From positions 72,765 to 136,764 of the forward strand of contig NZ_LT985325.1 of NCBI RefSeq assembly GCF_900290275.1: a DNA stretch of 64,000 bases, in the 5' to 3' direction. This DNA is from Prevotella merdae (GTDB lineage: Bacteria > Bacteroidota > Bacteroidia > Bacteroidales > Bacteroidaceae). The position numbers were made by a program, and so were the translations under genes. The notes below the pieces were generated by a model, which saw nothing but the letters and a program-made list of their open reading frames with translations, did no database searches and was not told the DNA's origin. This document shows, piece after piece, positions 1 through 64,000 of this stretch; the stretch's first letter is position 1, and every line of letters begins with the position of its first letter.

Positions 1-1951
1 CTATCACCTGAAGCCGGTCGCCTGGGAATATAATGGCGTCGCCACCAGGAATATTGATGCGTTGGTGTCCTCTCAATATGCTGCTTACGTGCACGCCAAA
101 GCGGTTGCTCAGCCTCAGTTCGGCAAGTCCATGTCCAGCCCATGTCGAGTTTTCGGGCACATCGATGTCGGATATGTGTATGTCTCGGTCCAGCAGATGT
201 CCCTCGTACAGAGGTTTCTTCAGTCCCAATACCTGCTGTTCGATGTCTCTCGACCTCAGGTTCTGTACAAACAGACGCTCCATCAGTATGCTCTGTTTCT
301 TCAGTCGTCGCGACAGAATCATTATAAATACCACAGCCACGGCAACCGTCAGCATCAGGGCATTGGTAAATCGTGTAAGGTAGTTGCATATATAGAACAC
401 GAATGCCGACGCTATAATCAGTCGCACAAATATGGTTACAAGCAGCGGCAGGCGGTTCATGCGGCTCTCGCCCCATAGTGCCTTAAACTCCTCCGAGTGG
501 TTCTTCTTCATCACCATGGCTCTTAGGAATGGGGCTATGAACAATATTGTAAGCACCCCGCATATGCCGTTGGCCCACCAATGCATGTGCGGCATCATTC
601 GGCGTACGAAAGGCAGCACAAACGAGAACATAACCGCGATGGTGGCTATGGACAATATGGAATATACGGTCGTAATGCGCGCCATCTGGGCTATAAGGCT
701 ATGCCAGTTGCCCTTAGGGGCAGAAGAGGGGTGGGATAGGGTGATGTTGTTCAGAGCGCGTATCCATGTCTTTGGCAGGCGGCGCTCAAGCACGCCATAG
801 CACGGCACAGAGGCACGTATCATATAAGGTGTGAGGAAGGTTGTGGTTACAGATACTGCCACGACCACAGGGTAGAGAAATTCGCCCGTAACCTTAAGCG
901 ACAGACCCAATGAGGCGATGATGAAAGAGAACTCGCCTATCTGCGCCATGGAGAATCCGCAACGCATGGCCGACTTAAGCGACTGTCCGCCTATAAGGAA
1001 TCCGAAGGTGCCGAATACAGCCTGGCCTACAAGTATCGTTAGTACCAGCACGCCTATAGGCACGGCATATTCGATGATGATGTTAAGGTTGACAAGCATG
1101 CCCACCGACACGAAGAAGATAGCGCCAAAGAGATCTTTTACGGGTGCCACAAGCTTCTCTATCTTGCCTGCCTCTATGGTCTCGGCAAGTATGCTGCCCA
1201 TAACAAAGGCGCCAAAAGCCGAGCTGAATCCTACCTTGGTGGATATTACGGCCATAAGGCAGCATAGGCCCAACGACACTACAAGCAACGTCTCGTTGTT
1301 GATAAACTTGCGTGTGGCTCGCAAGAAAAGGGGCACGGCAAATATGCCCACCACAAACCACAACACAAGGAAGAAGCCTATCTTCATAACCGAGCCTATC
1401 ATCTCGCCTCCATCAGGATTGGCTCCGCTTGCCAATGCCGACAGCATAACCATCATCACAATGGCAAGCACGTCCTCAAGTATCAGCACGCTCATAACGG
1501 GTCCGGCAAATTTCTGCTGCCTAAGTCCCATATCGCTGAATGCCTTGTATATAATGGTGGTGGAACTCATGGCAAGCATACCGCCAAGGAATATGCAGTC
1601 CATGCGTTTCCAGTCGAAGGCATGGCCTACAACTATGCCCAGCGTCATCATGGCAAAGATGATGGTAAGGGTGGTTATAACTGGCGATATGCCCATCTTT
1701 ACAATCTTCTTGAAGGAGAAGTCCAGGCCCAAGGAGAAGAGCAAGAACATCACGCCAATGTCGGCCCAGGTCTTGATGTCGGTATTGTCGATTACAGACA
1801 TGGTGTATGGCATGTGCGGACTTACGATGAAGCCAGCCATGATGTAGCCAAGGACAAGAGGCTGCTTGAGCTTCTTGAATAGTATCGTAACCGCACCTGC
1901 CACTATAAGTATAAGGGCGAGGTCGTTGATAAGGGTTGGAACTTCTGACAT
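1..1951 (-). CDS. Cation:proton antiporter, KefB/CPA2 type with TrkA-C domain (3' end cut by window)
   Basis: Reading the minus strand from the ATG at 1951 gives at least 650 residues with no stop before the window edge, so the C-terminus is missing. The first ~400 residues hold about 12 hydrophobic segments typical of the Na+/H+ exchanger fold (start MSEVPTLINDLALILIVAG, then GYIMAGFIVSP and GVMFLLFSLGLDF). More hydrophobic segments follow, then a soluble region with FPGDRL near the edge that fits the RCK_C (TrkA-C) ligand-binding domain. The family exchanges K+ or Na+ for H+ across the inner membrane; the ion cannot be read from sequence. A TACCTTTG -7 box lies 34 bases upstream of the start. 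The long plus-strand frame at 918-1847 is its antisense shadow. Family fairly certain; exact ion unknown. Confidence 0.9.
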   Translation of the reverse strand, partial: MSEVPTLINDLALILIVAGAVTILFKKLKQPLVLGYIMAGFIVSPHMPYTMSVIDNTDIKTWADIGVMFLLFSLGLDFSFKKIVKMGISPVITTLTIIFAMMTLGIVVGHAFDWKRMDCIFLGGMLAMSSTTIIYKAFSDMGLRQQKFAGPVMSVLILEDVLAIVMMVMLSALASGANPDGGEMIGSVMKIGFFLVLWFVVGIFAVPLFLRATRKFINNETLLVVSLGLCCLMAVISTKVGFSSAFGAFVMGSILAETIEAGKIEKLVAPVKDLFGAIFFVSVGMLVNLNIIIEYAVPIGVLVLTILVGQAVFGTFGFLIGGQSLKSAMRCGFSMAQIGEFSFIIASLGLSLKVTGEFLYPVVVAVSVTTTFLTPYMIRASVPCYGVLERRLPKTWIRALNNITLSHPSSAPKGNWHSLIAQMARITTVYSILSIATIAVMFSFVLPFVRRMMPHMHWWANGICGVLTILFIAPFLRAMVMKKNHSEEFKALWGESRMNRLPLLVTIFVRLIIASAFVFYICNYLTRFTNALMLTVAVAVVFIMILSRRLKKQSILMERLFVQNLRSRDIEQQVLGLKKPLYEGHLLDRDIHISDIDVPENSTWAGHGLAELRLSNRFGVHVSSILRGHQRINIPGGDAIIFPGDRLQVI

Positions 1952-1984
1952 ATTATATATTTCGTTTTGTTTCTTATTGGTATA

Positions 1985-1992
1985 CAAAGGTA
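1985..1992 (-). promoter_or_regulatory. -7 box (TACCTTTG) for the antiporter gene
   Basis: TACCTTTG on the minus strand matches the Bacteroidota TAnnTTTG consensus. A TTG lies 17 bases upstream, and the start codon is 33 bases downstream. Confidence 0.6.
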
Positions 1993-2053
1993 ACGAATTG
2001 TTTTTAAAACAAGTGCAACATTGGCGGGGTTTTGTTGTCTTGTCTAAAAAAAT

Positions 2054-2078
2054 GGTTCATCCGACATTTGGAGTGATA
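2054..2078. repeat. Inverted partial copy of a dispersed ~42-bp repeat
   Basis: These 25 bases are the reverse complement of 2910-2934 with about two differences. They contain GGTTCATCCGAC followed by ATTTGGAGTGAT. Further copies lie at 2893-2934 and 42480-42522. Confidence 0.6.
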
Positions 2079-2360
2079 GAAGTGTAAATTGCAGTTTATA
2101 GGTGCGATACGTTCTTATGGTCCTATACATTTAAAAATAACCGTAATATGCTTGTTTTCTTCCAAAATTGCTCGAGAAAACCTATATTATGCGCCACAAA
2201 CATTAAACATTGGTTAGTTGAAAGCTTTGGTACGATTGGCTCTCAAACATTTTTTTTACACTTTCTACAGCAAATAGGCACTAATTTTATACTTTTAGCA
2301 AGGTTTTTCAACATCCGTGTTGGTTTTTTGTACTGATATTATCATTATATTCAATATGGT

Positions 2361-2389
2361 CTTTAGAATGTAACCTGCTGAAAATAAGC
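2361..2389. repeat. Left arm of a 29-bp imperfect inverted repeat
   Basis: These 29 bases (starting CTTTAGAATG, ending GAAAATAAG plus one base) pair with 2933-2961 as an inverted repeat with about three mismatches. The arms enclose about 540 bases of gene-free sequence and the right arm abuts the transposase remnant, so they may be decayed ends of a mobile element. Confidence 0.55.
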
Positions 2390-2418
2390 CTTTTATAGGG
2401 AAGTAGGTTGTGAAAATT

Positions 2419-2574
2419 CTTCCAATTCCAGTTCTTCCAATTAATTTTCAACGTATTGTCACATTCTCTTATATATATATAACTAATTAATAATTAATTA
2501 ATTATATAATCTTTAGAAAGCGGGTTGACATGAACATACACTTATTGGAATTGGAAGAACTGGAATATTGGAAG
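2419..2574. repeat. Inverted repeat, ~24-bp arms at 2419-2442 and 2549-2574
   Basis: The arms read CTTCCAATTCCAGTTCTTCC and, inverted, GGAAGAACTGGAAT...TTGGAAG. They match except for a two-base insertion in the right arm. The ~106-base centre is almost pure AT. No coding sense was found. Confidence 0.5.
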
Positions 2575-2892
2575 ATTTTGGGAGGCATCAGGAAAATGGA
2601 GTGATAATAATAGTTTATTATATTGTAACAAGTTTATATAGTAGCGGAGGTCTCCGGCCTCCGCAGCAATCAATAATACAAACCCGAGGTTAAGCATGAT
2701 TCGCCGCCTTTGGTGGCGCAAGCAATCATTTCTGTGGATTCTTGCATCGCGAAGCGTAGGCCATTCTGTGGATTCGAAAAGCTTAAGCCCGTAGGCTTCT
2801 GTGTGGTCTGTGCATTCTGTGGGAACTACAGACAAAAGAACTACAAGTAAAATTATACGTTCATTATACGAACATCAAGACGCCAACCTCCA

Positions 2893-2934
2893 CGATAAAC
2901 TCCAGCTTGTATCACTCCAAATATCGAATGAACC
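2893..2934. repeat. Dispersed ~42-bp repeat, copy 2
   Basis: CGATAAACTCCAGCTTGTAT followed by CACTCCAAATATCGAATGAACC-type sequence. It is repeated with few changes at 42480-42522 (between clpB and lysS) and, inverted and partial, at 2054-2078. It lies 35 bases before the transposase remnant and may be part of that element's terminus. Confidence 0.6.
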
Positions 2935-2968
2935 TTATTTTCAGTAGGTTTCATTCTAAAGGCTATAT

Positions 2969-3230
2969 GTGATAGAATGTATAGACGAGTTTTGCAAACA
3001 TTTTGATGCAGAAAATGCAGGAAATCTACTTGAAGACAACAGCGGAGTCAAGCGTAGACGTCGCCAAGCGTCGTTGTCCGACAGTGAAATCATGACCATT
3101 TTGTTGTATTTTGGTACATTCCGTATTTTCAAGCACTACTACCTATTCTTCATCAAGGGTACGATGAAGTCATATTTCCCGAAAGCTGTGTCGTATAATC
3201 GCTTCGTGGACATTGGAAAGCCGCGTGTTC
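2969..3230 (+). pseudogene. IS982-type transposase remnant (N-terminal fragment)
   Basis: The frame encodes about 87 residues resembling the start of IS982-family transposases: IDEFCKHFDAE, then LSDSEIMTILLYFG, FKHYYLFFIKGTMKSYFPK and SYNRFVD. Full-length members have about 290-300 residues and a DDE catalytic core; here the similarity fades after the SYNRFV region and no catalytic residue is present. There is no clean start: reading begins at a GTG just inside an inverted repeat. The fragment ends about 10 bases from the stop codon of the convergent gene at 3241, so both ends look truncated. Family assignment is from remembered motifs. Confidence 0.65.
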
Positions 3231-3240
3231 TTTCAGCTAA

Positions 3241-3984
3241 TTATTTCCTAAGTATTTTTGTCAAAGTCAAGTTCTTAGACTTATATATACTTTTTGCTTC
3301 TTTTGGAGTTACATAATAAACATTGAGTATGCTTAGTTTTTCCTTCAAAACATTGCAGCCATAGGATTTCTTCCCAACATAGGCATTTATCATCCATGTT
3401 GTATTTACTTGCTTTAAGTCATTTAGGTACAACTTTGAAGCACGGGAAGCAAAATGCAATTTTTCTGTAATTCCAGTAAAGTTTAACTTAAAACTGAGGA
3501 CATGATAATCACCCATTTTCTCATTAAACTCATTGATTGTATAAATCGTAGAGTCATCAACGATTGATTTTTTACAAGGATAGCATCCTTTTTTATTAGA
3601 ATTACGAGATACGAAAGTAAGTGTTAAAGGAGTCCCTATCAAATTGGCAACATTCTTTTTATGCTCCTGTATAAAAGAATCATTCTGCCATTTTTCCTCA
3701 TCCAACACTTTTCGTTTTACGTCTCTCTTGCCGTTGGAATCTGAAATTGTATAAACAACAAGAGCGGTACGTTTGTAAGCTTCTGTGCCTTCTATCAACT
3801 GCGTAGTTTCTTCCAAAGCAGTAACAATGGAAATCTTTTCAGAATTAGCATCATACTGCTTGTTTCCAAGCACATCGAACAAACAAACTCTGTTTGAGTC
3901 TGCTTTATTATTGATTACTTGCGCCTTTGAATTGCCAAAGGCAAAAAGAAGCAAAGCCAAAACTAAAAATTTAATCTTTTCCAT
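3241..3984 (-). CDS. Secreted or periplasmic protein of unknown function (247 aa)
   Basis: I do not recognise this gene. The start at 3984 is chosen because the protein then begins MEKIKFLVLALLLFAFGNSKAQ, a typical Sec signal peptide; an ATG 24 bases upstream would add eight residues before it. The mature part is mixed, lysine-rich and has a CYPCKK motif and a single later cysteine. A good -7 box (TAATTTTG, 4034-4041) lies about 50 bases upstream. The gene is convergent with a transposase remnant and downstream in the opposite sense of repeat arrays, so it may be a lineage-specific insertion. Low similarity to its neighbours in codon use (more AT-rich) supports that, by eye only. Confidence 0.7.
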   Translation of the reverse strand: MEKIKFLVLALLLFAFGNSKAQVINNKADSNRVCLFDVLGNKQYDANSEKISIVTALEETTQLIEGTEAYKRTALVVYTISDSNGKRDVKRKVLDEEKWQNDSFIQEHKKNVANLIGTPLTLTFVSRNSNKKGCYPCKKSIVDDSTIYTINEFNEKMGDYHVLSFKLNFTGITEKLHFASRASKLYLNDLKQVNTTWMINAYVGKKSYGCNVLKEKLSILNVYYVTPKEAKSIYKSKNLTLTKILRK

Positions 3985-4033
3985 CTTTCCAAAGTTTAGA
4001 ACTTGCATAATTAGTTTGTTAAACTTTCGACTG

Positions 4034-4041
4034 CAAAATTA
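4034..4041 (-). promoter_or_regulatory. -7 box (TAATTTTG) for the 247-aa secreted protein
   Basis: TAATTTTG on the minus strand fits TAnnTTTG, about 50 bases before the chosen start. Confidence 0.55.
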
Positions 4042-4170
4042 ATGAGAATTTGTTTAAGCAACAAGAAAATAAGGTCTAAATTATTAGTCAAAACAAATAT
4101 GGAAGTGTTGTTTCGGAAGAAATTTTTTTTCGAGCACATAGTTGCAACAAGAGATTGTTTATATCGGCTT

Positions 4171-4258
4171 ACGCGATTAGCCGAAATGCCTCACGCGACT
4201 AATGGAAATGCTTCACGCGACTAATGGAAATGCCCCATGCGAATAATCGTAGTTCCAT
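4171..4258. repeat. 22-bp tandem repeat array A (three units plus a degenerate fourth)
   Basis: Units start at 4171, 4193, 4215 and 4237, exactly 22 bases apart. The core is ACGCGACTAATGGAAATG plus four variable bases; unit 1 and unit 4 are diverged. It sits immediately beyond the terminator of the pepT operon. There are no spacers, so it is not a CRISPR array. Confidence 0.8.
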
Positions 4259-4308
4259 AAACAATCAAGGGAGGTATGGTCATAAGCCGTACCTCCCTTG
4301 ATTGTTTA
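4258..4308. terminator. Strong hairpin ending the lysE-prfC-pepT operon
   Basis: A perfect 19-bp stem (4258-4276 with 4290-4308, arm TAAACAATCAAGGGAGGTA) and a 13-base loop. It begins 12 bases after the pepT stop codon on the minus strand. A/T-rich stem ends make it able to act in both directions. Confidence 0.85.
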
Positions 4309-4320
4309 TTATGTGTGATA

Positions 4321-5544
4321 TTAGTCGTTGAAATGAGCAGTCAGCTCGCATATCTTTATTACAACCTGCATAGCCTTCTCCATAACCTGTATGCTCACAA
4401 ACTCGTGAGGGCCATGGAAGTTGCATCCGCCAGCGAATATATTAGGACAAGGCAGACCCTTGAACGACAGCTGTGCGCCGTCTGTACCGCCACGTATAGG
4501 CTGCACCTTAGGAGCAACGCCGTTGTCCTGCATGGCCTTAAGCACGATGTCTATCACGTGCATGTTGGGGTCAATCTTCTCCTTCATGTTGTAGTACTGG
4601 TCCTTCAGCTCTACAGCTACGGTTCCTTCGCCCCACTTCTCGTTCATCTTCTTTACGCAATCCTCGATAAAGTCCTTGCGGTCCTCAAAGCGCTCGCGGT
4701 CGTGGTCGCGTATGATGTACGACAATGTTGCCTTCTCGCAGCACGAGTTTATGCCCAGCAGATGATAGAAGCCCTGATAACCCTCGGTTTCCTCAGGAGT
4801 TTCGGCAGCCGGAATCATCTCGGCAAACTCCACAGCCAAGCGTGACGCGTTAACCATCTTGCCCTTGGCATAACCAGTATGCACGCTTACGCCCTTGATG
4901 TGAACCTTTGCACCGGCTGCGTTGAAGTTCTCGTACTCAAGTTCGCCCAAGTCGCCGCCATCGATAGTATAAGCCCATTGGCAACCAAACTTCTCCACAT
5001 CGAAGTGGTGAGCGCCCATACCAATCTCCTCGTCTGGATTAAAAGCCACGCGAATATCGCCATGCTTAATCTCGTCATGGTCGCGCAGCCAGCACATAGC
5101 CTGAACAATCTCGGCTATGCCAGCCTTGTCGTCGGCTCCGAGCAAAGTGGTTCCATCGGTAACGATAATGTCCTCGCCGATGTGAGCCTTAAGTTCTGGG
5201 AATTTGGTAGGACTTGACACAATGCCCTCAGACAGCACAATGTCGCCTCCGTCATAGTTTTTCACGATGCGCGGATGTATGTTTGCTCCGCTGCAATCGG
5301 GAGATGTATCATAGTGCGAGATAAATCCTATAGTAGGAATCTCCTTCTTGGTGTTTGCCTTCAATGTGGCATAGATGTAGCCCTGCTCATCCATTTCGAC
5401 GTTGCTCAGTCCCTCACGCTCCAGTTCCTCTTTAAGGTACTTGGCGAAGACAAGCTGTTTCGAGGTGCTCGGTACTGTCTCCGAATCTTCGCTCGACTGT
5501 GTGTCGAACTTGGTGTAGTTTAAGAATCTTTCGGTAATATCCAT
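4321..5544 (-). CDS. pepT: Peptidase T (tripeptide aminopeptidase)
   Basis: 407 residues, the usual length for PepT, a cytoplasmic di-zinc M20-family enzyme that removes the N-terminal residue from tripeptides. Visible motifs are [10 protein letters not shown] with metal ligand H77 and catalytic D79, the GADDKAG segment carrying the bridging aspartate, PDEEIGMGA with the catalytic and metal glutamates, and a C-terminal [10 protein letters not shown] and NFHGPHEF with the last histidine ligand. The gene is the last of a minus-strand run, 45 bases after prfC, and is closed by a 19-bp hairpin. Its role is probably recycling of peptides taken up or released by protein turnover, in keeping with a proteolytic anaerobe. 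Confidence 0.95.
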
Positions 5545-5589
5545 TTTTCTAAGACTTTATGTTAATGATGGTGATAACACCTTCTTTGC

Positions 5590-7158
5590 TTAAAACTCGC
5601 TTGTAAAGTGGAACTTGATGTTCTTGAAGTCTTGCTGCGCCATAGACAGCACGTAGCCAGAGTCGGCAAGGAACACGTCGCGTCCGTCGCGATCCTTTGC
5701 CATATACTGATACTTGCGCTTCTTGAACTGGTCGAGTTCCTCGGCGTCGTCGCTCTCTATCCAGCATGCCTTGTGCAGATGAACGGGTTCCCAGCGGCAT
5801 TTGGCGTTGTACTCGTTCTCCAGACGATACTGTATAACCTCAAACTGCAATTGTCCTACGGTACCGATAATCTTGCGGCCGTTGAACTGGTTGACAAACA
5901 GCTGAGCCACACCCTCGTCCATAAGCTGGTTGATACCCTTCTCAAGCTGCTTCGACTTCATTGGGTCGTCGTTCTCGATATATTTGAACATCTCTGGCGA
6001 GAACGAAGGCAGTCCGCGGAAGTGTAGCTTCTCGCCCTCGGTAAGCGTGTCGCCTATCTTGAAGATGCCATTGTCTGGCAGACCCACTATATCGCCAGGC
6101 CATGCCTCATCGATAGTGCTCTTGCGTTGTGCCATAAACTGTGTTGGCGACGAGAAACGCAGAGTCTTGCCCTGGCGCACGTGCAGATAAGGCTTGTTGC
6201 GTTCGAACTTGCCGCTGCACACCTTGCAGAAGGCGATGCACGAACGGTGGTTAGGGTCGATGTTGGCTGTAATCTTGAATATGAAGCCAGTAAACTTCTG
6301 CTCCTCAGGCTCTACCACTCTCTCCTCGGCCTTTGTTGGCTTAGGCGACGGGGCAATTTTTACAAAGCAGTTGAGTAGCTCCTGAACACCAAAGTTGTTC
6401 AATGCCGAGCCAAAGAATACTGGCGCAACCTCGGCCGAGCGGTAAGTCTCGACATCAAACTCAGGATAAACGCCGTCGATAAGCTCTATATCGTCACGCA
6501 GCTGCTTGGCATCGTCTTCGCCAATATGTGCATCCAGTTCGGCCGAGTTGATGTCTACCTCTACCTTCTCTGTAACACGTTGCTTGTCGGGCTTGAAGAG
6601 GTCGAGTTTGTTCTCGTATATATTGTATACGCCCTTAAACTTTACGCCTATGTTGATAGGCCACGACAGCGGACGCACGCTAATCTTTAGCTCTTCCTCA
6701 AGTTCGTCGAGCAAGTCAAATGGGTCGCGACCCTCGCGGTCCATCTTGTTTACAAAGATTATAACCGGAGTATTGCGCATACGGCACACCTCCATCAGCT
6801 TGCGTGTCTGTGTCTCTACACCCTTAGCTCCGTCTACCACGATAATAGCCGAGTCGACAGCAGTAAGAGTGCGGTATGTATCCTCGCAGAAGTCCTGGTG
6901 ACCCGGTGTATCAAGAATATTGATTTTGTATCCCTCGTAGTCGAACTCCATAACAGATGTAGACACCGAGATACCGCGCTGCTTCTCTATCTCCATCCAG
7001 TCGGATGTTGCAGTCTTGCGTATCTTGTTGTTTTTAACTGCACCTGCCACCTGAATCTGTCCACCAAAGAGAAGGAATTTCTCGGTTAGTGTTGTCTTAC
7101 CGGCGTCAGGATGTGATATAATGGCGAATGTTCGCCTGCGTTCTATTTCTTGATTCAT
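5590..7158 (-). CDS. prfC: Peptide chain release factor 3 (RF3)
   Basis: 522 residues. A translational GTPase that ejects RF1/RF2 from the ribosome after termination. The G motifs are clear: HPDAGKTT (residues 16-23), the switch segment [19 protein letters not shown], and [10 protein letters not shown]. The C-terminal part has the RF3-specific region ([20 protein letters not shown]) rather than the EF-G domains IV and V, which separates it from elongation factor G. It starts 10 bases after the DUF4924-like gene and precedes pepT by 45 bases, so the three are probably co-transcribed. Confidence 0.96.
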
Positions 7159-7168
7159 AATAAATTCT

Positions 7169-7729
7169 TTACATTTCTTCGTCGTCGTCGAACTTCAGAC
7201 CTTCAGTCTTGTCTTTGATGTAATAGTCGCTCAGCATGCCCAATAAGGTTGAAATCTCCTTTATTGCATGCTGTGTGTCGGGGCTTATGGTCTTGTTCTG
7301 TAGGCGCAGCATCATAGTGCCGTATAGCGCATTCAGACAGGTTTCTATCTCGTTGCAGTCTTTGTCGCCACGGTTGCGCAGCTCCACTATAAATGGCAGC
7401 ACACGGTAGTATTCCGAGTTGTAGAATGGGAAACGTGAGCTTTGCAGCAGTTGGTTGTGCAGTTCGTTCATGTCCTGCACCACAATCTGGTTGATTGTAA
7501 GATGTCCCTTCTCGCGTTTACCTTCCGAGTTCATCATCGTGATAAGGTCGCCGTACCAGTCTACCATTTCCTCTCGCTGCTCGTCGGTATAGTTGGCAAA
7601 TCGCGAGATATATTCGTTTTTTATGCGCGACAGCTGACATCCGTAAGCGCGTATGATGTCTTCCACCTGCCACATATAGAGCACAAATTCGGCTGTGCTC
7701 TTCTTTCTTAATTCCTGAGCTATGAACAT
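7169..7729 (-). CDS. DUF4924-like protein, conserved in Bacteroidales
   Basis: 186 residues, mostly helical, with no signal peptide or membrane segment. The opening [20 protein letters not shown] and the WQVEDIIRA segment resemble a Bacteroidota family I recall as DUF4924; the function is unknown. The tail is acidic (FDDDEEM). It sits 10 bases upstream of prfC and 30 bases downstream of the LysE-type exporter gene, which suggests co-expression with translation termination, but no direct role can be read. Confidence 0.7.
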
Positions 7730-7759
7730 AAATATAAGGTTTGCTTAGAGCTAAAATTG

Positions 7760-8431
7760 TTAGTATGGAAGTTTATAGAGGTTGAACACCGTGCCGAGCA
7801 ACATTATAACCGAGAAGATTACGACGATGCATCCCACTACGCGGTTGATGAGCAAAATGCCGTTGTTGTCAAACTTGCCCCTAACCTTGTCTATGAGCCA
7901 TGTAAGTCCAAACCACCACAGCATAGCTCCGAGTATAATGCTTGCGTAGCCAACAGTCATCTCAAACGGACGATCGTTAACGACGAAGGCAAACTGGGCA
8001 AAGAGAAAGATGAAGAGGAAGATGATAAGCGGGTTGGACAACGTAACGAGAAAAGCCGTGATGCCGTTGTGTGCCAATGTCCCCTTCTGATTCTTATTGC
8101 TTTTGTGCATGTTTTTTGTGGGGTTGGAGCGGTAACAATAGATACCGAACAACAGCAACACAACGCTACCACTTATCTGTAGAATGAAGCGGTTGTGCTC
8201 GTTGCCCACGAAGTTCATGACAAAACTCATTCCGAATCCGGTAAAGAGTGCGTAGATGATATCGCTCACGCAGGCTCCGATACCTGTAATAAAGCCATAC
8301 CATCGGCCTTTGTTAAGCGTGCGCTGTATACATAGCACGCCCACCGGGCCCATTGGTGCCGATGCCATAAGTCCGATAAGTATTCCTTTGAATACGAAGT
8401 CTAAAATGTCTAATTGTATAGGAAACTGCAT
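7760..8431 (-). CDS. LysE/RhtB-family exporter
   Basis: 223 residues from the chosen start (MQFPIQLDILDF), with about six membrane segments. The N-terminal GILIGLMASAPMGPVGVLCIQRTL matches the LysE signature in which a proline- and glycine-rich first helix is followed by a conserved arginine. The family exports amino acids or related metabolites across the inner membrane; the substrate cannot be inferred. An ATG 39 bases upstream would add a polar extension before the first helix and is less likely. It is first in the minus-strand run leading to prfC and pepT, so it could export amino acids released by PepT; that link is inference from position. Confidence 0.85.
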   Translation of the reverse strand: MQFPIQLDILDFVFKGILIGLMASAPMGPVGVLCIQRTLNKGRWYGFITGIGACVSDIIYALFTGFGMSFVMNFVGNEHNRFILQISGSVVLLLFGIYCYRSNPTKNMHKSNKNQKGTLAHNGITAFLVTLSNPLIIFLFIFLFAQFAFVVNDRPFEMTVGYASIILGAMLWWFGLTWLIDKVRGKFDNNGILLINRVVGCIVVIFSVIMLLGTVFNLYKLPY

Positions 8432-8487
8432 AACGGCTGCAAAATTGCGAAATTTCGATGAATTGGGCAAATTTTAGCGTTAAAACC

Positions 8488-8518
8488 TTTGTAGTATTAC
8501 AACTTTTTAATACCTTTG
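8488..8518 (+). promoter_or_regulatory. Consensus Bacteroidota promoter for the ROK kinase gene
   Basis: TTTG at 8488-8491 and TACCTTTG at 8511-8518 with a 19-base gap, an excellent match to the TTTG/TAnnTTTG promoter. The predicted leader is about 110 bases long. Confidence 0.75.
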
Positions 8519-8635
8519 CTCAATGTAGAGCTACATGTATATATAAGGGTGCGATAAAAACTACATCAAATCCTTTCGCATCGCATGGAGTTTGTTTTAT
8601 CTCAACTATTAATTACAAAATCAAAACGAATAATC

Positions 8636-9619
8636 ATGACAGAAGATTCTTTGAAACCCTATGTAATCGGTTTGGACCTCGGAGGCACTAACTCTGTTTT
8701 CGGCATTGTTGACAGCCGTGGCGACATCAAGGCCACAACATCTATCAAGACTCAAGGCTATGGCGAAAACGCCGAGGCTTATGTAGATGCCTGTGTTGAG
8801 GCTTTGCAGCTAATTATTGATCAGGTAGGCGGTATTGAGAAAATCAAGGCTATGGGTATAGGTGCTCCTAATGCCAACTATTATAACGGTACAGTGGAGT
8901 ATGCAGTCAATTTGGATTGGGCCCGCAGCTGTATTGTTCCATTGGCAAAGATGTTCTCCGACCGTCTCGGCATTCCAGTAGCTCTTACCAACGATGCTAA
9001 TGCTGCAGCCATAGGCGAGATGATATATGGCGTAGCTCGTGGTATGAAAAACTTCATCGTCATTACTCTTGGCACAGGCGTAGGTTCGGGTATTGTGGTT
9101 AACGGTCAGCTGGTTTACGGTTCCGATGGATTTGCAGGCGAGCTTGGTCATGTTATCGTTAGAAGAGAGAACGGACGTACTTGCGGTTGTGGCCGTAAGG
9201 GTTGTTTGGAGACATATTGCTCGGCTACGGGTGTGGCACGTTCTGCACGCGAGTTCCTTGCCAATAGCGACGAGCCTTCATTATTGCGCGACCTCGACCC
9301 TGAGAAGATTACTTCTTACGATGTGTCGATTGCCGCTTCAAAGGGCGACAAGCTTGCCAACGAGATATACGAGTTTACCGGCAAGATTCTTGGAGAGGCT
9401 TGTGCCGACTTCGCTACATTCTGCTCGCCAGAGGCTTTCATCTTCTTCGGCGGATTGGTAAAGGCAGGCGACCTAATAATGAATCCTATCAAGAAGGCTT
9501 ACAACGAGTCGGTTCTTGGCACATATAAGGGCAAGGCCAAGTTCCTCGTTTCAGGTCTTGACGGAGCTTCGGCTGCTGTGCTTGGTGCATCGGCTGTAGG
9601 TTGGGATATTCAGGAATAA
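8636..9619 (+). CDS. ROK-family glucokinase/sugar kinase
   Basis: 327 residues from the ATG at 8636. The phosphate-binding motif DLGGTN lies at residues 14-19 and a second ATP-site stretch reads TLGTGVGSG. NDANAAAIGE contains the catalytic aspartate, and CGCGRKGCLE is the zinc-binding signature of ROK kinases. Such proteins phosphorylate glucose or a related sugar in the cytoplasm. There is no helix-turn-helix, so it is a kinase rather than a ROK repressor. A longer frame from 8585 begins inside a probable leader and has no supporting features. It is monocistronic, between a consensus promoter and a strong terminator. The name glk would fit but the sugar is not proven. Confidence 0.9.
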   Translation: MTEDSLKPYVIGLDLGGTNSVFGIVDSRGDIKATTSIKTQGYGENAEAYVDACVEALQLIIDQVGGIEKIKAMGIGAPNANYYNGTVEYAVNLDWARSCIVPLAKMFSDRLGIPVALTNDANAAAIGEMIYGVARGMKNFIVITLGTGVGSGIVVNGQLVYGSDGFAGELGHVIVRRENGRTCGCGRKGCLETYCSATGVARSAREFLANSDEPSLLRDLDPEKITSYDVSIAASKGDKLANEIYEFTGKILGEACADFATFCSPEAFIFFGGLVKAGDLIMNPIKKAYNESVLGTYKGKAKFLVSGLDGASAAVLGASAVGWDIQE

Positions 9620-9733
9620 TAGTACATATAGGTAGTGGTGATAGTGTTTGGAGTTGAAGGAAGTTATGGCTTCGCCCGATGTTAACGGGAGTTAAACGAC
9701 AAATCCTTGTATTATCACTACTTAATAAAAAAT

Positions 9734-9771
9734 GCAACCATATAAACATGATTTTTATGGTTGCTTTTTTT
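9734..9771 (+). terminator. Intrinsic terminator after the ROK kinase
   Basis: GCAACCATA (9734-9742) pairs with TATGGTTGC (9756-9764), followed by seven T residues. Confidence 0.85.
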
Positions 9772-9823
9772 AGTTGCTTAATGCAAGTAATGTTAAATTT
9801 TTTAATTTAAGTTAGTTTAAGGT

Positions 9824-12511
9824 ATGAAAAATCATCTAAAACATCTCCTCGTTGTGAGTGCGCTCGCTATGGCGGGTACATCTACCACAATGGCACAATC
9901 GGTGCTTAGAGGTAAGGTTGTTGATGCAGAGACAGGCGAGCCGCTTATCGGAGCTACTGTATCTGTAAAGAATGTCAAGGTTGTTACCGACATTGACGGA
10001 GCTTTTGCTGTAAAGGGTGTAAGTGGAGCCAAGGAGGTTTCGATTCAGTACATCGGCTACAAGCAGAAGACTGTTAAGGTTGCCGGCAACGGCGAGCTTG
10101 GCAACATCGTTATGACAACCGATGGACAGGTTCTTAAGGATGTGGTTGTAACCTCACAGATGGCTGTGGCACGCAAGACTCCAGTTGCTGTATCGCAGGT
10201 GCCAATGTCGTTTATTGAGGAGAAGATTGGTACTCAGGAGTTCCCTGAGATACTTAAGTCTACCCCAGGCGTACATGCCAACAAAGAGGGTGGCGGCTAT
10301 GGCGACTCTGAAATCTACATGCGTGGATTCGACAACACCAATATTGCCGTTATGGTAAATGGTGTGCCGATGAACGATATGGAGAACCAGAACGTGTATT
10401 GGTCAAACTGGGCTGGTCTGACAGACGTTACACGCACTATGCAGACACAGCGCGGATTGGGTGCCTCTAAGGTGTCGGCTCCTTCGGTAGGTGGTACAAT
10501 CAACATCATCACCAAGTCGCTTGAGGCCAAGAAGGGCGGTTCTTTCTACTATGGCATCGGCAACGACAACATGAACAAGATGATGTTCACAGTTTCTACC
10601 GGTCTTTCAAAGACAGGTTGGGCTATGACATTGCTCGGATCTAAGACATGGGGCGACGGCTATGCCCAGGGTACCGACTTTAGTGGCTATACCTACTTCC
10701 TCAACATCTCTAAGCGCATTAACGATGCTCATCAGCTCTCGTTCACAGCCTTTGGCGCTCCTCAGGAGCACTATCAGCGTAAGAGTGCCATGAAGCTTGC
10801 CGACTGGAAGATGGCAGAGCAGGTATATGGTATAATGGACCATAAGTACAACCCTACATACGGCTTCGACAACAACGGCCAGCGTCGTACATCCGAGTAC
10901 AACGTTTACCACAAGCCACAGCTCAGTCTTAACCACCAATGGCAAATCAACGACAAGTCGTCGCTCAGTACTGTGCTCTACATGTCTATAGGTCGTGGTT
11001 ATGGCTATAGCGGCCAGGGTAACGAAGACTATGGTTACAGCTATCAGGACTGGTATGGCGTAAACAAGGGCGTGTTCCAGACCAAGTATCGCAAGGCAGA
11101 CGGCACATTCGACTATGGAGCTATCGAGGATATCAACGCAGCCTCAGAGCATGGCTCTATGCTTGTTATGGCCAAGCAGCTGAACTATCACAACTGGTAT
11201 GGCCTTGTATCTACATACAACACCAAGATTACAAAGGACATCGACTTCTATGGAGGTATCGACTTCCGCGCATACAAGGGTACACACCGCAACGAGATTG
11301 TTGACCTCTATGGTGGCCAGTATTTTATTGATACCACACGCAAGAAGGTTAAGTCGTACAACAACGCCAATGCTGCCGACCAGAGTTGGGTATACAAGAA
11401 GCTTGGTGTAGGCGATGCTGTATACCGCGACTTCGATGGTCATGTTGTTCAGGAGGGTGCTTTCTTCCAGACAGAATATTCTAAGAAAGATCTTTCGGCA
11501 TTTGTTTCGGGCTCGCTCTCTAATACTTCTTACTGGCGTTACGACCGCTTGTTCTACGACAAGCAGCACGCCAAGTCGGATACAAAGAGCTATATCGGCT
11601 TTACTGTTAAGGGTGGTGCCAACTACAATATTACCGACCAGCACAACGTGTTCTTTAATGCTGGCTACATCAGCCGCGCTCCTAAGTTCAACTATGGTGC
11701 ATTCCTTACACCTATGGCAAGCAACGTAACCAACCCAGATGCTAAGAACGAGAAGGTGCTTTCGTTGGAACTTGGCTACGGCTATCGTCTCAAGTGGCTT
11801 ACAGTTAACGTAAACGGCTACTGGACAAAGTGGCTCGACAAGACTATGACCAAGGCTTCTACAGTAGGTAATGTAGATGCTTATGTAAACATGACTGGTC
11901 TTAACGCTCTGCACAAGGGTATTGAGCTTGAGGTTAAGGCAGAGCCACTCTACTGGCTTGATGTTAACGGTATGTTCTCTATCGGCGACTGGAAGTGGGA
12001 TAGCAACGCTACTGGTATGGTTTACGATGATAGCGGCGCTCCTCTTACCAAGGATGGAACTATTGCCAGCGGCGTAGGTGCTGACGATCATCTTAAGACT
12101 GGTATCAACCTTAAGGGAGTTCGCGTAGGTGGATCGGCACAGACAACAGCTGCCCTTGGCGCTACAGTTAAGCTTGCAAAGCAGTTCCGTATTGGTGCCG
12201 ACTGGACCTACTACGGTCGCAACTATGCTTACTACTCAATTAGCGGCAGCAACCTTACACTTGGCAAGACCAACACCGTTGTTGAGCCTTGGAAGATTCC
12301 TGCTGCAAGCCAGGTAGACGTAAACGCTTCTTACAAGTTCAAGATTTCGGGTCTTAATGCTACACTTTCTGCCAATGTCAACAACCTCTTCGACTATCAG
12401 TACCTTGGCAAGGCATGGAACCCGCAGTCGGGTGCGGCTAACGAGAACACCATCTATGGTTTCTACGCATTTGGCCGTACATTCAGCACACGTCTGAAGA
12501 TTAACTTCTAA
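9824..12511 (+). CDS. TonB-dependent outer-membrane receptor
   Basis: 895 residues. A signal peptide ends near TTMAQ (residue ~25). It is followed by a carboxypeptidase-regulatory-like domain (LRGKVVDAETGEPLIGATVS), then the plug domain (MRGFDNTNIAVMVNGVPMND) and a 22-strand-type barrel ending in ...STRLKINF with a terminal phenylalanine. The length and the plug sequence fit ordinary TonB receptors rather than the ~1,000-residue SusC type, and no SusD follows. It imports a ligand using energy from TonB-ExbBD; the ligand cannot be read. It is followed 41 bases later by a large lipoprotein gene and then by ExbD genes. No clear TAnnTTTG box was found upstream. Confidence 0.93.
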   Translation: MKNHLKHLLVVSALAMAGTSTTMAQSVLRGKVVDAETGEPLIGATVSVKNVKVVTDIDGAFAVKGVSGAKEVSIQYIGYKQKTVKVAGNGELGNIVMTTDGQVLKDVVVTSQMAVARKTPVAVSQVPMSFIEEKIGTQEFPEILKSTPGVHANKEGGGYGDSEIYMRGFDNTNIAVMVNGVPMNDMENQNVYWSNWAGLTDVTRTMQTQRGLGASKVSAPSVGGTINIITKSLEAKKGGSFYYGIGNDNMNKMMFTVSTGLSKTGWAMTLLGSKTWGDGYAQGTDFSGYTYFLNISKRINDAHQLSFTAFGAPQEHYQRKSAMKLADWKMAEQVYGIMDHKYNPTYGFDNNGQRRTSEYNVYHKPQLSLNHQWQINDKSSLSTVLYMSIGRGYGYSGQGNEDYGYSYQDWYGVNKGVFQTKYRKADGTFDYGAIEDINAASEHGSMLVMAKQLNYHNWYGLVSTYNTKITKDIDFYGGIDFRAYKGTHRNEIVDLYGGQYFIDTTRKKVKSYNNANAADQSWVYKKLGVGDAVYRDFDGHVVQEGAFFQTEYSKKDLSAFVSGSLSNTSYWRYDRLFYDKQHAKSDTKSYIGFTVKGGANYNITDQHNVFFNAGYISRAPKFNYGAFLTPMASNVTNPDAKNEKVLSLELGYGYRLKWLTVNVNGYWTKWLDKTMTKASTVGNVDAYVNMTGLNALHKGIELEVKAEPLYWLDVNGMFSIGDWKWDSNATGMVYDDSGAPLTKDGTIASGVGADDHLKTGINLKGVRVGGSAQTTAALGATVKLAKQFRIGADWTYYGRNYAYYSISGSNLTLGKTNTVVEPWKIPAASQVDVNASYKFKISGLNATLSANVNNLFDYQYLGKAWNPQSGAANENTIYGFYAFGRTFSTRLKINF

Positions 12512-12552
12512 GCAACAGCTATACACATTATATATATAAAGACAAACAAGAT

Positions 12553-14613
12553 ATGAAAAAGATATTTTTATTGTCGGCGGTAGCTCTTATGACATTGGCT
12601 GCATGCGACGACTATGAGGATCAGTTCAATCTTGACAGCCAGATTAATGATGTCAAGAAGGGCACAGCTATTGTGCTTACTGATGCCGATTATGCCAATA
12701 TAGCCGGATTGGCTGCCAACAAGACTTTGGCTGCCAAGTTGGACGCCGAGAGTGGTACAAATGCCTATACAGAGGCTCTTGCCAAACTTCCTTCACAGAA
12801 GTATTTCAACACTCTCATCACTCCCGACCAGTTCCTTCCTGCTTTCATCGCCTCTAATTATAAGGAGGCCGATGCAGGCTCTAAGTTCAAGGTTACATAT
12901 AATATGTATACCGGCAAGTCGGAATTCCTTTCTACATTCGCCAATCTAAAGGGCGAGTATACTCTTACAGCCGATGATTATAAAGCGGCTTGGGAAGGAG
13001 CTTCGTCGGCTACATATCTCACACCTAAGACTGTATCCAAACTTCCTGCTCTTGTAAAGGAGGCTAAGGCCGATGCGGCAGAGGGCGACATTATTGTTGT
13101 AAACTATGCTTTCTCCGACTTTGAGCCTGCTGGTGGTAGCGATACTCCTGCCGAGACTTATACCAAGCTCTCGGAGGTTGTGGCAAATACCGATGGTGGC
13201 GAATACTCGGTTAAGGGTATTGTTTGCGCTACATACAAGACAGGTTTCTTGCTTTACGATAAGACTGGCTACATTCTTGTATACAAGAAGTCGGATGTAA
13301 ACGTAGGCGACGAGGTGGCTGTTGCAGGCACTACAACCAAGTATGGTGGCTTGATGCAGTTCCCAGCAAAGGGTACCAACCTCGAAGTTAAGGTTCTAAC
13401 TCCAGGCAAGGAGCCTAAATTTAAGCATCCAGCCGTAAAGACATACGCGGCTGCCGAGTTTGAGGCTTATGCCCAGAAGCCGGTTGTTGAGTATATCACA
13501 TACAAGGGCAACCTATCTATCACAACCAACAGCAAGGGCAACAAGTACTACAACGTTACTATCGACGGTACTGTGAAGCAGGGTAGCCTTGCCAACGTGC
13601 CCGACGGACTGGTTGACGAGAGCCTTAGCGGTAAGGATATCGTTGTTTACGGATATGCTATTGGCGCTACCGGAACCGACAACAAGTTCCTCAACACTAT
13701 GGTTGTAAGTTGTGCCGAGGCTACTCCAGCTGGTGCTGCAAAGGCTAAGGCTGTGGCACGTGCCGCATCTAATGGTGGCGCCAACCGTTCTGTAGTTTAT
13801 CGTTTTGACGGTAAATCATGGAAGGTGCTCAAGAATGACGACATCGACATTATTGCTGCCCAGCCAGAGTGGTACACTTTGATTGGTCAGACTACAGTAA
13901 CTAAGCCTGCCAACTACTTCCCAGTTCTGCTCCAGCGCGATTATCCGTTTGCCAAGAATGGTCAGAAGGCTATTGTTGTATATCGCAAGTCGGCTACCGA
14001 AATGGCAGCAGAAGAGTTTGTGTTTGATACAACTACTGGTTGGGCAGAGGCTAAGGAGTACAAGAAGAAGTCTACTTCTTTCCTCCAGACCGAGACAGGT
14101 TTCGAGACTTTGGCAAGCACCTATATCGACGAGAGCTTGCTTGGTGATGAGGGTGGCTTTGTTGCAATCGACATCGAGCGCGATGCATCTCTCAAGTACA
14201 TCTGGACCAACTCGTCTTCGTATGGTTGGAAGGGTGGTGCCTACAACGGTACTTCAAGCACAAAGTCGGAAAGCTGGCTTGTGTCGCCTGCCATAAATCT
14301 TGCCGAGGCAGATAATCCAGTATTGGTATTTGATGAGGCTATGAACAAGCTTGGCAATTATAATCCTGCCGACTATGTAAAGGTTATGGTTTCTACCAAC
14401 TTTGATGGTAGCGACGTAAAAGCAGCCAAGTGGAACCAGCTTGAGGTAAAGGGTGGCACAGAGGGCAACTCTTGGACCTTCATGACAATTGATCCTATCT
14501 CGCTCGCCGATTATGTTGGCAAGTCGGTACATATCGCCTTCTTGTATCAGAGTACAGACAAGGTGGCTCCTACATACGAGGTAAAGAACTTCGTTGTAAA
14601 GGAGGCCGAATAA
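12553..14613 (+). CDS. Surface lipoprotein with OB-fold-like and choice-of-anchor J-like domains
   Basis: 686 residues. The start MKKIFLLSAVALMTLAACDD is a lipoprotein signal with the acylated cysteine at about residue 19. Residues ~20-200 are of unknown type. Around residues 210-280 (SVKGIVCATYKTGFLLYD through VGDEVAVAGTTTKYGG) the pattern fits an OB-fold domain of the kind seen in Bacteroidota lipoproteins such as DUF5689. The last ~170 residues (ending ...TYEVKNFVVKEAE) look like a choice-of-anchor J (MAM-like jelly roll) domain. It follows the TonB receptor by 41 bases and is closed by a strong terminator, so the two form a two-gene uptake unit in which this protein probably captures ligand at the cell surface. 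It is not SusD-like. Confidence 0.8.
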   Translation: MKKIFLLSAVALMTLAACDDYEDQFNLDSQINDVKKGTAIVLTDADYANIAGLAANKTLAAKLDAESGTNAYTEALAKLPSQKYFNTLITPDQFLPAFIASNYKEADAGSKFKVTYNMYTGKSEFLSTFANLKGEYTLTADDYKAAWEGASSATYLTPKTVSKLPALVKEAKADAAEGDIIVVNYAFSDFEPAGGSDTPAETYTKLSEVVANTDGGEYSVKGIVCATYKTGFLLYDKTGYILVYKKSDVNVGDEVAVAGTTTKYGGLMQFPAKGTNLEVKVLTPGKEPKFKHPAVKTYAAAEFEAYAQKPVVEYITYKGNLSITTNSKGNKYYNVTIDGTVKQGSLANVPDGLVDESLSGKDIVVYGYAIGATGTDNKFLNTMVVSCAEATPAGAAKAKAVARAASNGGANRSVVYRFDGKSWKVLKNDDIDIIAAQPEWYTLIGQTTVTKPANYFPVLLQRDYPFAKNGQKAIVVYRKSATEMAAEEFVFDTTTGWAEAKEYKKKSTSFLQTETGFETLASTYIDESLLGDEGGFVAIDIERDASLKYIWTNSSSYGWKGGAYNGTSSTKSESWLVSPAINLAEADNPVLVFDEAMNKLGNYNPADYVKVMVSTNFDGSDVKAAKWNQLEVKGGTEGNSWTFMTIDPISLADYVGKSVHIAFLYQSTDKVAPTYEVKNFVVKEAE

Positions 14614-14648
14614 TTCAATAAGCGCCAATGGCGCATTCAATAAGCATC

Positions 14649-14702
14649 AATAGCGCATATCATCTTGCCGTATCATGCAATTTGATATGCGCTATTTTTT
14701 TT
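14649..14702 (+). terminator. Intrinsic terminator after the receptor-lipoprotein pair
   Basis: A perfect 14-bp stem, AATAGCGCATATCA (14649-14662) with TGATATGCGCTATT (14683-14696), followed by a run of T residues. Confidence 0.9.
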
Positions 14703-14811
14703 AATATAATATAAATGGCAAAGTAATATAATATAAATGGCAAAGTAATATAATATAAATGGCAAAGTAATATATATTAAATTACTCATGAATATATATT
14801 AAATGGTAAAG
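14702..14811. repeat. 22-bp tandem repeat array B (three perfect units plus two diverged)
   Basis: Units begin at 14702, 14724, 14746, 14768 and 14790. The first three are identical: TAATATAATA, then TAA, then ATGGCAAAG. The last two are diverged but keep the 22-base spacing. It lies directly upstream of the promoter of the ExbD operon. The sequence is almost all A/T. Confidence 0.85.
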
Positions 14812-14870
14812 CAAAAGGCAAAGTAATTTAAATATATCTTCTTTTTCCTCCACTTCTCGCATAAAATATG

Positions 14871-14878
14871 TAACTTTG
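14871..14878 (+). promoter_or_regulatory. -7 box (TAACTTTG) for the ExbD operon
   Basis: TAACTTTG fits TAnnTTTG, 63 bases before the first start codon and 60 bases after the 22-bp array. Confidence 0.6.
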
Positions 14879-14941
14879 CCCTACAATGTGTATAGGGCAT
14901 ACTTGCCTTGTGCCATTAAAGTTATAACAGTAAGGCAAATT

Positions 14942-15454
14942 ATGAAAAAGAACAAATTGAATGTAAAGGGCCTTAGCCACAAGCCTGTGGCAAAAATCTC
15001 AGCCATAGTGTTTTATGCACTCATTGGCATTTCGGTATTGCTGTTCGCGCTCTTCCGCTTGGTTGGGTTTGACATGCCATACATAGAGAATCCCGAATAT
15101 AATGCACCAATTCTTACAGGCGTACTCGTGGGCTATATGTTGCTGCTTGTAGCTGTGGCATTGGCGCTTGGTGTGTACAGCTTTGTGCGTTCGGCTGTAA
15201 TGAACCGCAAGGAAAACCGTGTGGTAAACATCATACCTGCACATCGCATAGCCGTAGCAACAGTAGTGGGCACAATTGTCTTGCTTGCCCTGACATTCGC
15301 CCTTTCAGGCACAGGCACGCTTACCGTCAACGGAGCCAAGTATACCAACATGCTTGGATTGCGTGCGTCGGGCATGTTTATAGACACATCATTGGCTTTG
15401 ATAGCCTTGGCAATAGCAGCCGTGGCATTTGGCGCAATACGTAACAGGAGGTAG
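14942..15454 (+). CDS. Small 4-TM membrane protein preceding two ExbD genes, function unknown
   Basis: 170 residues from the ATG at 14942; an earlier in-frame ATG at 14876 falls inside the -7 box and is rejected. Four hydrophobic segments are visible, near residues 17-42, 58-85, 102-122 and 145-166, with a lysine-rich N-terminus and a basic tail (RNRR). It is not an ExbB/TolQ/MotA protein: it lacks the large cytoplasmic loop and the conserved glycine/proline pattern. It lies five bases before the first ExbD gene, so it is almost certainly co-translated with the pair and may be an accessory subunit. No family recognised. Confidence 0.8.
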   Translation: MKKNKLNVKGLSHKPVAKISAIVFYALIGISVLLFALFRLVGFDMPYIENPEYNAPILTGVLVGYMLLLVAVALALGVYSFVRSAVMNRKENRVVNIIPAHRIAVATVVGTIVLLALTFALSGTGTLTVNGAKYTNMLGLRASGMFIDTSLALIALAIAAVAFGAIRNRR

Positions 15455-15459
15455 AAGAC

Positions 15460-16005
15460 ATGCTTATAAAGCGTAGAAAACATAGAGTACCCGAACTTAA
15501 CACCACATCAACTGCCGACATCTCGTTCATGCTGCTCACATTCTTTCTTGTGACAACATCTATGGATGTAGACCGTGGTATTGTGCGCCAACTGCCTCCA
15601 GCTGATACCGAGGAAGATGCCGACAATATGGATACGGAGGTGAGCAAGAAAAACACACTTGTGTTCCACATATTGCCTTCGGGAAAGATAACGCTGGACG
15701 ACAAACCCGTAGATGTCAATACCTTGCACGATGATATAGCCGACTTTATAACCAAGCGACCAAAGCAGCACATCATATATGTGGATACCGACCCAAAGGC
15801 CGACTACAACACCTACTTTGCCCTACAGAACGAAATAGTAATGGCATACAACAAGGTGCGTGGCAACATCTCGCAACGACTCTACCACAAATCTTTCCAG
15901 GCGATAAGCGAGCAACAGCGCGATAATGTGCGCGACCTATGTCCGCAGCGAATAACAGAAACTTATCCAACATCGGCAACAGAGCAGAAAGGAGATAACC
16001 AATGA
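15460..16005 (+). CDS. ExbD/TolR-family protein 1
   Basis: 181 residues. The N-terminal RKHRVPELNTTSTADISFML and the following hydrophobic stretch form the single ExbD membrane anchor with its proton-channel aspartate (ADISFMLLTFFLVTT). The rest is a periplasmic domain with a polar C-terminal tail of about 40 residues. ExbD with ExbB converts the proton gradient into movement of TonB. It overlaps the next gene by four bases (ATGA), which implies translational coupling. It follows a 4-TM protein gene, and no ExbB or TonB gene is in view. Confidence 0.88.
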   Translation: MLIKRRKHRVPELNTTSTADISFMLLTFFLVTTSMDVDRGIVRQLPPADTEEDADNMDTEVSKKNTLVFHILPSGKITLDDKPVDVNTLHDDIADFITKRPKQHIIYVDTDPKADYNTYFALQNEIVMAYNKVRGNISQRLYHKSFQAISEQQRDNVRDLCPQRITETYPTSATEQKGDNQ

Positions 16006-16481
16006 TTTTTGACAATCGTGTACGACGTAGTGTGCCGCAATTGAACACGGCGTCGCTACCAGACTTGATATTTACCGTGCTCTTCTTCTTTATGGTCGTT
16101 ACGCACATGCGTCAGACCACCATAAAGGTTGAGTTTCGTATGCCGCAAGGCACCCAACTCACACGCCTTACAAAGAAGTCTACCGTGTCGTATATATATA
16201 TAGGTAAGGTGAAACACTCGGCTGTAACAGCTGCGGCATCAGGTTCGGCCACTACAAAAGGCTATTATCTGCAACTAAACGACCGTATTGCCACAACCGA
16301 AGAGGTGGGCAAGTTTATATCAGCCGAACGACAAAGAATGTCATCAGAAGACCATCAGCGACAGACGGTATCGCTTAAGGCCGACTGTAATGCGCCCATG
16401 GGACTGATAACAGACCTAAAACAAGCTTTGAGAAAAGCAAATGTTAGGCGAATAAATTATTCGGCAGACGAGAAAAAGTAA
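16002..16481 (+). CDS. ExbD/TolR-family protein 2
   Basis: 159 residues, with the same plan as its upstream neighbour: basic N-terminus, SVPQLNTASLPDLIFTVLFF anchor with the channel aspartate, and a periplasmic domain. The two are clearly paralogous in the N-terminal 45 residues (VPxLNT then D in the membrane) and differ afterwards. Paired ExbD proteins are usual in Bacteroidota energy-transduction clusters, but these normally include an ExbB gene, which is absent here. Starts with an ATGA overlap on the preceding stop. Confidence 0.88.
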   Translation: MIFDNRVRRSVPQLNTASLPDLIFTVLFFFMVVTHMRQTTIKVEFRMPQGTQLTRLTKKSTVSYIYIGKVKHSAVTAAASGSATTKGYYLQLNDRIATTEEVGKFISAERQRMSSEDHQRQTVSLKADCNAPMGLITDLKQALRKANVRRINYSADEKK

Positions 16482-16532
16482 CAATTTATAACTTTTTATC
16501 ACTTTAAAATTGTTGATTTTGTTATTTTACAG

Positions 16533-16540
16533 TAACTTTG
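16533..16540 (+). promoter_or_regulatory. -7 box (TAACTTTG) for the Lrp/AsnC gene
   Basis: TAACTTTG with a TTG about 20 bases upstream (16510-16512); the start codon follows 29 bases later. Confidence 0.65.
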
Positions 16541-16569
16541 CACCAAAATAAAAACGTATCTAAAACAAA

Positions 16570-17103
16570 ATGGCACATCACAATTTAGATTTACTTGACA
16601 AGAAGATACTTCGACTTATCGCTGGAGATGCGCGCATACCTTTCCTTGAGGTAGCTCGTTCTTGCAACGTGAGTGGCGCAGCCATTCACCAGCGCATACA
16701 GAAGCTTACCAATCTTGGTATATTAAAAGGCTCGCAGTTTATCATCGACCCAGAGAAGGTGGGTTATGAGACATGCGCGTATATCGGTTTGTATCTACAG
16801 AATCCTGCCAGTTTTGACGATGTTGTTGAAGAACTGAGAAAGATACCCGAGGTAGTGGAATGCCACTATACAACCGGTGGTTTCGACATGTTCATCAAGC
16901 TCTATGCACGCAACAACCATCATCTACTTAACGTTATTCACGACAAACTTCAGCCGTTAGGACTGTCGCGCTCGGAAACAATCATTTCGTTCAACGCAGC
17001 CATCAACAGACAAATTCCTATAAGCGAATTGCCTGACGAGGATGACTACAACGATAATGACGATGACGAAGATGAGAACGAATGTGTAACTACTGAAGAG
17101 TAA
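16570..17103 (+). CDS. Lrp/AsnC-family transcriptional regulator with acidic tail
   Basis: 177 residues. Residues 1-60 are the winged helix-turn-helix (LDLLDKKILRLIAGDARIPF, then VSGAAIHQRIQKLTNLGILKG), and residues ~70-150 the RAM/AsnC ligand-binding domain (YIGLYLQNP, EVVECHYTTGGFDMFIKLYA). Typical members have about 150-160 residues; this one adds a tail of about 20 residues that is nearly all Asp, Glu and Asn. Members act as dimers and octamers and respond to amino acids. It is monocistronic between its own promoter and an intrinsic terminator. Its targets cannot be read from the sequence. Confidence 0.93.
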   Translation: MAHHNLDLLDKKILRLIAGDARIPFLEVARSCNVSGAAIHQRIQKLTNLGILKGSQFIIDPEKVGYETCAYIGLYLQNPASFDDVVEELRKIPEVVECHYTTGGFDMFIKLYARNNHHLLNVIHDKLQPLGLSRSETIISFNAAINRQIPISELPDEDDYNDNDDDEDENECVTTEE

Positions 17104-17111
17104 GAAATTTT

Positions 17112-17163
17112 GAGCAAATATCTCTTAATTGTAAAATAATTATGGGGTATTTGCTCTTTTTTG
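17112..17163 (+). terminator. Intrinsic terminator after the Lrp/AsnC gene
   Basis: GAGCAAATA (17112-17120) pairs with TATTTGCTC (17148-17156), followed by a T run. Confidence 0.8.
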
Positions 17164-17195
17164 TAGTTTTTGGTTCTTTATTAAATAAAATTTAT

Positions 17196-17203
17196 TACTT
17201 TTG
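17196..17203 (+). promoter_or_regulatory. -7 box (TACTTTTG) for the 829-aa secreted protein
   Basis: TACTTTTG fits TAnnTTTG, with TTTG at 17169-17172 (23-base gap). The leader is about 75 bases. Confidence 0.6.
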
Positions 17204-17284
17204 CAGTCGAAAGAGTAATAAAATTAGACTATTTATACAAAATTGCTTACAAAGTAGACATATAAACACTAAATAGATATATTT

Positions 17285-19774
17285 ATGAAGAACTATTTAC
17301 TCACCTTACCTCTTGTGTTGCTTTCGGCAACAGCAAGTTTTGCACAGACCACACCTGAGACTGCTATTGATGCTCAGGCTGGCAAGAATGCTTTTACAGT
17401 AGAGGGCTCAGATGCTAAGACCGTGTATTGGAAATACACACCAGAAAAGAACTGTCTGGCTACAGTCAAGACTTTGAATGGCGACTATTCGTCGGCTGCT
17501 CCAAATGTAGGCAATACCTTTACAACTGACGAGGATACAAAGACAACGCAGCTTGTAAGCCTTAAGGGCGCAAGCATTGGCTATCCTAATTATATTTACC
17601 CAATGGAGAAGGGTAAGACTTATTATTTCTCCGTCACTTCTGTAGGCGAGGTAGGTTTTCAGTTATCTACCGAGGATGCTGATGATGTATCTGGTGGTGT
17701 TTCTCAGGATAAGCCGTTGCAGGTAAAGGACGACACCAGCTTCTTCCTTGGCGACGCTACTTCTACTTCGTACAGCTCTTACAACGTGTATACCACATAT
17801 ACAGCTAAGGAGAATGGTCAGCTTGTTTTTAGTTCTACATCTTATTACTCGGCTGTTGTAAACGGCAATTCTGTATACGCCGATTACAGCAACAACAAGT
17901 ACAACTATAAGATGAGCATAGAGGCTGGCAAGACCTACAACGTTACATTCTCTATTGGTCAGCCGTTGATGATGTCGGCAACTGTAAGTCATCCAACACC
18001 TGGTTCGCTCGAGATGCCGTTTGAGGCAAAGGATGGCGAGAATGTTGTGCCTGCCGATTTTGGCGAATATTATTACACATACACTCCGTCTAAGCCTGGA
18101 TTTATCGTTGTAAACAGCGACGAGTCTCTGCGTGGCGGTCAGGTTAAGGTGTTTGATTCTAAGTATGGCTTGGGTTCTAATCTGCCTGCATCTACTTCAG
18201 AAACAGGCTCATTCAACACACGTGCCGAGCTTGCTAACGCCAATATGACATGCTATATCCTTGTGTCTAAGGGATTCAAGACTGCTGGCGAGCAGAAGTT
18301 CACTATCTCTATGGAGGAATACAAGCAAGGCGAGCTGGAGTCTAATCCTATCGTCATCACAACTCTTCCGGCTACCGAGACTCTTGGTGCAGCCAAGGGT
18401 ACATTCTACTATCAGTTTGACGTTCCTGCCAATACCAACAAGTTCCTTGTAGTAAAGGCTTCGAAGAAGGTTACATCTGCTGATACCGAGTTGACAGTTT
18501 ATCCAGCAGGCAGCAGCTATTTGAAACAAACTGGTACCGACTATGTAGAGTACAACCTTAGCAGCTCGTACGACGCTTCTTACATCATAATGTGGGATGC
18601 CGACGAGGACGAGCCAATCCAGTTTACAGTAGATTACAAGGATATCCAGAAGGGCGACATGCTCACCAATCCAGCTGATGCTGTTGCAGGTGAGAATATA
18701 GTTGCTTCTGATGGTACCAAGTATTATGTATACAAGGCTACTCGCAAAGGCAAGCTTACTGTAGAGTGCGACGATCCTAATATGGAGGTTTCATTCCCTA
18801 TGACTCAGGATACATACGCCAGCGAGTACGAGGCTATTGTCAATGGACGCAACTTCTCTGTAAAGGCAGAAAAGGACAAGAAGTACTTTATCAAGATACA
18901 GAACTGTGTGGCAGGTGCCAAGTTCAACATTGTTGAGGGCGACTTTGCTCAGGGCGAGACAAGCGACGACCCAGTTGTGGTTGATGCCGACAAGTATGTT
19001 ATCGGTAAGGACCAGAACTATCTCTGGTTGAAGTATACTGCTAAGAAAGACTGCCAGCTCACAATCGATTGTGATGTTGACTTCGACGACAACAGCTTTG
19101 TTTACTTTGGCAAGGATGCAAACAGCATGACTGGTATGGTTACTTCGGTTAGCTCGGGTAGCACTTATACTTCTAAGTTCCATGGCACAGTTATCCTTAG
19201 CGCAGGCGAGGCCATTTATGTAAACCTTAAGCTTAAGGGCAATGTAGAAGGCAAGAGTGTAACCTTTGTAGAGGGCGAGATTCCTGTTGGTTTCCGTGCT
19301 AATAATCCTTTCGTTCTTGAGGTAGGCCAGACTATTGACCTTCCTGAAGGAACTTCTTTGTGGGCTAAGGCAAGACTGACAAAGGGCGACAACGTATTTG
19401 TTACTCACTCTTATGTAGACGTTTACTATTATACAAGCTTGGAGGATGCCTTGAGCGGAAATAACCGTCAGACTGTAACCTTCAATACAGAATACAATAG
19501 TGAGACATACGAGCCTACAAACACCTTCACCAAGAATGTAGAGGAGGCACAGGACATCTACTTCATGTTCCAGCGCATATATTCTCCTATCACATTCCAG
19601 TTTGTAAGCGATGGTACCACAACTGGTATCGATGACATCAACGCCGACAACAACGTCAAGGCTGAGGTGTTTACATTGAATGGTGTTAAGGTAGGCGAGA
19701 GCATCAACGGCCTTAACCGTGGTATGTACATCGTTCGTCAGAATGGCAAGGCTAAGAAGATTGTAATCAAGTAA
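17285..19774 (+). CDS. Secreted protein with about seven beta-sandwich repeats and T9SS-type C-terminal domain
   Basis: 829 residues with a signal peptide (ends SFAQ near residue 21). The body consists of about seven imperfect repeats of 100-120 residues. Their shared pattern is a short 'NPxxV' or 'GxNxV' opening, then a tyrosine-rich strand (YYYTYTPSKPG, KYYVYKATRKG, NYLWLKYTAKKD, VYWKYTPEKN), then a Gly/Leu/Val strand. The last ~55 residues (from GIDDINADN, ending GMYIVRQNGKAKKIVIK) fit a T9SS type A-like sorting domain. Export across the outer membrane and surface attachment are therefore likely. No catalytic motif was seen; a binding or adhesive role is inference. It precedes the M6 protease gene but is separated from it by a strong hairpin. 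Confidence 0.75.
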   Translation: MKNYLLTLPLVLLSATASFAQTTPETAIDAQAGKNAFTVEGSDAKTVYWKYTPEKNCLATVKTLNGDYSSAAPNVGNTFTTDEDTKTTQLVSLKGASIGYPNYIYPMEKGKTYYFSVTSVGEVGFQLSTEDADDVSGGVSQDKPLQVKDDTSFFLGDATSTSYSSYNVYTTYTAKENGQLVFSSTSYYSAVVNGNSVYADYSNNKYNYKMSIEAGKTYNVTFSIGQPLMMSATVSHPTPGSLEMPFEAKDGENVVPADFGEYYYTYTPSKPGFIVVNSDESLRGGQVKVFDSKYGLGSNLPASTSETGSFNTRAELANANMTCYILVSKGFKTAGEQKFTISMEEYKQGELESNPIVITTLPATETLGAAKGTFYYQFDVPANTNKFLVVKASKKVTSADTELTVYPAGSSYLKQTGTDYVEYNLSSSYDASYIIMWDADEDEPIQFTVDYKDIQKGDMLTNPADAVAGENIVASDGTKYYVYKATRKGKLTVECDDPNMEVSFPMTQDTYASEYEAIVNGRNFSVKAEKDKKYFIKIQNCVAGAKFNIVEGDFAQGETSDDPVVVDADKYVIGKDQNYLWLKYTAKKDCQLTIDCDVDFDDNSFVYFGKDANSMTGMVTSVSSGSTYTSKFHGTVILSAGEAIYVNLKLKGNVEGKSVTFVEGEIPVGFRANNPFVLEVGQTIDLPEGTSLWAKARLTKGDNVFVTHSYVDVYYYTSLEDALSGNNRQTVTFNTEYNSETYEPTNTFTKNVEEAQDIYFMFQRIYSPITFQFVSDGTTTGIDDINADNNVKAEVFTLNGVKVGESINGLNRGMYIVRQNGKAKKIVIK

Positions 19775-19791
19775 TTATACATTAGACAAGC

Positions 19792-19853
19792 ACCCTAAGG
19801 GTGTGTCAAATCTTTGAATCATAAGTTTTGAGATTTTGACACACCCTTAGGGT
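19792..19853 (+). terminator. Long hairpin after the 829-aa protein gene
   Basis: A perfect 19-bp stem, ACCCTAAGGGTGTGTCAAA (19792-19810) with its complement at 19835-19853, and a 24-base loop. Each arm contains the palindrome ACCCTAAGGGT. There is no long T run after it, so it may act as a processing signal or a weak terminator. Confidence 0.7.
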
Positions 19854-19910
19854 ATATAATGTGATTATTAATAATATTAACAGTAATAAAATAATAAAAG
19901 TACATCATTT

Positions 19911-22900
19911 ATGAAGGGTCTTAAACGATTGCTACTGGCTTCTGCAATAAGTGCAAGTTGCATACAAGGCGCTTGGGCTATCGGAGCATATCCGCGTCCA
20001 ATCGTAATGCGACAGCCAGACGGCACTACCTTGTTGGTAAGAATACAAGGCGACGAAAATTATCATTTTGTCACGTCAAGCGATGGCTTCTTCTTGCAAC
20101 GCGACAAGAAAGGCTATTTCTGCTATGTCGATTACGATTTGAAGACAGGCAAGCGAACGCTTACACGACAGCGTGCACACAACATTGACGAGCGTACGGA
20201 TGCCGAGAAGAAAGTTATCTCAAGGCTTACTGCTTCGCAGACTGCCAATGCCGATTATTTTAAACGCAACCGTATCGAGCGTAAGGCTCCAGCCAAAACG
20301 CTTGACAAGAAGGTTATTGCTCCACGTCGTGTGCTTGGAAAGAACGCTAAGGTAAAGGAGTCGCAGTATCTTGTTATACTTGTCAACTTTAGCGACAGCA
20401 CTATGCGCTATAAGAATTCCGACTTCGACCGTTGGCTTAACGAGCCTGGATATAGTGTAAATGGCGGTACCGGTAGTGTGAAGGATTATTATCGCGACAA
20501 TTCTATGGGACAGTATGTGCCCAACTTTCAGGTTGTAGGTCCGTATACGCTTTCTAAACCTACGGCTTATTATGGCGGCAATACAGGCGATTCGGGCACA
20601 GATACCAATCCGCGCGATATGGTGAGAGAGGCTTTAGAGCTTGCACGACAGAATAATCCCGACCTCAACTTCGCACAATTCGATAATGATGGCGACGGCG
20701 AGATGGACAACTGTTATATTATCTATGCCGGATATAGCGAGGCAAGTACAGCCAATACCGACGACATATGGCCACATAGCTGGAACTTCACCACAGCCGA
20801 TGCTAATGGCAATGTGCCCGTTAAACCAGAGTACGACGGTATAAAGGTTAACAACTATTCGTGCTCAGCCGAGCTTGTGGGCATGCCAGGCGCACCTGCC
20901 AAACCTTCTATGGACGGCATCGGAACATTCACCCATGAGTTTGGACACGTACTTGGACTTAAGGATATGTACGATACCGACAATACAGATAATGGTGTAG
21001 GTATAGATCCGGGCGACTATAGTCTTTATGCTTCGGGCAGTTATAATAATGATAGTCGTACACCTCCATACCTTATGGCATTTGAGCGTATGCAGATGGG
21101 ATGGATGACCGAAGGCGACGATATTGTGGAGATAAAGAATCCAGAGGATGTATCGCTTGAGAGTTTGTCTGAAAACAAGGCTCGTTTCATCAACGCTCAG
21201 CCCAATAGAGAGCCGGGTACTGGTATGGAATGGTTTATTCTTGAGAATCGTCAGCAGACGGGTTGGGACAAATATATCCCAGCACATGGTCTGCTCATCA
21301 CCCATTACGACTATACCAAGGAGAAGCAAGAGCAATGGTGGGACATAAATGGTCCAAACAACGTGGCAAGTCATCGCTGTTTGTACATTGTGCCTGCCGA
21401 TGGTATTGACGACAGCAATACACGTAGTGGCGACACCTTCCCAGGTTCGTCTGCCAATACATCGTTTACAGACAATACAACTCCAAACTCTCGCAATTGG
21501 AATAATGAGCCGTTAGGTGTTCCGGTTACAAATATCAACGAGGGCGACGGTATTGTACGCTTCCAGGTTAGTGGCGGAACAAGCCGTTGGAACACCATCA
21601 AGACACTTGAGCCTGATGATGTGCGCGACAAGTCGGCAACATTCCGTGCTTCTGTAGATATCGCCTCGGATGCTAATGTTACTGAGGCAGGATTCTGCTG
21701 GGCATTGTCTACCGATACCAAGGAGCCTGCTATTGGCAACGAATATACTGTAAGCAAGGCTGTGGCAGATGCTGCAAAGCCTACATTATCGGTAGAAGGA
21801 TTGTTGCCTGGTGTGCAATATGGCGTGCGCTCGTATATGAAGCTTGCCGGTGGCGATATTGTTTATGGTTCAACCGTGCCTTTCTCTACCGAGTGTGCAA
21901 CAGCCGATGTTACTGTAGACGAGCCATTCTATAGCAACTTCCTTTCTTGGACAAATGGTCAGCCCGACTGCTGGCAGATAATCGACAATAATGGAGACGG
22001 CACATCATGGATTGCCGATGAGTCGGCAAACGCCATACTCTATTCGTTCAACTATTGGAACGATGCCGACGATTATCTTATCTGCAAGCGTCGCATACAT
22101 GTGCCTGAAAATGGTGCGTTGTTCTTTACTCGTGGTGTGACAGAAGAGACATCCATAGAGAATCTTGAGGTGCTTGTTTCTACCAAGACAAGCAAGCTGC
22201 AAGACTTTAACTTGCTTGAGCGCCTGTCATTTGCCGATGATTTCGGCAATCAGCATATGGAGGAGGTAGACCTTAGCCAGTATGCCGGCAAGGACATATA
22301 TATTGCATTCCGTTGCTGTTCCGACAAGATGCAAGGCTATCTTTGGCTTTGGAACATGATGGTTATGAAGAAACTGGATACACCGGTAATCACCAAGTTT
22401 GAGCGCACAGACAAGGGCTCTCTGCATGCCGAGTGGACTCCGGTAGAAGGTGCAACACAGTATTATGTATACTTTGGCAAGGAGACCGACAAGACCAACA
22501 ACGAGGTGGTGTTTGTGCCTACATCGTATCTAAAGGAAGTGTTGGGCGATGTTGAGACTTCTGTAGGAAGCCTTTTCTTCAAGAGCTCAGGAACTGTAAC
22601 CCTAAAGGATTTCCCCGACGGCATTACCGACTGTAAGTTTATTGTTACAACAAGCGGTCCGCTTGGTTCGTCTACACTTAGTGTTGAGGGAACTCGTGAT
22701 GGCAAGGTATGGCAGGCTATAGGTCCGAAGACCACATGCAAGGAATACGACAGCGAGGGTCAGGAGGTAGATCTATCATCTTATCTTGAAGGCAAAAATT
22801 ACCGCACATTGCGCTTTAAGTTCAATCATGGTGGACGTAATGCCCGTATCAAGTACCTCACACTATTCTATAACAACGGAAAGGTGTACGACGACTTGGC

Positions 22901-23294
22901 TGCTGGAGCTGTAGATGACACAACTCTTGATATCAACGAGAAAACATCAGGTGAGTTTGCTACTGGCAAGTATAAGTTGTGGGTTGCTTCGGGATGGCAG
23001 AATATCTTCTACGATGAGTCGGTTCCTGCCTACTACGACAAAACCGCAACATCTATACACGATGTAATCGACGGTACTGGCATAAGCCTTACATCAAAAA
23101 CAGGCAACATCTGTGTAAGTGGTGTAAAGGCAGGCAGCATCGTTACTTGCACCACAGCTGCCGGCATAGAGATATTCCGTGCCACAGCCAATGGAGGCAA
23201 CATCAATATTCCAACTGCGGGCAATGAAGGCTTTGCCATAATAAGCGTAAGCTGCGATGGCGATACCTACCGCACTAAAACTGTTATAAGATAA
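19911..23294 (+). CDS. Secreted M6-family metalloprotease with T9SS-type C-terminal domain
   Basis: 1,127 residues. A signal peptide ends near AWAIG (residue ~24). An N-terminal propeptide-like region runs to about residue 145 (contains APRRVLGKNAKVKESQYLVI). The zinc site HEFGHVLGLKD is at residues 342-352, giving two histidines and the third ligand (Asp) of the HExxHxxGxxD metzincin-like motif of M6 (immune inhibitor A) proteases. Downstream are fibronectin-like and two choice-of-anchor J-type segments (~680-830 and 870-1040). The last ~75 residues end ...YRTKTVIR, a T9SS-like C-terminal domain. A secreted protease able to cut host or dietary protein is the likely role. It is followed 19 bases later by the giant 2,250-residue protein, so the two form an operon. 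Confidence 0.9.
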   Translation: MKGLKRLLLASAISASCIQGAWAIGAYPRPIVMRQPDGTTLLVRIQGDENYHFVTSSDGFFLQRDKKGYFCYVDYDLKTGKRTLTRQRAHNIDERTDAEKKVISRLTASQTANADYFKRNRIERKAPAKTLDKKVIAPRRVLGKNAKVKESQYLVILVNFSDSTMRYKNSDFDRWLNEPGYSVNGGTGSVKDYYRDNSMGQYVPNFQVVGPYTLSKPTAYYGGNTGDSGTDTNPRDMVREALELARQNNPDLNFAQFDNDGDGEMDNCYIIYAGYSEASTANTDDIWPHSWNFTTADANGNVPVKPEYDGIKVNNYSCSAELVGMPGAPAKPSMDGIGTFTHEFGHVLGLKDMYDTDNTDNGVGIDPGDYSLYASGSYNNDSRTPPYLMAFERMQMGWMTEGDDIVEIKNPEDVSLESLSENKARFINAQPNREPGTGMEWFILENRQQTGWDKYIPAHGLLITHYDYTKEKQEQWWDINGPNNVASHRCLYIVPADGIDDSNTRSGDTFPGSSANTSFTDNTTPNSRNWNNEPLGVPVTNINEGDGIVRFQVSGGTSRWNTIKTLEPDDVRDKSATFRASVDIASDANVTEAGFCWALSTDTKEPAIGNEYTVSKAVADAAKPTLSVEGLLPGVQYGVRSYMKLAGGDIVYGSTVPFSTECATADVTVDEPFYSNFLSWTNGQPDCWQIIDNNGDGTSWIADESANAILYSFNYWNDADDYLICKRRIHVPENGALFFTRGVTEETSIENLEVLVSTKTSKLQDFNLLERLSFADDFGNQHMEEVDLSQYAGKDIYIAFRCCSDKMQGYLWLWNMMVMKKLDTPVITKFERTDKGSLHAEWTPVEGATQYYVYFGKETDKTNNEVVFVPTSYLKEVLGDVETSVGSLFFKSSGTVTLKDFPDGITDCKFIVTTSGPLGSSTLSVEGTRDGKVWQAIGPKTTCKEYDSEGQEVDLSSYLEGKNYRTLRFKFNHGGRNARIKYLTLFYNNGKVYDDLAAGAVDDTTLDINEKTSGEFATGKYKLWVASGWQNIFYDESVPAYYDKTATSIHDVIDGTGISLTSKTGNICVSGVKAGSIVTCTTAAGIEIFRATANGGNINIPTAGNEGFAIISVSCDGDTYRTKTVIR

Positions 23295-23313
23295 ACTCGA
23301 CAAAAATCAACTT

Positions 23314-26300
23314 ATGAGACCGAATAAAATATCTGCATTAGTGCTGGCGGCATTATCTTGTGGAGTTGTTGCGGCTTCGGTGGGAGGCTTTGTCAACAAT
23401 CAGCGCAAGAAAGCTACCAATGCTGAGAAAGTGCGACCTACACAAGGCTTAACCGATATGGCTCCTATAAGCCGTGCCAATTATACTCCGCTTAAGGCAG
23501 AGGGCAATAATGGTGTGCCTTATGGATTGCAACTCGACGGCATTAACGATCGTAACGTTAATATTTCGTGGATTTCTCCCGAACCTATTGACGGTTACTT
23601 TGACGACTTCGAGGGTCATACCGACTTCGAGATAAACTCTGCCGGAAGTATTGGATGGACATATATCGACGCCGACAACCAGAATACATACACATGGCAG
23701 GCATGTGTATTCCCTAATCAAGGACAAAAGATGGCGTTCATAGTGATGAACCCTTCGCAGACATCGCCTGCTACAGACGAGAATCCTAACTATATGCCCC
23801 ATTCGGGCAAGAAGATGCTCGTAGACTTCTGTACTGTCGACTCTAAGAATAACGACTACATCATATCACCTGAATTGTCGTTTGATGCCGACTTCCAGAT
23901 TAGTTTCTGGGCACGCAGCTATAAGACAGACGGAACAATGAGTCCGGAGCGTGTGCGTGTAGGCTATTCTACAACGGGCAAACGTCCTTCCGACTTTAAG
24001 TTTGTAAGCGAAGAACCATACGTTGAGTTGCCTGCTGAATGGACACTTGTTAAGTATACCATTCCGAAGGAGGCTAAGTATGTAACTATCAACTGTGTGT
24101 CTGACGATGCCTTTATGTTGCTTATCGACGATATCTTCATCGGTACCAATAAGGTGCGTCCGGCATCTCGTGTTGTAGCACGTGCCGCTGCTACCAATCC
24201 TGTTGTTGGATTCAATATATACCGCAATGGCGAGAAGATAACAACAAAACCAGTAGACGAGGTTAAGTTCAGCGACAACGTTCCCGATTATGGCGATTAC
24301 ACCTATACCGTAACTGCTGTACAGCAAGATGGTAAGGAGTCGGCAGCAAGCGAACCTCTTAAGGTTAATGTGCCCGATACACGTATGTTGCCATTCGAGG
24401 ATAGTTTCGACGATTGGACTATGCACGAGGATATGTGGTCAACCGAATTGCTCGATGGCACACAAGAGTCGCATTGGTCTATCGACTATTACGAGTATGG
24501 ACTTGTTGATCCGGCTGCTACTTACCGTTGGTCTACAACCAACAACTATAACGAGGCCCTAAATACACGCGAGCTTCGTACAGCCGATCGTGCCAATACC
24601 GTATTACGCTTCCAGTTACGTCTGCGCAACAGCGAGAATGTTACTACCGATTATCTTACAGTAGAGGTGACATCAGATGGTGGCAAGACTTGGAAGGAAG
24701 TGAATACATTCGACAATTCTAATGGCACATTCGAATGGACAACATTCCAGTACGACCTTGGCAAATATCTCGATAGCGACCTTTTCAAGGTTCGTTTCCG
24801 TGCTCATGGTGCCAATGCAAAGTGGATTAACTACTGGTATGTGGACGACGTTAAGGTTTGGACACCGGTATGGACAAGCGCAAAGCTTAATCTCTCGTCG
24901 GCATCTGAAGGCAACATAGCCAATTGTGATGTTACCCTGACTGCCGATAATGGTGCTGTTGTTAAGGCAAAGACCGATGCCAGTGGCAATATAAACCTTG
25001 ACAAGATTGAGGAGGGCGACTATACTGTATACATTGTACGCGATGGATACAATATATACAAGGCTCAATGGAATATAAAGAGTGGTGCTGCAAATACATT
25101 TAATGCCAAGCTCACAAAGCCGGCTGTATCACTTTCTGCCACAAGCATTGTAGCCGATATGGCTGCCGAGGACAATATGGTTAAGAAGTTCTCTCTCACC
25201 AACAATGGTGATGGCGACCTTGTATGGCACTTGGGTAATAAGCCTAAGGCTGGTTCGGGCAATGCTGCCACACGTTGGGAGATTCAACCATCGTTCACAG
25301 CATCTGGCGATTTGCAGCAGTCAATTGCTTTCGACGGAGAGTTCTATTACACTACATCGTCAATAGAGTTGGGCAAGTTCTGGAAGTACGACCGCAATGG
25401 CAAGTTTATAGAGCAGTTCAACATCCCAGAGATGTATTACGCTCTGTACGACCTTACATGGGATGGACGTTATTTCTATGGTAGCGACCATTCGAATAGA
25501 CTCTTCAAGCTCGACTTTGACAACCGTCGTGTTGTTGACGTAATTACAGTAGCGTCGCAGCCTTCTTTGCAGATTACACATTGTAGCTACGATCCTGACC
25601 TTGATGCTTTCTGGGTTGGTGGATTCACTACAATTGGCCTTATCAGCAAGAAGGGCGAACAGATGTCAAACTTTATGTCGTTCAGCAGTAGCGAGAGTGT
25701 ATCTGTATATGGTTCGGCTTATGATAATGTATCGCCTGGTGGTCCTTACCTTTGGTTGGCAGATATGACATCCGAGAGTACCGAACAGATAGACAAGGTG
25801 CTTATACGTCAGTATAATCTCAATACAATGAAACTCACCGCCGAGAAGCATTCGCTTACCGACGCACCGGGATATGTTCTTGGTAGCGCTAATTCGGGTG
25901 TCAACTATGTTTGCGGTATCTTTGCATCTACAGATGTTGTTCCTGGCAAGCTCACCCTTATGGGTACGCTCAACCAGATGCCTAACCTCATCTTTAGATA
26001 TACATTGTGCGAGACTGACAAGTGGCTTGGATTGTCGCCTAAACATGGCACACTTGCTCCTGGAGCTACACAAGAGTTCGACGTAAACCTTAATGCTCTT
26101 GAGGCAAAGAATGGCGACAGCTATTCTACATCGGCTGTATTGCAGACCAATCCGCAGATGGACGACCAGACTATAAACTTTAAGCTTAATGCCATTAGCG
26201 AATCGGCTACTCCGCGTCCGCAGCAACTTCAAGCTACTGCAGGTAAGGCAAGCGTTGCACTTACATGGAAGAAGGGCAATGGTTCGGCTGTGGCAGATGG

Positions 26301-29300
26301 CTACAACATTTATCGCAACGGCAATAAGGTTAATGCTGAGCCTGTAAAGGAACTCGCTTATACAGACCGACAGCTTGTATATGGCACATATATATATAAG
26401 GTGTCGGCAGTATATGGATCTAAGGAATCGGCTATGAGCGACTCGCTCAGTACATTTGTTAAGGATGGTGCACAATACTATGCACCAGTAAGCGTGATGT
26501 CTACAATCGATGGCAACAAGAATGTACATCTTAATTGGAAGTCACCTCTCGCTGGTTCGGCAGATGCCGCTACCATGTCGTGGGCAGATGGAAGCCATGA
26601 AGATGACCTTGGATTTGCTGATGGTGGCGTGTTCTATGCCGGAGCACAATGGGATGCAACCGACCTTGTGGCATATCGCAACAAGCGTGTGTCTGCTGTA
26701 GCGGTACAGATAGTAAATCCTGTAAACTATATTGCTGTACTTATCCAGAAGGATGGCGAGACAATATACAAGAAGGCATATAAGGGCGAACTGATGTACG
26801 ACGGTACTATGACCGAGATTCCAGTAGAAGACGACATCCGTATAGAGCCTGGTCATAAGTATCTCTTTGGTTTGCAGCTTATGAACGATGCTGGAGTACA
26901 GCCACTTGGTATCGATGGCAACAAGGCTGTTGTTGGCAAGAGCAATATGCTCTCTACTGATGGTAAGAAATGGTATTCGGCATCTATATCGGGTATCGAT
27001 GGCAACTTCAATATATCTGTTAAGCTCAATGGCGCAACCGAAACAGAGGAGCAGCCGGTTGGCTACAACGTATATAGAGATGGTGTTAAGGTTAATGCCT
27101 CTACTGTGAGCGGCACAACATACGATGATGTGCTTACCAATACTGGCATACACAGCTATACCATTACCTCGGTATATGCAGATGGAGGCGAGTCGCAGCC
27201 AAGTGAGCCAACATCTGTTGAGGCTTATGAGGTGAATGACAAGACAGCTCCGCATAACCTTAATGCCATTGTAACACGCAACCGCCAGGTGTCTCTACGT
27301 TGGGACAATCCTACAGTTGGTAATGCGCAGACATTTACTGCCGATATTGAGCGTCGCCCGGTTACAACAGAAGCAGGATATCCTGAGTTTGTACGCTCGT
27401 TCTACGGACCTAAGTCGGGTATGGCAACAGCTACCGATGGCAAGTACGTATACATATCTATATACAATGAGGACGGACGAATAGACAAGTACGACCTTAT
27501 GGGCAACTTTGTTGCTTCGTACAAGATAGAGAATATTGAGGGCATTCGCAACCTTGCATACGATGGCGAGTGGCTGTATGTTGCCGACAACACCACAAAA
27601 ATACATCGTGTGGACATTACAACTATGAAGAATGTGGAGGATATCGCTATATCTGAGTATTCGCGTCACCTTGCCTTTGTTCCTACACTCGATGGTGGTA
27701 ATGGAGGTTTTGAGGTAGGCGACTGGCAGAGTTCTATCTATGTAGCCAAGAATGGCAGCAAGCTCGGAACTGGTCCTATATACAAGGGAGCTTCGGGTAC
27801 GGCTTATGCTAATGGCAAGATATATGCTTTTGAGCAAGGCAATGATGCCAACAAGTACACTATTGGTATTTACGACTTTGCTACAGGCGAACGTACAGGC
27901 TCGATAGATATGGGCAAGTATGTTGAGATAGACGATATTGCTTCGGTTTCGGCTGGTGGTATGTCTTCGTTCATCTCAAACGACGGCATCACATATATGT
28001 TGCTCTCTTTGCAACGTCAGGGCAAGCCAACTGAGTTTGTTGTGCTTGACCTTGGTGGTTTGCAGACTGTAGCAGGCTACAATGTATATCGTAATGGCGA
28101 GAAACGCAATACCGAAACGCTTACTCGACGCTACTTTAGCGAGACAGAAGAGAAGGAAGGCAGCTACAACTATACAGTAGAAACAGTATATATCAATGGC
28201 GAGACATCATCGCAGTCGGTATCTGCTCAAGCAATCATCTTCCCAACTGGTGAGGCTAAGCAACCGGTAAATGTTGCAGCAAAGCAGTCTACCTACGGCT
28301 ATAACGTGCTTCTAACATTTGCCGACCCAGACATGCACATCAATGCATCAAAGGTAGACAATTTCGACGATATGACTGTTGGCAATGAAGCCTACGCTGT
28401 AAGCCATGAGTCGTATAAGTCTAACTGGAAGGTTGCTTCTGACCAATCGTTCAGCGGCAGCAACTCTATTGTTGCTCCAAAGCATACTGCTGCGTTTGGT
28501 GTTATCAAGGCTGAGGGCATGAAGTATCTGCGTCTTGCTGTACGCAACGATGACGACCATAACGGCAATGGTGAACTTGATGTATACTATTCGAATGGCG
28601 GAACCAACCGTGAGAACTTTATCCGTCTGCAAAGCTATAGCACTACAGAATCATGGCAAGATGTTCTGTGCGAACTTCCTGCAGGTGTTGAGTATGTTGC
28701 TATTGCTACCGAAGACGCTCTCACAGCACAGTATGTAGATGATATTGCTCTCTACACATCTCTACCGCAGACCAACCTCGAGGGATTTGATATCTATCGC
28801 AACGGCAAGAAGATAAACGATGTTCCGGTTAACGGCATTGCATACGTCGACCACAATCTGTTGCCAGGCAAATACGAGTATCAGGTGGCTCTTGTTACAC
28901 AGACTGCTGCAGTTAGCGAGAAGACTGCTCCTATGAGTGTGGATGTATATTACGACAATGGTTCGCTTGCTCCTACAAACCTTACTGTCAATCAGACAGC
29001 TGATGGCAATAAGCTTTCATGGCAGTTCCCAGCATTGAGCGAGCCTATATATTTGCGTTGGCATGACGGCAGCAACTATAAGGCAGGTGGACTTACCAAT
29101 GGTGGTGCGTTCTTTGCAGGTGCCAACTGGTTTGCTTCCGACCTTAAGGGTTATGGCAATCTTGCCCTTAGCGATGTAGAGGTTTATATCAACCAGATAC
29201 CAGAAGCTCTCTTCCTGCTTGTATACGAGAACAATACTCTCGTGCGTCAGCAGTTTGTGCCAACATTGAAGCAGTACTCTTTCAATACTATCCATCTTGA

Positions 29301-30066
29301 CGAACCGTTGAAGATAGACGAGTCGAAGAGTTTGCGTGTTGCTGTATATATCGAGCAGAATGAGATAACTGTTCCTCTTGGATACGACCGTGGACCTGCA
29401 CGTAGTGGACGTGGCGACCTTTACTCTTCGGATGGTGTTACATGGACAACAATGGAAGATTCGGGTTCGGAAGTAGATGCCAACTGGAATATAGCTATTG
29501 GTCTGAGTCCTTACTCTAACACTCTGCCAGGTACACAGCCTAAGGCACCTCGCAAGACTCTTAGCTTCACTCCTAAGTGTACAGCAGGCAATGCAGTTAC
29601 ATTCAAGTCGGTAAAGGCCAACAATGCCGCTTCGTCTGACAAGAATGTGTTTGGCGGATACAATGTTTATCGTAATGGCGACAAACTTAATGCTGAGACA
29701 ACAACCGACACAGTCTTCGTTGATAACGAGTCGGTTAACGAGAAGTACTTGTCTTACCAGGTATCTGCTGTATATTCACTCACAGGCGAGAAGTTCTCTA
29801 ACAAGGTTACCATTGTTGCAAGTGGCATCAATGGTGTAAGTGGCGAGAGTGGCGTTAAGGTTAAGACTGTTGGCAGCTGTCTGATTGTGCTTGGAGCACA
29901 TCAGGGTGATGTTATTGCAGTATATTCTGCCGACGGTAAGCAGCAGTCAAGTGTTATAGCAACCGATGACTACAGTCAGTCTATCGACCTATCTTCTGTT
30001 TCGGCAGGTGTATATGTGGTTAAGGTTGGACGCGATACATTCAAGTTGAGCGTGTCGGCAAAGTAG
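23314..30066 (+). CDS. Giant modular secreted protein (FN3-like, choice-of-anchor J, propeller-like, T9SS C-terminus)
   Basis: 2,250 residues. After a signal-like N-terminus the modules are, by approximate residue: choice-of-anchor J (95-275); FN3-like (~299); second anchor J/MAM-like (362-510); carboxypeptidase-regulatory-like (538-610); propeller-like region (656-900); FN3 (~996); module A (1089-1246); FN3 (~1250); second propeller-like region (1350-1586); FN3 (~1588); third anchor J (1682-1808); FN3 (~1825); module A' (1914-2066); FN3 (~2115); T9SS-type C-terminal domain (2173-2250, ending FKLSVSAK). The six FN3-like units each open with G[YF][ND][IV]YR[ND]G. A and A' are paralogous (DGS..GG.F.AG..W.A.DL). 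Adhesin or carbohydrate/protein-binding function is inference. It shares an operon with the M6 protease and ends at an intrinsic terminator. Confidence 0.85.
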   Translation: MRPNKISALVLAALSCGVVAASVGGFVNNQRKKATNAEKVRPTQGLTDMAPISRANYTPLKAEGNNGVPYGLQLDGINDRNVNISWISPEPIDGYFDDFEGHTDFEINSAGSIGWTYIDADNQNTYTWQACVFPNQGQKMAFIVMNPSQTSPATDENPNYMPHSGKKMLVDFCTVDSKNNDYIISPELSFDADFQISFWARSYKTDGTMSPERVRVGYSTTGKRPSDFKFVSEEPYVELPAEWTLVKYTIPKEAKYVTINCVSDDAFMLLIDDIFIGTNKVRPASRVVARAAATNPVVGFNIYRNGEKITTKPVDEVKFSDNVPDYGDYTYTVTAVQQDGKESAASEPLKVNVPDTRMLPFEDSFDDWTMHEDMWSTELLDGTQESHWSIDYYEYGLVDPAATYRWSTTNNYNEALNTRELRTADRANTVLRFQLRLRNSENVTTDYLTVEVTSDGGKTWKEVNTFDNSNGTFEWTTFQYDLGKYLDSDLFKVRFRAHGANAKWINYWYVDDVKVWTPVWTSAKLNLSSASEGNIANCDVTLTADNGAVVKAKTDASGNINLDKIEEGDYTVYIVRDGYNIYKAQWNIKSGAANTFNAKLTKPAVSLSATSIVADMAAEDNMVKKFSLTNNGDGDLVWHLGNKPKAGSGNAATRWEIQPSFTASGDLQQSIAFDGEFYYTTSSIELGKFWKYDRNGKFIEQFNIPEMYYALYDLTWDGRYFYGSDHSNRLFKLDFDNRRVVDVITVASQPSLQITHCSYDPDLDAFWVGGFTTIGLISKKGEQMSNFMSFSSSESVSVYGSAYDNVSPGGPYLWLADMTSESTEQIDKVLIRQYNLNTMKLTAEKHSLTDAPGYVLGSANSGVNYVCGIFASTDVVPGKLTLMGTLNQMPNLIFRYTLCETDKWLGLSPKHGTLAPGATQEFDVNLNALEAKNGDSYSTSAVLQTNPQMDDQTINFKLNAISESATPRPQQLQATAGKASVALTWKKGNGSAVADGYNIYRNGNKVNAEPVKELAYTDRQLVYGTYIYKVSAVYGSKESAMSDSLSTFVKDGAQYYAPVSVMSTIDGNKNVHLNWKSPLAGSADAATMSWADGSHEDDLGFADGGVFYAGAQWDATDLVAYRNKRVSAVAVQIVNPVNYIAVLIQKDGETIYKKAYKGELMYDGTMTEIPVEDDIRIEPGHKYLFGLQLMNDAGVQPLGIDGNKAVVGKSNMLSTDGKKWYSASISGIDGNFNISVKLNGATETEEQPVGYNVYRDGVKVNASTVSGTTYDDVLTNTGIHSYTITSVYADGGESQPSEPTSVEAYEVNDKTAPHNLNAIVTRNRQVSLRWDNPTVGNAQTFTADIERRPVTTEAGYPEFVRSFYGPKSGMATATDGKYVYISIYNEDGRIDKYDLMGNFVASYKIENIEGIRNLAYDGEWLYVADNTTKIHRVDITTMKNVEDIAISEYSRHLAFVPTLDGGNGGFEVGDWQSSIYVAKNGSKLGTGPIYKGASGTAYANGKIYAFEQGNDANKYTIGIYDFATGERTGSIDMGKYVEIDDIASVSAGGMSSFISNDGITYMLLSLQRQGKPTEFVVLDLGGLQTVAGYNVYRNGEKRNTETLTRRYFSETEEKEGSYNYTVETVYINGETSSQSVSAQAIIFPTGEAKQPVNVAAKQSTYGYNVLLTFADPDMHINASKVDNFDDMTVGNEAYAVSHESYKSNWKVASDQSFSGSNSIVAPKHTAAFGVIKAEGMKYLRLAVRNDDDHNGNGELDVYYSNGGTNRENFIRLQSYSTTESWQDVLCELPAGVEYVAIATEDALTAQYVDDIALYTSLPQTNLEGFDIYRNGKKINDVPVNGIAYVDHNLLPGKYEYQVALVTQTAAVSEKTAPMSVDVYYDNGSLAPTNLTVNQTADGNKLSWQFPALSEPIYLRWHDGSNYKAGGLTNGGAFFAGANWFASDLKGYGNLALSDVEVYINQIPEALFLLVYENNTLVRQQFVPTLKQYSFNTIHLDEPLKIDESKSLRVAVYIEQNEITVPLGYDRGPARSGRGDLYSSDGVTWTTMEDSGSEVDANWNIAIGLSPYSNTLPGTQPKAPRKTLSFTPKCTAGNAVTFKSVKANNAASSDKNVFGGYNVYRNGDKLNAETTTDTVFVDNESVNEKYLSYQVSAVYSLTGEKFSNKVTIVASGINGVSGESGVKVKTVGSCLIVLGAHQGDVIAVYSADGKQQSSVIATDDYSQSIDLSSVSAGVYVVKVGRDTFKLSVSAK

Positions 30067-30093
30067 TTTGTTGACAATATTATTAATAAAAAA

Positions 30094-30123
30094 GCCAGTC
30101 GCAATCAAGCGGCTGGCTTTTTT
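30094..30123 (+). terminator. Intrinsic terminator after the giant secreted protein
   Basis: GCCAGTCGC (30094-30102) pairs with GCGGCTGGC (30109-30117) with one G-T wobble. A-rich on the left and T-rich on the right, so it can also serve folA on the opposite strand. Confidence 0.85.
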
Positions 30124-30191
30124 AATAAATAATAATATAAACAGAAATCGTTTGTGATGTATTATTTTTATTTATATCGTTTCAGTAGTCT

Positions 30192-30668
30192 TTACTTCAC
30201 ATAATCAACAAAGGCATATGCCTGATTATGTTTCTCGTCTGTGGTATGTTCTTCGCGCTTTTCCTCATGCCATCCCTTGTATTCTGGGAAGTAGGCATCA
30301 GCTTGCTTTGGTGTGTCGTGTATTTCTGTAAGACACAAACGGTCGGCTATAGGCAAAGCCTGCTCGTACACACTTGCTCCACCTAGTATATATATATCCT
30401 CATCCGAAGAGCAATGGCCTATAGCCTCTTCAAGTGAGTTGTAGGTATCGCAACCAGGAAATTCGCTTTGCGTGCGACTAATCACTATGTTGCGTCTGTT
30501 TGGCAATGCGCCTTTAGGAAGCGACTCAAACGTGCGACGTCCCATAATGATAGTGTTGCCCGTTGTAAGTGCCTTAAATCTTTTAAGGTCGTTGGGCAAC
30601 CAATATAGCAATTTGTTCTCGAAGCCGATTGCGCGGTTGGCAGCAACGGCGGCAATTATTGTTATCAT
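30192..30668 (-). CDS. folA: Dihydrofolate reductase
   Basis: 158 residues, the standard length. Reduces dihydrofolate to tetrahydrofolate with NADPH in the cytoplasm. The motifs are IIAAVAANRAIGF, WLPNDLKRFK with the catalytic acid D27, the NADPH-binding IIMGRRTFESLP, and IYILGGASVYEQAL. It lies 84 bases downstream of thyA on the same strand; thyA produces dihydrofolate and FolA regenerates the cofactor, so the pairing is functionally expected. The gap between them contains a 14-bp tandem repeat. Confidence 0.97.
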   Translation of the reverse strand: MITIIAAVAANRAIGFENKLLYWLPNDLKRFKALTTGNTIIMGRRTFESLPKGALPNRRNIVISRTQSEFPGCDTYNSLEEAIGHCSSDEDIYILGGASVYEQALPIADRLCLTEIHDTPKQADAYFPEYKGWHEEKREEHTTDEKHNQAYAFVDYVK

Positions 30669-30671
30669 ATC

Positions 30672-30734
30672 CTTAATTCCTAATTCGTAAGTCTTAACTC
30701 CTAATTCTTAACTCCTAATTCTTAACTCCTAATT
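30672..30734. repeat. 14-bp tandem repeat between thyA and folA
   Basis: Three perfect adjacent copies of CTTAACTCCTAATT (30693, 30707, 30721) and one diverged copy at 30672. It would be transcribed in a thyA-folA message. Similar 'aattaggagttaag' strings are common in Bacteroidales intergenic DNA. Confidence 0.85.
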
Positions 30735-30752
30735 CGTTTAATCTCAGAGCGG

Positions 30753-31547
30753 TTAAACGCTTACTGTTGCTGCAATGTGTGGCCATGGATCGTACCCCTC
30801 AAGTTCGAAGTCTTCGTACTTAAAGTCGAATAGGTTCTTAACATCAGGGTTTATCTTCATAGTAGGCAGCTTACGTGGAGTGCGTGTAAGTTGCAGCTTA
30901 GCCTGTTCAAGGTGGTTAAGATAAAGGTGTGTATCACCAGTAGTATGGATAAACTCACCCGGTTTCAGTCCGCATACCTGAGCCATCATCTGCAACAGCA
31001 AAGCATACGATGCAATATTGAATGGCACACCAAGGAAGGTATCTGCAGAACGTTGGTATAGTTGAAGTGACAGCTTACCGTCGGCAACATAGAACTGAAA
31101 TAGACAATGGCAAGGAGGAAGAGCCATTTGTTCCACTTCTGCAGGATTCCAAGCCGATACAATCATACGGCGTGAGTCGGGATGATTCTTAATCATATCA
31201 AGCACATTCTGTATCTGGTCAATAGTGCCACCGTTATAGTCGGGCCATGAACGCCACTGATGACCATATACCGGACCAAGGTCTCCATTCTCGTCAGCCC
31301 ATTCATTCCAAATGCGTACATCATGTTCCTGCAAATACTTTACATTTGTGTCGCCACGCAGAAACCACAACAATTCGTATATGATAGACTTGAGATGCAG
31401 TTTCTTTGTTGTAAGAAGTGGAAAACCATCGGCAAGATCAAAGCGCATTTGGTTGCCAAACACGCTCTTGGTGCCCGTACCAGTACGGTCGGTCTTTGTT
31501 GCACCCTCTGTCAGGATGCGGTTTAAAAGGTTGAGATATTGTTGCAT
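30753..31547 (-). CDS. thyA: Thymidylate synthase
   Basis: 264 residues, identical in length to the E. coli enzyme. It methylates dUMP to dTMP using methylene-tetrahydrofolate. [11 protein letters not shown] is the phosphate-binding loop, PPCHC carries the catalytic cysteine C146, and [11 protein letters not shown] and NIASYALL are also conserved. A -7 box lies 34-41 bases upstream on the minus strand. It probably shares a transcript with folA. Confidence 0.97.
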
Positions 31548-31580
31548 TGTTGAGATATTATTTATTTTTAAGGGCTAAAC

Positions 31581-31588
31581 CAAAGATA
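31581..31588 (-). promoter_or_regulatory. -7 box (TATCTTTG) for thyA
   Basis: TATCTTTG on the minus strand, with a TTTG 16 bases upstream. The spacing is slightly short. Confidence 0.5.
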
Positions 31589-31613
31589 ATACAGGCTTAA
31601 AGCCCAAACAGTT

Positions 31614-33047
31614 TTATTCTATTACGGTGCTTTCCGTCTCAGGCACATGACTACTCTTTATGCGCCATTCTTGCGGATAGAGATTGTTGGCACGGTTGCC
31701 AATATTTTTCTCAAATCCAATAGGAGTGCCCTTGTATGTTATAAGCACAAAACCACGTGGAGTATCGTCGGGTAGAGTAGCCGCTTCCTTTCTTAGATAG
31801 TTGATGGCATCGGCATATCCCAGTTCCACATGTGGATAAGCATCTTTGTCAATGAGTCGTGACAGGGCAACCGATTGGTCGGGAATGACATCCTTGCCCT
31901 TTTCCGTGCCAAGGCACACGCCAGCATGTATCACTTTTAATGCTTTAGCAGCATCATCGTACACGTCAGCCCATCTTGACGGAATGGCGTATATCCTTTC
32001 TGTAGTACGTCGTATGGCAAAGTCGGCGGCATTGGTCAGAGGTATGTTTACATTTGCAAGTTGCTGCTTGCTGTTTGGTTTGCCAGCCTTCTTCTTGTCC
32101 TTCTTCTGTTTCTTTTTGTCCGAACAGTTTTCGTTGTAGCTATTGTCACCATTGTCGTGCTTTCGCAATACTGCAAGAAACAGACCTTCGCTACGGCTTA
32201 TGCCAGGCATAAATCTATATACAGGAGCTTTGCCAACTACTGCTGGCGTGATATTCCATTCGGGTTCAATAGGAATCTCTACAAAGTCGGCACCCAGTTC
32301 GCTTGCTATCCATTCCACATTCTCCTCGTCCTCGTGTGCGTTGAAGGTACATGTAGAGTATATAAGCAACCCGCCCGGACGCAGACAATGCCATATGTCG
32401 CTTACAATCTCGCGTTGAAGCTGCCAGCAGTTTTCTACATTCTGCAAGCTCCACTCTTCTCTTGCTCCATCATCTTTTCTGAACATACCTTCGCCAGAAC
32501 ATGGAACGTCGGCAAGTATAGCGTCGAATATAAGGCGCGACTTGCGATAGTCGCGTGGATAGTTATTTGTCACCACCACATCCTCATGCCCAAATTTCTG
32601 CAAATTCTCGCTTAATATTTGTGCACGAGTACGCATAGGTTCGTTGCTGAACAGCAGCGAACCCTCAGGCAAGGCTGCACGCAAGGCAGTAGACTTGCCA
32701 CCTGGTGCGGCACATAAGTCAAGCATTGTTACGGGTTGATGTATAAGGTTGCGCACCACATTATCGACAAACATCGAGCCTGCCTCTTGCACATAGTAGG
32801 CACCTGCATGCAGCAGAGGGTCGAAAGTGAAGTTAGGGCGACTCTTTAGATATCGTCCAGTCTCCTTACACCAAGGCACAACTACGTCGTATAGTGCACT
32901 TGTTGCATCCTTGCCTTGTGCCTTGAATGGGTTTAGGCGTATGCTTGTTGGTGTGGTCTCGGCATCCAGTCCAGCCTTTAAACGGCTGTATAGACCGTCG
33001 CCAAGTAGTTGTCGTGTGTATTGCTCAAAGTCTATTGGAAGATTCAT
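31614..33047 (-). CDS. rRNA cytosine-C5 methyltransferase, RsmF/NOL1-NOP2-Sun type
   Basis: 477 residues. The SAM-binding motif DLCAAPGGKST and the two catalytic cysteine motifs DVPCSGEGMFRK and IYSTCTFNAHEDEENV are unmistakable for m5C RNA methyltransferases. The C-terminal third (from ~residue 330) matches the extra PUA-like/FAU region found in RsmF-type enzymes, following a lysine-rich linker (KKQKKDKKKAGK). The likely substrate is 16S rRNA; exact base not determinable. A TAACTTTG -7 box lies 30 bases upstream. It is 66 bases from thyA but thyA has its own promoter. Confidence 0.9.
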   Translation of the reverse strand: MNLPIDFEQYTRQLLGDGLYSRLKAGLDAETTPTSIRLNPFKAQGKDATSALYDVVVPWCKETGRYLKSRPNFTFDPLLHAGAYYVQEAGSMFVDNVVRNLIHQPVTMLDLCAAPGGKSTALRAALPEGSLLFSNEPMRTRAQILSENLQKFGHEDVVVTNNYPRDYRKSRLIFDAILADVPCSGEGMFRKDDGAREEWSLQNVENCWQLQREIVSDIWHCLRPGGLLIYSTCTFNAHEDEENVEWIASELGADFVEIPIEPEWNITPAVVGKAPVYRFMPGISRSEGLFLAVLRKHDNGDNSYNENCSDKKKQKKDKKKAGKPNSKQQLANVNIPLTNAADFAIRRTTERIYAIPSRWADVYDDAAKALKVIHAGVCLGTEKGKDVIPDQSVALSRLIDKDAYPHVELGYADAINYLRKEAATLPDDTPRGFVLITYKGTPIGFEKNIGNRANNLYPQEWRIKSSHVPETESTVIE

Positions 33048-33076
33048 CTTTTCTATGCAATAATTGTTATGTGGTG

Positions 33077-33084
33077 CAAAGTTA
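33077..33084 (-). promoter_or_regulatory. -7 box (TAACTTTG) for the rRNA methyltransferase
   Basis: TAACTTTG on the minus strand, 30 bases upstream of the start codon. Confidence 0.6.
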
Positions 33085-33164
33085 GTTATAATATTTTATA
33101 ACTTACTCTGAAAGGTATTATAAAAAAATATCCAAACTTATTCTTTAATTAGCCAATTTTGCAC

Positions 33165-33172
33165 TATCTTTG
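33165..33172 (+). promoter_or_regulatory. -7 box (TATCTTTG) for the sulfatase gene
   Basis: TATCTTTG 61 bases before the start codon. It is divergent from the methyltransferase promoter 80 bases away. Confidence 0.6.
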
Positions 33173-33232
33173 TAAATTATAATAATAACAGATACAATAT
33201 ACTAAAACTAATATACTATAAAACAACAAACT

Positions 33233-34816
33233 ATGGAGCAACAAGTAAAGAACTTAATTGCAGTTTCGCTTCTTGCACCTATCGCCGCACAGTCGGCAAT
33301 GGCTGCCAAGAAACCTAAAAACACAGACCCAACACGTCCTAACGTTATCATCATCCTTGCCGATGACCTTGGTTATGGCGATTTGGGATGCTATGGTGCC
33401 AAGAATGTGCAGACACCTAACGTAGACCGTCTTGCTCAGCAAGGTATACGCTTTACAGATACACATGCTGTAGCTGCAACAAGTACCCCTTCGCGCTATT
33501 CAATCCTTACTGGTGAGTATGCTTGGCGTCGTCCTGATACCGACATCGCAGCTGGTAATGCTGGCATGATTATCAAGCCTGGACAGTATACTATGGCTGA
33601 TATGTTCAAGAGTTGTGGCTATCGTACTTGCGCTATTGGCAAGTGGCATTTAGGACTTGGAGAGACTCAGGGCACACAGGACTGGAATGCACAGATACCT
33701 ATGAACCTGGGTGACATCGGTTTCGACCATCATTATATTATGGCTGCTACTGCCGACCGTGTGCCATGTGTGTTTATTAATGATGGAACGGTAGCCAATT
33801 ACGACCCGTCGTCTCCTATCGAGGTTAGCTATAAGGAGAACTTCCCTGGCGAGCCTACTGGCAAGGACAACCCAGAATTGTGCTATAACCTACAGTCGAG
33901 TGTTGGCCACAACCAGTCTATTGTCAATGGCATCGGTCGTATTGGATATATGCGTGGTGGCGGCAAGGCATTGTGGAAGGACGAGAACATTGCCGACTCG
34001 ATAACAACACATGCCATCGACTTTATCAAGGAGAACAAGGACCGTCCATTCTTTATGTACTTTGCCACAAACGATGTGCATGTACCTCGTTTCCCACACC
34101 AGCGTTTCCGCGATAAGAGTGGAATGGGATTGCGTGGCGATGCTATTGTGCAGTTCGACTGGTCGGTAGGTCAGATTATGGAGACTCTTGACAAACTCGG
34201 TATTGCCGATAATACAATCATCTTGTTGTCAAGCGATAATGGTCCTGTAGTTGATGATGGTTATAAGGATCGTGCAGAGGAGTTGCTCAATGGTCATAAG
34301 CCTGCTGGTCCTTGGCGTGGCAACAAGTACAGCGCATTTGAGGGTGGCACCCAGGTACCTGCCATTGTACGTTGGCCTAAGGCGATAAAGGGTGGTCAGA
34401 CATCAAATGCCCTTACATCGCAGATCGACTGGATGGCATCGCTTGGAAGCATTATCGGTGCACGTGTACCTCAGGGTGGAGCTCCTGATAGTCAGAACTA
34501 TGCGGCAACTCTTACTGGTGCCAACACAACCGATCGTCCTTACGTTATAGAGCTTGCCTACAATCATGTGCTGTCTGTACGCACCAACGAGTGGAAGTAT
34601 ATTGAGCCAAGTGATGGTCCGAAGCTACTTGATTGGGCGCCTAAGACAGAGACTGGTAGCGACCCACAGCCGCAGTTGTACAATATAAAGAAGAGTCAAT
34701 GGGAGTCGGAGAGCGTTGCTGCTCAGCATCCACAGATTGTATACGACATGCAGAACATTTTGCGTCACGAACGCGAGAAGAGCGAGAAGCACTCGTTCTT
34801 TGTTCCTGGTGTATAA
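33233..34816 (+). CDS. Sulfatase of the serine type (arylsulfatase family S1)
   Basis: 527 residues. A signal-like N-terminus ends near AMAAK (residue ~25). Metal ligands D44-D45 lie in IILADDLGYGDLG. The nucleophile motif is S84-T85-P86-S87-R88, the [CS]-x-P-x-R signature in its serine form, and GYRTCAIGKWHLG is the second sulfatase signature. Serine-type enzymes are matured to formylglycine by the radical-SAM anaerobic maturase anSME, which is not in this window. The substrate may be a mucin or host-glycan sulfate ester, but that is inference. It has its own promoter, and a large imperfect inverted repeat follows it. Confidence 0.92.
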   Translation: MEQQVKNLIAVSLLAPIAAQSAMAAKKPKNTDPTRPNVIIILADDLGYGDLGCYGAKNVQTPNVDRLAQQGIRFTDTHAVAATSTPSRYSILTGEYAWRRPDTDIAAGNAGMIIKPGQYTMADMFKSCGYRTCAIGKWHLGLGETQGTQDWNAQIPMNLGDIGFDHHYIMAATADRVPCVFINDGTVANYDPSSPIEVSYKENFPGEPTGKDNPELCYNLQSSVGHNQSIVNGIGRIGYMRGGGKALWKDENIADSITTHAIDFIKENKDRPFFMYFATNDVHVPRFPHQRFRDKSGMGLRGDAIVQFDWSVGQIMETLDKLGIADNTIILLSSDNGPVVDDGYKDRAEELLNGHKPAGPWRGNKYSAFEGGTQVPAIVRWPKAIKGGQTSNALTSQIDWMASLGSIIGARVPQGGAPDSQNYAATLTGANTTDRPYVIELAYNHVLSVRTNEWKYIEPSDGPKLLDWAPKTETGSDPQPQLYNIKKSQWESESVAAQHPQIVYDMQNILRHEREKSEKHSFFVPGV

Positions 34817-34890
34817 AAACAAATAATGATCATCGTAAGTAGTGTATTTCACTAAGTAAGTATTTATCTTTATATATGAACGGCAATCTG

Positions 34891-34978
34891 TAGGAGGGTA
34901 TGGCATCCCTGCCATACCTACTCTGCCATGATTGTACAGCCAATTTAGAGGGTATGGCAAGGATGCCATACCCTCCTA
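34891..34978. terminator. Large nested inverted repeat between convergent genes
   Basis: Arms at 34891-34920 and 34947-34978 match with about two mismatches (AGGAGGGTATGGCATCC and its complement). Each arm can also fold on itself (GGTATGGC/GCCATACC). It lies between the convergent sulfatase and menE genes and probably terminates both. Confidence 0.7.
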
Positions 34979-35029
34979 CTATATGTAAAGATAATTCAGA
35001 ACTGTTACTTACCATAAATGAATACGTAT

Positions 35030-36010
35030 TCATTTAATCATGTAGTCAGAAGCAATACGCATAGCTTCTGCTCTTGCCGGTTTGCCGGTTTCTGTCTGTG
35101 GCAAACGTTCTACGCAGATATAGGCATGTGGTTGCTCGTATTTTGACAGCCATTCACGGCACAGCTCCTTTATTGGCTCAATGTCGTTGCATTCGGCCAA
35201 TAACACAATTGTCTCGCCAAACTTCTCGTCGGCACGCTTAGTTATAATAAGTGGCACATCGGTATGGGCTTGCAGTTTGGCTTCTATCTCCTCAATCTGC
35301 ATTTTTATTCCACCGCTGCACACCACGTTGTCGCGTCGTCCGCGTATACGAAAGCGTCGCCCGTCGCTGTCTATCTCGGCAATATCGTTAGTGGTAAGAG
35401 TTGTGGCACACACTTCGGGTGCATTTATCACGAGACATCCATCCTGGTTAAGACTAACATCCACTCCATCGAACGGTGTATACCATTCGCTTGCGTTGGC
35501 ACCACTAAGTCGACGCAAGGCAATATGCGACAGCGTCTCGGTCATGCCGTATGTGCTCCATACCGCATTTGGGAATGTGCGCAGGGTAGCCTCCAATTCG
35601 TGGCTTATAGCTCCGCCTCCAATTATAAGGTGTTTTATCTGTTTGAGCATTCGTAGCTCGTTGTCGGCTTGCAGCGAGTTGTATACCTGCATAGGTACCA
35701 TAGCTGCAAAAGTAGGCACTTCGTCAAGATGTTGCAATGGATGTCCGCAAGGTTCGACACATATAAGCCTTAGATTCCATACCAAGCTTCGCACACATAC
35801 CATCTTGCCTGCAATATAGTCGAGAGGCATACATAGCAGAGCCGTGTCGCCAGGCTGTAATCCAAGGAAGCGGCACGTGATACGGGCCGAAGTCTCCATA
35901 CGGCTTTTCTCTACAAGCATAGGTTTTGGCTTGCCAGTTGATCCGCTTGTATGAACAAGTAGGGTAGGCGAGGGCGACTGCCAGTCGCTAATGAATTGGT
36001 CGAACGTCAT
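35030..36010 (-). CDS. menE: o-Succinylbenzoate-CoA ligase-like AMP-forming enzyme
   Basis: 326 residues. The ANL-superfamily motifs are present: TSGSTGKPKP at residues 21-30, the STYGMTETLSHIAL A5 motif, RIRGRRDNVVCSGG and the catalytic lysine near the end in QTETGKPAR. It lacks the N-terminal ~120 residues of classical acyl-CoA ligases, which is usual for the short MenE found in Bacteroidota. The enzyme activates o-succinylbenzoate for menaquinone synthesis. No other men gene is next to it, so the substrate assignment rests on length and motifs only. Confidence 0.8.
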   Translation of the reverse strand: MTFDQFISDWQSPSPTLLVHTSGSTGKPKPMLVEKSRMETSARITCRFLGLQPGDTALLCMPLDYIAGKMVCVRSLVWNLRLICVEPCGHPLQHLDEVPTFAAMVPMQVYNSLQADNELRMLKQIKHLIIGGGAISHELEATLRTFPNAVWSTYGMTETLSHIALRRLSGANASEWYTPFDGVDVSLNQDGCLVINAPEVCATTLTTNDIAEIDSDGRRFRIRGRRDNVVCSGGIKMQIEEIEAKLQAHTDVPLIITKRADEKFGETIVLLAECNDIEPIKELCREWLSKYEQPHAYICVERLPQTETGKPARAEAMRIASDYMIK

Positions 36011-36072
36011 ATCTTGTTTTGTTTTTATCGATAGTTTGTCTTGGGTGTTGTATTGATACAGCTGTAAGGCTT

Positions 36073-36112
36073 AAAAAAATGCGTATCCTACATCATATTG
36101 TAGAATACGCAT
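36073..36112 (-). terminator. Intrinsic terminator after gpmI
   Basis: A hairpin of about 13 bp (36079-36112; TGCGTATTCTACA with its near-complement) followed on the minus strand by seven T residues. Confidence 0.85.
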
Positions 36113-36150
36113 TAATAGTTATAGCCTAAACGCCGTTAAGCAACGTTTGT

Positions 36151-37674
36151 TTACTTGTTGTCCTGGATAAGGTTCTCGCCAGTCATGTCGGCAGGCTGTT
36201 CCATACCCAAGATGTGGAGTATAGAAGGTGCAACGTCGGCAAGACGACCATCCTTTACAGTAGCCGAGTTGTTGTCGGTAACGTAGATAAACGGAACTGG
36301 GTTCAAAGAGTGGGCAGTATTAGGAGTGCCATCCTCGTTGATAGCGTTGTCGGCATTACCGTGGTCGGCAATGATAATAGTCTCGTAGTCGTTAGCCTTA
36401 GCGGTTTCAACAACCTCCTTAACGCAGTTGTCGATAGCGTGAACAGCCTTTGCAATAGCGTTGTAGATACCAGTGTGGCCTACCATATCGCCGTTGGCGA
36501 AGTTTACAACGATAAAGTCGTATTCCTGAGTGTTAAGGGCACCAACAAGCTTGTCCTTAACCTCGTATGCGCTCATCTCTGGCTTGAGGTCGTATGTAGC
36601 AACCTTTGGAGAAGGAACAAGGATGCGGTCCTCGCCCTCGTACGGAGTCTCGCGACCACCATTGAAGAAGAATGTAACGTGAGCATACTTCTCTGTCTCT
36701 GCTGTATGGAGCTGACGCTTGCCGTTAGCAGCGAGATACTCGCCAAGAGTATTCATAACGTTCTCCTTCGGGAAGAGGATGTTTACGCCTGTGAATGATG
36801 CATCGTACGGAGTCATGCAGAAGTACTGCAAGTCCTTGATAGTGTGCATGCCCTGCTCGGTGTAGTCCTTCTGTGTAAGAACCTCGGTAAGCTCCTTGGC
36901 ACGGTCGTTACGGTAGTTGATGAAGATAACAACATCGCCCTCTTCAATCTTTCCGTTAACAGTAGAGTTGTTGATAGGAAGGATAAACTCGTCGGTTACG
37001 CCCTCGTCGTAGCTCTCCTGCATAGCCTGTACCATATCGGTAGCCTGCTTGCCCTTGCCTTCAACCAAGAGGTCGTAAGCCTCCTTTACACGCTCCCAAC
37101 GCTTGTCGCGGTCCATTGCATAGAAACGTCCAACGATGCTTGCAATATGTGCGCCATTGTTTGAGCAGCACTCCTGAACCTGCTCGATGAATCCCTTGCC
37201 CGACTTAGGATCGGTGTCGCGGCCATCCATAAAGCAATGAACGTATACATCGTTCAAGCCATACTCCTTACCAATCTCGATGAACTTGAAGAGATGGTTG
37301 AGTGAAGAGTGAACACCACCAGTAGATGTGAGGCCCATAAGGTGGAGCTTCTTGCCAGTTTCCTTGGCGTAGCTGTAAGCCTTAACGATTTCCTTGTTCT
37401 GGAGGATAGAACCGTCCTTGCAAGCACGGTTAATCTTAACGAGGTCCTGATAAACGATGCGGCCGGCGCCGATGTTCAAGTGGCCTACCTCAGAGTTACC
37501 CATCTGTCCTTCAGGCAGACCAACATCCTCGCCACATGTGAGGAGCTGAGAGTGAGCCGAAACTGCTGTGAGATAGTCGAGATAAGGAGTCGGTGTGTTG
37601 TAGATAACGTCTCCCTTACCATGTTTGCCGATGCCCCATCCGTCGAGGATCATCAATAAAGCTTTCTTTGCCAT
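36151..37674 (-). CDS. gpmI: 2,3-bisphosphoglycerate-independent phosphoglycerate mutase
   Basis: 507 residues, the normal length. It interconverts 3- and 2-phosphoglycerate in glycolysis, needing two Mn2+ ions. Metal site 1 opens with LMILDGWG. The phosphorylated serine is S61 in [17 protein letters not shown], and other metal ligands lie in [13 protein letters not shown] and IIADHGNAD. It is monocistronic with its own -7 box and a terminator. Confidence 0.97.
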
Positions 37675-37721
37675 AATGTTGTGTATGATTATATATGAAA
37701 TATGTTTTTATTCTTAGTGTG

Positions 37722-37729
37722 CAAAGTTA
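37722..37729 (-). promoter_or_regulatory. -7 box (TAACTTTG) for gpmI
   Basis: TAACTTTG on the minus strand, 48 bases before the start codon. Confidence 0.6.
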
Positions 37730-37815
37730 CAATATTCGCTTTATATGACAAAATATTATACACGTGTTTTTTTGCTTCTTTAGGAATATAAAGTGGCAGA
37801 ATTACCAATCATTAT

Positions 37816-37846
37816 TTTGTTATGCCAAGGTTTTTTAGTATGTTTG
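37816..37846 (+). promoter_or_regulatory. Consensus promoter for the M28 peptidase gene
   Basis: TTTG at 37816-37819 and TATGTTTG at 37839-37846, with a 19-base gap. The start codon is 38 bases further. Confidence 0.7.
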
Positions 37847-37883
37847 CAAAAATAAACAAACAATAAACATCTATTATCATAAA

Positions 37884-38939
37884 ATGAGGAAATTGTCATT
37901 TTTTATATCTGTGGCTGCGGTCATGGCGCTTGCCACTCCAGCTTGTGCGGCCAGTGTTAAGGCTGCCAAGGGCAATACAAAGCAAATGGCCAAGCACATG
38001 GCCCTACAGCGAGAGGTTGGTCTGCGTTCTATAACAGAGGATGCAGCACGTGCTCATGTATATTTTCTTGCCGATGACTTGCTTGAGGGACGTCGTGCCG
38101 GAGAGCGAGGCTCGCGTATTGCCAAGCAATACATCATATCACAGATGCGACAGTTGGGTCTGAAACCTATGCTTGGCAATTCGTATGAGCAACCATTTGA
38201 GGCTTGTGGAGTGCAGAGACTAAAGCGTGGTGCGCGCTTTTTTGTTGAAGCCGATTCGATAGCCGAGATTAAGAAACAGGTGCATCAAACCTTGCATCTT
38301 GGCAATGTGCTTGCAGTATTGCCAGGAAAGAAAGCCGACGAGATGGTTGTGGTAGGTGCTCATCTCGATCATGAGGGTATGTATCCCGACCTTGAGGGCG
38401 ACAAGATATACAATGGAGCTGATGACAATGCATCGGGTGTATCGGCAGTTCTGCAAATAATGAAGGCGTTTGTGGCGAGTGGTGTACAGCCCGAGCGTAC
38501 CGTGGTATTTGCATTTTGGGACGGTGAGGAGCAGGGATTGCTGGGCTCGCGCTATTTTACGCAGAACTATCCGCATATGGATAAGGTTAAGGGTTATCTC
38601 AACTTCGACATGGTGGGCAGCGGCACCGACAGCCCATACTTGATGTATTTCTTCACAGCCTCGCATCCAAAGTTTGGCGAATGGCTTAAGGAGGATGTGG
38701 CAAAGTATAAGTTTGGATTTGAAACCGATTATCGCTCATGGGACTATCCGGTTGGAGGTAGCGACCAGGGTTCGTTTCATCTCAAGGGCGTGCCTATTGT
38801 GTGGTATCACACAGGAGGTCAGCCTCATTACAACTTCCCGTCGGATGAACCACAAACCGTAAATTATCCTAAGCTCACCGACATTAGCCGTGCCTCGTAT
38901 CTTACGGCGTGGAGATTGGCTAATGAGGCCGAGTATTAA
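37884..38939 (+). CDS. Exported M28-family zinc aminopeptidase
   Basis: 351 residues with a signal peptide (cleavage near CAAS, residue ~23). The co-catalytic zinc site of M28 is complete: H160 in GAHLDHEG, D180 in GADDNASG, E215-E216 in WDGEEQGLLGS, an aspartate in NFDMVGSG, and a late histidine in WYHTGGQPHYN. These enzymes remove N-terminal residues from peptides. The periplasm or outer membrane is the likely location; a weak lipobox (PAC) makes lipidation possible but unconvincing. It is monocistronic and followed by a repeat-rich gap. Confidence 0.92.
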   Translation: MRKLSFFISVAAVMALATPACAASVKAAKGNTKQMAKHMALQREVGLRSITEDAARAHVYFLADDLLEGRRAGERGSRIAKQYIISQMRQLGLKPMLGNSYEQPFEACGVQRLKRGARFFVEADSIAEIKKQVHQTLHLGNVLAVLPGKKADEMVVVGAHLDHEGMYPDLEGDKIYNGADDNASGVSAVLQIMKAFVASGVQPERTVVFAFWDGEEQGLLGSRYFTQNYPHMDKVKGYLNFDMVGSGTDSPYLMYFFTASHPKFGEWLKEDVAKYKFGFETDYRSWDYPVGGSDQGSFHLKGVPIVWYHTGGQPHYNFPSDEPQTVNYPKLTDISRASYLTAWRLANEAEY

Positions 38940-39032
38940 TAAACCAGGAATATCCAACATTCTGGGTGATGTGGCAATTGCGCAAGGCATATAACCTCAA
39001 ATCTGAAGCACTCTTCATTGGCTGAAAATCCA

Positions 39033-39142
39033 TTTGTTTGCAATCAAAAGTGTGTTTGACAGCAATCAAAATTATATTTGACAGCAATCAAAGCTTCGTT
39101 TGATAGCAAGCATAGGAGTATTTGACAGCAATCAAAGATTAA
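39033..39142. repeat. 22-bp tandem repeat array C (five units)
   Basis: Units start at 39033, 39055, 39077, 39099 and 39121, exactly 22 bases apart. The consensus is TTTGACAGCAATCAAA plus six variable bases; the first and fourth units are diverged. There are no spacers. Confidence 0.9.
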
Positions 39143-39249
39143 ACTTATACGTTATCAGCGCCTTGTTTAGGCGATAGAAAGACTTAAACAACATAGATGA
39201 GAGTGAGTCAATATTAAAGAGAAGCGGGCTGAAAGCCCAAATTGCACTT

Positions 39250-39412
39250 AGCCCAGGGCACGCCCTGGGTAAACGGACGTTATAAATAATACGCCCTGTA
39301 AGGGCAAAAGCGTTCATTATCAACGCTTTTGCCCTTACAGGGCGCTTTGTCATTTTATGCATTATACCCAGGGCGCTGCCCTGAGCTAGGTGCTTCTGCC
39401 CCTTCGGGGCGT
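39250..39412. repeat. Nested palindrome cluster with a 23-bp perfect hairpin
   Basis: The centre is a perfect 23-bp stem (39292-39314 with 39322-39344, arm CGCCCTGTAAGGGCAAAAGC plus three bases) with a 7-base loop. On either side lie CCCAGGGC/GCCCTGGG hairpins (39252-39269 and 39369-39383) that also pair with each other. GCCCCTTCGGGGC (39398-39410) follows. The structure resembles a bacterial interspersed mosaic element and may also stop transcription from the M28 gene. Confidence 0.8.
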
Positions 39413-39567
39413 ACCTCTTACGGTTTTGGGCACACTACTCTTGAATCTAACATCATTATTCCCAACGCTCAGCAAAGTCGCTTGATGGAGACAATAAATA
39501 TATAAAAGCAGCTGTTTTCTGTCAATTTGTCATGTAAATATCCACCTTCTCTACGGTTTGCTGACAT

Positions 39568-39601
39568 TTTGTCGTGTTTTTTCTTCGTGGAATATAGTTT
39601 G
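39568..39601 (+). promoter_or_regulatory. Candidate clpB promoter
   Basis: TTTG at 39568-39571 and ATAGTTTG (one base off TAnnTTTG) at 39594-39601, with a 22-base gap. The leader would be about 125 bases. Confidence 0.4.
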
Positions 39602-39719
39602 CGTTATTCATATCGAAAGCCGTCGGCACACCGCATGGTTGCTGATGGTGCATTAAGCTACACATTATTATATATAATGATAATGCGAAACGAATAATTT
39701 AAGAAAAACAAAAAGAAGA

Positions 39720-39725
39720 AAGGAG
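39720..39725 (+). promoter_or_regulatory. Strong Shine-Dalgarno sequence of clpB
   Basis: AAGGAG nine bases before the ATG, near-perfect for pairing with 16S rRNA. Nearly all other genes in the window have only A-rich leaders, so this is an exception that marks the start. Confidence 0.7.
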
Positions 39726-39734
39726 AACCAAAAT

Positions 39735-42323
39735 ATGACATTCGACAAATTTACAATCAAAGCTCAAGAGGTTGTTCAAGAGGCTGTAAATATTGCACAG
39801 CGTAATGGACAGCAGAGCATAGAGCCGGTGCATCTCTTGAAGGGTGTATTGCAGAAAGCCAAGGATGTAGCTACATACATCTTCCAGAAATTAGGTGTCA
39901 ATGCCACTCAGATAGACACCGTAGTAGATACTGAGATACAGCGTCTGCCGCGTGTTCAGGGCGGACAGCCTTATCTGTCTAATGATGCCAACTCGGTGTT
40001 GCAGCGTGCACAGGACTTCGCTACTAAGAATGGCGACGAGTTTACAAGTGTTGAGCCTATATTGCTCGCATTGTTGCAGGTCAACTCTACAGCAAGCCGA
40101 ATCCTTAAGGATGCCGGTATGACTGAGGCGGAGACCGTTAAGGCTATCAACGAATTGCGTCAGGGACAGAAGGTACAGTCGCAGTCGGGCGACGAGAACT
40201 ACCAGAGTCTTGCCAAGTATGCCAAGAACCTTGTTGAGGAAGCACGTCAGGGCAAGCTCGACCCAGTAATAGGACGTGACGAGGAAATTCGCCGTGTGCT
40301 CCAGATACTTTCACGTCGTACCAAGAACAACCCAATATTGATAGGTGAGCCAGGTACGGGTAAGACAGCGATAGTTGAGGGCCTGGCAGAGCGTATCGTA
40401 CGTGGCGATGTGCCAGAAAACCTTAAGGACAAGCAGCTCTATTCGTTGGATATGGGTGCGCTTGTAGCCGGAGCCAAGTACAAAGGCGAGTTTGAGGAGC
40501 GTCTTAAGAGTGTTATTAAGGAAGTTACCAATAGCGACGGCCGCATAATACTCTTCATCGATGAGATTCACACTCTTGTTGGTGCCGGTGGAGGCGAGGG
40601 TGCAATGGATGCCGCTAACATCCTTAAGCCAGCACTTGCACGTGGCGAACTGAGAAGTATCGGTGCCACAACTCTCAACGAGTATCAGAAGTACTTCGAG
40701 AAGGATAAGGCACTTGAGCGTCGTTTCCAGACCGTAATGGTAGACGAGCCTGACGAACTGTCGGCTATATCTATACTTCGTGGTTTGAAGGAACGCTATG
40801 AGAACCATCACAAGGTACGTATTCAGGACGATGCATGTATAGCCGCCGTTAAGTTGTCTGAGCGATACATCTCTGACAGATTCCTTCCTGACAAGGCCAT
40901 TGACCTTATGGATGAGGCTGCCGCAAAGCTGCGTATGGAGCGCGACTCTGTACCTGAAGAGCTCGACGAGATAACACGTAAGCTAAAGCAGTTTGAGATA
41001 GAGCGTGAGGCAATAAAACGTGAGAACGATACTGACAAAATAGCACAACTCGACAAGGATATTGCCGAACTGCGCGACCAAGAAAGTTCGTTCCGTGCTA
41101 AGTGGGAGAGCGAGAAGGCTCTTGTAAACAAGATTCAACAAGATAAGCAGCAGATAGAGCAACTCAAGTTTGAGGCCGAGCGTGCCGAGCGAGAAGGCAA
41201 CTACGAGCGTGTGGCCGAGATACGTTATGGCAAACTGAAGCAACTCGACGATGATATCAAGAGTATTCAGAACCAGCTTAAGTCTACTCAGGATGGCAAC
41301 GCTATGATTCGTGAGGAGGTTACTGCTGACGATATTGCTGAGGTTGTGAGCCGTTGGACTGGCATACCAGTAACACGTATGATGCAGAGCGAACGCGAGA
41401 AGTTGTTGCATCTTGAGGAGGAACTCCACAAGCGTGTAATTGGTCAGGAAGAGGCAATCAAGGCTGTAAGCGATGCTGTAAGACGTTCGCGTGCAGGTTT
41501 GCAAGACCCGAAGCGTCCTATTGCCTCATTCATCTTCCTTGGTACAACTGGTGTAGGTAAGACAGAGCTTGCAAAGGCTTTGGCAGAATATCTCTTCAAC
41601 GACGAGACGATGATGACACGTATCGATATGAGTGAGTATCAAGAGAAGTTTAGCGTTAGTCGTCTTATCGGTGCGCCTCCAGGATATGTTGGATATGATG
41701 AGGGCGGTCAACTTACCGAGGCTGTGCGTCGCAAACCATACTCAGTAGTGTTGTTTGATGAGATAGAGAAGGCTCATCCTGATGTGTTCAACATCCTCTT
41801 GCAGGTATTGGACGACGGTCGTCTGACCGATAACAAGGGTCGCACAGTAAACTTTAAGAACACCATCATCATCATGACCAGCAACCTTGGCAGTCAATAT
41901 ATACAGGGTCAGTTTGCCGGTATTACACCTCAGAACCGCGACCACGTAATAAGCGACACTAAGGAGAAGGTAATGGAGATGCTTAAGAAGACTATCCGTC
42001 CAGAATTCCTTAACCGTATCGATGAGACTATAATGTTCTTGCCACTTACCAAGCCAGAGATAGCACAGGTAGTGACATTGCAGATGAACGCAGTCAAGAA
42101 GATGCTCGAGCCTCAGGGATTTACATTGAATGTAACCCCAGCTGCCATCGACTTCCTTGCCGATGAAGGATTCGATCCAGAGTTTGGTGCACGTCCAGTA
42201 AAGCGTGCTATACAGCGCTACGTGCTAAACGATCTCTCAAAGAAGATTCTTTCGGACGAGGTTAAGCGCGAGCAACCTATCACTATCGATGCCGATAATG
42301 ACGGATTGATATTTAAGAACTAA
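39735..42323 (+). CDS. clpB: ATP-dependent disaggregase ClpB
   Basis: 862 residues, full length. In order: the N-terminal double Clp repeat (residues ~1-145), the first AAA+ domain with GEPGTGKTA at 204-212, the coiled-coil middle domain (~400-530, rich in Glu, Lys and Arg), and the second AAA+ domain with GTTGVGKTE from 603 and the sensor/arginine motifs near [11 protein letters not shown]. The middle domain separates it from ClpA and ClpC. With DnaK it dissolves protein aggregates after heat stress in the cytoplasm. It has a long leader with an unusually strong ribosome binding site, and an intrinsic terminator follows. Confidence 0.97.
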
Positions 42324-42340
42324 ATAGGTACATATTATTG

Positions 42341-42370
42341 GGGTGTTCGTATCATTACGGACACCCTTTC
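42341..42370 (+). terminator. Intrinsic terminator after clpB
   Basis: GGGTGTTCGT (42341-42350) pairs with ACGGACACCC (42357-42366) with one wobble; TTTC follows. Confidence 0.8.
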
Positions 42371-42479
42371 TTATGTTCTTATGTCTTAAAATATTAACAT
42401 GTACCCGTGTCTTCTGTTTTTTTATGTTTATCGGTTTTTGTTAAAGCCCTGACATATACTCATATAATATAATCCTTCC

Positions 42480-42522
42480 CGATAAAACTCCAGCTTGTAT
42501 AACTTCAAATATCGGATGAACC
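42480..42522. repeat. Dispersed ~42-bp repeat, copy 3
   Basis: It starts CGATAAAACTCCAGCTTGTA and ends ATCGGATGAACC; this closely matches 2893-2934, 39 kb away, with one inserted base and a few changes. There is no transposase fragment beside it. Confidence 0.7.
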
Positions 42523-42575
42523 TCTTTTATATGCAATAAAATATTAAAAACAACCAACCTTTCAGAATTATTTAG

Positions 42576-42583
42576 TAAATTTG
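42576..42583 (+). promoter_or_regulatory. -7 box (TAAATTTG) for lysS
   Basis: TAAATTTG fits TAnnTTTG; the leader would be about 85 bases. Confidence 0.6.
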
Positions 42584-42590
42584 CACGTGT

Positions 42591-42631
42591 ATTGTCTTAC
42601 AAGTGCCTGCTTAAGTGGGCTTGAAGGCAAT
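42591..42631 (+). promoter_or_regulatory. Structured 5' leader of lysS
   Basis: ATTGTCTT (42591-42598) pairs with AAGGCAAT (42624-42631), and inside it CAAG with CTTG and CC with GG, giving a nearly continuous 14-bp stem with a 9-base loop right after the predicted transcription start. It is too short for a lysine riboswitch. It may stabilise the message or mediate control. Confidence 0.5.
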
Positions 42632-42675
42632 GCAAAAGGCAAAGAAAACAAAATAAAAAAGAAAGATATACTAAT

Positions 42676-44421
42676 ATGAACGTTTTAGAACTAAGCGAAC
42701 AAGAGATTGTAAGAAGACAGAGTCTTCAGGAGCTGCGCAACATGGGCATTGACCCGTATCCAGCAGCCGAGTTCCCAACCAACGCCTTCTCAGAGGATAT
42801 CAAGAAGGAGTTTAAGGACGAAGACGAGAAACGCGAGGTGGTTATCGCAGGCCGTATGATGGGCCGCCGTGTAATGGGTAAGGCGAGCTTCGTGGAACTT
42901 CAGGACTCAAAGGGCCGCATTCAGGTGTATGTAACACGTGATGATATCTGCCCTGGCGAGGATAAAACTCTTTATACCACTGTGTTCAAGCGTTTGCTCG
43001 ACATAGGCGACTTTATCGGAATCAAGGGTTATGTGTTCCGTACACAGACAGGTGAAATTTCTGTACACGCACAGTCGCTCACTCTTCTATCGAAGAGTTT
43101 GAAGCCGCTGCCTATTGTTAAGTATAAGGATGGTGTTGCTTACGACAAGTTTGACGACCCAGAGTTGCGTTTCCGTCAGCGTTATGTAGACCTTGTTGTA
43201 AACGATGGTGTTAAGGAAACCTTCCTTCAGCGTGCTACTGTAGTGCGTACACTTCGCCGTGTGCTCGATGAGGCTGGATATACAGAGGTGGAGACACCTA
43301 CATTGCAGTCAATTGCAGGTGGTGCTTCTGCCCGTCCTTTCATTACACACTTCAATGCTCTTGACCAGGATATGTACATGCGTATCGCTACAGAGCTTTA
43401 TCTAAAGCGCCTTATCGTAGGCGGTTTCGAGGGTGTGTACGAGATTGGTAAGAACTTCCGCAACGAGGGTATGGACCGTAACCATAATCCTGAGTTCACA
43501 TGTATGGAGCTTTATGTTCAGTATAAGGACTACAACTGGATGATGTCGTTCACCGAGAAGTTGCTTGAGACTATCTGTATTGCCGTAAATGGTAAGCCAG
43601 AACGCGAGATTGACGGCAATATCGTTAGCTTTAAGGCACCTTATCGTCGTTTGCCTATCCTTGACGCAATTAAGGAGAAGACAGGCTTTGACTGCAATGG
43701 CAAGACCGAGGAGGAGATTCGTGCATTCTGCCTTGAGAAGGGTATGGACGTAGACGAGACAATGGGTAAGGGTAAGCTTATCGACGAACTCTTTGGTGAG
43801 TTCTGCGAGGGCACATTCATTCAGCCAACATTCATTACCGACTATCCTGTTGAGATGTCGCCTCTAACAAAGATGCACCGCTCAAAGCCAGGACTTACAG
43901 AGCGTTTCGAGCTTATGGTAAATGGCAAGGAGCTTGCCAATGCCTACTCAGAGCTTAACGACCCTATTGATCAAGAGGAGCGTTTCATCGACCAGATGAA
44001 GCTTGCCGACAAGGGCGATGACGAGGCAATGATTATCGACCAGGACTTCCTCCGTGCTCTTCAGTATGGTATGCCTCCTACATCAGGTATCGGCATCGGC
44101 ATCGACCGTCTTGTTATGCTTATGACAGGCAAGACATACATTCAGGAGGTATTGTTCTTCCCACAGATGAAGCCAGAGAAAAAGATGCCTCAGAGCTCTA
44201 TCAAGGAGTGGGGCGAGCTTGGTGTACCCGAGAATTGGGTATACGTTCTGCGTAAGGCTGGCTTCAACCTTATTGCCGATATACGCGACCAGAAGGCTCA
44301 GGGCTTGCAGCAGAAGATTGGCGAAATAAACAAGAAGTACAAGCTTGGTTACGACAAGCCATCGGTAGACGATATCCAGAAGTGGATTGACGGTGCTGCT
44401 ACAGCAGAAACTGCTGAATAA
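42676..44421 (+). CDS. lysS: Lysyl-tRNA synthetase, class II
   Basis: 581 residues. The N-terminal OB-fold anticodon-binding domain (~55-160, VVIAGRMMGRRVMGKASFVE) precedes the class II catalytic core with motif 2 (FRNEGMDRNHNPEFTCME) and motif 3 (GIGIGIDRLVMLMTG). It charges tRNA-Lys in the cytoplasm. It is about 70 residues longer than the E. coli enzyme owing to a C-terminal extension (AGFNLIADIRDQKAQGLQQ onward), a feature I associate with Bacteroidota LysS. It has its own promoter and a folded leader. A hairpin separates it from gpsA. Confidence 0.97.
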   Translation: MNVLELSEQEIVRRQSLQELRNMGIDPYPAAEFPTNAFSEDIKKEFKDEDEKREVVIAGRMMGRRVMGKASFVELQDSKGRIQVYVTRDDICPGEDKTLYTTVFKRLLDIGDFIGIKGYVFRTQTGEISVHAQSLTLLSKSLKPLPIVKYKDGVAYDKFDDPELRFRQRYVDLVVNDGVKETFLQRATVVRTLRRVLDEAGYTEVETPTLQSIAGGASARPFITHFNALDQDMYMRIATELYLKRLIVGGFEGVYEIGKNFRNEGMDRNHNPEFTCMELYVQYKDYNWMMSFTEKLLETICIAVNGKPEREIDGNIVSFKAPYRRLPILDAIKEKTGFDCNGKTEEEIRAFCLEKGMDVDETMGKGKLIDELFGEFCEGTFIQPTFITDYPVEMSPLTKMHRSKPGLTERFELMVNGKELANAYSELNDPIDQEERFIDQMKLADKGDDEAMIIDQDFLRALQYGMPPTSGIGIGIDRLVMLMTGKTYIQEVLFFPQMKPEKKMPQSSIKEWGELGVPENWVYVLRKAGFNLIADIRDQKAQGLQQKIGEINKKYKLGYDKPSVDDIQKWIDGAATAETAE

Positions 44422-44435
44422 TAGATATACTTTAT

Positions 44436-44470
44436 AGGGGAAGTGCCGAATATACGGCACCTCCTCTTTA
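44436..44470 (+). terminator. Hairpin between lysS and gpsA
   Basis: GTGCCG (44443-44448) pairs with CGGCAC (44455-44460), extended by purine-rich GGGGA and pyrimidine-rich CTCCTC flanks. It may be a partial terminator. Confidence 0.6.
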
Positions 44471-44474
44471 GTCT

Positions 44475-44482
44475 TAAATTTG
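44475..44482 (+). promoter_or_regulatory. Possible -7 box (TAAATTTG) for gpsA
   Basis: TAAATTTG 17 bases before the gpsA start; no clear upstream TTTG. Confidence 0.4.
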
Positions 44483-44498
44483 AAAGACAATAAGACAA

Positions 44499-45494
44499 AT
44501 GTATAATATCGGGAAAATTGCAATCATTGGTGGAGGTAGTTGGGCTACAGCTATTGCCAAGATTGTGGTAGGACATACCCACCACATTGGGTGGTATATG
44601 CGCCGTGACGACAGTATAGAGGAGTTTAAGCGCCTAAGCCATAACCCGAATTATCTCACGAGTGTACACTTCAACACCGATGAGATATTCTTCTCGAGCG
44701 ATATCAACCGCATCGTTGAGGCTTATGATACCTTGGTGTTTGTTGTACCATCGCCTTACCTGAAGAATCACCTCAAGAAACTAAAGACCCGTCTGCGCGA
44801 CAAGTTTATTGTTACGGCTATCAAGGGTCTGGTACCCGATGATAATATTGCTTGCTCTGAGTTCTTCCATGAGGTGTATGATGTGCCCGATGAGAACCTT
44901 GCTTGCATCGGCGGTCCGTCGCATGCAGAGGAGGTGGCTCTAGAACGTCTGTCATATCTAACAGTGGGATGTGCCGACCAAGAAAAGGCACATGCTTTCT
45001 GCGAAGTTCTTGACTCAGAATTTATCAAGACAAAAACCTCGTCCGACGTTATTGGTATTGAATACTCTTCGGTGCTTAAGAACGTATATGCTATTGCCTC
45101 AGGCATTTGCAGCGGACTGAAATATGGCGACAACTTTCAGGCTGTGCTCATATCAAACGCAGTGCAGGAGATGTCGCGATTCCTTACAGCCATCAATCCA
45201 ATAGATCGCAGTGTATACGACTCTGTGTATCTTGGTGACTTGCTCGTTACCGGCTACTCCAAGTTCTCACGCAACCGCACCTTCGGTACAATGATAGGTA
45301 AGGGTTACAGTGTGAAGAGTGCTCAGATAGAGATGGAGATGATAGCCGAGGGATTCTTCGGAACCAAGTGTATGAAGGAGAAGAACCGACACCACCACGT
45401 TAATATGCCAATCCTCGATGCCGTATATAATATATTGTACGAGCGTATAAGTCCGCAGATTGAGATAAAGCTGCTCACCGACTCGTTCAGGTAA
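44499..45494 (+). CDS. gpsA: NAD(P)-dependent glycerol-3-phosphate dehydrogenase
   Basis: 331 residues. The Rossmann nucleotide-binding loop reads IGGGSWATAIAKI near residue 9, and GGPSHAEEVA and the SSVLKNVYAIASGI segment with the catalytic lysine are standard GpsA motifs. It makes sn-glycerol-3-phosphate from dihydroxyacetone phosphate for phospholipid synthesis. It is followed 15 bases later by a chain of three small membrane protein genes and then pgi. Confidence 0.96.
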   Translation: MYNIGKIAIIGGGSWATAIAKIVVGHTHHIGWYMRRDDSIEEFKRLSHNPNYLTSVHFNTDEIFFSSDINRIVEAYDTLVFVVPSPYLKNHLKKLKTRLRDKFIVTAIKGLVPDDNIACSEFFHEVYDVPDENLACIGGPSHAEEVALERLSYLTVGCADQEKAHAFCEVLDSEFIKTKTSSDVIGIEYSSVLKNVYAIASGICSGLKYGDNFQAVLISNAVQEMSRFLTAINPIDRSVYDSVYLGDLLVTGYSKFSRNRTFGTMIGKGYSVKSAQIEMEMIAEGFFGTKCMKEKNRHHHVNMPILDAVYNILYERISPQIEIKLLTDSFR

Positions 45495-45509
45495 TTAAAT
45501 CTATGGGCT

Positions 45510-45731
45510 ATGGGACAGAGAGACGAAAAGGACAAAATGAAAACACGCAAGGAGAAACTTGCAGGGTATTTTTATGATTTGTCGAAATTGATATTTACAG
45601 GCTTGGTGTTAGGAGGAATAGTCCCCGTCTTTACTGATGGAACATATACTCCTAAGTTATGGATATTAATTGCTGGAAGTATTGCTACATATCTCACAGC
45701 ATTTTTTGCAAATAGAATTTTAAAGTATTAG
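45510..45731 (+). CDS. Small membrane protein, 73 aa, possibly DUF6722-like
   Basis: A charged N-terminus (MGQRDEKDKMKTRKEKL) precedes two hydrophobic segments: YFYDLSKLIFTGLVLGGIV (~20-40) and WILIAGSIATYLTAFFA (~50-67). A later ATG at 45537 would give 64 residues and an equally plausible start. The pattern 'KLxGYFxDLSKLIFxGLVLGG' reminds me of small Bacteroidota proteins grouped as DUF6722, but this is memory only. It follows gpsA by 15 bases and ends four bases before the first microprotein, so the three small genes form one unit. Confidence 0.75.
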   Translation: MGQRDEKDKMKTRKEKLAGYFYDLSKLIFTGLVLGGIVPVFTDGTYTPKLWILIAGSIATYLTAFFANRILKY

Positions 45732-45735
45732 CATA

Positions 45736-45840
45736 ATGGAAGCATTAGGATTAATTTTCACAATAGTAATATTGGTAGTAGGAAGTCTTCTTGCTTGGAC
45801 TTATACCAAGTCTGGAAAAGAGTGGCTCAAAAACTTGTAA
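45736..45840 (+). CDS. 34-aa single-TM microprotein, copy 1
   Basis: It reads MEALGLIFTIVILVVGSLLA, then WTYTKSGKEWLKNL. One membrane segment (residues 4-21) is followed by a short basic-amphipathic tail. It starts four bases (CATA) after the stop of the 73-aa gene. It is too short for standard gene callers but is supported by its paralogue directly downstream: the tails AWTYTK[SK]GxEWLKNL are nearly identical in protein but differ at many codon third positions, as expected for selected coding sequence. Function unknown; the size and topology resemble small membrane regulators or toxins, but nothing specific is shown. Confidence 0.8.
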   Translation: MEALGLIFTIVILVVGSLLAWTYTKSGKEWLKNL

Positions 45841-45844
45841 CATA

Positions 45845-45943
45845 ATGGAAGGATTAATATTTTCATTAGTTATAGTTATTGTTGGCAGTATCCTTGCCTG
45901 GACCTACACAAAGAAGGGTGAGGAGTGGCTGAAAAACCTATAA
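45845..45943 (+). CDS. 32-aa single-TM microprotein, copy 2
   Basis: It reads MEGLIFSLVIVIVGSILA, then WTYTKKGEEWLKNL. It is a paralogue of the 34-aa protein just upstream, starting again after a CATA spacer following the previous stop. The two share the membrane-segment pattern and the C-terminal AWTYTKxGxEWLKNL, with synonymous codon differences throughout. It ends 44 bases before pgi, in an A-rich leader. See the 34-aa entry for functional limits. Confidence 0.8.
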   Translation: MEGLIFSLVIVIVGSILAWTYTKKGEEWLKNL

Positions 45944-45987
45944 ACAAATAAATAAACTAAAATATAACCATTAAAAAAAAATAAGAC

Positions 45988-47346
45988 ATGAAAAGTATCA
46001 GCTTAGACATTACAAAGGCTGCCCAGTTCCTCTCAGAGGGCGCAGTCAAAGCTTATGAACCACAGGTTAAGGCTGCTCAGGAGGCTCTTGAGAATGGCAC
46101 ATGCCCTGGCAACGACTTCCTCGGATGGCTCCACTTGCCATCTTCTATCACTCCTGAGTTCATCGCCGAACTTCAGAGCGTTGCAAATACTCTGCGTGAG
46201 AAGTGTGAGGTTGTGGTTGTTGCAGGTATTGGCGGTAGCTATCTAGGTGCACGTGCCGTTATTGAGGCTCTTGGCAATTCATTTGCTTGGCTCGTTCAGG
46301 ACAAGAAGAACCCGACAGTAGTGTTCGCTGGTAACAACATCGGCGAGGATTACCTCGCTGAGCTTACAACATACCTCAAGAACAAGAAGTTCGGTGTAAT
46401 CAACATCTCTAAGTCGGGTACAACTACCGAGACTGCTCTCACTTTCCGTCTGCTTAAGAAGCAGTGCGAGGACCAGCGTGGCAAGGAAGAAGCTAAGGAC
46501 GTAATCGTTGCTATTACTGACGCTCACAAGGGTGCAGCTCGTGCTGCCGCTACAAAGGAAGGCTACAAGACATTCGTTATTCCTGACAATGTAGGTGGCC
46601 GTTTCTCAGTGCTTACACCTGTTGGCTTGCTGCCTATCGCTGTTGCAGGCTTCGACATCACAGCCCTCGTTAATGGTGCTGCCGATATGGAGAAGGCTAC
46701 AGGCAAGGATGTTCCGTTCGACGAGAACCCTGCTGCTATCTACGCTGCCGTTCGCAACGCTCTCTATGCAGAGGCAGGCAAGAAGATCGAGATTCTTGTA
46801 AACTATCAGCCTAAGCTCCACTTCATGAGCGAATGGTGGAAGCAGCTCTATGGTGAGTCAGAGGGTAAGGACGGCAAGGGTATATTCCCTGCATCTTGCG
46901 ACTTTACTACCGACCTTCACTCTATGGGTCAGTGGATTCAGGAAGGCGAGCGTTCTATCTTCGAGACAGTTATCAGCATAGAGGCTCCTGAGAAGAAAGT
47001 ACTCTTCCCACACGATGACGAGAACCTCGACGGTCTAAACTTCCTTGAAGGCAAGCGTGTTGATGAGGTAAACAAGATGGCTGAGCTTGGCACACGTTTG
47101 GCTCACGTAGATGGTGGTGTTCCAAACATCCGCCTTTCTGTTCCTCAGCTCAACGAGTACTACCTTGGTCAGGTTATCTACTTCTTCGAGATTGCTTGCG
47201 GTATCAGCGGCAACATCCTCGGTGTAAACCCATTCAACCAGCCAGGTGTTGAGGCTTACAAGAAGAATATGTTTGCTCTGCTCAACAAGCCAGGATATGA
47301 GGCTGAGAGCGAGGCTATTCAGAAGCGTTTGGCTGACGAGAAGTAA
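45988..47346 (+). CDS. pgi: Glucose-6-phosphate isomerase
   Basis: 452 residues, the shorter PGI form common in Bacteroidota and Firmicutes. The sugar-phosphate-binding loop [11 protein letters not shown], the PGI signature region [14 protein letters not shown], and [15 protein letters not shown] with the catalytic glutamate region are all present. It interconverts glucose-6-phosphate and fructose-6-phosphate in glycolysis. Its position after gpsA and lysS is, as I recall, conserved in Bacteroidales, so the three small genes between are likely an insertion. An intrinsic terminator follows. Confidence 0.97.
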
Positions 47347-47386
47347 AAATAACTCTAACACGATAATACGTGAATCTATATTAATG

Positions 47387-47421
47387 AAAAACGGACTGCT
47401 CATATAATGCAGTCCGTTTTT
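47387..47421 (+). terminator. Intrinsic terminator after pgi
   Basis: AAAAACGGACTGC (47387-47399) pairs with GCAGTCCGTTTTT (47409-47421). Confidence 0.9.
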
Positions 47422-47490
47422 TATTCGATAAATTGAAGTCTTACCCACAGCTTCTCCTCAATAGGGAAGGGTTGTGGAAAAGGCAGTATT

Positions 47491-48234
47491 ATGAGATATA
47501 ATATGATTAAAGATTTGATATTGGCATACAAGCTACAGCACGGCTATAGCAAGTTTGAGCCACGTTGTGTGCTATTTGATATGGATGGCGTGCTATACAA
47601 TTCAATGCCAAACCATGCTGTAGCTTGGCATGAGGCTATGAAGCAGTTTGACATCCATTTTACAGCTGCCGACTCTTATGCAACAGAGGGTGCTCGCGGT
47701 GTAGACACTATACGCAAGTACGTACTTCAGCAGAAAGGTAAGGAGATAACACCGGAGGAAGCACAACGCATGTATGATGTCAAGACCGACATCTTCCACC
47801 ATATGCCCGTTGCCGAGATATTCCCTGGGGTTATAGATATAATGCAGATGATTAAGTCGGCTGGTCTTACCATTGGCGTTGTTACCGGAAGCGGACAGCG
47901 CCCTTTGATACAACGCTTACTTACCGACTTTGATGGATTTCTTACCGAAGACCATATTGTTACAGCCTACGATGTGGAGCGTGGCAAGCCAAATCCCGAT
48001 CCTTATCTTATGGGATTGCACAAGACAGGCAACAATGAGCCATGGCAAGGTATTGTTGTTGAGAATGCTCCACTTGGAGTGCGTGCGGGTTCGGCAGCCG
48101 GATGTTTTACAATAGGTGTAAATAGTGGACCGCTTCCCGACTCGGCTCTTGCTGATAATGGAGCAGATATAGTGCTTGGACAAATGACCGAGCTATGTGA
48201 TTTATGGGGAGAAATAATAGAAGCAGCTGAATAA
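47491..48234 (+). CDS. HAD-superfamily phosphatase, beta-phosphoglucomutase-like
   Basis: 247 residues. The catalytic motif I is VLFDMDGVLYNSMP with nucleophile D30 and acid D32. Motif II is GVVTGSG, the lysine of motif III lies near RGKPNPDPY, and motif IV is VVENAPLGVRAG. A helical cap domain sits between motifs I and II, as in subclass IA. Such enzymes act on small phosphorylated sugars; the substrate is unknown. Possible starts are M1 or M5. It stands alone and is convergent with the esterase gene. Confidence 0.9.
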   Translation: MRYNMIKDLILAYKLQHGYSKFEPRCVLFDMDGVLYNSMPNHAVAWHEAMKQFDIHFTAADSYATEGARGVDTIRKYVLQQKGKEITPEEAQRMYDVKTDIFHHMPVAEIFPGVIDIMQMIKSAGLTIGVVTGSGQRPLIQRLLTDFDGFLTEDHIVTAYDVERGKPNPDPYLMGLHKTGNNEPWQGIVVENAPLGVRAGSAAGCFTIGVNSGPLPDSALADNGADIVLGQMTELCDLWGEIIEAAE

Positions 48235-48271
48235 AAAAAATTCATATCTTTAAATACTTACACTATCTTGT

Positions 48272-48296
48272 ACGTCGGGCAATCACTGCTCGACGT
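48272..48296. terminator. Hairpin between convergent HAD phosphatase and esterase genes
   Basis: ACGTCGGGCA (48272-48281) pairs with TGCTCGACGT (48287-48296) with one wobble and a 5-base loop. Confidence 0.7.
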
Positions 48297-48306
48297 TCCA
48301 TGTTTT

Positions 48307-49191
48307 TTATATGCCGATAGCAATCTTCGTGCTCTTTAGTTTGCCGTTGCTGTCAGCACATTTCTTTATATATATGCCCTTTTGCTGTGGCTCGCCATTA
48401 AGACGTTTTCCGTCAAGGTTGAACCAAGTTGTGGATATAATATAATTTGTGCTTATGCCATTTACACTCAACTCGGTGTTGCGTTTATGGCTAAATACCC
48501 AATTGAGTCGTTCTTTGGTGTAGCTTTTCTTGCATGTGTCTTCGTGCGACCATCCTTCTTCTGTTTCAAAGCGGTATTCGGCATTGTAGGTATCCATGTC
48601 TGCAAGAAAACTTTCTACTGTTGGTATTTTCATCAGTCTATCGGCTGTTCCCATTACGGTGAATAATGGTGTTTGGGCCACATTCTCTGCATTAAGTCCT
48701 GACGGATTGCCGGCTACAGGCATAGCGGCTGCGAAGAAATTAGGGTATAGACTCAACATATTCCAAGTACCAGTGCCACCCATAGAACCACCAAAGATAT
48801 AAACATTGTCGGCAACGCCACGGTCTACAAATGTTTGAAGCATAGCCTTCACTGTAACGAGCATATCGCCTATCCATGACTTGTCTTTAGCACATTGCGG
48901 CACAACCATAATAGCTTTGCGGTTGTTTTGTGTGAGCCATTCTGTTATGTAGTTGATGCCTGGTTCTTGCAATTGGGTTTCGTTATCATCGCCCTTGCTT
49001 GATCCGCCGTGCAGATATATTATAAGTGATGCTTTGTCACCAATTCCAGGTATTGAAGCCTTGCGATAGGGTAGGGCTGTTCCGTCTGTTGCTGTAAACG
49101 ACTCCTTAGAGAAAGAAGTCTGAGCAATTGCCCTGTCGACGCAGCCAAGCGCCAACAGAGCCGAAATCAAAAATCTAATTATTATACTCAT
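48307..49191 (-). CDS. Exported alpha/beta-hydrolase (esterase-like) with degenerate T9SS-type tail
   Basis: 294 residues. A signal peptide ends near AIAQ (residue ~24). The catalytic triad is readable: oxyanion HGG at 61-63, nucleophile S136 in FGGSMGGTG, D184 in GTADRLM, and H216 in GWSHEDT. The type resembles feruloyl esterase/PHB depolymerase-like (prolyl-oligopeptidase-related) hydrolases. After the hydrolase core, the last ~50 residues (STTWFNLDGKRLNGEPQQKG onward) look like a shortened T9SS C-terminal domain. It lies 52 bases after the first ECF cassette on the same strand and may be part of that operon. Confidence 0.82.
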   Translation of the reverse strand: MSIIIRFLISALLALGCVDRAIAQTSFSKESFTATDGTALPYRKASIPGIGDKASLIIYLHGGSSKGDDNETQLQEPGINYITEWLTQNNRKAIMVVPQCAKDKSWIGDMLVTVKAMLQTFVDRGVADNVYIFGGSMGGTGTWNMLSLYPNFFAAAMPVAGNPSGLNAENVAQTPLFTVMGTADRLMKIPTVESFLADMDTYNAEYRFETEEGWSHEDTCKKSYTKERLNWVFSHKRNTELSVNGISTNYIISTTWFNLDGKRLNGEPQQKGIYIKKCADSNGKLKSTKIAIGI

Positions 49192-49243
49192 TTCTACTAT
49201 ACAATTCTTAATTGAAGATTGTCTTTAAAAAGGAAAAGCATTA

Positions 49244-49720
49244 TTACCTTCTTGGCATTCTTGCTCTTGCATGTCTTTTGTTAGCCAAGCGGTTGCGCAT
49301 TTGTTTCTCTATCTCGTACACACGCTGTATTTGTCGTTGTGTAAGGAATGTAGAGTAGCGCTTGTAGTATTTGGCACGAAGGTCAAGTATTTTTTGACTG
49401 CGTTCAAAGTCTTGCTTTGTCTTGGCTTCTGCCTGAGCATCCGTCATCTCACCTTGCTGTCGCTTGCCAGCTCTAGGACCGATGGCCCATAACTCCTTCA
49501 TATAGTTGCAATATTCGGTGGTGAACTTGGCGCTTGTCTCATCATCCAATGCCAGTTTGTTACATATATGTCGGGCTTGTGTCTCGGCAAGTTGCTCACG
49601 TGTCATGCGTTGACGTTCGGTTTTCTGAACACCTGGTTTTGTGTGCTGTGCATTTACTATAGTAGACGAAATTGTCATCATGCACATAACCATAAATAAT
49701 CTTAATACTAACTTTTTCAT
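49244..49720 (-). CDS. Exported Spy/CpxP-like small protein (cassette 1)
   Basis: 158 residues with a signal peptide (MKKLVLRLFMVMCMMTISST..., ending VNAQ near residue 24). The mature part is helical and very basic, with FLTQRQIQRVYEIEKQMR resembling the LTxxQ motif of Spy/CpxP periplasmic chaperone-sensors. It is the third gene of the minus-strand ECF cassette, 29 bases after the anti-sigma-like gene, and has a counterpart at 57290 in the second cassette. Proposed to be a periplasmic sensor or effector of envelope stress; that is inference from layout and helix pattern. Confidence 0.65.
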   Translation of the reverse strand: MKKLVLRLFMVMCMMTISSTIVNAQHTKPGVQKTERQRMTREQLAETQARHICNKLALDDETSAKFTTEYCNYMKELWAIGPRAGKRQQGEMTDAQAEAKTKQDFERSQKILDLRAKYYKRYSTFLTQRQIQRVYEIEKQMRNRLANKRHARARMPRR

Positions 49721-49749
49721 AATTCTATAAATTTTAAAACAACTATTCT

Positions 49750-50088
49750 TTAATTCAAACTTGTGAAAACATCATCTTGATAGATGTTTATAAGAGCATT
49801 TTGGTCATCGTCGTCGAGATTGTTGAAAGCCTTCTCTACAGCAGCCATATTATACTGTTCCTTTTTAGCGTCATCACCTTTATTGTTAATTGTTGTGCTT
49901 ATACCGAAGAACAACAGCAGTGATACGGCTATAGACAGAACCGACATTGTAATGATGCGTGCGTGTTTGTTCTTTCGCTCGCTTGGCAATGAAGCCTTGA
50001 CCTCTTTCTCCAATTTATCAAAGAAATTGTCAGGAGTGGTGTAGGGCATACGCTTGCCTATTTGGTTGAAGTCAAATTTCTTTTCCAT
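49750..50088 (-). CDS. Membrane anti-sigma-like protein (cassette 1)
   Basis: 112 residues from the ATG at 50088; an upstream in-frame start at 50160 would add 24 residues with no support. A cytoplasmic N-terminus carries GKRMPYTTPDNFFDKL (residues 11-26), then one membrane segment (~45-63) and a short periplasmic tail. This motif aligns residue for residue with GKKAPFTVPEGYFDNL in the protein at 56874. The gene follows the sigma factor gene by 71 bases. Single-pass anti-sigma factors are usual partners of ECF sigma factors, but this protein lacks a clear zinc anti-sigma motif (HxxxCxxC). Confidence 0.72.
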   Translation of the reverse strand: MEKKFDFNQIGKRMPYTTPDNFFDKLEKEVKASLPSERKNKHARIITMSVLSIAVSLLLFFGISTTINNKGDDAKKEQYNMAAVEKAFNNLDDDDQNALINIYQDDVFTSLN

Positions 50089-50159
50089 AATTATCTCTAT
50101 TTCGTTGTTATATTGTTTTAATGTACGCGAACATATTATATATAATATGCTTCGGGTCA

Positions 50160-50702
50160 TTATTTATTCATAAATGCTTCTATTTTCTGTTTGGCAGTAT
50201 GATAATTGACCTTGGCACTTGCCGGTGTCGAATGCGTTATCTCGGCTATCTCTTCATACTCCAGTTCGTCATAGTAGCGCAAGTTAAATGTTGCCTGCTG
50301 TTTGGGTGGAAGCGAGTGTATTGCTTGCTGAAACTTAACAGCGATAGCATCGTCGAAATCAACGTAGTTGTCGGCTTCTATATTGCCTATGGTATGGGCA
50401 GATGTAGTGTCTATTGAGCAAGTGTCCGATCGCCTTGAGTTTATCAGTCGTAGTGCTTCGTTGGTGGCAATGCGGTATACCCATGATGTAAGACTGCATT
50501 CGCCTCTGAACTTGTCTATCGATCGCAACACCCTAACAAATACTTCCTGTGTTACATCCTCGGCATCATCGTGACTCACAACCAGACGGCGTATGTGCCA
50601 ATATACTGGTTCGCGGTATCGTTGCATAAACATGGTGAACCCACGTTGCATGTCATGCCTTAGAGCGTTTAATATGTTATTATCTGTCGTTGTTTTATTC
50701 AT
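50160..50702 (-). CDS. ECF sigma-70-type factor (cassette 1)
   Basis: 180 residues. Region 2 covers ~20-90 (DDAEDVTQEVFVRVLR, LTSWVYRIATNEAL) and region 4 covers ~120-175 (LPPKQQATFNLRYYDELEYEEIAE, then the helix SAKVNYHTAKQKIEAFM). No region 1 or 3, as in ECF factors. It directs RNA polymerase to envelope or stress genes. It is clearly paralogous to the gene at 56294. A TACTTTTG -7 box lies 72 bases upstream. The cassette runs sigma, anti-sigma-like, Spy-like, and probably the esterase. Confidence 0.93.
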   Translation of the reverse strand: MNKTTTDNNILNALRHDMQRGFTMFMQRYREPVYWHIRRLVVSHDDAEDVTQEVFVRVLRSIDKFRGECSLTSWVYRIATNEALRLINSRRSDTCSIDTTSAHTIGNIEADNYVDFDDAIAVKFQQAIHSLPPKQQATFNLRYYDELEYEEIAEITHSTPASAKVNYHTAKQKIEAFMNK

Positions 50703-50773
50703 TGTTACTTGTTGTATCGTTGTGTATATTGACGTTTCTTGCGTCGTTCTGTTTATTTGACCTGGCTAAATGG

Positions 50774-50781
50774 CAAAAGTA
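50774..50781 (-). promoter_or_regulatory. -7 box (TACTTTTG) for ECF cassette 1
   Basis: TACTTTTG on the minus strand fits TAnnTTTG, indicating housekeeping-type transcription of the cassette; no separate autoregulatory promoter was recognised. Confidence 0.5.
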
Positions 50782-50882
50782 AAATTTACAGTGAAAAAAA
50801 TATTTAGTTGCCTACAAATGTAATAAAAACAATTAATCCTCGTTACTATAATAAACAATGATTGCAAACTTTAAAATTGCCT

Positions 50883-51011
50883 ATGAAACATTTTACCCCT
50901 GAAGACATCAAGCCGTCTGAAACGACGCTTAACATTATCCGGCAGATAGCCTACACTTATCGTGTTGCTAAATCGGCTGGAGCAAAAGGCAATGTGTATT
51001 GCCTTAACTAA
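50883..51011 (+). CDS. 42-aa small protein upstream of rpe, probably conserved
   Basis: It reads MKHFTPEDIKPSETTLNIIR, then QIAYTYRVAKSAGAKGNVYC and LN. Soluble, no membrane segment. The pattern 'PSxxTLxxIRQIAYTYRV' is one I associate with short conserved Bacteroidales proteins, but I cannot confirm it. It ends 52 bases before rpe on the same strand and starts 180 bases from the divergent ECF sigma gene. No promoter box was clear. Confidence 0.6.
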   Translation: MKHFTPEDIKPSETTLNIIRQIAYTYRVAKSAGAKGNVYCLN

Positions 51012-51063
51012 AGTGACAACAAACCTAACAACAACTTTAAACATAATAGCAGAACATATAGAA

Positions 51064-51720
51064 ATGGAGACTCTTATTTCCCCCTCGTTGCTTTCAGCAA
51101 ATTTTCTCGATTTGAAGTCGGATATCGAAATGATTAACAACAGCGAGGCCGACTGGTTGCACCTCGACATAATGGATGGCGTATTTGTGCCCAATATTTC
51201 TTTTGGCTTTCCAGTTATTAACGCATTGGCAAAGGAATGTAAGAAGCCGCTTGACGTACATCTTATGATTGTGCATCCGGAAAACTATATAAAGCAAGTT
51301 GCAGCTACGGGTGCCATGATGATGAATGTGCACTACGAGGCATGCGTGCATTTGCATCGTACCATTCAGGAGATACATGCAGCAGGAATGAAGGCGGGCG
51401 TAACGCTAAACCCTTCTACACCTGTGTCTATGCTTGCCGACATTATCAACGATGTGGATATGGTGCTCCTGATGAGTGTAAATCCAGGTTTCGGTGGACA
51501 AAAGTTTATTCCTCATTCTGTAGAAAAAACTCGTCAGCTGCGTAGACTCATAGACAGTACAGGCAGTAATGCTCTTATCCAGATAGACGGAGGTGTAAAT
51601 GGCGAGACTGCCAAGTTGCTTGTAGAAGCAGGTGCCGATGTATTAGTAAGTGGCAACTACGTTTTCAAGTCGGAAGACCCGATTGCAACTATACACGGTC
51701 TGAAAACAATTCGTAGATAG
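51064..51720 (+). CDS. rpe: Ribulose-phosphate 3-epimerase
   Basis: 218 residues from the ATG at 51064 (METLISPSLLSANF); the longer frame from 50962 overlaps the 42-aa gene and has no family similarity. The TIM-barrel motifs are SPSLLSANF, HLDIMDGVFVPNIS with the catalytic aspartate and metal ligands, NPGFGGQKF, and QIDGGV. It epimerises ribulose-5-phosphate to xylulose-5-phosphate in the pentose phosphate pathway. Confidence 0.97.
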   Translation: METLISPSLLSANFLDLKSDIEMINNSEADWLHLDIMDGVFVPNISFGFPVINALAKECKKPLDVHLMIVHPENYIKQVAATGAMMMNVHYEACVHLHRTIQEIHAAGMKAGVTLNPSTPVSMLADIINDVDMVLLMSVNPGFGGQKFIPHSVEKTRQLRRLIDSTGSNALIQIDGGVNGETAKLLVEAGADVLVSGNYVFKSEDPIATIHGLKTIRR

Positions 51721-51745
51721 TATATATTAACTTGTACAAAGGACA

Positions 51746-51802
51746 TTATGTCGGATTTTATGCTTACCTTTGTATAATATTAATATGTATTATCCGACAT
51801 AA
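51746..51802. promoter_or_regulatory. Inverted repeat straddling the mazG promoter
   Basis: TTATGTCGGAT (51746-51756) and its exact complement ATCCGACATAA (51792-51802). The TACCTTTG -7 box (51765-51772) and the predicted start of transcription lie between them. Candidate operator; the long 35-base gap makes a terminator less likely. Confidence 0.45.
51765..51772 (+). promoter_or_regulatory. -7 box (TACCTTTG) for mazG
   Basis: TACCTTTG fits TAnnTTTG, 37 bases before the start codon. Confidence 0.65.
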
Positions 51803-51809
51803 ATAACTT

Positions 51810-52667
51810 ATGCATACAAGAGAAGAAAAACTTAAGGCTTTCGGTCGTCTGTTGGATGTGCTCGACGAATTGCGCGAGAAATGTCCATGGGACCGAAAGC
51901 AGACCAATGAATCGTTGCGTCCTAACACAATAGAAGAAACATTCGAATTGTGCGACGCTCTGATAAAGAACGATGAGCCAAACATCTGCAAAGAACTTGG
52001 CGATGTCCTTCTGCATGTGTGCTTCTATGCCAAGATTGGTCAGGAGAACGAGCAGTTTGACATTGCCGATGTGTGCAACAAACTTGTTGACAAACTTATC
52101 TTCCGTCATCCGCATGTCTATCATCCTTCACAGGTTGGCGTGCCAGAACCAAAGCCATTGCCATATGGTGAGGATATTGACGAGCAAGACACATCAGAAG
52201 AGGTAAAGACAGCGCAGCAGGTAATAGAGAATTGGGAGCAGATTAAATTGCGCGAGAGAGACGGCAACAAGCGTGTTCTCTCTGGAGTGCCTAATGCTTT
52301 GCCTGCACTAATCAAGGCTTATCGTATACAGGATAAGGCACGCAATGTTGGATTTGATTGGGAAGACAAAGGTGATGTGTGGGGAAAGGTGCGTGAGGAA
52401 CTTGGCGAATTGGAAGCCGAGATTCGAAAGGAAGATAAAGAACGTTCTACCGAAGAGTTTGGCGACTTCCTTTTCTCGCTCATTAATGCAGCACGTCTGT
52501 ACAAGATAAATCCTGACACGGCTCTCGAGAAAACCAATGCCAAGTTTATAAACCGCTTCAACTATATTGAGGAGCATTCTATCCGCATCGGAAAACCACT
52601 TAAGGATATGACTCTCGGCGAGATGGATGCATTATGGAATGAGGCTAAGGCTCAGGAAAAGAAGTAA
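51810..52667 (+). CDS. mazG: Nucleoside triphosphate pyrophosphohydrolase MazG
   Basis: 285 residues, two MazG domains. The first contains LREKCPWDRKQTNESL and the metal-binding EETFELCDALIKND...KELGDVLLHVCFYA pattern (E-E, then E-x-x-D). The second, less complete, contains EELGELEAEIRKEDKERSTEEFGDFLFS. It hydrolyses nucleoside triphosphates to monophosphates, lowering ppGpp-stress effects and removing damaged dNTPs. It has its own promoter and precedes a lipoprotein gene by 19 bases. Confidence 0.95.
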   Translation: MHTREEKLKAFGRLLDVLDELREKCPWDRKQTNESLRPNTIEETFELCDALIKNDEPNICKELGDVLLHVCFYAKIGQENEQFDIADVCNKLVDKLIFRHPHVYHPSQVGVPEPKPLPYGEDIDEQDTSEEVKTAQQVIENWEQIKLRERDGNKRVLSGVPNALPALIKAYRIQDKARNVGFDWEDKGDVWGKVREELGELEAEIRKEDKERSTEEFGDFLFSLINAARLYKINPDTALEKTNAKFINRFNYIEEHSIRIGKPLKDMTLGEMDALWNEAKAQEKK

Positions 52668-52686
52668 TAACTAAATCAGAACCATT

Positions 52687-53262
52687 ATGAAACACGTTGC
52701 AATGCTTTTTGCATCCATTTTGCTTATGGCATTAGTTGGATGCAATGCCAAGAAGGAAAAGCCACAGCCTTTGGCTGAGGCTCATGAGGAAATAGTAGAC
52801 ACAACTGTCTATGGAGTTTGTGGCGACGGCACATCTATGCACTCGCTCCAACTTGTAACCGATGCCGGTGATACTCTGACATATACCATTCTTGATGCTG
52901 AAGCCGATTTGGATGGCGAGGTTTCGGGTGGAATTGTCTCAAATGTAGAGGGCGGACTTATGTCAGGTGACAAGGTGGCTGTAACTGGAATGAAGATTGA
53001 CGGCGAACTGATTGCCAATCGTGTTATAAATGTTACATCACTCTTGGGACATTGGACAAGTCTTGACAAGAACTTCGAAATAGAGGAGGGTGGCACTGTT
53101 CGCTCAAATGTCAAGGCCGAAACAAACCCTTGGACATCGTGGAAGATACTTAATGGACAGCTGTTGCTCAATCGCGACACTTTCGACATAACATCACTTG
53201 GAGCCGACTCGCTTTATATTGAGAATCAAAAAGGCATATACATTTTTAAGCGTCAGAAATAA
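52687..53262 (+). CDS. Lipoprotein of unknown function, lipocalin-like tail
   Basis: 191 residues. MKHVAMLFASILLMALVGCN is a lipoprotein signal with the acylated cysteine at residue 19. The mature part is all-beta in appearance; residues ~35-110 suggest an OB-like fold (VSGGIVSNVEGGLMSGDKVAVTG) and ~115-191 a lipocalin-like small barrel (LLGHWTSLDKNFEIEEGGT, then YIENQKGIYIFKRQK). The stop codon is immediately followed by the start of rnz with no gap, so the two are co-translated. Confidence 0.7.
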   Translation: MKHVAMLFASILLMALVGCNAKKEKPQPLAEAHEEIVDTTVYGVCGDGTSMHSLQLVTDAGDTLTYTILDAEADLDGEVSGGIVSNVEGGLMSGDKVAVTGMKIDGELIANRVINVTSLLGHWTSLDKNFEIEEGGTVRSNVKAETNPWTSWKILNGQLLLNRDTFDITSLGADSLYIENQKGIYIFKRQK

Positions 53263-54180
53263 ATGGAGCCATTCAAGATACACATTCTCGGGTGTGGCTC
53301 AGCCCTCCCGACACTCAGACATAATCCGTCTGCACAAGTTGTGGAGCTTCGTGGCAAACAGTTTATGATTGATTGTGGCGAGGGTACACAGACGCAGATG
53401 CGTCGTTCTCGCATTGGTTTCAACAAGGTTGTGGCTATATTCATCAGTCATATTCATGGTGATCATTGCTTTGGACTTATTGGCATGCTCTCGTCTTTCG
53501 GATTGCTCGGACGCACTATGCCTCTTGCCATATACGCACCAAAGGAATTTAAACCCGTGCTTGACATGATGCTTAAAACCTTCTGCTACGACTTCGACTA
53601 TGAGATACAGTTTCATGCTGTCGATACAACCAAACAACAGGTAATATACGAAGACCGCAGTCTTACGGTAGAGTCTATTCCGCTCAAGCATCGTTTGCCC
53701 ACTTGCGGTTTCCTATTCCGCGAGAAGCCAACCTTGCCACATATACGCCGCGACATGATTGACTTTTATCATATACCAGTTTCGCAGATAAACAATATCA
53801 AGAACGGAGCTTCGTGGACTGATGAAGAAGGTCGTGAGATACCAAATTCGCGTCTTACAACTCCTGCCGATCCTGCTCGCAGTTATGCTTATTGTAGCGA
53901 CACTTGCTATTTGCCGTCATTGCACGAGCGCGTTGCTGGTGTTAGTTGTCTTTATCACGAGTCTACATACATCACTGCAGATATCGACCGTGCCGAGATG
54001 TACTATCATAGTACAGCTGCACAGGCTGCACAGGTTGCTCGAGATGCTAATGTGGGTCGCTTGCTTCTTGGACATTATAGTTCTAAATACGACGATGAGC
54101 AGCAGTTGCTTAAGGAGGCTCAAGAGGTATTTCCTGAGTCGCAACTCACTGCTGAAGGTATGACAATCGACCTTAAGTGA
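53263..54180 (+). CDS. rnz: Ribonuclease Z
   Basis: 305 residues, typical of the short RNase Z form. The zinc-binding motif HIHGDH gives H63, H65, D67 and H68. Other conserved parts are GCGSALPT, FMIDCGEGTQTQMRR, and LGHYSSKYDD near the end. It cuts the 3' trailer of tRNA precursors that lack a CCA. It starts directly after the stop of the preceding lipoprotein gene. A 12-bp hairpin ends the unit. Confidence 0.95.
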   Translation: MEPFKIHILGCGSALPTLRHNPSAQVVELRGKQFMIDCGEGTQTQMRRSRIGFNKVVAIFISHIHGDHCFGLIGMLSSFGLLGRTMPLAIYAPKEFKPVLDMMLKTFCYDFDYEIQFHAVDTTKQQVIYEDRSLTVESIPLKHRLPTCGFLFREKPTLPHIRRDMIDFYHIPVSQINNIKNGASWTDEEGREIPNSRLTTPADPARSYAYCSDTCYLPSLHERVAGVSCLYHESTYITADIDRAEMYYHSTAAQAAQVARDANVGRLLLGHYSSKYDDEQQLLKEAQEVFPESQLTAEGMTIDLK

Positions 54181-54194
54181 TGTTGTATTATATT

Positions 54195-54247
54195 ACACTT
54201 TCGACCGTAAATGCTAAATATTGTTAAGTGTTCATGGTCGAAAGTGT
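54195..54247 (+). terminator. Hairpin terminator after rnz
   Basis: ACACTTTCGACC (54195-54206) pairs with GGTCGAAAGTGT (54236-54247); the loop is 29 bases and TTCGTT follows. Confidence 0.7.
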
Positions 54248-54277
54248 TTCGTTAAAACAACTTGTCGAAAAAATGTA

Positions 54278-54285
54278 TATCTTTG
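54278..54285 (+). promoter_or_regulatory. -7 box (TATCTTTG) for the orphan sorting-domain gene
   Basis: TATCTTTG with TTG about 16 bases upstream, 46 bases before the start codon. Confidence 0.6.
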
Positions 54286-54330
54286 CATCATATAGATGTA
54301 AATGTATAAGTGCAACAAAAACCGAACGAT

Positions 54331-54654
54331 ATGGTAAAATATATACTCTCATTATTTCTTTTGACTGCCTTTGTGGCAACAATGCCGCTTAAAGCATCAG
54401 CAAGCCGTATGGCTGAGATAGAGCTTATCGACAACAACGACTTCAATAAGGTTGTTATTACCCTTAACGGCTCTAATCTGCGTGTTACGGGTGCTGAGGG
54501 TATGACGTTGTGTATATACAACATTGCTGGTGGACAGCCTGTGATGAAGGCAAAGGTTGAAAGTGCTGACAAGACGTACGACCTTACACTTCCAAAGGGA
54601 GTGTACATAGTACAGGTTGGCAATAAGGCTACAAGAAAGATTGTTATCAAATAA
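54331..54654 (+). CDS. Stand-alone T9SS C-terminal domain protein (107 aa)
   Basis: A signal peptide (MVKYILSLFLLTAFVATMPL, ending near ASAS) is followed directly by one ~75-residue domain, ending GVYIVQVGNKATRKIVIK. This is the pattern of a T9SS type A-like sorting domain: a strand with LCIYNIAGGQ, then YDLTLPKGVYIVQ and the K-[IV]-[IV]-K end. Nothing else is attached: there is no catalytic or binding module. A GTG-initiated longer frame at 54310 adds seven residues and is less likely. It may be a free decoy, a regulator of the secretion pathway or a decayed cargo; undetermined. Confidence 0.75.
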   Translation: MVKYILSLFLLTAFVATMPLKASASRMAEIELIDNNDFNKVVITLNGSNLRVTGAEGMTLCIYNIAGGQPVMKAKVESADKTYDLTLPKGVYIVQVGNKATRKIVIK

Positions 54655-54687
54655 AAAAAACAGTAGTCAATTTCGAATACTGCAAAA

Positions 54688-56244
54688 GTGAACATTCATA
54701 AGATTTTTATATTGTTTCTTCTCCTGGTAGGAGTGTTTAGCTCATGCCAAGAGAAGGAATTTCGTATTCCCATAACTCTCGAATCGTTTGCTGATATGGC
54801 AGACGTTAAGTATCGTGTTGACGCCGACTTGCTTAGCGAAAGTCTGCGTCATGTTGTCTTGGCAGATACCGATCGTGAGACTCCTGATATTCAAGCTCGT
54901 CGTCATTATCTTGATGGTGGACAGCTTGTATGGGTCACTCGTAATGGCATCTCGTCAAAAGCAGATACTTTGCTTACATATTTAGCTACGGTAGACAGTA
55001 TAGGCTTTTCATCCGAAAAGTTTTGCTACTCTTCTTTAAGTAGCGACCTCCAACGGGCACGAGATCTTGATTTCGATTCCGACAAGGATAGTCGTAATAA
55101 TATAAATAAGGTGTATGCTCGTTTGGAGTATCGTCTTACAAAGGCTTTCTTGCGATATGTCGAGGGTATGCGTTTTGGTTTTGTCAATCCATACGATGCC
55201 TTCAATCGTCTTGATGTGCGTGACAGTAGTGGTGTTTACACATCTTACCGTTCGTTGTACGATGTTCCTACAAAGCGACCTGATGCCAAGTTTGTATCTG
55301 AGGCATTTGCTGTAATGGCTGGCAATGATAAGGCTGTAGGCACTTTTCTGGCTGCATCTCGTCCTGAGAATCCTCTTTATCATGTTTTTTATAAACGTTT
55401 ACACGAGTCACTTTCTACTGCAGAGCGTTGTCTTGTGCTTTGTAATATGGAGCGTAGCCGTTGGCGTCATGGCAACTATCCGCAACAACATAAGAAGTAT
55501 GTGCTGGTCAATGTTCCGTCATTATATCTTGTTGCCACTGATGGCGACGAGCATCTCACCATGCGTATAGGTTTTGGTAGCTTGAAGACAAAGACACCGT
55601 TGCTGACAAGCAAGATAAAACGAATGGACTTTAATCCGCAGTGGATTATACCTAAGAGCATCATCAAGACTTCTGTCAGGCACAATGCTGGCAATACAGC
55701 CTATTTTGACAGTCACGATTATTTCATACGCCAGCGTTCAACAGGTCGTGAGGTAGATCCTGCTACTGTTACAGGCGATATGTTGATGAGTTCAGACTAT
55801 CTTGTGATACAGCGAGGTGGTGAGGGCAACTCGCTTGGACGTATCATATTCCGATTTGACAACGACTATTCTATCTATATGCACGACACGTCAAATCGTA
55901 ATGTCTTCTCGCGTAGCAACCGTAGTGTGTCGCATGGTTGTATACGTGTAGAGAAGCCTTACGACCTTGCCGTCTTTATGCTTGCCGATAAGGACGAGTC
56001 GATGATGAAGAAGATAGATTATTCGATGACGGTCAAGTATGGTCGACATCGTACCGAGGACGACGATGTTAATAGTCCTATCAATCGTCGTATGATGCTT
56101 CGCAGCCTCAAGGTTGAGCCACAGGTTCCGGTGTTCATCACCTATTATACACTGTATCCTGATACTAATGGCACCCTTGTAAGGTATGATGATATCTATG
56201 GCTTCGATCCTGTTATATACCAGCGTATACAGAAGTATATGTAA
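54688..56244 (+). CDS. Lipoprotein L,D-transpeptidase (YcbB-like)
   Basis: 518 residues from a GTG start at 54688, giving MNIHKIFILFLLLVGVFSSC with a lipobox cysteine at residue 20. The catalytic YkuD domain is C-terminal: the conserved histidine in YMHDTSNRN and the nucleophile C418 in VSHGCIRVE. The N-terminal ~300 residues resemble the scaffold of YcbB/LdtD proteins. Such enzymes form 3-3 crosslinks in peptidoglycan or attach lipoproteins. No ATG is positioned to give the same signal peptide. It ends 49 bases before the second ECF sigma gene, so the cell-wall enzyme and the stress cassette may be linked. Confidence 0.88.
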   Translation: MNIHKIFILFLLLVGVFSSCQEKEFRIPITLESFADMADVKYRVDADLLSESLRHVVLADTDRETPDIQARRHYLDGGQLVWVTRNGISSKADTLLTYLATVDSIGFSSEKFCYSSLSSDLQRARDLDFDSDKDSRNNINKVYARLEYRLTKAFLRYVEGMRFGFVNPYDAFNRLDVRDSSGVYTSYRSLYDVPTKRPDAKFVSEAFAVMAGNDKAVGTFLAASRPENPLYHVFYKRLHESLSTAERCLVLCNMERSRWRHGNYPQQHKKYVLVNVPSLYLVATDGDEHLTMRIGFGSLKTKTPLLTSKIKRMDFNPQWIIPKSIIKTSVRHNAGNTAYFDSHDYFIRQRSTGREVDPATVTGDMLMSSDYLVIQRGGEGNSLGRIIFRFDNDYSIYMHDTSNRNVFSRSNRSVSHGCIRVEKPYDLAVFMLADKDESMMKKIDYSMTVKYGRHRTEDDDVNSPINRRMMLRSLKVEPQVPVFITYYTLYPDTNGTLVRYDDIYGFDPVIYQRIQKYM

Positions 56245-56293
56245 ATAGTCATTGCCAACTCACGTGAAGGAAGACAATTCGTCAATACAACAA

Positions 56294-56803
56294 ATGGATA
56301 TGACCGAGAAGCGCAAGCTTTTCGAGTCAATTGTTCCCCAGTACAGCGAGAAGTTGTATTGGGCGATACGTCGTATAGTGTTGTGTCACGACGATGCCAA
56401 CGACGTGTTGCAGAATGTGTTTATTAAGGTGTGGAATGGCATTGACGATTTTAAGAATCGCTCTAAGTTGTCTACTTGGCTTTATCGCATTGCTGTCAAC
56501 GAGGCTCTCGACTTTCTAAGGCGTAAGCGCAACGTGGCATCGCTTGATATTTCAGACAATATATCTGTGGCAGACAGCCTTGAAGCCGACCAGTATTTTG
56601 ATGGCGACAGGGTTCAGGCATTGCTTCAAGAGGCAATAGCTTCACTGCCAGATGTACAGAGGGTGGTGTTCAACCTTCGTTATTATGACGAGATGAAGTA
56701 TTCGGAGATAAGCCAGTTGCTCGACACTTCCGAAGGAGCTTTGAAGGCAAGTTATCATATTGCGGTGAAAAAAATAACTGCATTTATGAAAGAACATCAG
56801 TAA
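56294..56803 (+). CDS. ECF sigma-70-type factor (cassette 2)
   Basis: 169 residues from the ATG at 56294; another ATG is at 56300, and an upstream TTG at 56252 is less likely. Regions 2 and 4 are as in its paralogue: DDANDVLQNVFIKVWNGIDD, LSTWLYRIAVNEALDFLRRK, LPDVQRVVFNLRYYDEMKYS, and a final helix EGALKASYHIAVKKITAF. Shared residues with the minus-strand copy include HDDAxDVxQxVF, WxYRIAxNEAL and FNLRYYDE. It follows the L,D-transpeptidase and precedes the anti-sigma-like gene by 70 bases. Confidence 0.93.
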   Translation: MDMTEKRKLFESIVPQYSEKLYWAIRRIVLCHDDANDVLQNVFIKVWNGIDDFKNRSKLSTWLYRIAVNEALDFLRRKRNVASLDISDNISVADSLEADQYFDGDRVQALLQEAIASLPDVQRVVFNLRYYDEMKYSEISQLLDTSEGALKASYHIAVKKITAFMKEHQ

Positions 56804-56873
56804 TATTTCATTTTTGTTTTAAACCATTACGCTATACAAACGTCAAACATATAGAACTAATAAAGTAATTTGT

Positions 56874-57284
56874 ATGGAATCTGATGAAAGATATATAGAA
56901 TCATGTTTTGGCAAGAAGGCTCCTTTTACGGTGCCTGAAGGCTATTTCGACAACCTTACGCAAAACATAATGAATAGTGTTGAGGCTGCCGATAAGGTAG
57001 TGCCGCATGTACCAGAGGCAACTCAGCAGAATAAAGTCATAACAATTAATTGGTGGCACCGTTGTCGCCGTTATGCGGCAGTGGCTGCTTGTGTTGCTTT
57101 TATTGTGGGAGGTGTGTCGGTTTGGCAATTTAAGTCTACTGCAGATACAGGCAAGACACATATTGCAACAGCAACACATCACAGCACATATGATGCTTCG
57201 GCATACAATAGTGTGAGCGACGAGGAGATTAACTACTCTATGCTCGACAATCAGGATATGTATACACTTATGGCAAGCAACTGA
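56874..57284 (+). CDS. Membrane anti-sigma-like protein (cassette 2)
   Basis: 136 residues. The N-terminal GKKAPFTVPEGYFDNL (residues 13-28) matches GKRMPYTTPDNFFDKL of cassette 1. One membrane segment lies near residues 67-84 (YAAVAACVAFIVGGVSVW), followed by a periplasmic tail of ~50 polar residues. No zinc-finger anti-sigma motif. It lies five bases before the Spy-like gene. Likely function: sequester the sigma factor at the membrane until an envelope signal appears; inference from layout and the shared motif. Confidence 0.75.
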   Translation: MESDERYIESCFGKKAPFTVPEGYFDNLTQNIMNSVEAADKVVPHVPEATQQNKVITINWWHRCRRYAAVAACVAFIVGGVSVWQFKSTADTGKTHIATATHHSTYDASAYNSVSDEEINYSMLDNQDMYTLMASN

Positions 57285-57289
57285 CGATT

Positions 57290-57745
57290 ATGAGTTTAAG
57301 AAGATACATCATTTCAATATTGTTGGTATTGTGCGGCGTCTTAGCTATAGCGCAAGAACCAAAGAAGTTTGACCCGGCACAGTTCGAGGCAAACTTAGAG
57401 CAGTTTGTTGCTACAGAGGCGCGACTAACTCCTGCTGAGTCAGCCGAGTTTTTCCCTTTATACAGAGAGATGCGCAAAAAGCAAATGGCTTATTTCTGCG
57501 ACCATCGTCGTTGGCATTATATTGATGAGGCTGACGACAAAGCATGTGCCGATGCTATACGCCGACTCGATAACAATGATCTCGAGATTAAACGTTTACA
57601 GCAAGCCTATCACGAGAAGTTCTTGCGTATTCTGCCTGCCTCAAAAGTTTATCGCATTATTAAGGCAGAGGACAAGTTTCACAGACAGCAGTTCAAGCGC
57701 ATACATGCTAATGGCAAGCGACACCGTCAACATGGTGCCAATTAG
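57290..57745 (+). CDS. Exported Spy/CpxP-like small protein (cassette 2)
   Basis: 151 residues with a signal peptide (MSLRRYIISILLVLCGVLAI..., ending near AQEP). The mature protein is helical, with 'FVATEARLTPAESAEFFPLY' and a histidine- and arginine-rich tail (FKRIHANGKRHRQHGAN). It corresponds in position and pattern to the gene at 49244: both have a signal peptide, an acidic-helical middle, and a basic tail. Start five bases after the preceding stop. Possible periplasmic sensor or metal-responsive chaperone; not proven. Confidence 0.65.
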   Translation: MSLRRYIISILLVLCGVLAIAQEPKKFDPAQFEANLEQFVATEARLTPAESAEFFPLYREMRKKQMAYFCDHRRWHYIDEADDKACADAIRRLDNNDLEIKRLQQAYHEKFLRILPASKVYRIIKAEDKFHRQQFKRIHANGKRHRQHGAN

Positions 57746-57781
57746 CCTATTTTGTTTATTCAATAAGACTATTTGATAATA

Positions 57782-58513
57782 ATGACCAGATATTTTGTGG
57801 TGTTTGCTTACGACGGCACCAACTATCACGGCTGGCAGATTCAGCCTAATGGCAATAGTGTACAAGAGGAACTTCAGAAGGCTCTCTCAATATTACTTCG
57901 TGAGAATATAGAGGTGGTTGGAGCCGGACGCACAGATGCAGGTGTGCATGCTCGCCGTATGACAGCACATTTTGAAACAGAACGCGCTGTTGATTGCGCT
58001 CAACTTACATATAAACTTGGCCGCTTATTGCCTCGCGATATATCAGTTTACGATGTATATCCTGTTGCCCCCGACATGCACGCGCGCTTTAGTGCAACGC
58101 TCCGTACATATCATTATTATGTGCACACACGCAAGAACCCATTCTTGCGTCATTATTCATGCCAGTTGCATTATGATCTTGATTATGATCTTATGAACAA
58201 GGCTGCGCAGCACCTTCTGCAAGTTGACGACTTTGGAGCTTTTTGCAAAGCACATGCCGATGTAAAGACAACGCTGTGTAATGTAACAGAAGCCCAGTGG
58301 ATACGCGATGCCGATGACCAATGGCATTTCCGTATATCCGCCAATCGATTCCTCCGTAATATGGTGCGTGCTGTTGTTGGCACGCTGATAGAGGTTGGTA
58401 GACATCGTATGACGATAGATCAGTTTGATAAGGTTGTGGCAAGCGGAAGCCGTTCTAATGCAGGCGAGAGTATGCCTGGCAATGCGCTTTTCTTGGAGGA
58501 TGTGCGCTATTAA
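57782..58513 (+). CDS. truA: tRNA pseudouridine(38-40) synthase TruA
   Basis: 243 residues from the ATG at 57782. The catalytic aspartate D52 lies in GAGRTDAGVHA; YDGTNYHGWQIQP at the start and RISANRFLRNMVRAVVGTL near the end are characteristic TruA motifs. It converts uridines 38-40 of the anticodon stem to pseudouridine. An earlier in-frame TTG at 57773 is less likely. It follows the second ECF cassette by 36 bases and may be read from the same transcript. Confidence 0.96.
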   Translation: MTRYFVVFAYDGTNYHGWQIQPNGNSVQEELQKALSILLRENIEVVGAGRTDAGVHARRMTAHFETERAVDCAQLTYKLGRLLPRDISVYDVYPVAPDMHARFSATLRTYHYYVHTRKNPFLRHYSCQLHYDLDYDLMNKAAQHLLQVDDFGAFCKAHADVKTTLCNVTEAQWIRDADDQWHFRISANRFLRNMVRAVVGTLIEVGRHRMTIDQFDKVVASGSRSNAGESMPGNALFLEDVRY

Positions 58514-58532
58514 TATATATATATAATAAGGT

Positions 58533-59450
58533 ATGTGGTTAATATTAGCATTTTGCTCAGCGGCGTTGCTGGGCTTTTATGATGTTTTCAAGAAATTGGC
58601 GTTGCGCGATAACGCCGTTTTACCAGTTCTCTTTCTCAACACAATGATATGTTCGTTGTTGTTTCTGCCCTTTATCTTGCTGTCTACTTATACTGGTGTG
58701 CTCGATGGCAGTACATTCTTTGTTGAGACTTGCGGATGGCACGAGCATAAGTACATCGTGTTGAAGGCTCTTATCGTATTGTCGTCATGGGTATTTGGCT
58801 ATTTTGCAATGAAGAATCTGCCCATTACCATAGTTGGTCCTATCAATGCCACACGCCCCGTTATGGTACTTGTTGGTGCTATGCTTGTCTTTGGCGAGCG
58901 TCTTAACATTTGGCAGTGGTGTGGTGTGTTGCTTGCCATAGTGTCCTTCTTCCTTCTTAGTAGGAGTGGCAAGAAGGAAGGTGTCGACTTTAAGCACAAC
59001 AAATGGATATTCTCACTTGTGCTTGCTGCGGTACTTGGAGCTGTCAGCGGTCTATATGACAAGTATCTTATGGCGCCACCCGACAATGGAGGAGTCGGTT
59101 TAAGCCGAATGGTTGTGCAGAGTTGGTACAATATCTATCAGCTTTTTATGATGGGTTTGACAATGCTTCTTATCTGGTGGCCCACACGCAATAAGACCAC
59201 AAAGTTTCAGTGGCGCTGGAGCATCATTTTCATAAGTATCTTCCTTAGCATAGCCGACTTTGTCTATTTCTACGCCCTTAGTCTTCCGGGAGCTATGATT
59301 AGCATAGTGTCGATGGTTCGTAGAGGCAGCGTTGTTGTTAGCTTTTTCTGTGGAGCTGCTGTGTTCAAGGAAAAAAATCTACGCAGCAAGGCAGTTGATA
59401 TGCTGCTCGTATTGCTCGGAATGATATTCCTTTATATAGGAACCCGATAA
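58533..59450 (+). CDS. EamA/DMT-family transporter
   Basis: 305 residues with about ten hydrophobic helices in two halves, the EamA repeat arrangement of the drug/metabolite transporter superfamily. Helix ends such as GPINATRPVMVLVGAMLVFGE and PGAMISIVSMVRRGSVVVSF are the two EamA repeats. The substrate is unknown. It lies 19 bases after truA and ends at a strong terminator. Confidence 0.9.
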   Translation: MWLILAFCSAALLGFYDVFKKLALRDNAVLPVLFLNTMICSLLFLPFILLSTYTGVLDGSTFFVETCGWHEHKYIVLKALIVLSSWVFGYFAMKNLPITIVGPINATRPVMVLVGAMLVFGERLNIWQWCGVLLAIVSFFLLSRSGKKEGVDFKHNKWIFSLVLAAVLGAVSGLYDKYLMAPPDNGGVGLSRMVVQSWYNIYQLFMMGLTMLLIWWPTRNKTTKFQWRWSIIFISIFLSIADFVYFYALSLPGAMISIVSMVRRGSVVVSFFCGAAVFKEKNLRSKAVDMLLVLLGMIFLYIGTR

Positions 59451-59520
59451 AAAGTAACAATCCAAACACGTTAAGTGTAGTTTTGTATGTATTTTGATAC
59501 ATGGTTGTTGCAAAATGTAC

Positions 59521-59578
59521 ACTCTAAATTGAAAGATGTAACAAATAATTGAAAAACTCTTTCAATTTAGAGTTTTTT
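59521..59578 (+). terminator. Intrinsic terminator after the DMT transporter
   Basis: A perfect 16-bp stem, ACTCTAAATTGAAAGA (59521-59536) with its complement at 59558-59573, followed by a T run. Confidence 0.9.
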
Positions 59579-59614
59579 CTTTGTCCGTATTGTTCTTTTC
59601 TCGATATAAAATCG

Positions 59615-59622
59615 TAACTTTG
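59615..59622 (+). promoter_or_regulatory. -7 box (TAACTTTG) for dapA
   Basis: TAACTTTG fits TAnnTTTG, 34 bases before the start codon. Confidence 0.65.
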
Positions 59623-59656
59623 TAGCCAAATCGAAATATTCAAAGTTCAATATATT

Positions 59657-60544
59657 ATGGCACGAAACATATTCAAAGGATTGGGTGTAGCCTTGGTGAC
59701 ACCATTTACAACCGAAGGAGAAGTGGACTACAAGGCTTTAAAGCGTCTTGTAGAGTATCTAATACAGAACGGTGCCGACTTCCTTTGTATCCTTGCAACT
59801 ACAGGTGAGACTCCGTGTCTCTCTACCGACGAAAAGAACAAGATAAAGCAACTCGTTATAGATGTAAACCGTGGACGTGTGCCTATTCTTATTGGATGTG
59901 GTGGCAATAACACACGCGCTGTTGTGGAAGAGTTGAAGACTACAGATTGGACCGGTATTGATGGTATCCTTAGTGTTTGTCCCTACTACAACAAACCTTC
60001 ACAGGAAGGTCTTTACCAGCACTTCAAGGCCATAGCCGAGGCAAGTCCGTTGCCAGTTGTGCTATATAACGTTCCTGGTAGAACCGGCATCAATATGAAG
60101 TCGGAGACAACAGTGCGTCTTGCTAATGATTGCGAAAATATTGTTGCCATTAAGGAGGCAAGTGGCAGTCTTGAGCAGGTAGACGAGATTATAAAGAACA
60201 AGCCCGATCGTTTCGACGTTATCAGTGGCGACGATGCCCTTACCTTCTCTATGGTGGCAAGTGGCGCTGCAGGTAGCATCTCTGTTATAGGCAATGCGTT
60301 GCCAAGAGAGGTGTCTCGAATGATTCGTCTTGAGTTCAAGGGCGAGTACGAGGGAGCACGCACTATACATCATCGCTTTACCGAACTTTATTCACTTCTG
60401 TTTGTTGATGGCAATCCTGCGGGTGTTAAGGCATTGTTGCACGAAATGGGCTTCATTGAGAACGTGCTTCGTCTGCCTCTTGTGCCTACACGTATCACCA
60501 CTCTTCAGAAGATGACTGAGATTCTGAAGACATTGAAGATATAA
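59657..60544 (+). CDS. dapA: 4-Hydroxy-tetrahydrodipicolinate synthase
   Basis: 295 residues. Schiff-base lysine K166 in VAIKEASG and catalytic tyrosine Y137 in VVLYNVPGRTG are visible, together with ATTGETPCL in place of the usual GTTGE loop. It condenses pyruvate with aspartate semialdehyde, the first committed step of lysine and diaminopimelate synthesis. It has its own promoter and is followed directly by a permease gene, then ligA. Confidence 0.96.
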   Translation: MARNIFKGLGVALVTPFTTEGEVDYKALKRLVEYLIQNGADFLCILATTGETPCLSTDEKNKIKQLVIDVNRGRVPILIGCGGNNTRAVVEELKTTDWTGIDGILSVCPYYNKPSQEGLYQHFKAIAEASPLPVVLYNVPGRTGINMKSETTVRLANDCENIVAIKEASGSLEQVDEIIKNKPDRFDVISGDDALTFSMVASGAAGSISVIGNALPREVSRMIRLEFKGEYEGARTIHHRFTELYSLLFVDGNPAGVKALLHEMGFIENVLRLPLVPTRITTLQKMTEILKTLKI

Positions 60545-60548
60545 AATC

Positions 60549-61580
60549 TTGCATAAGATAGTTGCTTTGAAACACGAAGCTCTAATATTTTTTATGGCTG
60601 GCATTGGTGCCGTTGCCTTGTTGCTGCTCAATGTATTTTACGGGGCGGTTAACATACCCATGTCTTCTGTGTGGAGTATCTTGTGTGGGGGCAGCGATAC
60701 CAATGCCAGTTGGCGTTTCATCATACTCGAGTCGCGTTTGCCTCAAGCTGTCACAGCATTGCTTACTGGTGGCGCTTTGTCGGTATGTGGCCTTATGCTT
60801 CAGGCTGTGTTTCGCAATCCTCTTGCCGATCCTTCTATACTTGGCATTAGCTCAGGTTCGGGCTTGGGTGTAGCTCTTGTCATGCTGTTCTTTGGTGGAG
60901 GCATATCTATTGGTAATTTAAGCTTAGGTGGATTTGCTGCTGTATTGGCAGCAGCCTTCGTAGGGGCAATGCTTGTCACGCTGCTTATGTTCACGCTTTC
61001 GGGCATAATACGCAGTAATGCCATGCTGCTTATTGTCGGAGTGATGACAGGATATCTGTCGTCTTCGGTCATATTGCTGCTCAACTTCTTTGCTTCTGCC
61101 GATGGTGTAAGGGCATATATGTTGTGGGGAATGGGCAATTTTGCCAGTGTTTCTGCCGACCGTCTACCTGTATTTGCTACAGTGTCGGTAGTATGTCTTA
61201 TTACATCTGTCATGCTTGTCAAACCGCTAAATGTACTTGTTCTCGGTCCACAATATGCTCGCAATCTTGGTATCAACACCCGACGGTTGCGCAATGTTAT
61301 ACTCTTAGTTACCGGATTGCTTACGGCTCTCACCACTGCCTTTTGTGGTCCCATAGCGTTTCTCGGTCTTGCTGTTCCACATATTGCCCGTCTGCTATTA
61401 CGTACCGATGACTATCGCTTGCTTTTGCCTGCCACAATCCTTATAGGTTCTATTGTGGCTTTGCTGTGCAACTTTGCTTGTGTGCTTCCGGCTGATGGGG
61501 GAGTGATACCGGTTAATGCAGTAACCCCTATTGTAGGAGCTCCGGTTATAATATATATAATGTTAAGAAAACATCTTTAG
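60549..61580 (+). CDS. FecCD/BtuC-family ABC transporter permease
   Basis: 343 residues if the TTG at 60549 is the start; the first in-frame ATG (60594) would cut into the first membrane helix. Ten membrane segments are seen, with LPQAVTALLTGGALSVCGLMLQAVFRNPLADP and the GFCGPIAFLGLAVPH-like FCGPIAFLGLAVPHIAR typical of iron-siderophore and B12 permeases. No binding protein or ATPase gene accompanies it, so partners must lie elsewhere. It is four bases after dapA and so is probably co-translated with it. Confidence 0.88.
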   Translation: MHKIVALKHEALIFFMAGIGAVALLLLNVFYGAVNIPMSSVWSILCGGSDTNASWRFIILESRLPQAVTALLTGGALSVCGLMLQAVFRNPLADPSILGISSGSGLGVALVMLFFGGGISIGNLSLGGFAAVLAAAFVGAMLVTLLMFTLSGIIRSNAMLLIVGVMTGYLSSSVILLLNFFASADGVRAYMLWGMGNFASVSADRLPVFATVSVVCLITSVMLVKPLNVLVLGPQYARNLGINTRRLRNVILLVTGLLTALTTAFCGPIAFLGLAVPHIARLLLRTDDYRLLLPATILIGSIVALLCNFACVLPADGGVIPVNAVTPIVGAPVIIYIMLRKHL

Positions 61581-61628
61581 ATAATTAAAGACTAATTACA
61601 GCCTAAATTAAGGCTGAACATATAATAA

Positions 61629-63758
<2,130 letters not shown>

Positions 63759-63819
63759 ACAACTGCCACGCAATAGAGATTTCTAATAATTCTTGCCTGT
63801 GGCATCTAAAATAAAAATT

Positions 63820-63988
63820 TGAACTTTCGCAAGTTCAGAAGTTATAGAAATTAAAGAAGTTATAGAATTTAAAGCCGTATGTCTTATAGCTGAATATTCA
63901 GCAAAAAGAGTAATGGCTATAAATTCTAGCGACCGTAGGGAGCGCTAACTCCTTTAACTTCTGAATTCTCTGAACTTGCGAAAGTTCA
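63820..63988. repeat. 20-bp perfect inverted repeat and internal tandem repeat after ligA
   Basis: TGAACTTTCGCAAGTTCAGA (63820-63839) recurs inverted at 63969-63988. Inside are two 18-bp direct units starting GAAGTTATAGAA (63838 and 63856) and a perfect palindrome GCTGAATATTCAGC (63889-63902). It may be a mosaic repeat or a terminator for ligA. Confidence 0.7.
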
Positions 63989-64000
63989 GTTATATATATA

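Follow-up and report, generated by a model that had tools for sequence, protein, structure and literature searches.

Two sets of genes, each with an ECF sigma factor, a small membrane protein and an exported helical protein, lay 5.6 kb apart in opposite orientation in Prevotella merdae, raising the question of whether they are copies of one circuit or two circuits with separate histories, and what such circuits might do. We analysed them within the 64,000-nucleotide stretch of DNA around them (the window) and consider it likely (probability about 0.85) that they represent two ancient Bacteroidales envelope-stress circuits that were inherited separately, each with its sigma factor held by a short anti-sigma and a co-encoded Spy-like protein. 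The features concerned are as follows.

48307..49191, minus strand: exported esterase, 52 nt behind third1 (Peptidase_S9, 25.9 bits against a cut-off of 22.6)
49244..49720, minus strand: third1, Spy-like exported helical protein matching the spy linked to cirYZ in Phocaeicola vulgatus (reciprocal best hit, 34.5%; model pLDDT 79.5; homologue of third2)
49750..50088, minus strand: anti1, predicted anti-sigma with a single membrane pass, the CirZ counterpart (49-51% over 71 columns as a reciprocal best hit; family alignment)
50160..50702, minus strand: sig1, ECF sigma factor, counterpart of CirY (Pfam regions 2 and 4; reciprocal best hit, 53.8%; class A of the sigma tree, 99/99)
53263..54180, plus strand: rnz, ribonuclease Z, a neighbour kept upstream of cassette 2 (also upstream of the class B sigma in the P. 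vulgatus-like locus L296)
54278..54285, plus strand: TAnnTTTG element preceding sort (present in 77 of 77 loci)
54331..54654, plus strand: sort, stand-alone type A C-terminal domain (CTD) of the type IX secretion system (T9SS), with signal peptide (TIGR04183, 32.3 bits against a cut-off of 23)
54688..56244, plus strand: L,D-transpeptidase (YkuD), downstream of sort and upstream of sig2 (cut-offs of PF03734 and PF20142 exceeded)
56294..56803, plus strand: sig2, ECF sigma factor matching the sigma at the second P. vulgatus spy locus (Pfam; reciprocal best hit, 53.9%; tree)
56874..57284, plus strand: anti2, predicted single-pass membrane anti-sigma (reciprocal best hit, 27.7%; family alignment)
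57290..57745, plus strand: third2, exported helical Spy-like protein (reciprocal best hit, 27.1%; model pLDDT 93.0)

All six ORFs of cassette 1 (49244-50702, minus strand) and cassette 2 (56294-57745, plus strand) were found where the preliminary description had placed them, and its identities for rpe, mazG, rnz, the orphan sorting domain, the L,D-transpeptidase and the esterase stood; the ORF of anti1 was corrected from 49750-50160 to 49750-50088 because its homologues begin at MEKxFDF. Both sigma factors exceeded the Pfam cut-offs for Sigma70_r2 and Sigma70_r4_2 and were 42% identical over 163 columns, including the shared stretches HDDAxDVxQxVF and FNLRYYDE already noted in the preliminary description. 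Co-transcription of the esterase with third1 is possible: in locus L081 an esterase gene followed the third1 counterpart in the same order, with overlapping ORFs. In other genomes, a scan of 20 proteins found mixed genes downstream of cassette 1.

In the gut bacterium P. vulgatus, cirY-cirZ-spy and a second sigma/anti-sigma/spy locus belong to a system published in April 2026 (PMC13114119). Locus L286 of the P. vulgatus-like genome G293, where a sigma, an anti-sigma and a third gene are followed directly by genes for CBM9 and glucosaminidase-LysM proteins, had the layout given there for cirY-cirZ-spy plus two neighbours, and L296 of the same genome (rnz, sigma, anti-sigma, third, SusC, SusD) had that of the second spy region, upstream of PUL35 SusC/D. 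Cassette 1 agreed with CirY-CirZ-Spy in the content and order of its three genes, and its sigma, anti-sigma and third protein were each reciprocal best hits to L286 (53.8, 49-51 and 34.5% identity), placing it in the CirYZ-Spy orthologous group. Likewise, the three genes of cassette 2 were reciprocal best hits to L296 (53.9, 27.7 and 27.1%, in the same order) and rnz lay upstream of both, placing it in the rnz-linked group. The surroundings differed: the CBM9 and glucosaminidase-LysM genes, an accompanying rather than a defining trait, were absent downstream of cassette 1 in the window, where the esterase came next instead, and at the second P. vulgatus locus rnz adjoins the sigma and SusC/D come after the cassette, whereas in the window sort and the L,D-transpeptidase lay between rnz and sig2 and truA followed the cassette. 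Since both cassettes are counterparts of published P. vulgatus sets, the finding is mostly known; new here are the one-to-one orthology, the age and spread of both circuits, the evidence that the third proteins are homologous, and the sort gene heading cassette 2.

The preliminary description had called the cassettes duplicated circuits. As sets of paralogous sigma, anti-sigma and exported-protein genes they are, but a local duplication did not survive comparison with other genomes. In a first sigma tree, which contained a very long outgroup row, sig1 was nested in other Bacteroidales. For a second tree that row was removed, orthologues of classes A and B were added and 39 of the 83 earlier rows were used; one class A sigma (L287) and an unrelated sigma at L297 10632 were left out beforehand. 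Of the 81 sigmas selected for it, 22 belonged to class A, sig1 and CirY among them, and these formed one side of a branch with 99/99 support, and sig2 grouped with other Prevotellaceae and rnz-linked rows, support for class B as a single group being just 60/85. A recent duplication within the lineage, leaving two cassettes with common targets, might be suspected from sets 5.6 kb apart in opposite directions whose sigmas are 42% identical. Against this, each cassette was closest to a different P. vulgatus cassette, class A stood apart on its 99/99 branch, and no ORF had sig1, anti1 or third1 as its best match in the best 80 of 334 cassette-2 loci (covering up to 10 kb per side, many of them less). 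We therefore rejected local duplication, and find a recent origin of the pair hardly credible. Because the reciprocal best hits led to different P. vulgatus loci and the sigma tree agreed, sequence comparison indicates that the cassettes are old paralogues that are neighbours in this genome; their inverted pairing, as first described, is real in the window but was not conserved in the cassette-2 loci examined.

We evaluated gene order in 141 sigma loci, made up of the best 80 of 334 Prevotellaceae loci from the sig2 scan, 58 Bacteroidales places fetched from 104 sig1 matches, the two in the window and L081. A third gene accompanied the sigma and anti-sigma in 135 of these, including 76 of the best 80 of 334 Prevotellaceae loci (third2) and 56 of the 58 fetched Bacteroidales places, and across 133 loci the median gaps were 44 nt from sigma to anti-sigma and 15 nt from anti-sigma to third. 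Six loci had no third gene: L001, L038 and L200 met contig ends, L010 and L064 had neither anti-sigma nor third, and L161 encoded a longer anti-sigma. Matches to sig1 at E <= 1e-22 occurred in 100 of 149 Bacteroidales genomes (the 104 places), and the third2 profile matched 88 of the 149 at E <= 0.001, compared with 13 for the third1 profile, mostly where the third2 profile matched too. Within the narrower family of genome G001 (121 genomes), 115 matched the third2 profile and 70 the third1 profile, the latter count including cross-matches to the third2 gene. Among the Bacteroidales genomes sampled, then, the anti-sigma and Spy-like gene usually accompany the sigma, and the rnz-linked circuit is widespread and the cir circuit narrower.

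The third proteins showed no similarity to each other by BLASTP (E 25), but profiles of the mature proteins, with signal peptides removed, identified third1 and third2 as homologous (E 2e-7, against E >= 0.06 for 20 shuffled decoys). Related third proteins in an order kept across most loci agree with the three-gene unit of the preliminary description, rather than with unrelated proteins in an unconserved order. Neither third1 nor third2 matched PF07813 (Spy/LTXXQ), while P0125, a relative of the third1 family, scored 24.3 bits at a cut-off of 24.3; the two families gave weak, scattered matches elsewhere in Pfam and their profiles no convincing match among PDB sequences.

Alignment of 33 of the membrane proteins showed a cytoplasmic segment around PFxVPExYF, a single membrane helix and a short tail, with anti1 and anti2 (112 and 136 aa) having about 40-50 residues beyond the helix. 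A common N-terminal stretch reported for these two was confirmed, with 8 of 16 residues identical and a BLASTP E of 6e-6 for this single pair. Tails were acidic in 130 of 133 loci, judged on automatically picked anti-sigma ORFs of which at least one (L164) was doubtful, and mature third proteins were basic in 126 of 135, both set against a background of all ORFs of 300-700 aa with a median of -5. Neither anti1 nor anti2 exceeded the cut-off of any family among the Pfam and NCBIfam models run, and the anti-sigma profile had no convincing match among PDB sequences, CnrY included. The missing family and structure matches would fit unrelated small membrane proteins that sit in the operon by chance and have no anti-sigma role, yet the position directly after the sigma and the cytoplasmic segment were both conserved, and deletion of the orthologue cirZ in P. 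vulgatus raised cirY, spy and two neighbours (PMC13114119), making a chance association very improbable. On that result, obtained in P. vulgatus, the orthologous pair there acts as sigma and anti-sigma. As to class, PMC7406223 gives just 6% of Bacteroidetes ECFs a nearby class I anti-sigma and states that anti-sigma domains of fewer than 50 residues may be class II, the class of CnrY; in the 33-protein alignment the domain was short by sequence, with no match to CnrY itself.

EcfO-Reo, named in the preliminary description as one known pair, and Das-Dma are likewise Bacteroidales systems (from Bacteroides) in which an ECF sigma is paired with an anti-sigma in the membrane. However, Dma proteins are described as carrying a C-terminal beta-barrel and a tether that is long and disordered (PMC13088901), an architecture of the Dma/Reo type that contrasts with the 112 and 136 aa of the window anti-sigmas. 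By size and alignment the latter had no such tether or barrel, and we rejected EcfO-Reo as a model and membership of the EcfO-Reo/Das-Dma group in favour of a different anti-sigma class.

CnrYXH of Cupriavidus metallidurans consists of a sigma factor, a short anti-sigma in the membrane and a helical protein in the periplasm, as do the cassettes of the window. The preliminary description regarded the third protein as a built-in periplasmic sensor, a role it may have. As a rival reading, the third protein might be chiefly the input: like CnrX, it would sit on the periplasmic tail of the anti-sigma, whose retention or release would depend on it, with chaperoning secondary. We consider this rival possible but unlikely, since predicted fold matches of the third proteins to the Spy/CpxP/CnrX hairpin, among the families listed, did not rise above the noise expected of helical bundles, CirY has spy among its outputs in P. 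vulgatus (PMC13114119), and third1-like genes were also found without a cassette (of 30 loci chosen for a match to such a gene, a sigma was adjacent in 19 and absent in 10, and L261 was interrupted by a contig end). The cassettes further differ from CnrYXH in that the anti-sigmas had no sequence match to CnrY among solved structures (CnrY is a class II anti-sigma in PMC7406223), and metal sensing was not indicated.

Ahead of cassette 2, sort encodes 107 aa comprising a signal peptide and CTD only. It lay upstream in 78 of the best 80 of 334 Prevotellaceae loci, the other two (L009, L042) starting inside the transpeptidase gene. The L,D-transpeptidase was detected by BLASTP in 65 of these 80 loci, and in the 15 without it the end of sort was within about 130 nt of sig2. 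The element TAnnTTTG, the consensus of the Bacteroidetes primary promoter, stood no more than 150 nt ahead of sort in 77 of 77 loci from the same best 80 of 334 (shuffles: mean 8.4, maximum 15) versus 2 of the 80 before sig2. It preceded 3 of 22 class A sigmas, about the shuffle level (mean 1.85, maximum 5), and 7 of 25 class B and 15 of 57 other Bacteroidales sigmas, somewhat above shuffles. Because the element stands before sort and so rarely before sig2, sort seems to be the first gene of the cassette-2 transcript in Prevotellaceae. When 16 Prevotella genomes were compared with sort, the top match was one small gene, located at the sig2 locus in 15 (in G004 the locus meets a contig end), and weaker matches (E 4e-5 or worse) lay mostly in long frames. 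Outside Prevotellaceae, loci L275, L277 and L281 had sort upstream of the sigma, and L285 had it near the sigma on the opposite strand.

Placement and promoter element together suggest, at the level of sequence, a tie between the cassette-2 stress circuit and the T9SS. A small CTD protein is also linked to an ECF sigma circuit in the PorA-PorXY-SigP system of Porphyromonas gingivalis, where the CTD protein is PorA and has its place upstream of SigP, the ECF sigma (PMC7712824). PorA has 246 aa and a FimH-like domain (PMC7712824), whereas the 107 aa of sort leave no room for such an N-terminal domain before the CTD, and we rejected their equivalence. Our literature search found no paper linking a stand-alone CTD protein to this cassette. 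A bolder and decidedly doubtful extension is that cassette 2 in Prevotellaceae is a secretion-stress circuit in which sort, as first gene of a sort-ldt-sig2-anti2-third2 unit, would be a cargo-less sentinel: the T9SS would ordinarily clear it, and blockage of the T9SS would let it build up in the periplasm and act on anti2 or third2, freeing sig2 and raising the Spy-like protein. The placement of sort and the primary-promoter element before it rather than before sig2 speak for this extension, as does co-occurrence with SprA over 40 chosen genomes, where both were found in 17, neither in 18, SprA only in 2 (G188, G193) and sort only in 3 (G003, G195, G218, the last detected only by profile at the locus). 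Those three genomes with sort and no detected SprA speak against it, and the genomes are related, making the counts non-independent. The longer anti-sigma of L161, from one Bacteroidales genome, ended in a CHU_C T9SS type B domain (74.4 bits against 27) with no third gene behind it, and its N-terminus matched only its own cluster (21 members); the fusion also favours the sentinel idea but is a single case with another CTD type.

Returning to two separately inherited envelope-stress circuits, we propose that each ECF sigma would be restrained at the inner membrane by its short single-pass anti-sigma, a protein with the PFxVPExYF segment in its cytoplasmic part, a single helix in the membrane and a short tail of acidic character in the periplasm. 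Under envelope stress the sigma would be freed and would raise expression of its own operon, including the Spy-like periplasmic protein; this protein would buffer proteins that have lost their fold, and its binding to the acidic anti-sigma tail may dampen the circuit. Cassette 1 is the cirY-cirZ-spy circuit and cassette 2 the rnz-linked second circuit, which in Prevotellaceae comes with a sorting-domain protein standing alone and, in most loci, with an L,D-transpeptidase. Function in this organism, the mode of sigma release, chaperone activity and tail binding are what we infer here. Tracing both circuits across Bacteroidales indicates that they are old and have been kept separately, and if sort belongs to its circuit, the question of how Bacteroidota monitor type IX secretion could be approached directly in Prevotellaceae.

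The cassette 2 sorting-domain gene, sort, was found at 78 of the 80 Prevotellaceae cassette-2 loci compared (the best 80 of 334), where it is preceded by a conserved primary-promoter element (TAnnTTTG, the Bacteroidetes consensus). Many of these 80 loci also conserve the lipoprotein, a lipocalin-like stretch of which scored 20.1 bits, marginally below the Pfam cut-off of 20.2. By eye only, the esterase end resembles a type IX sorting tail; profile searches gave no match for it.

54331-54654, sort, stand-alone type IX C-terminal-domain protein
52687-53262, lipoprotein, between mazG and rnz (ribonuclease Z)
48307-49191, esterase, C-terminal sequence WFNLDGKRL...GIYIKK

Loci fetched from other genomes contained the following cassette-type genes.

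L161:3047-4258, anti-sigma with type IX domain, 403 aa
L159:3504-4058, solitary gene like third1 (the third gene of cassette 1)
L249:4624-5438, tandem third-like gene pair after the cassette 1 anti-sigma
L251:3026-3839, tandem third-like gene pair after the cassette 1 anti-sigma

The L161 anti-sigma carries the PENYF segment as well as a membrane helix, and has a CHU_C type IX domain at its C-terminus. It is adjoined by a cassette-type sigma, with the third gene absent from the locus; its cluster comprises 21 members on 24 contigs. Neither sigma nor anti-sigma adjoins the third1-like gene of L159, and solitary copies are also present in other genomes. Farther downstream of the tandem pairs, FGE-sulfatase-type proteins are encoded.
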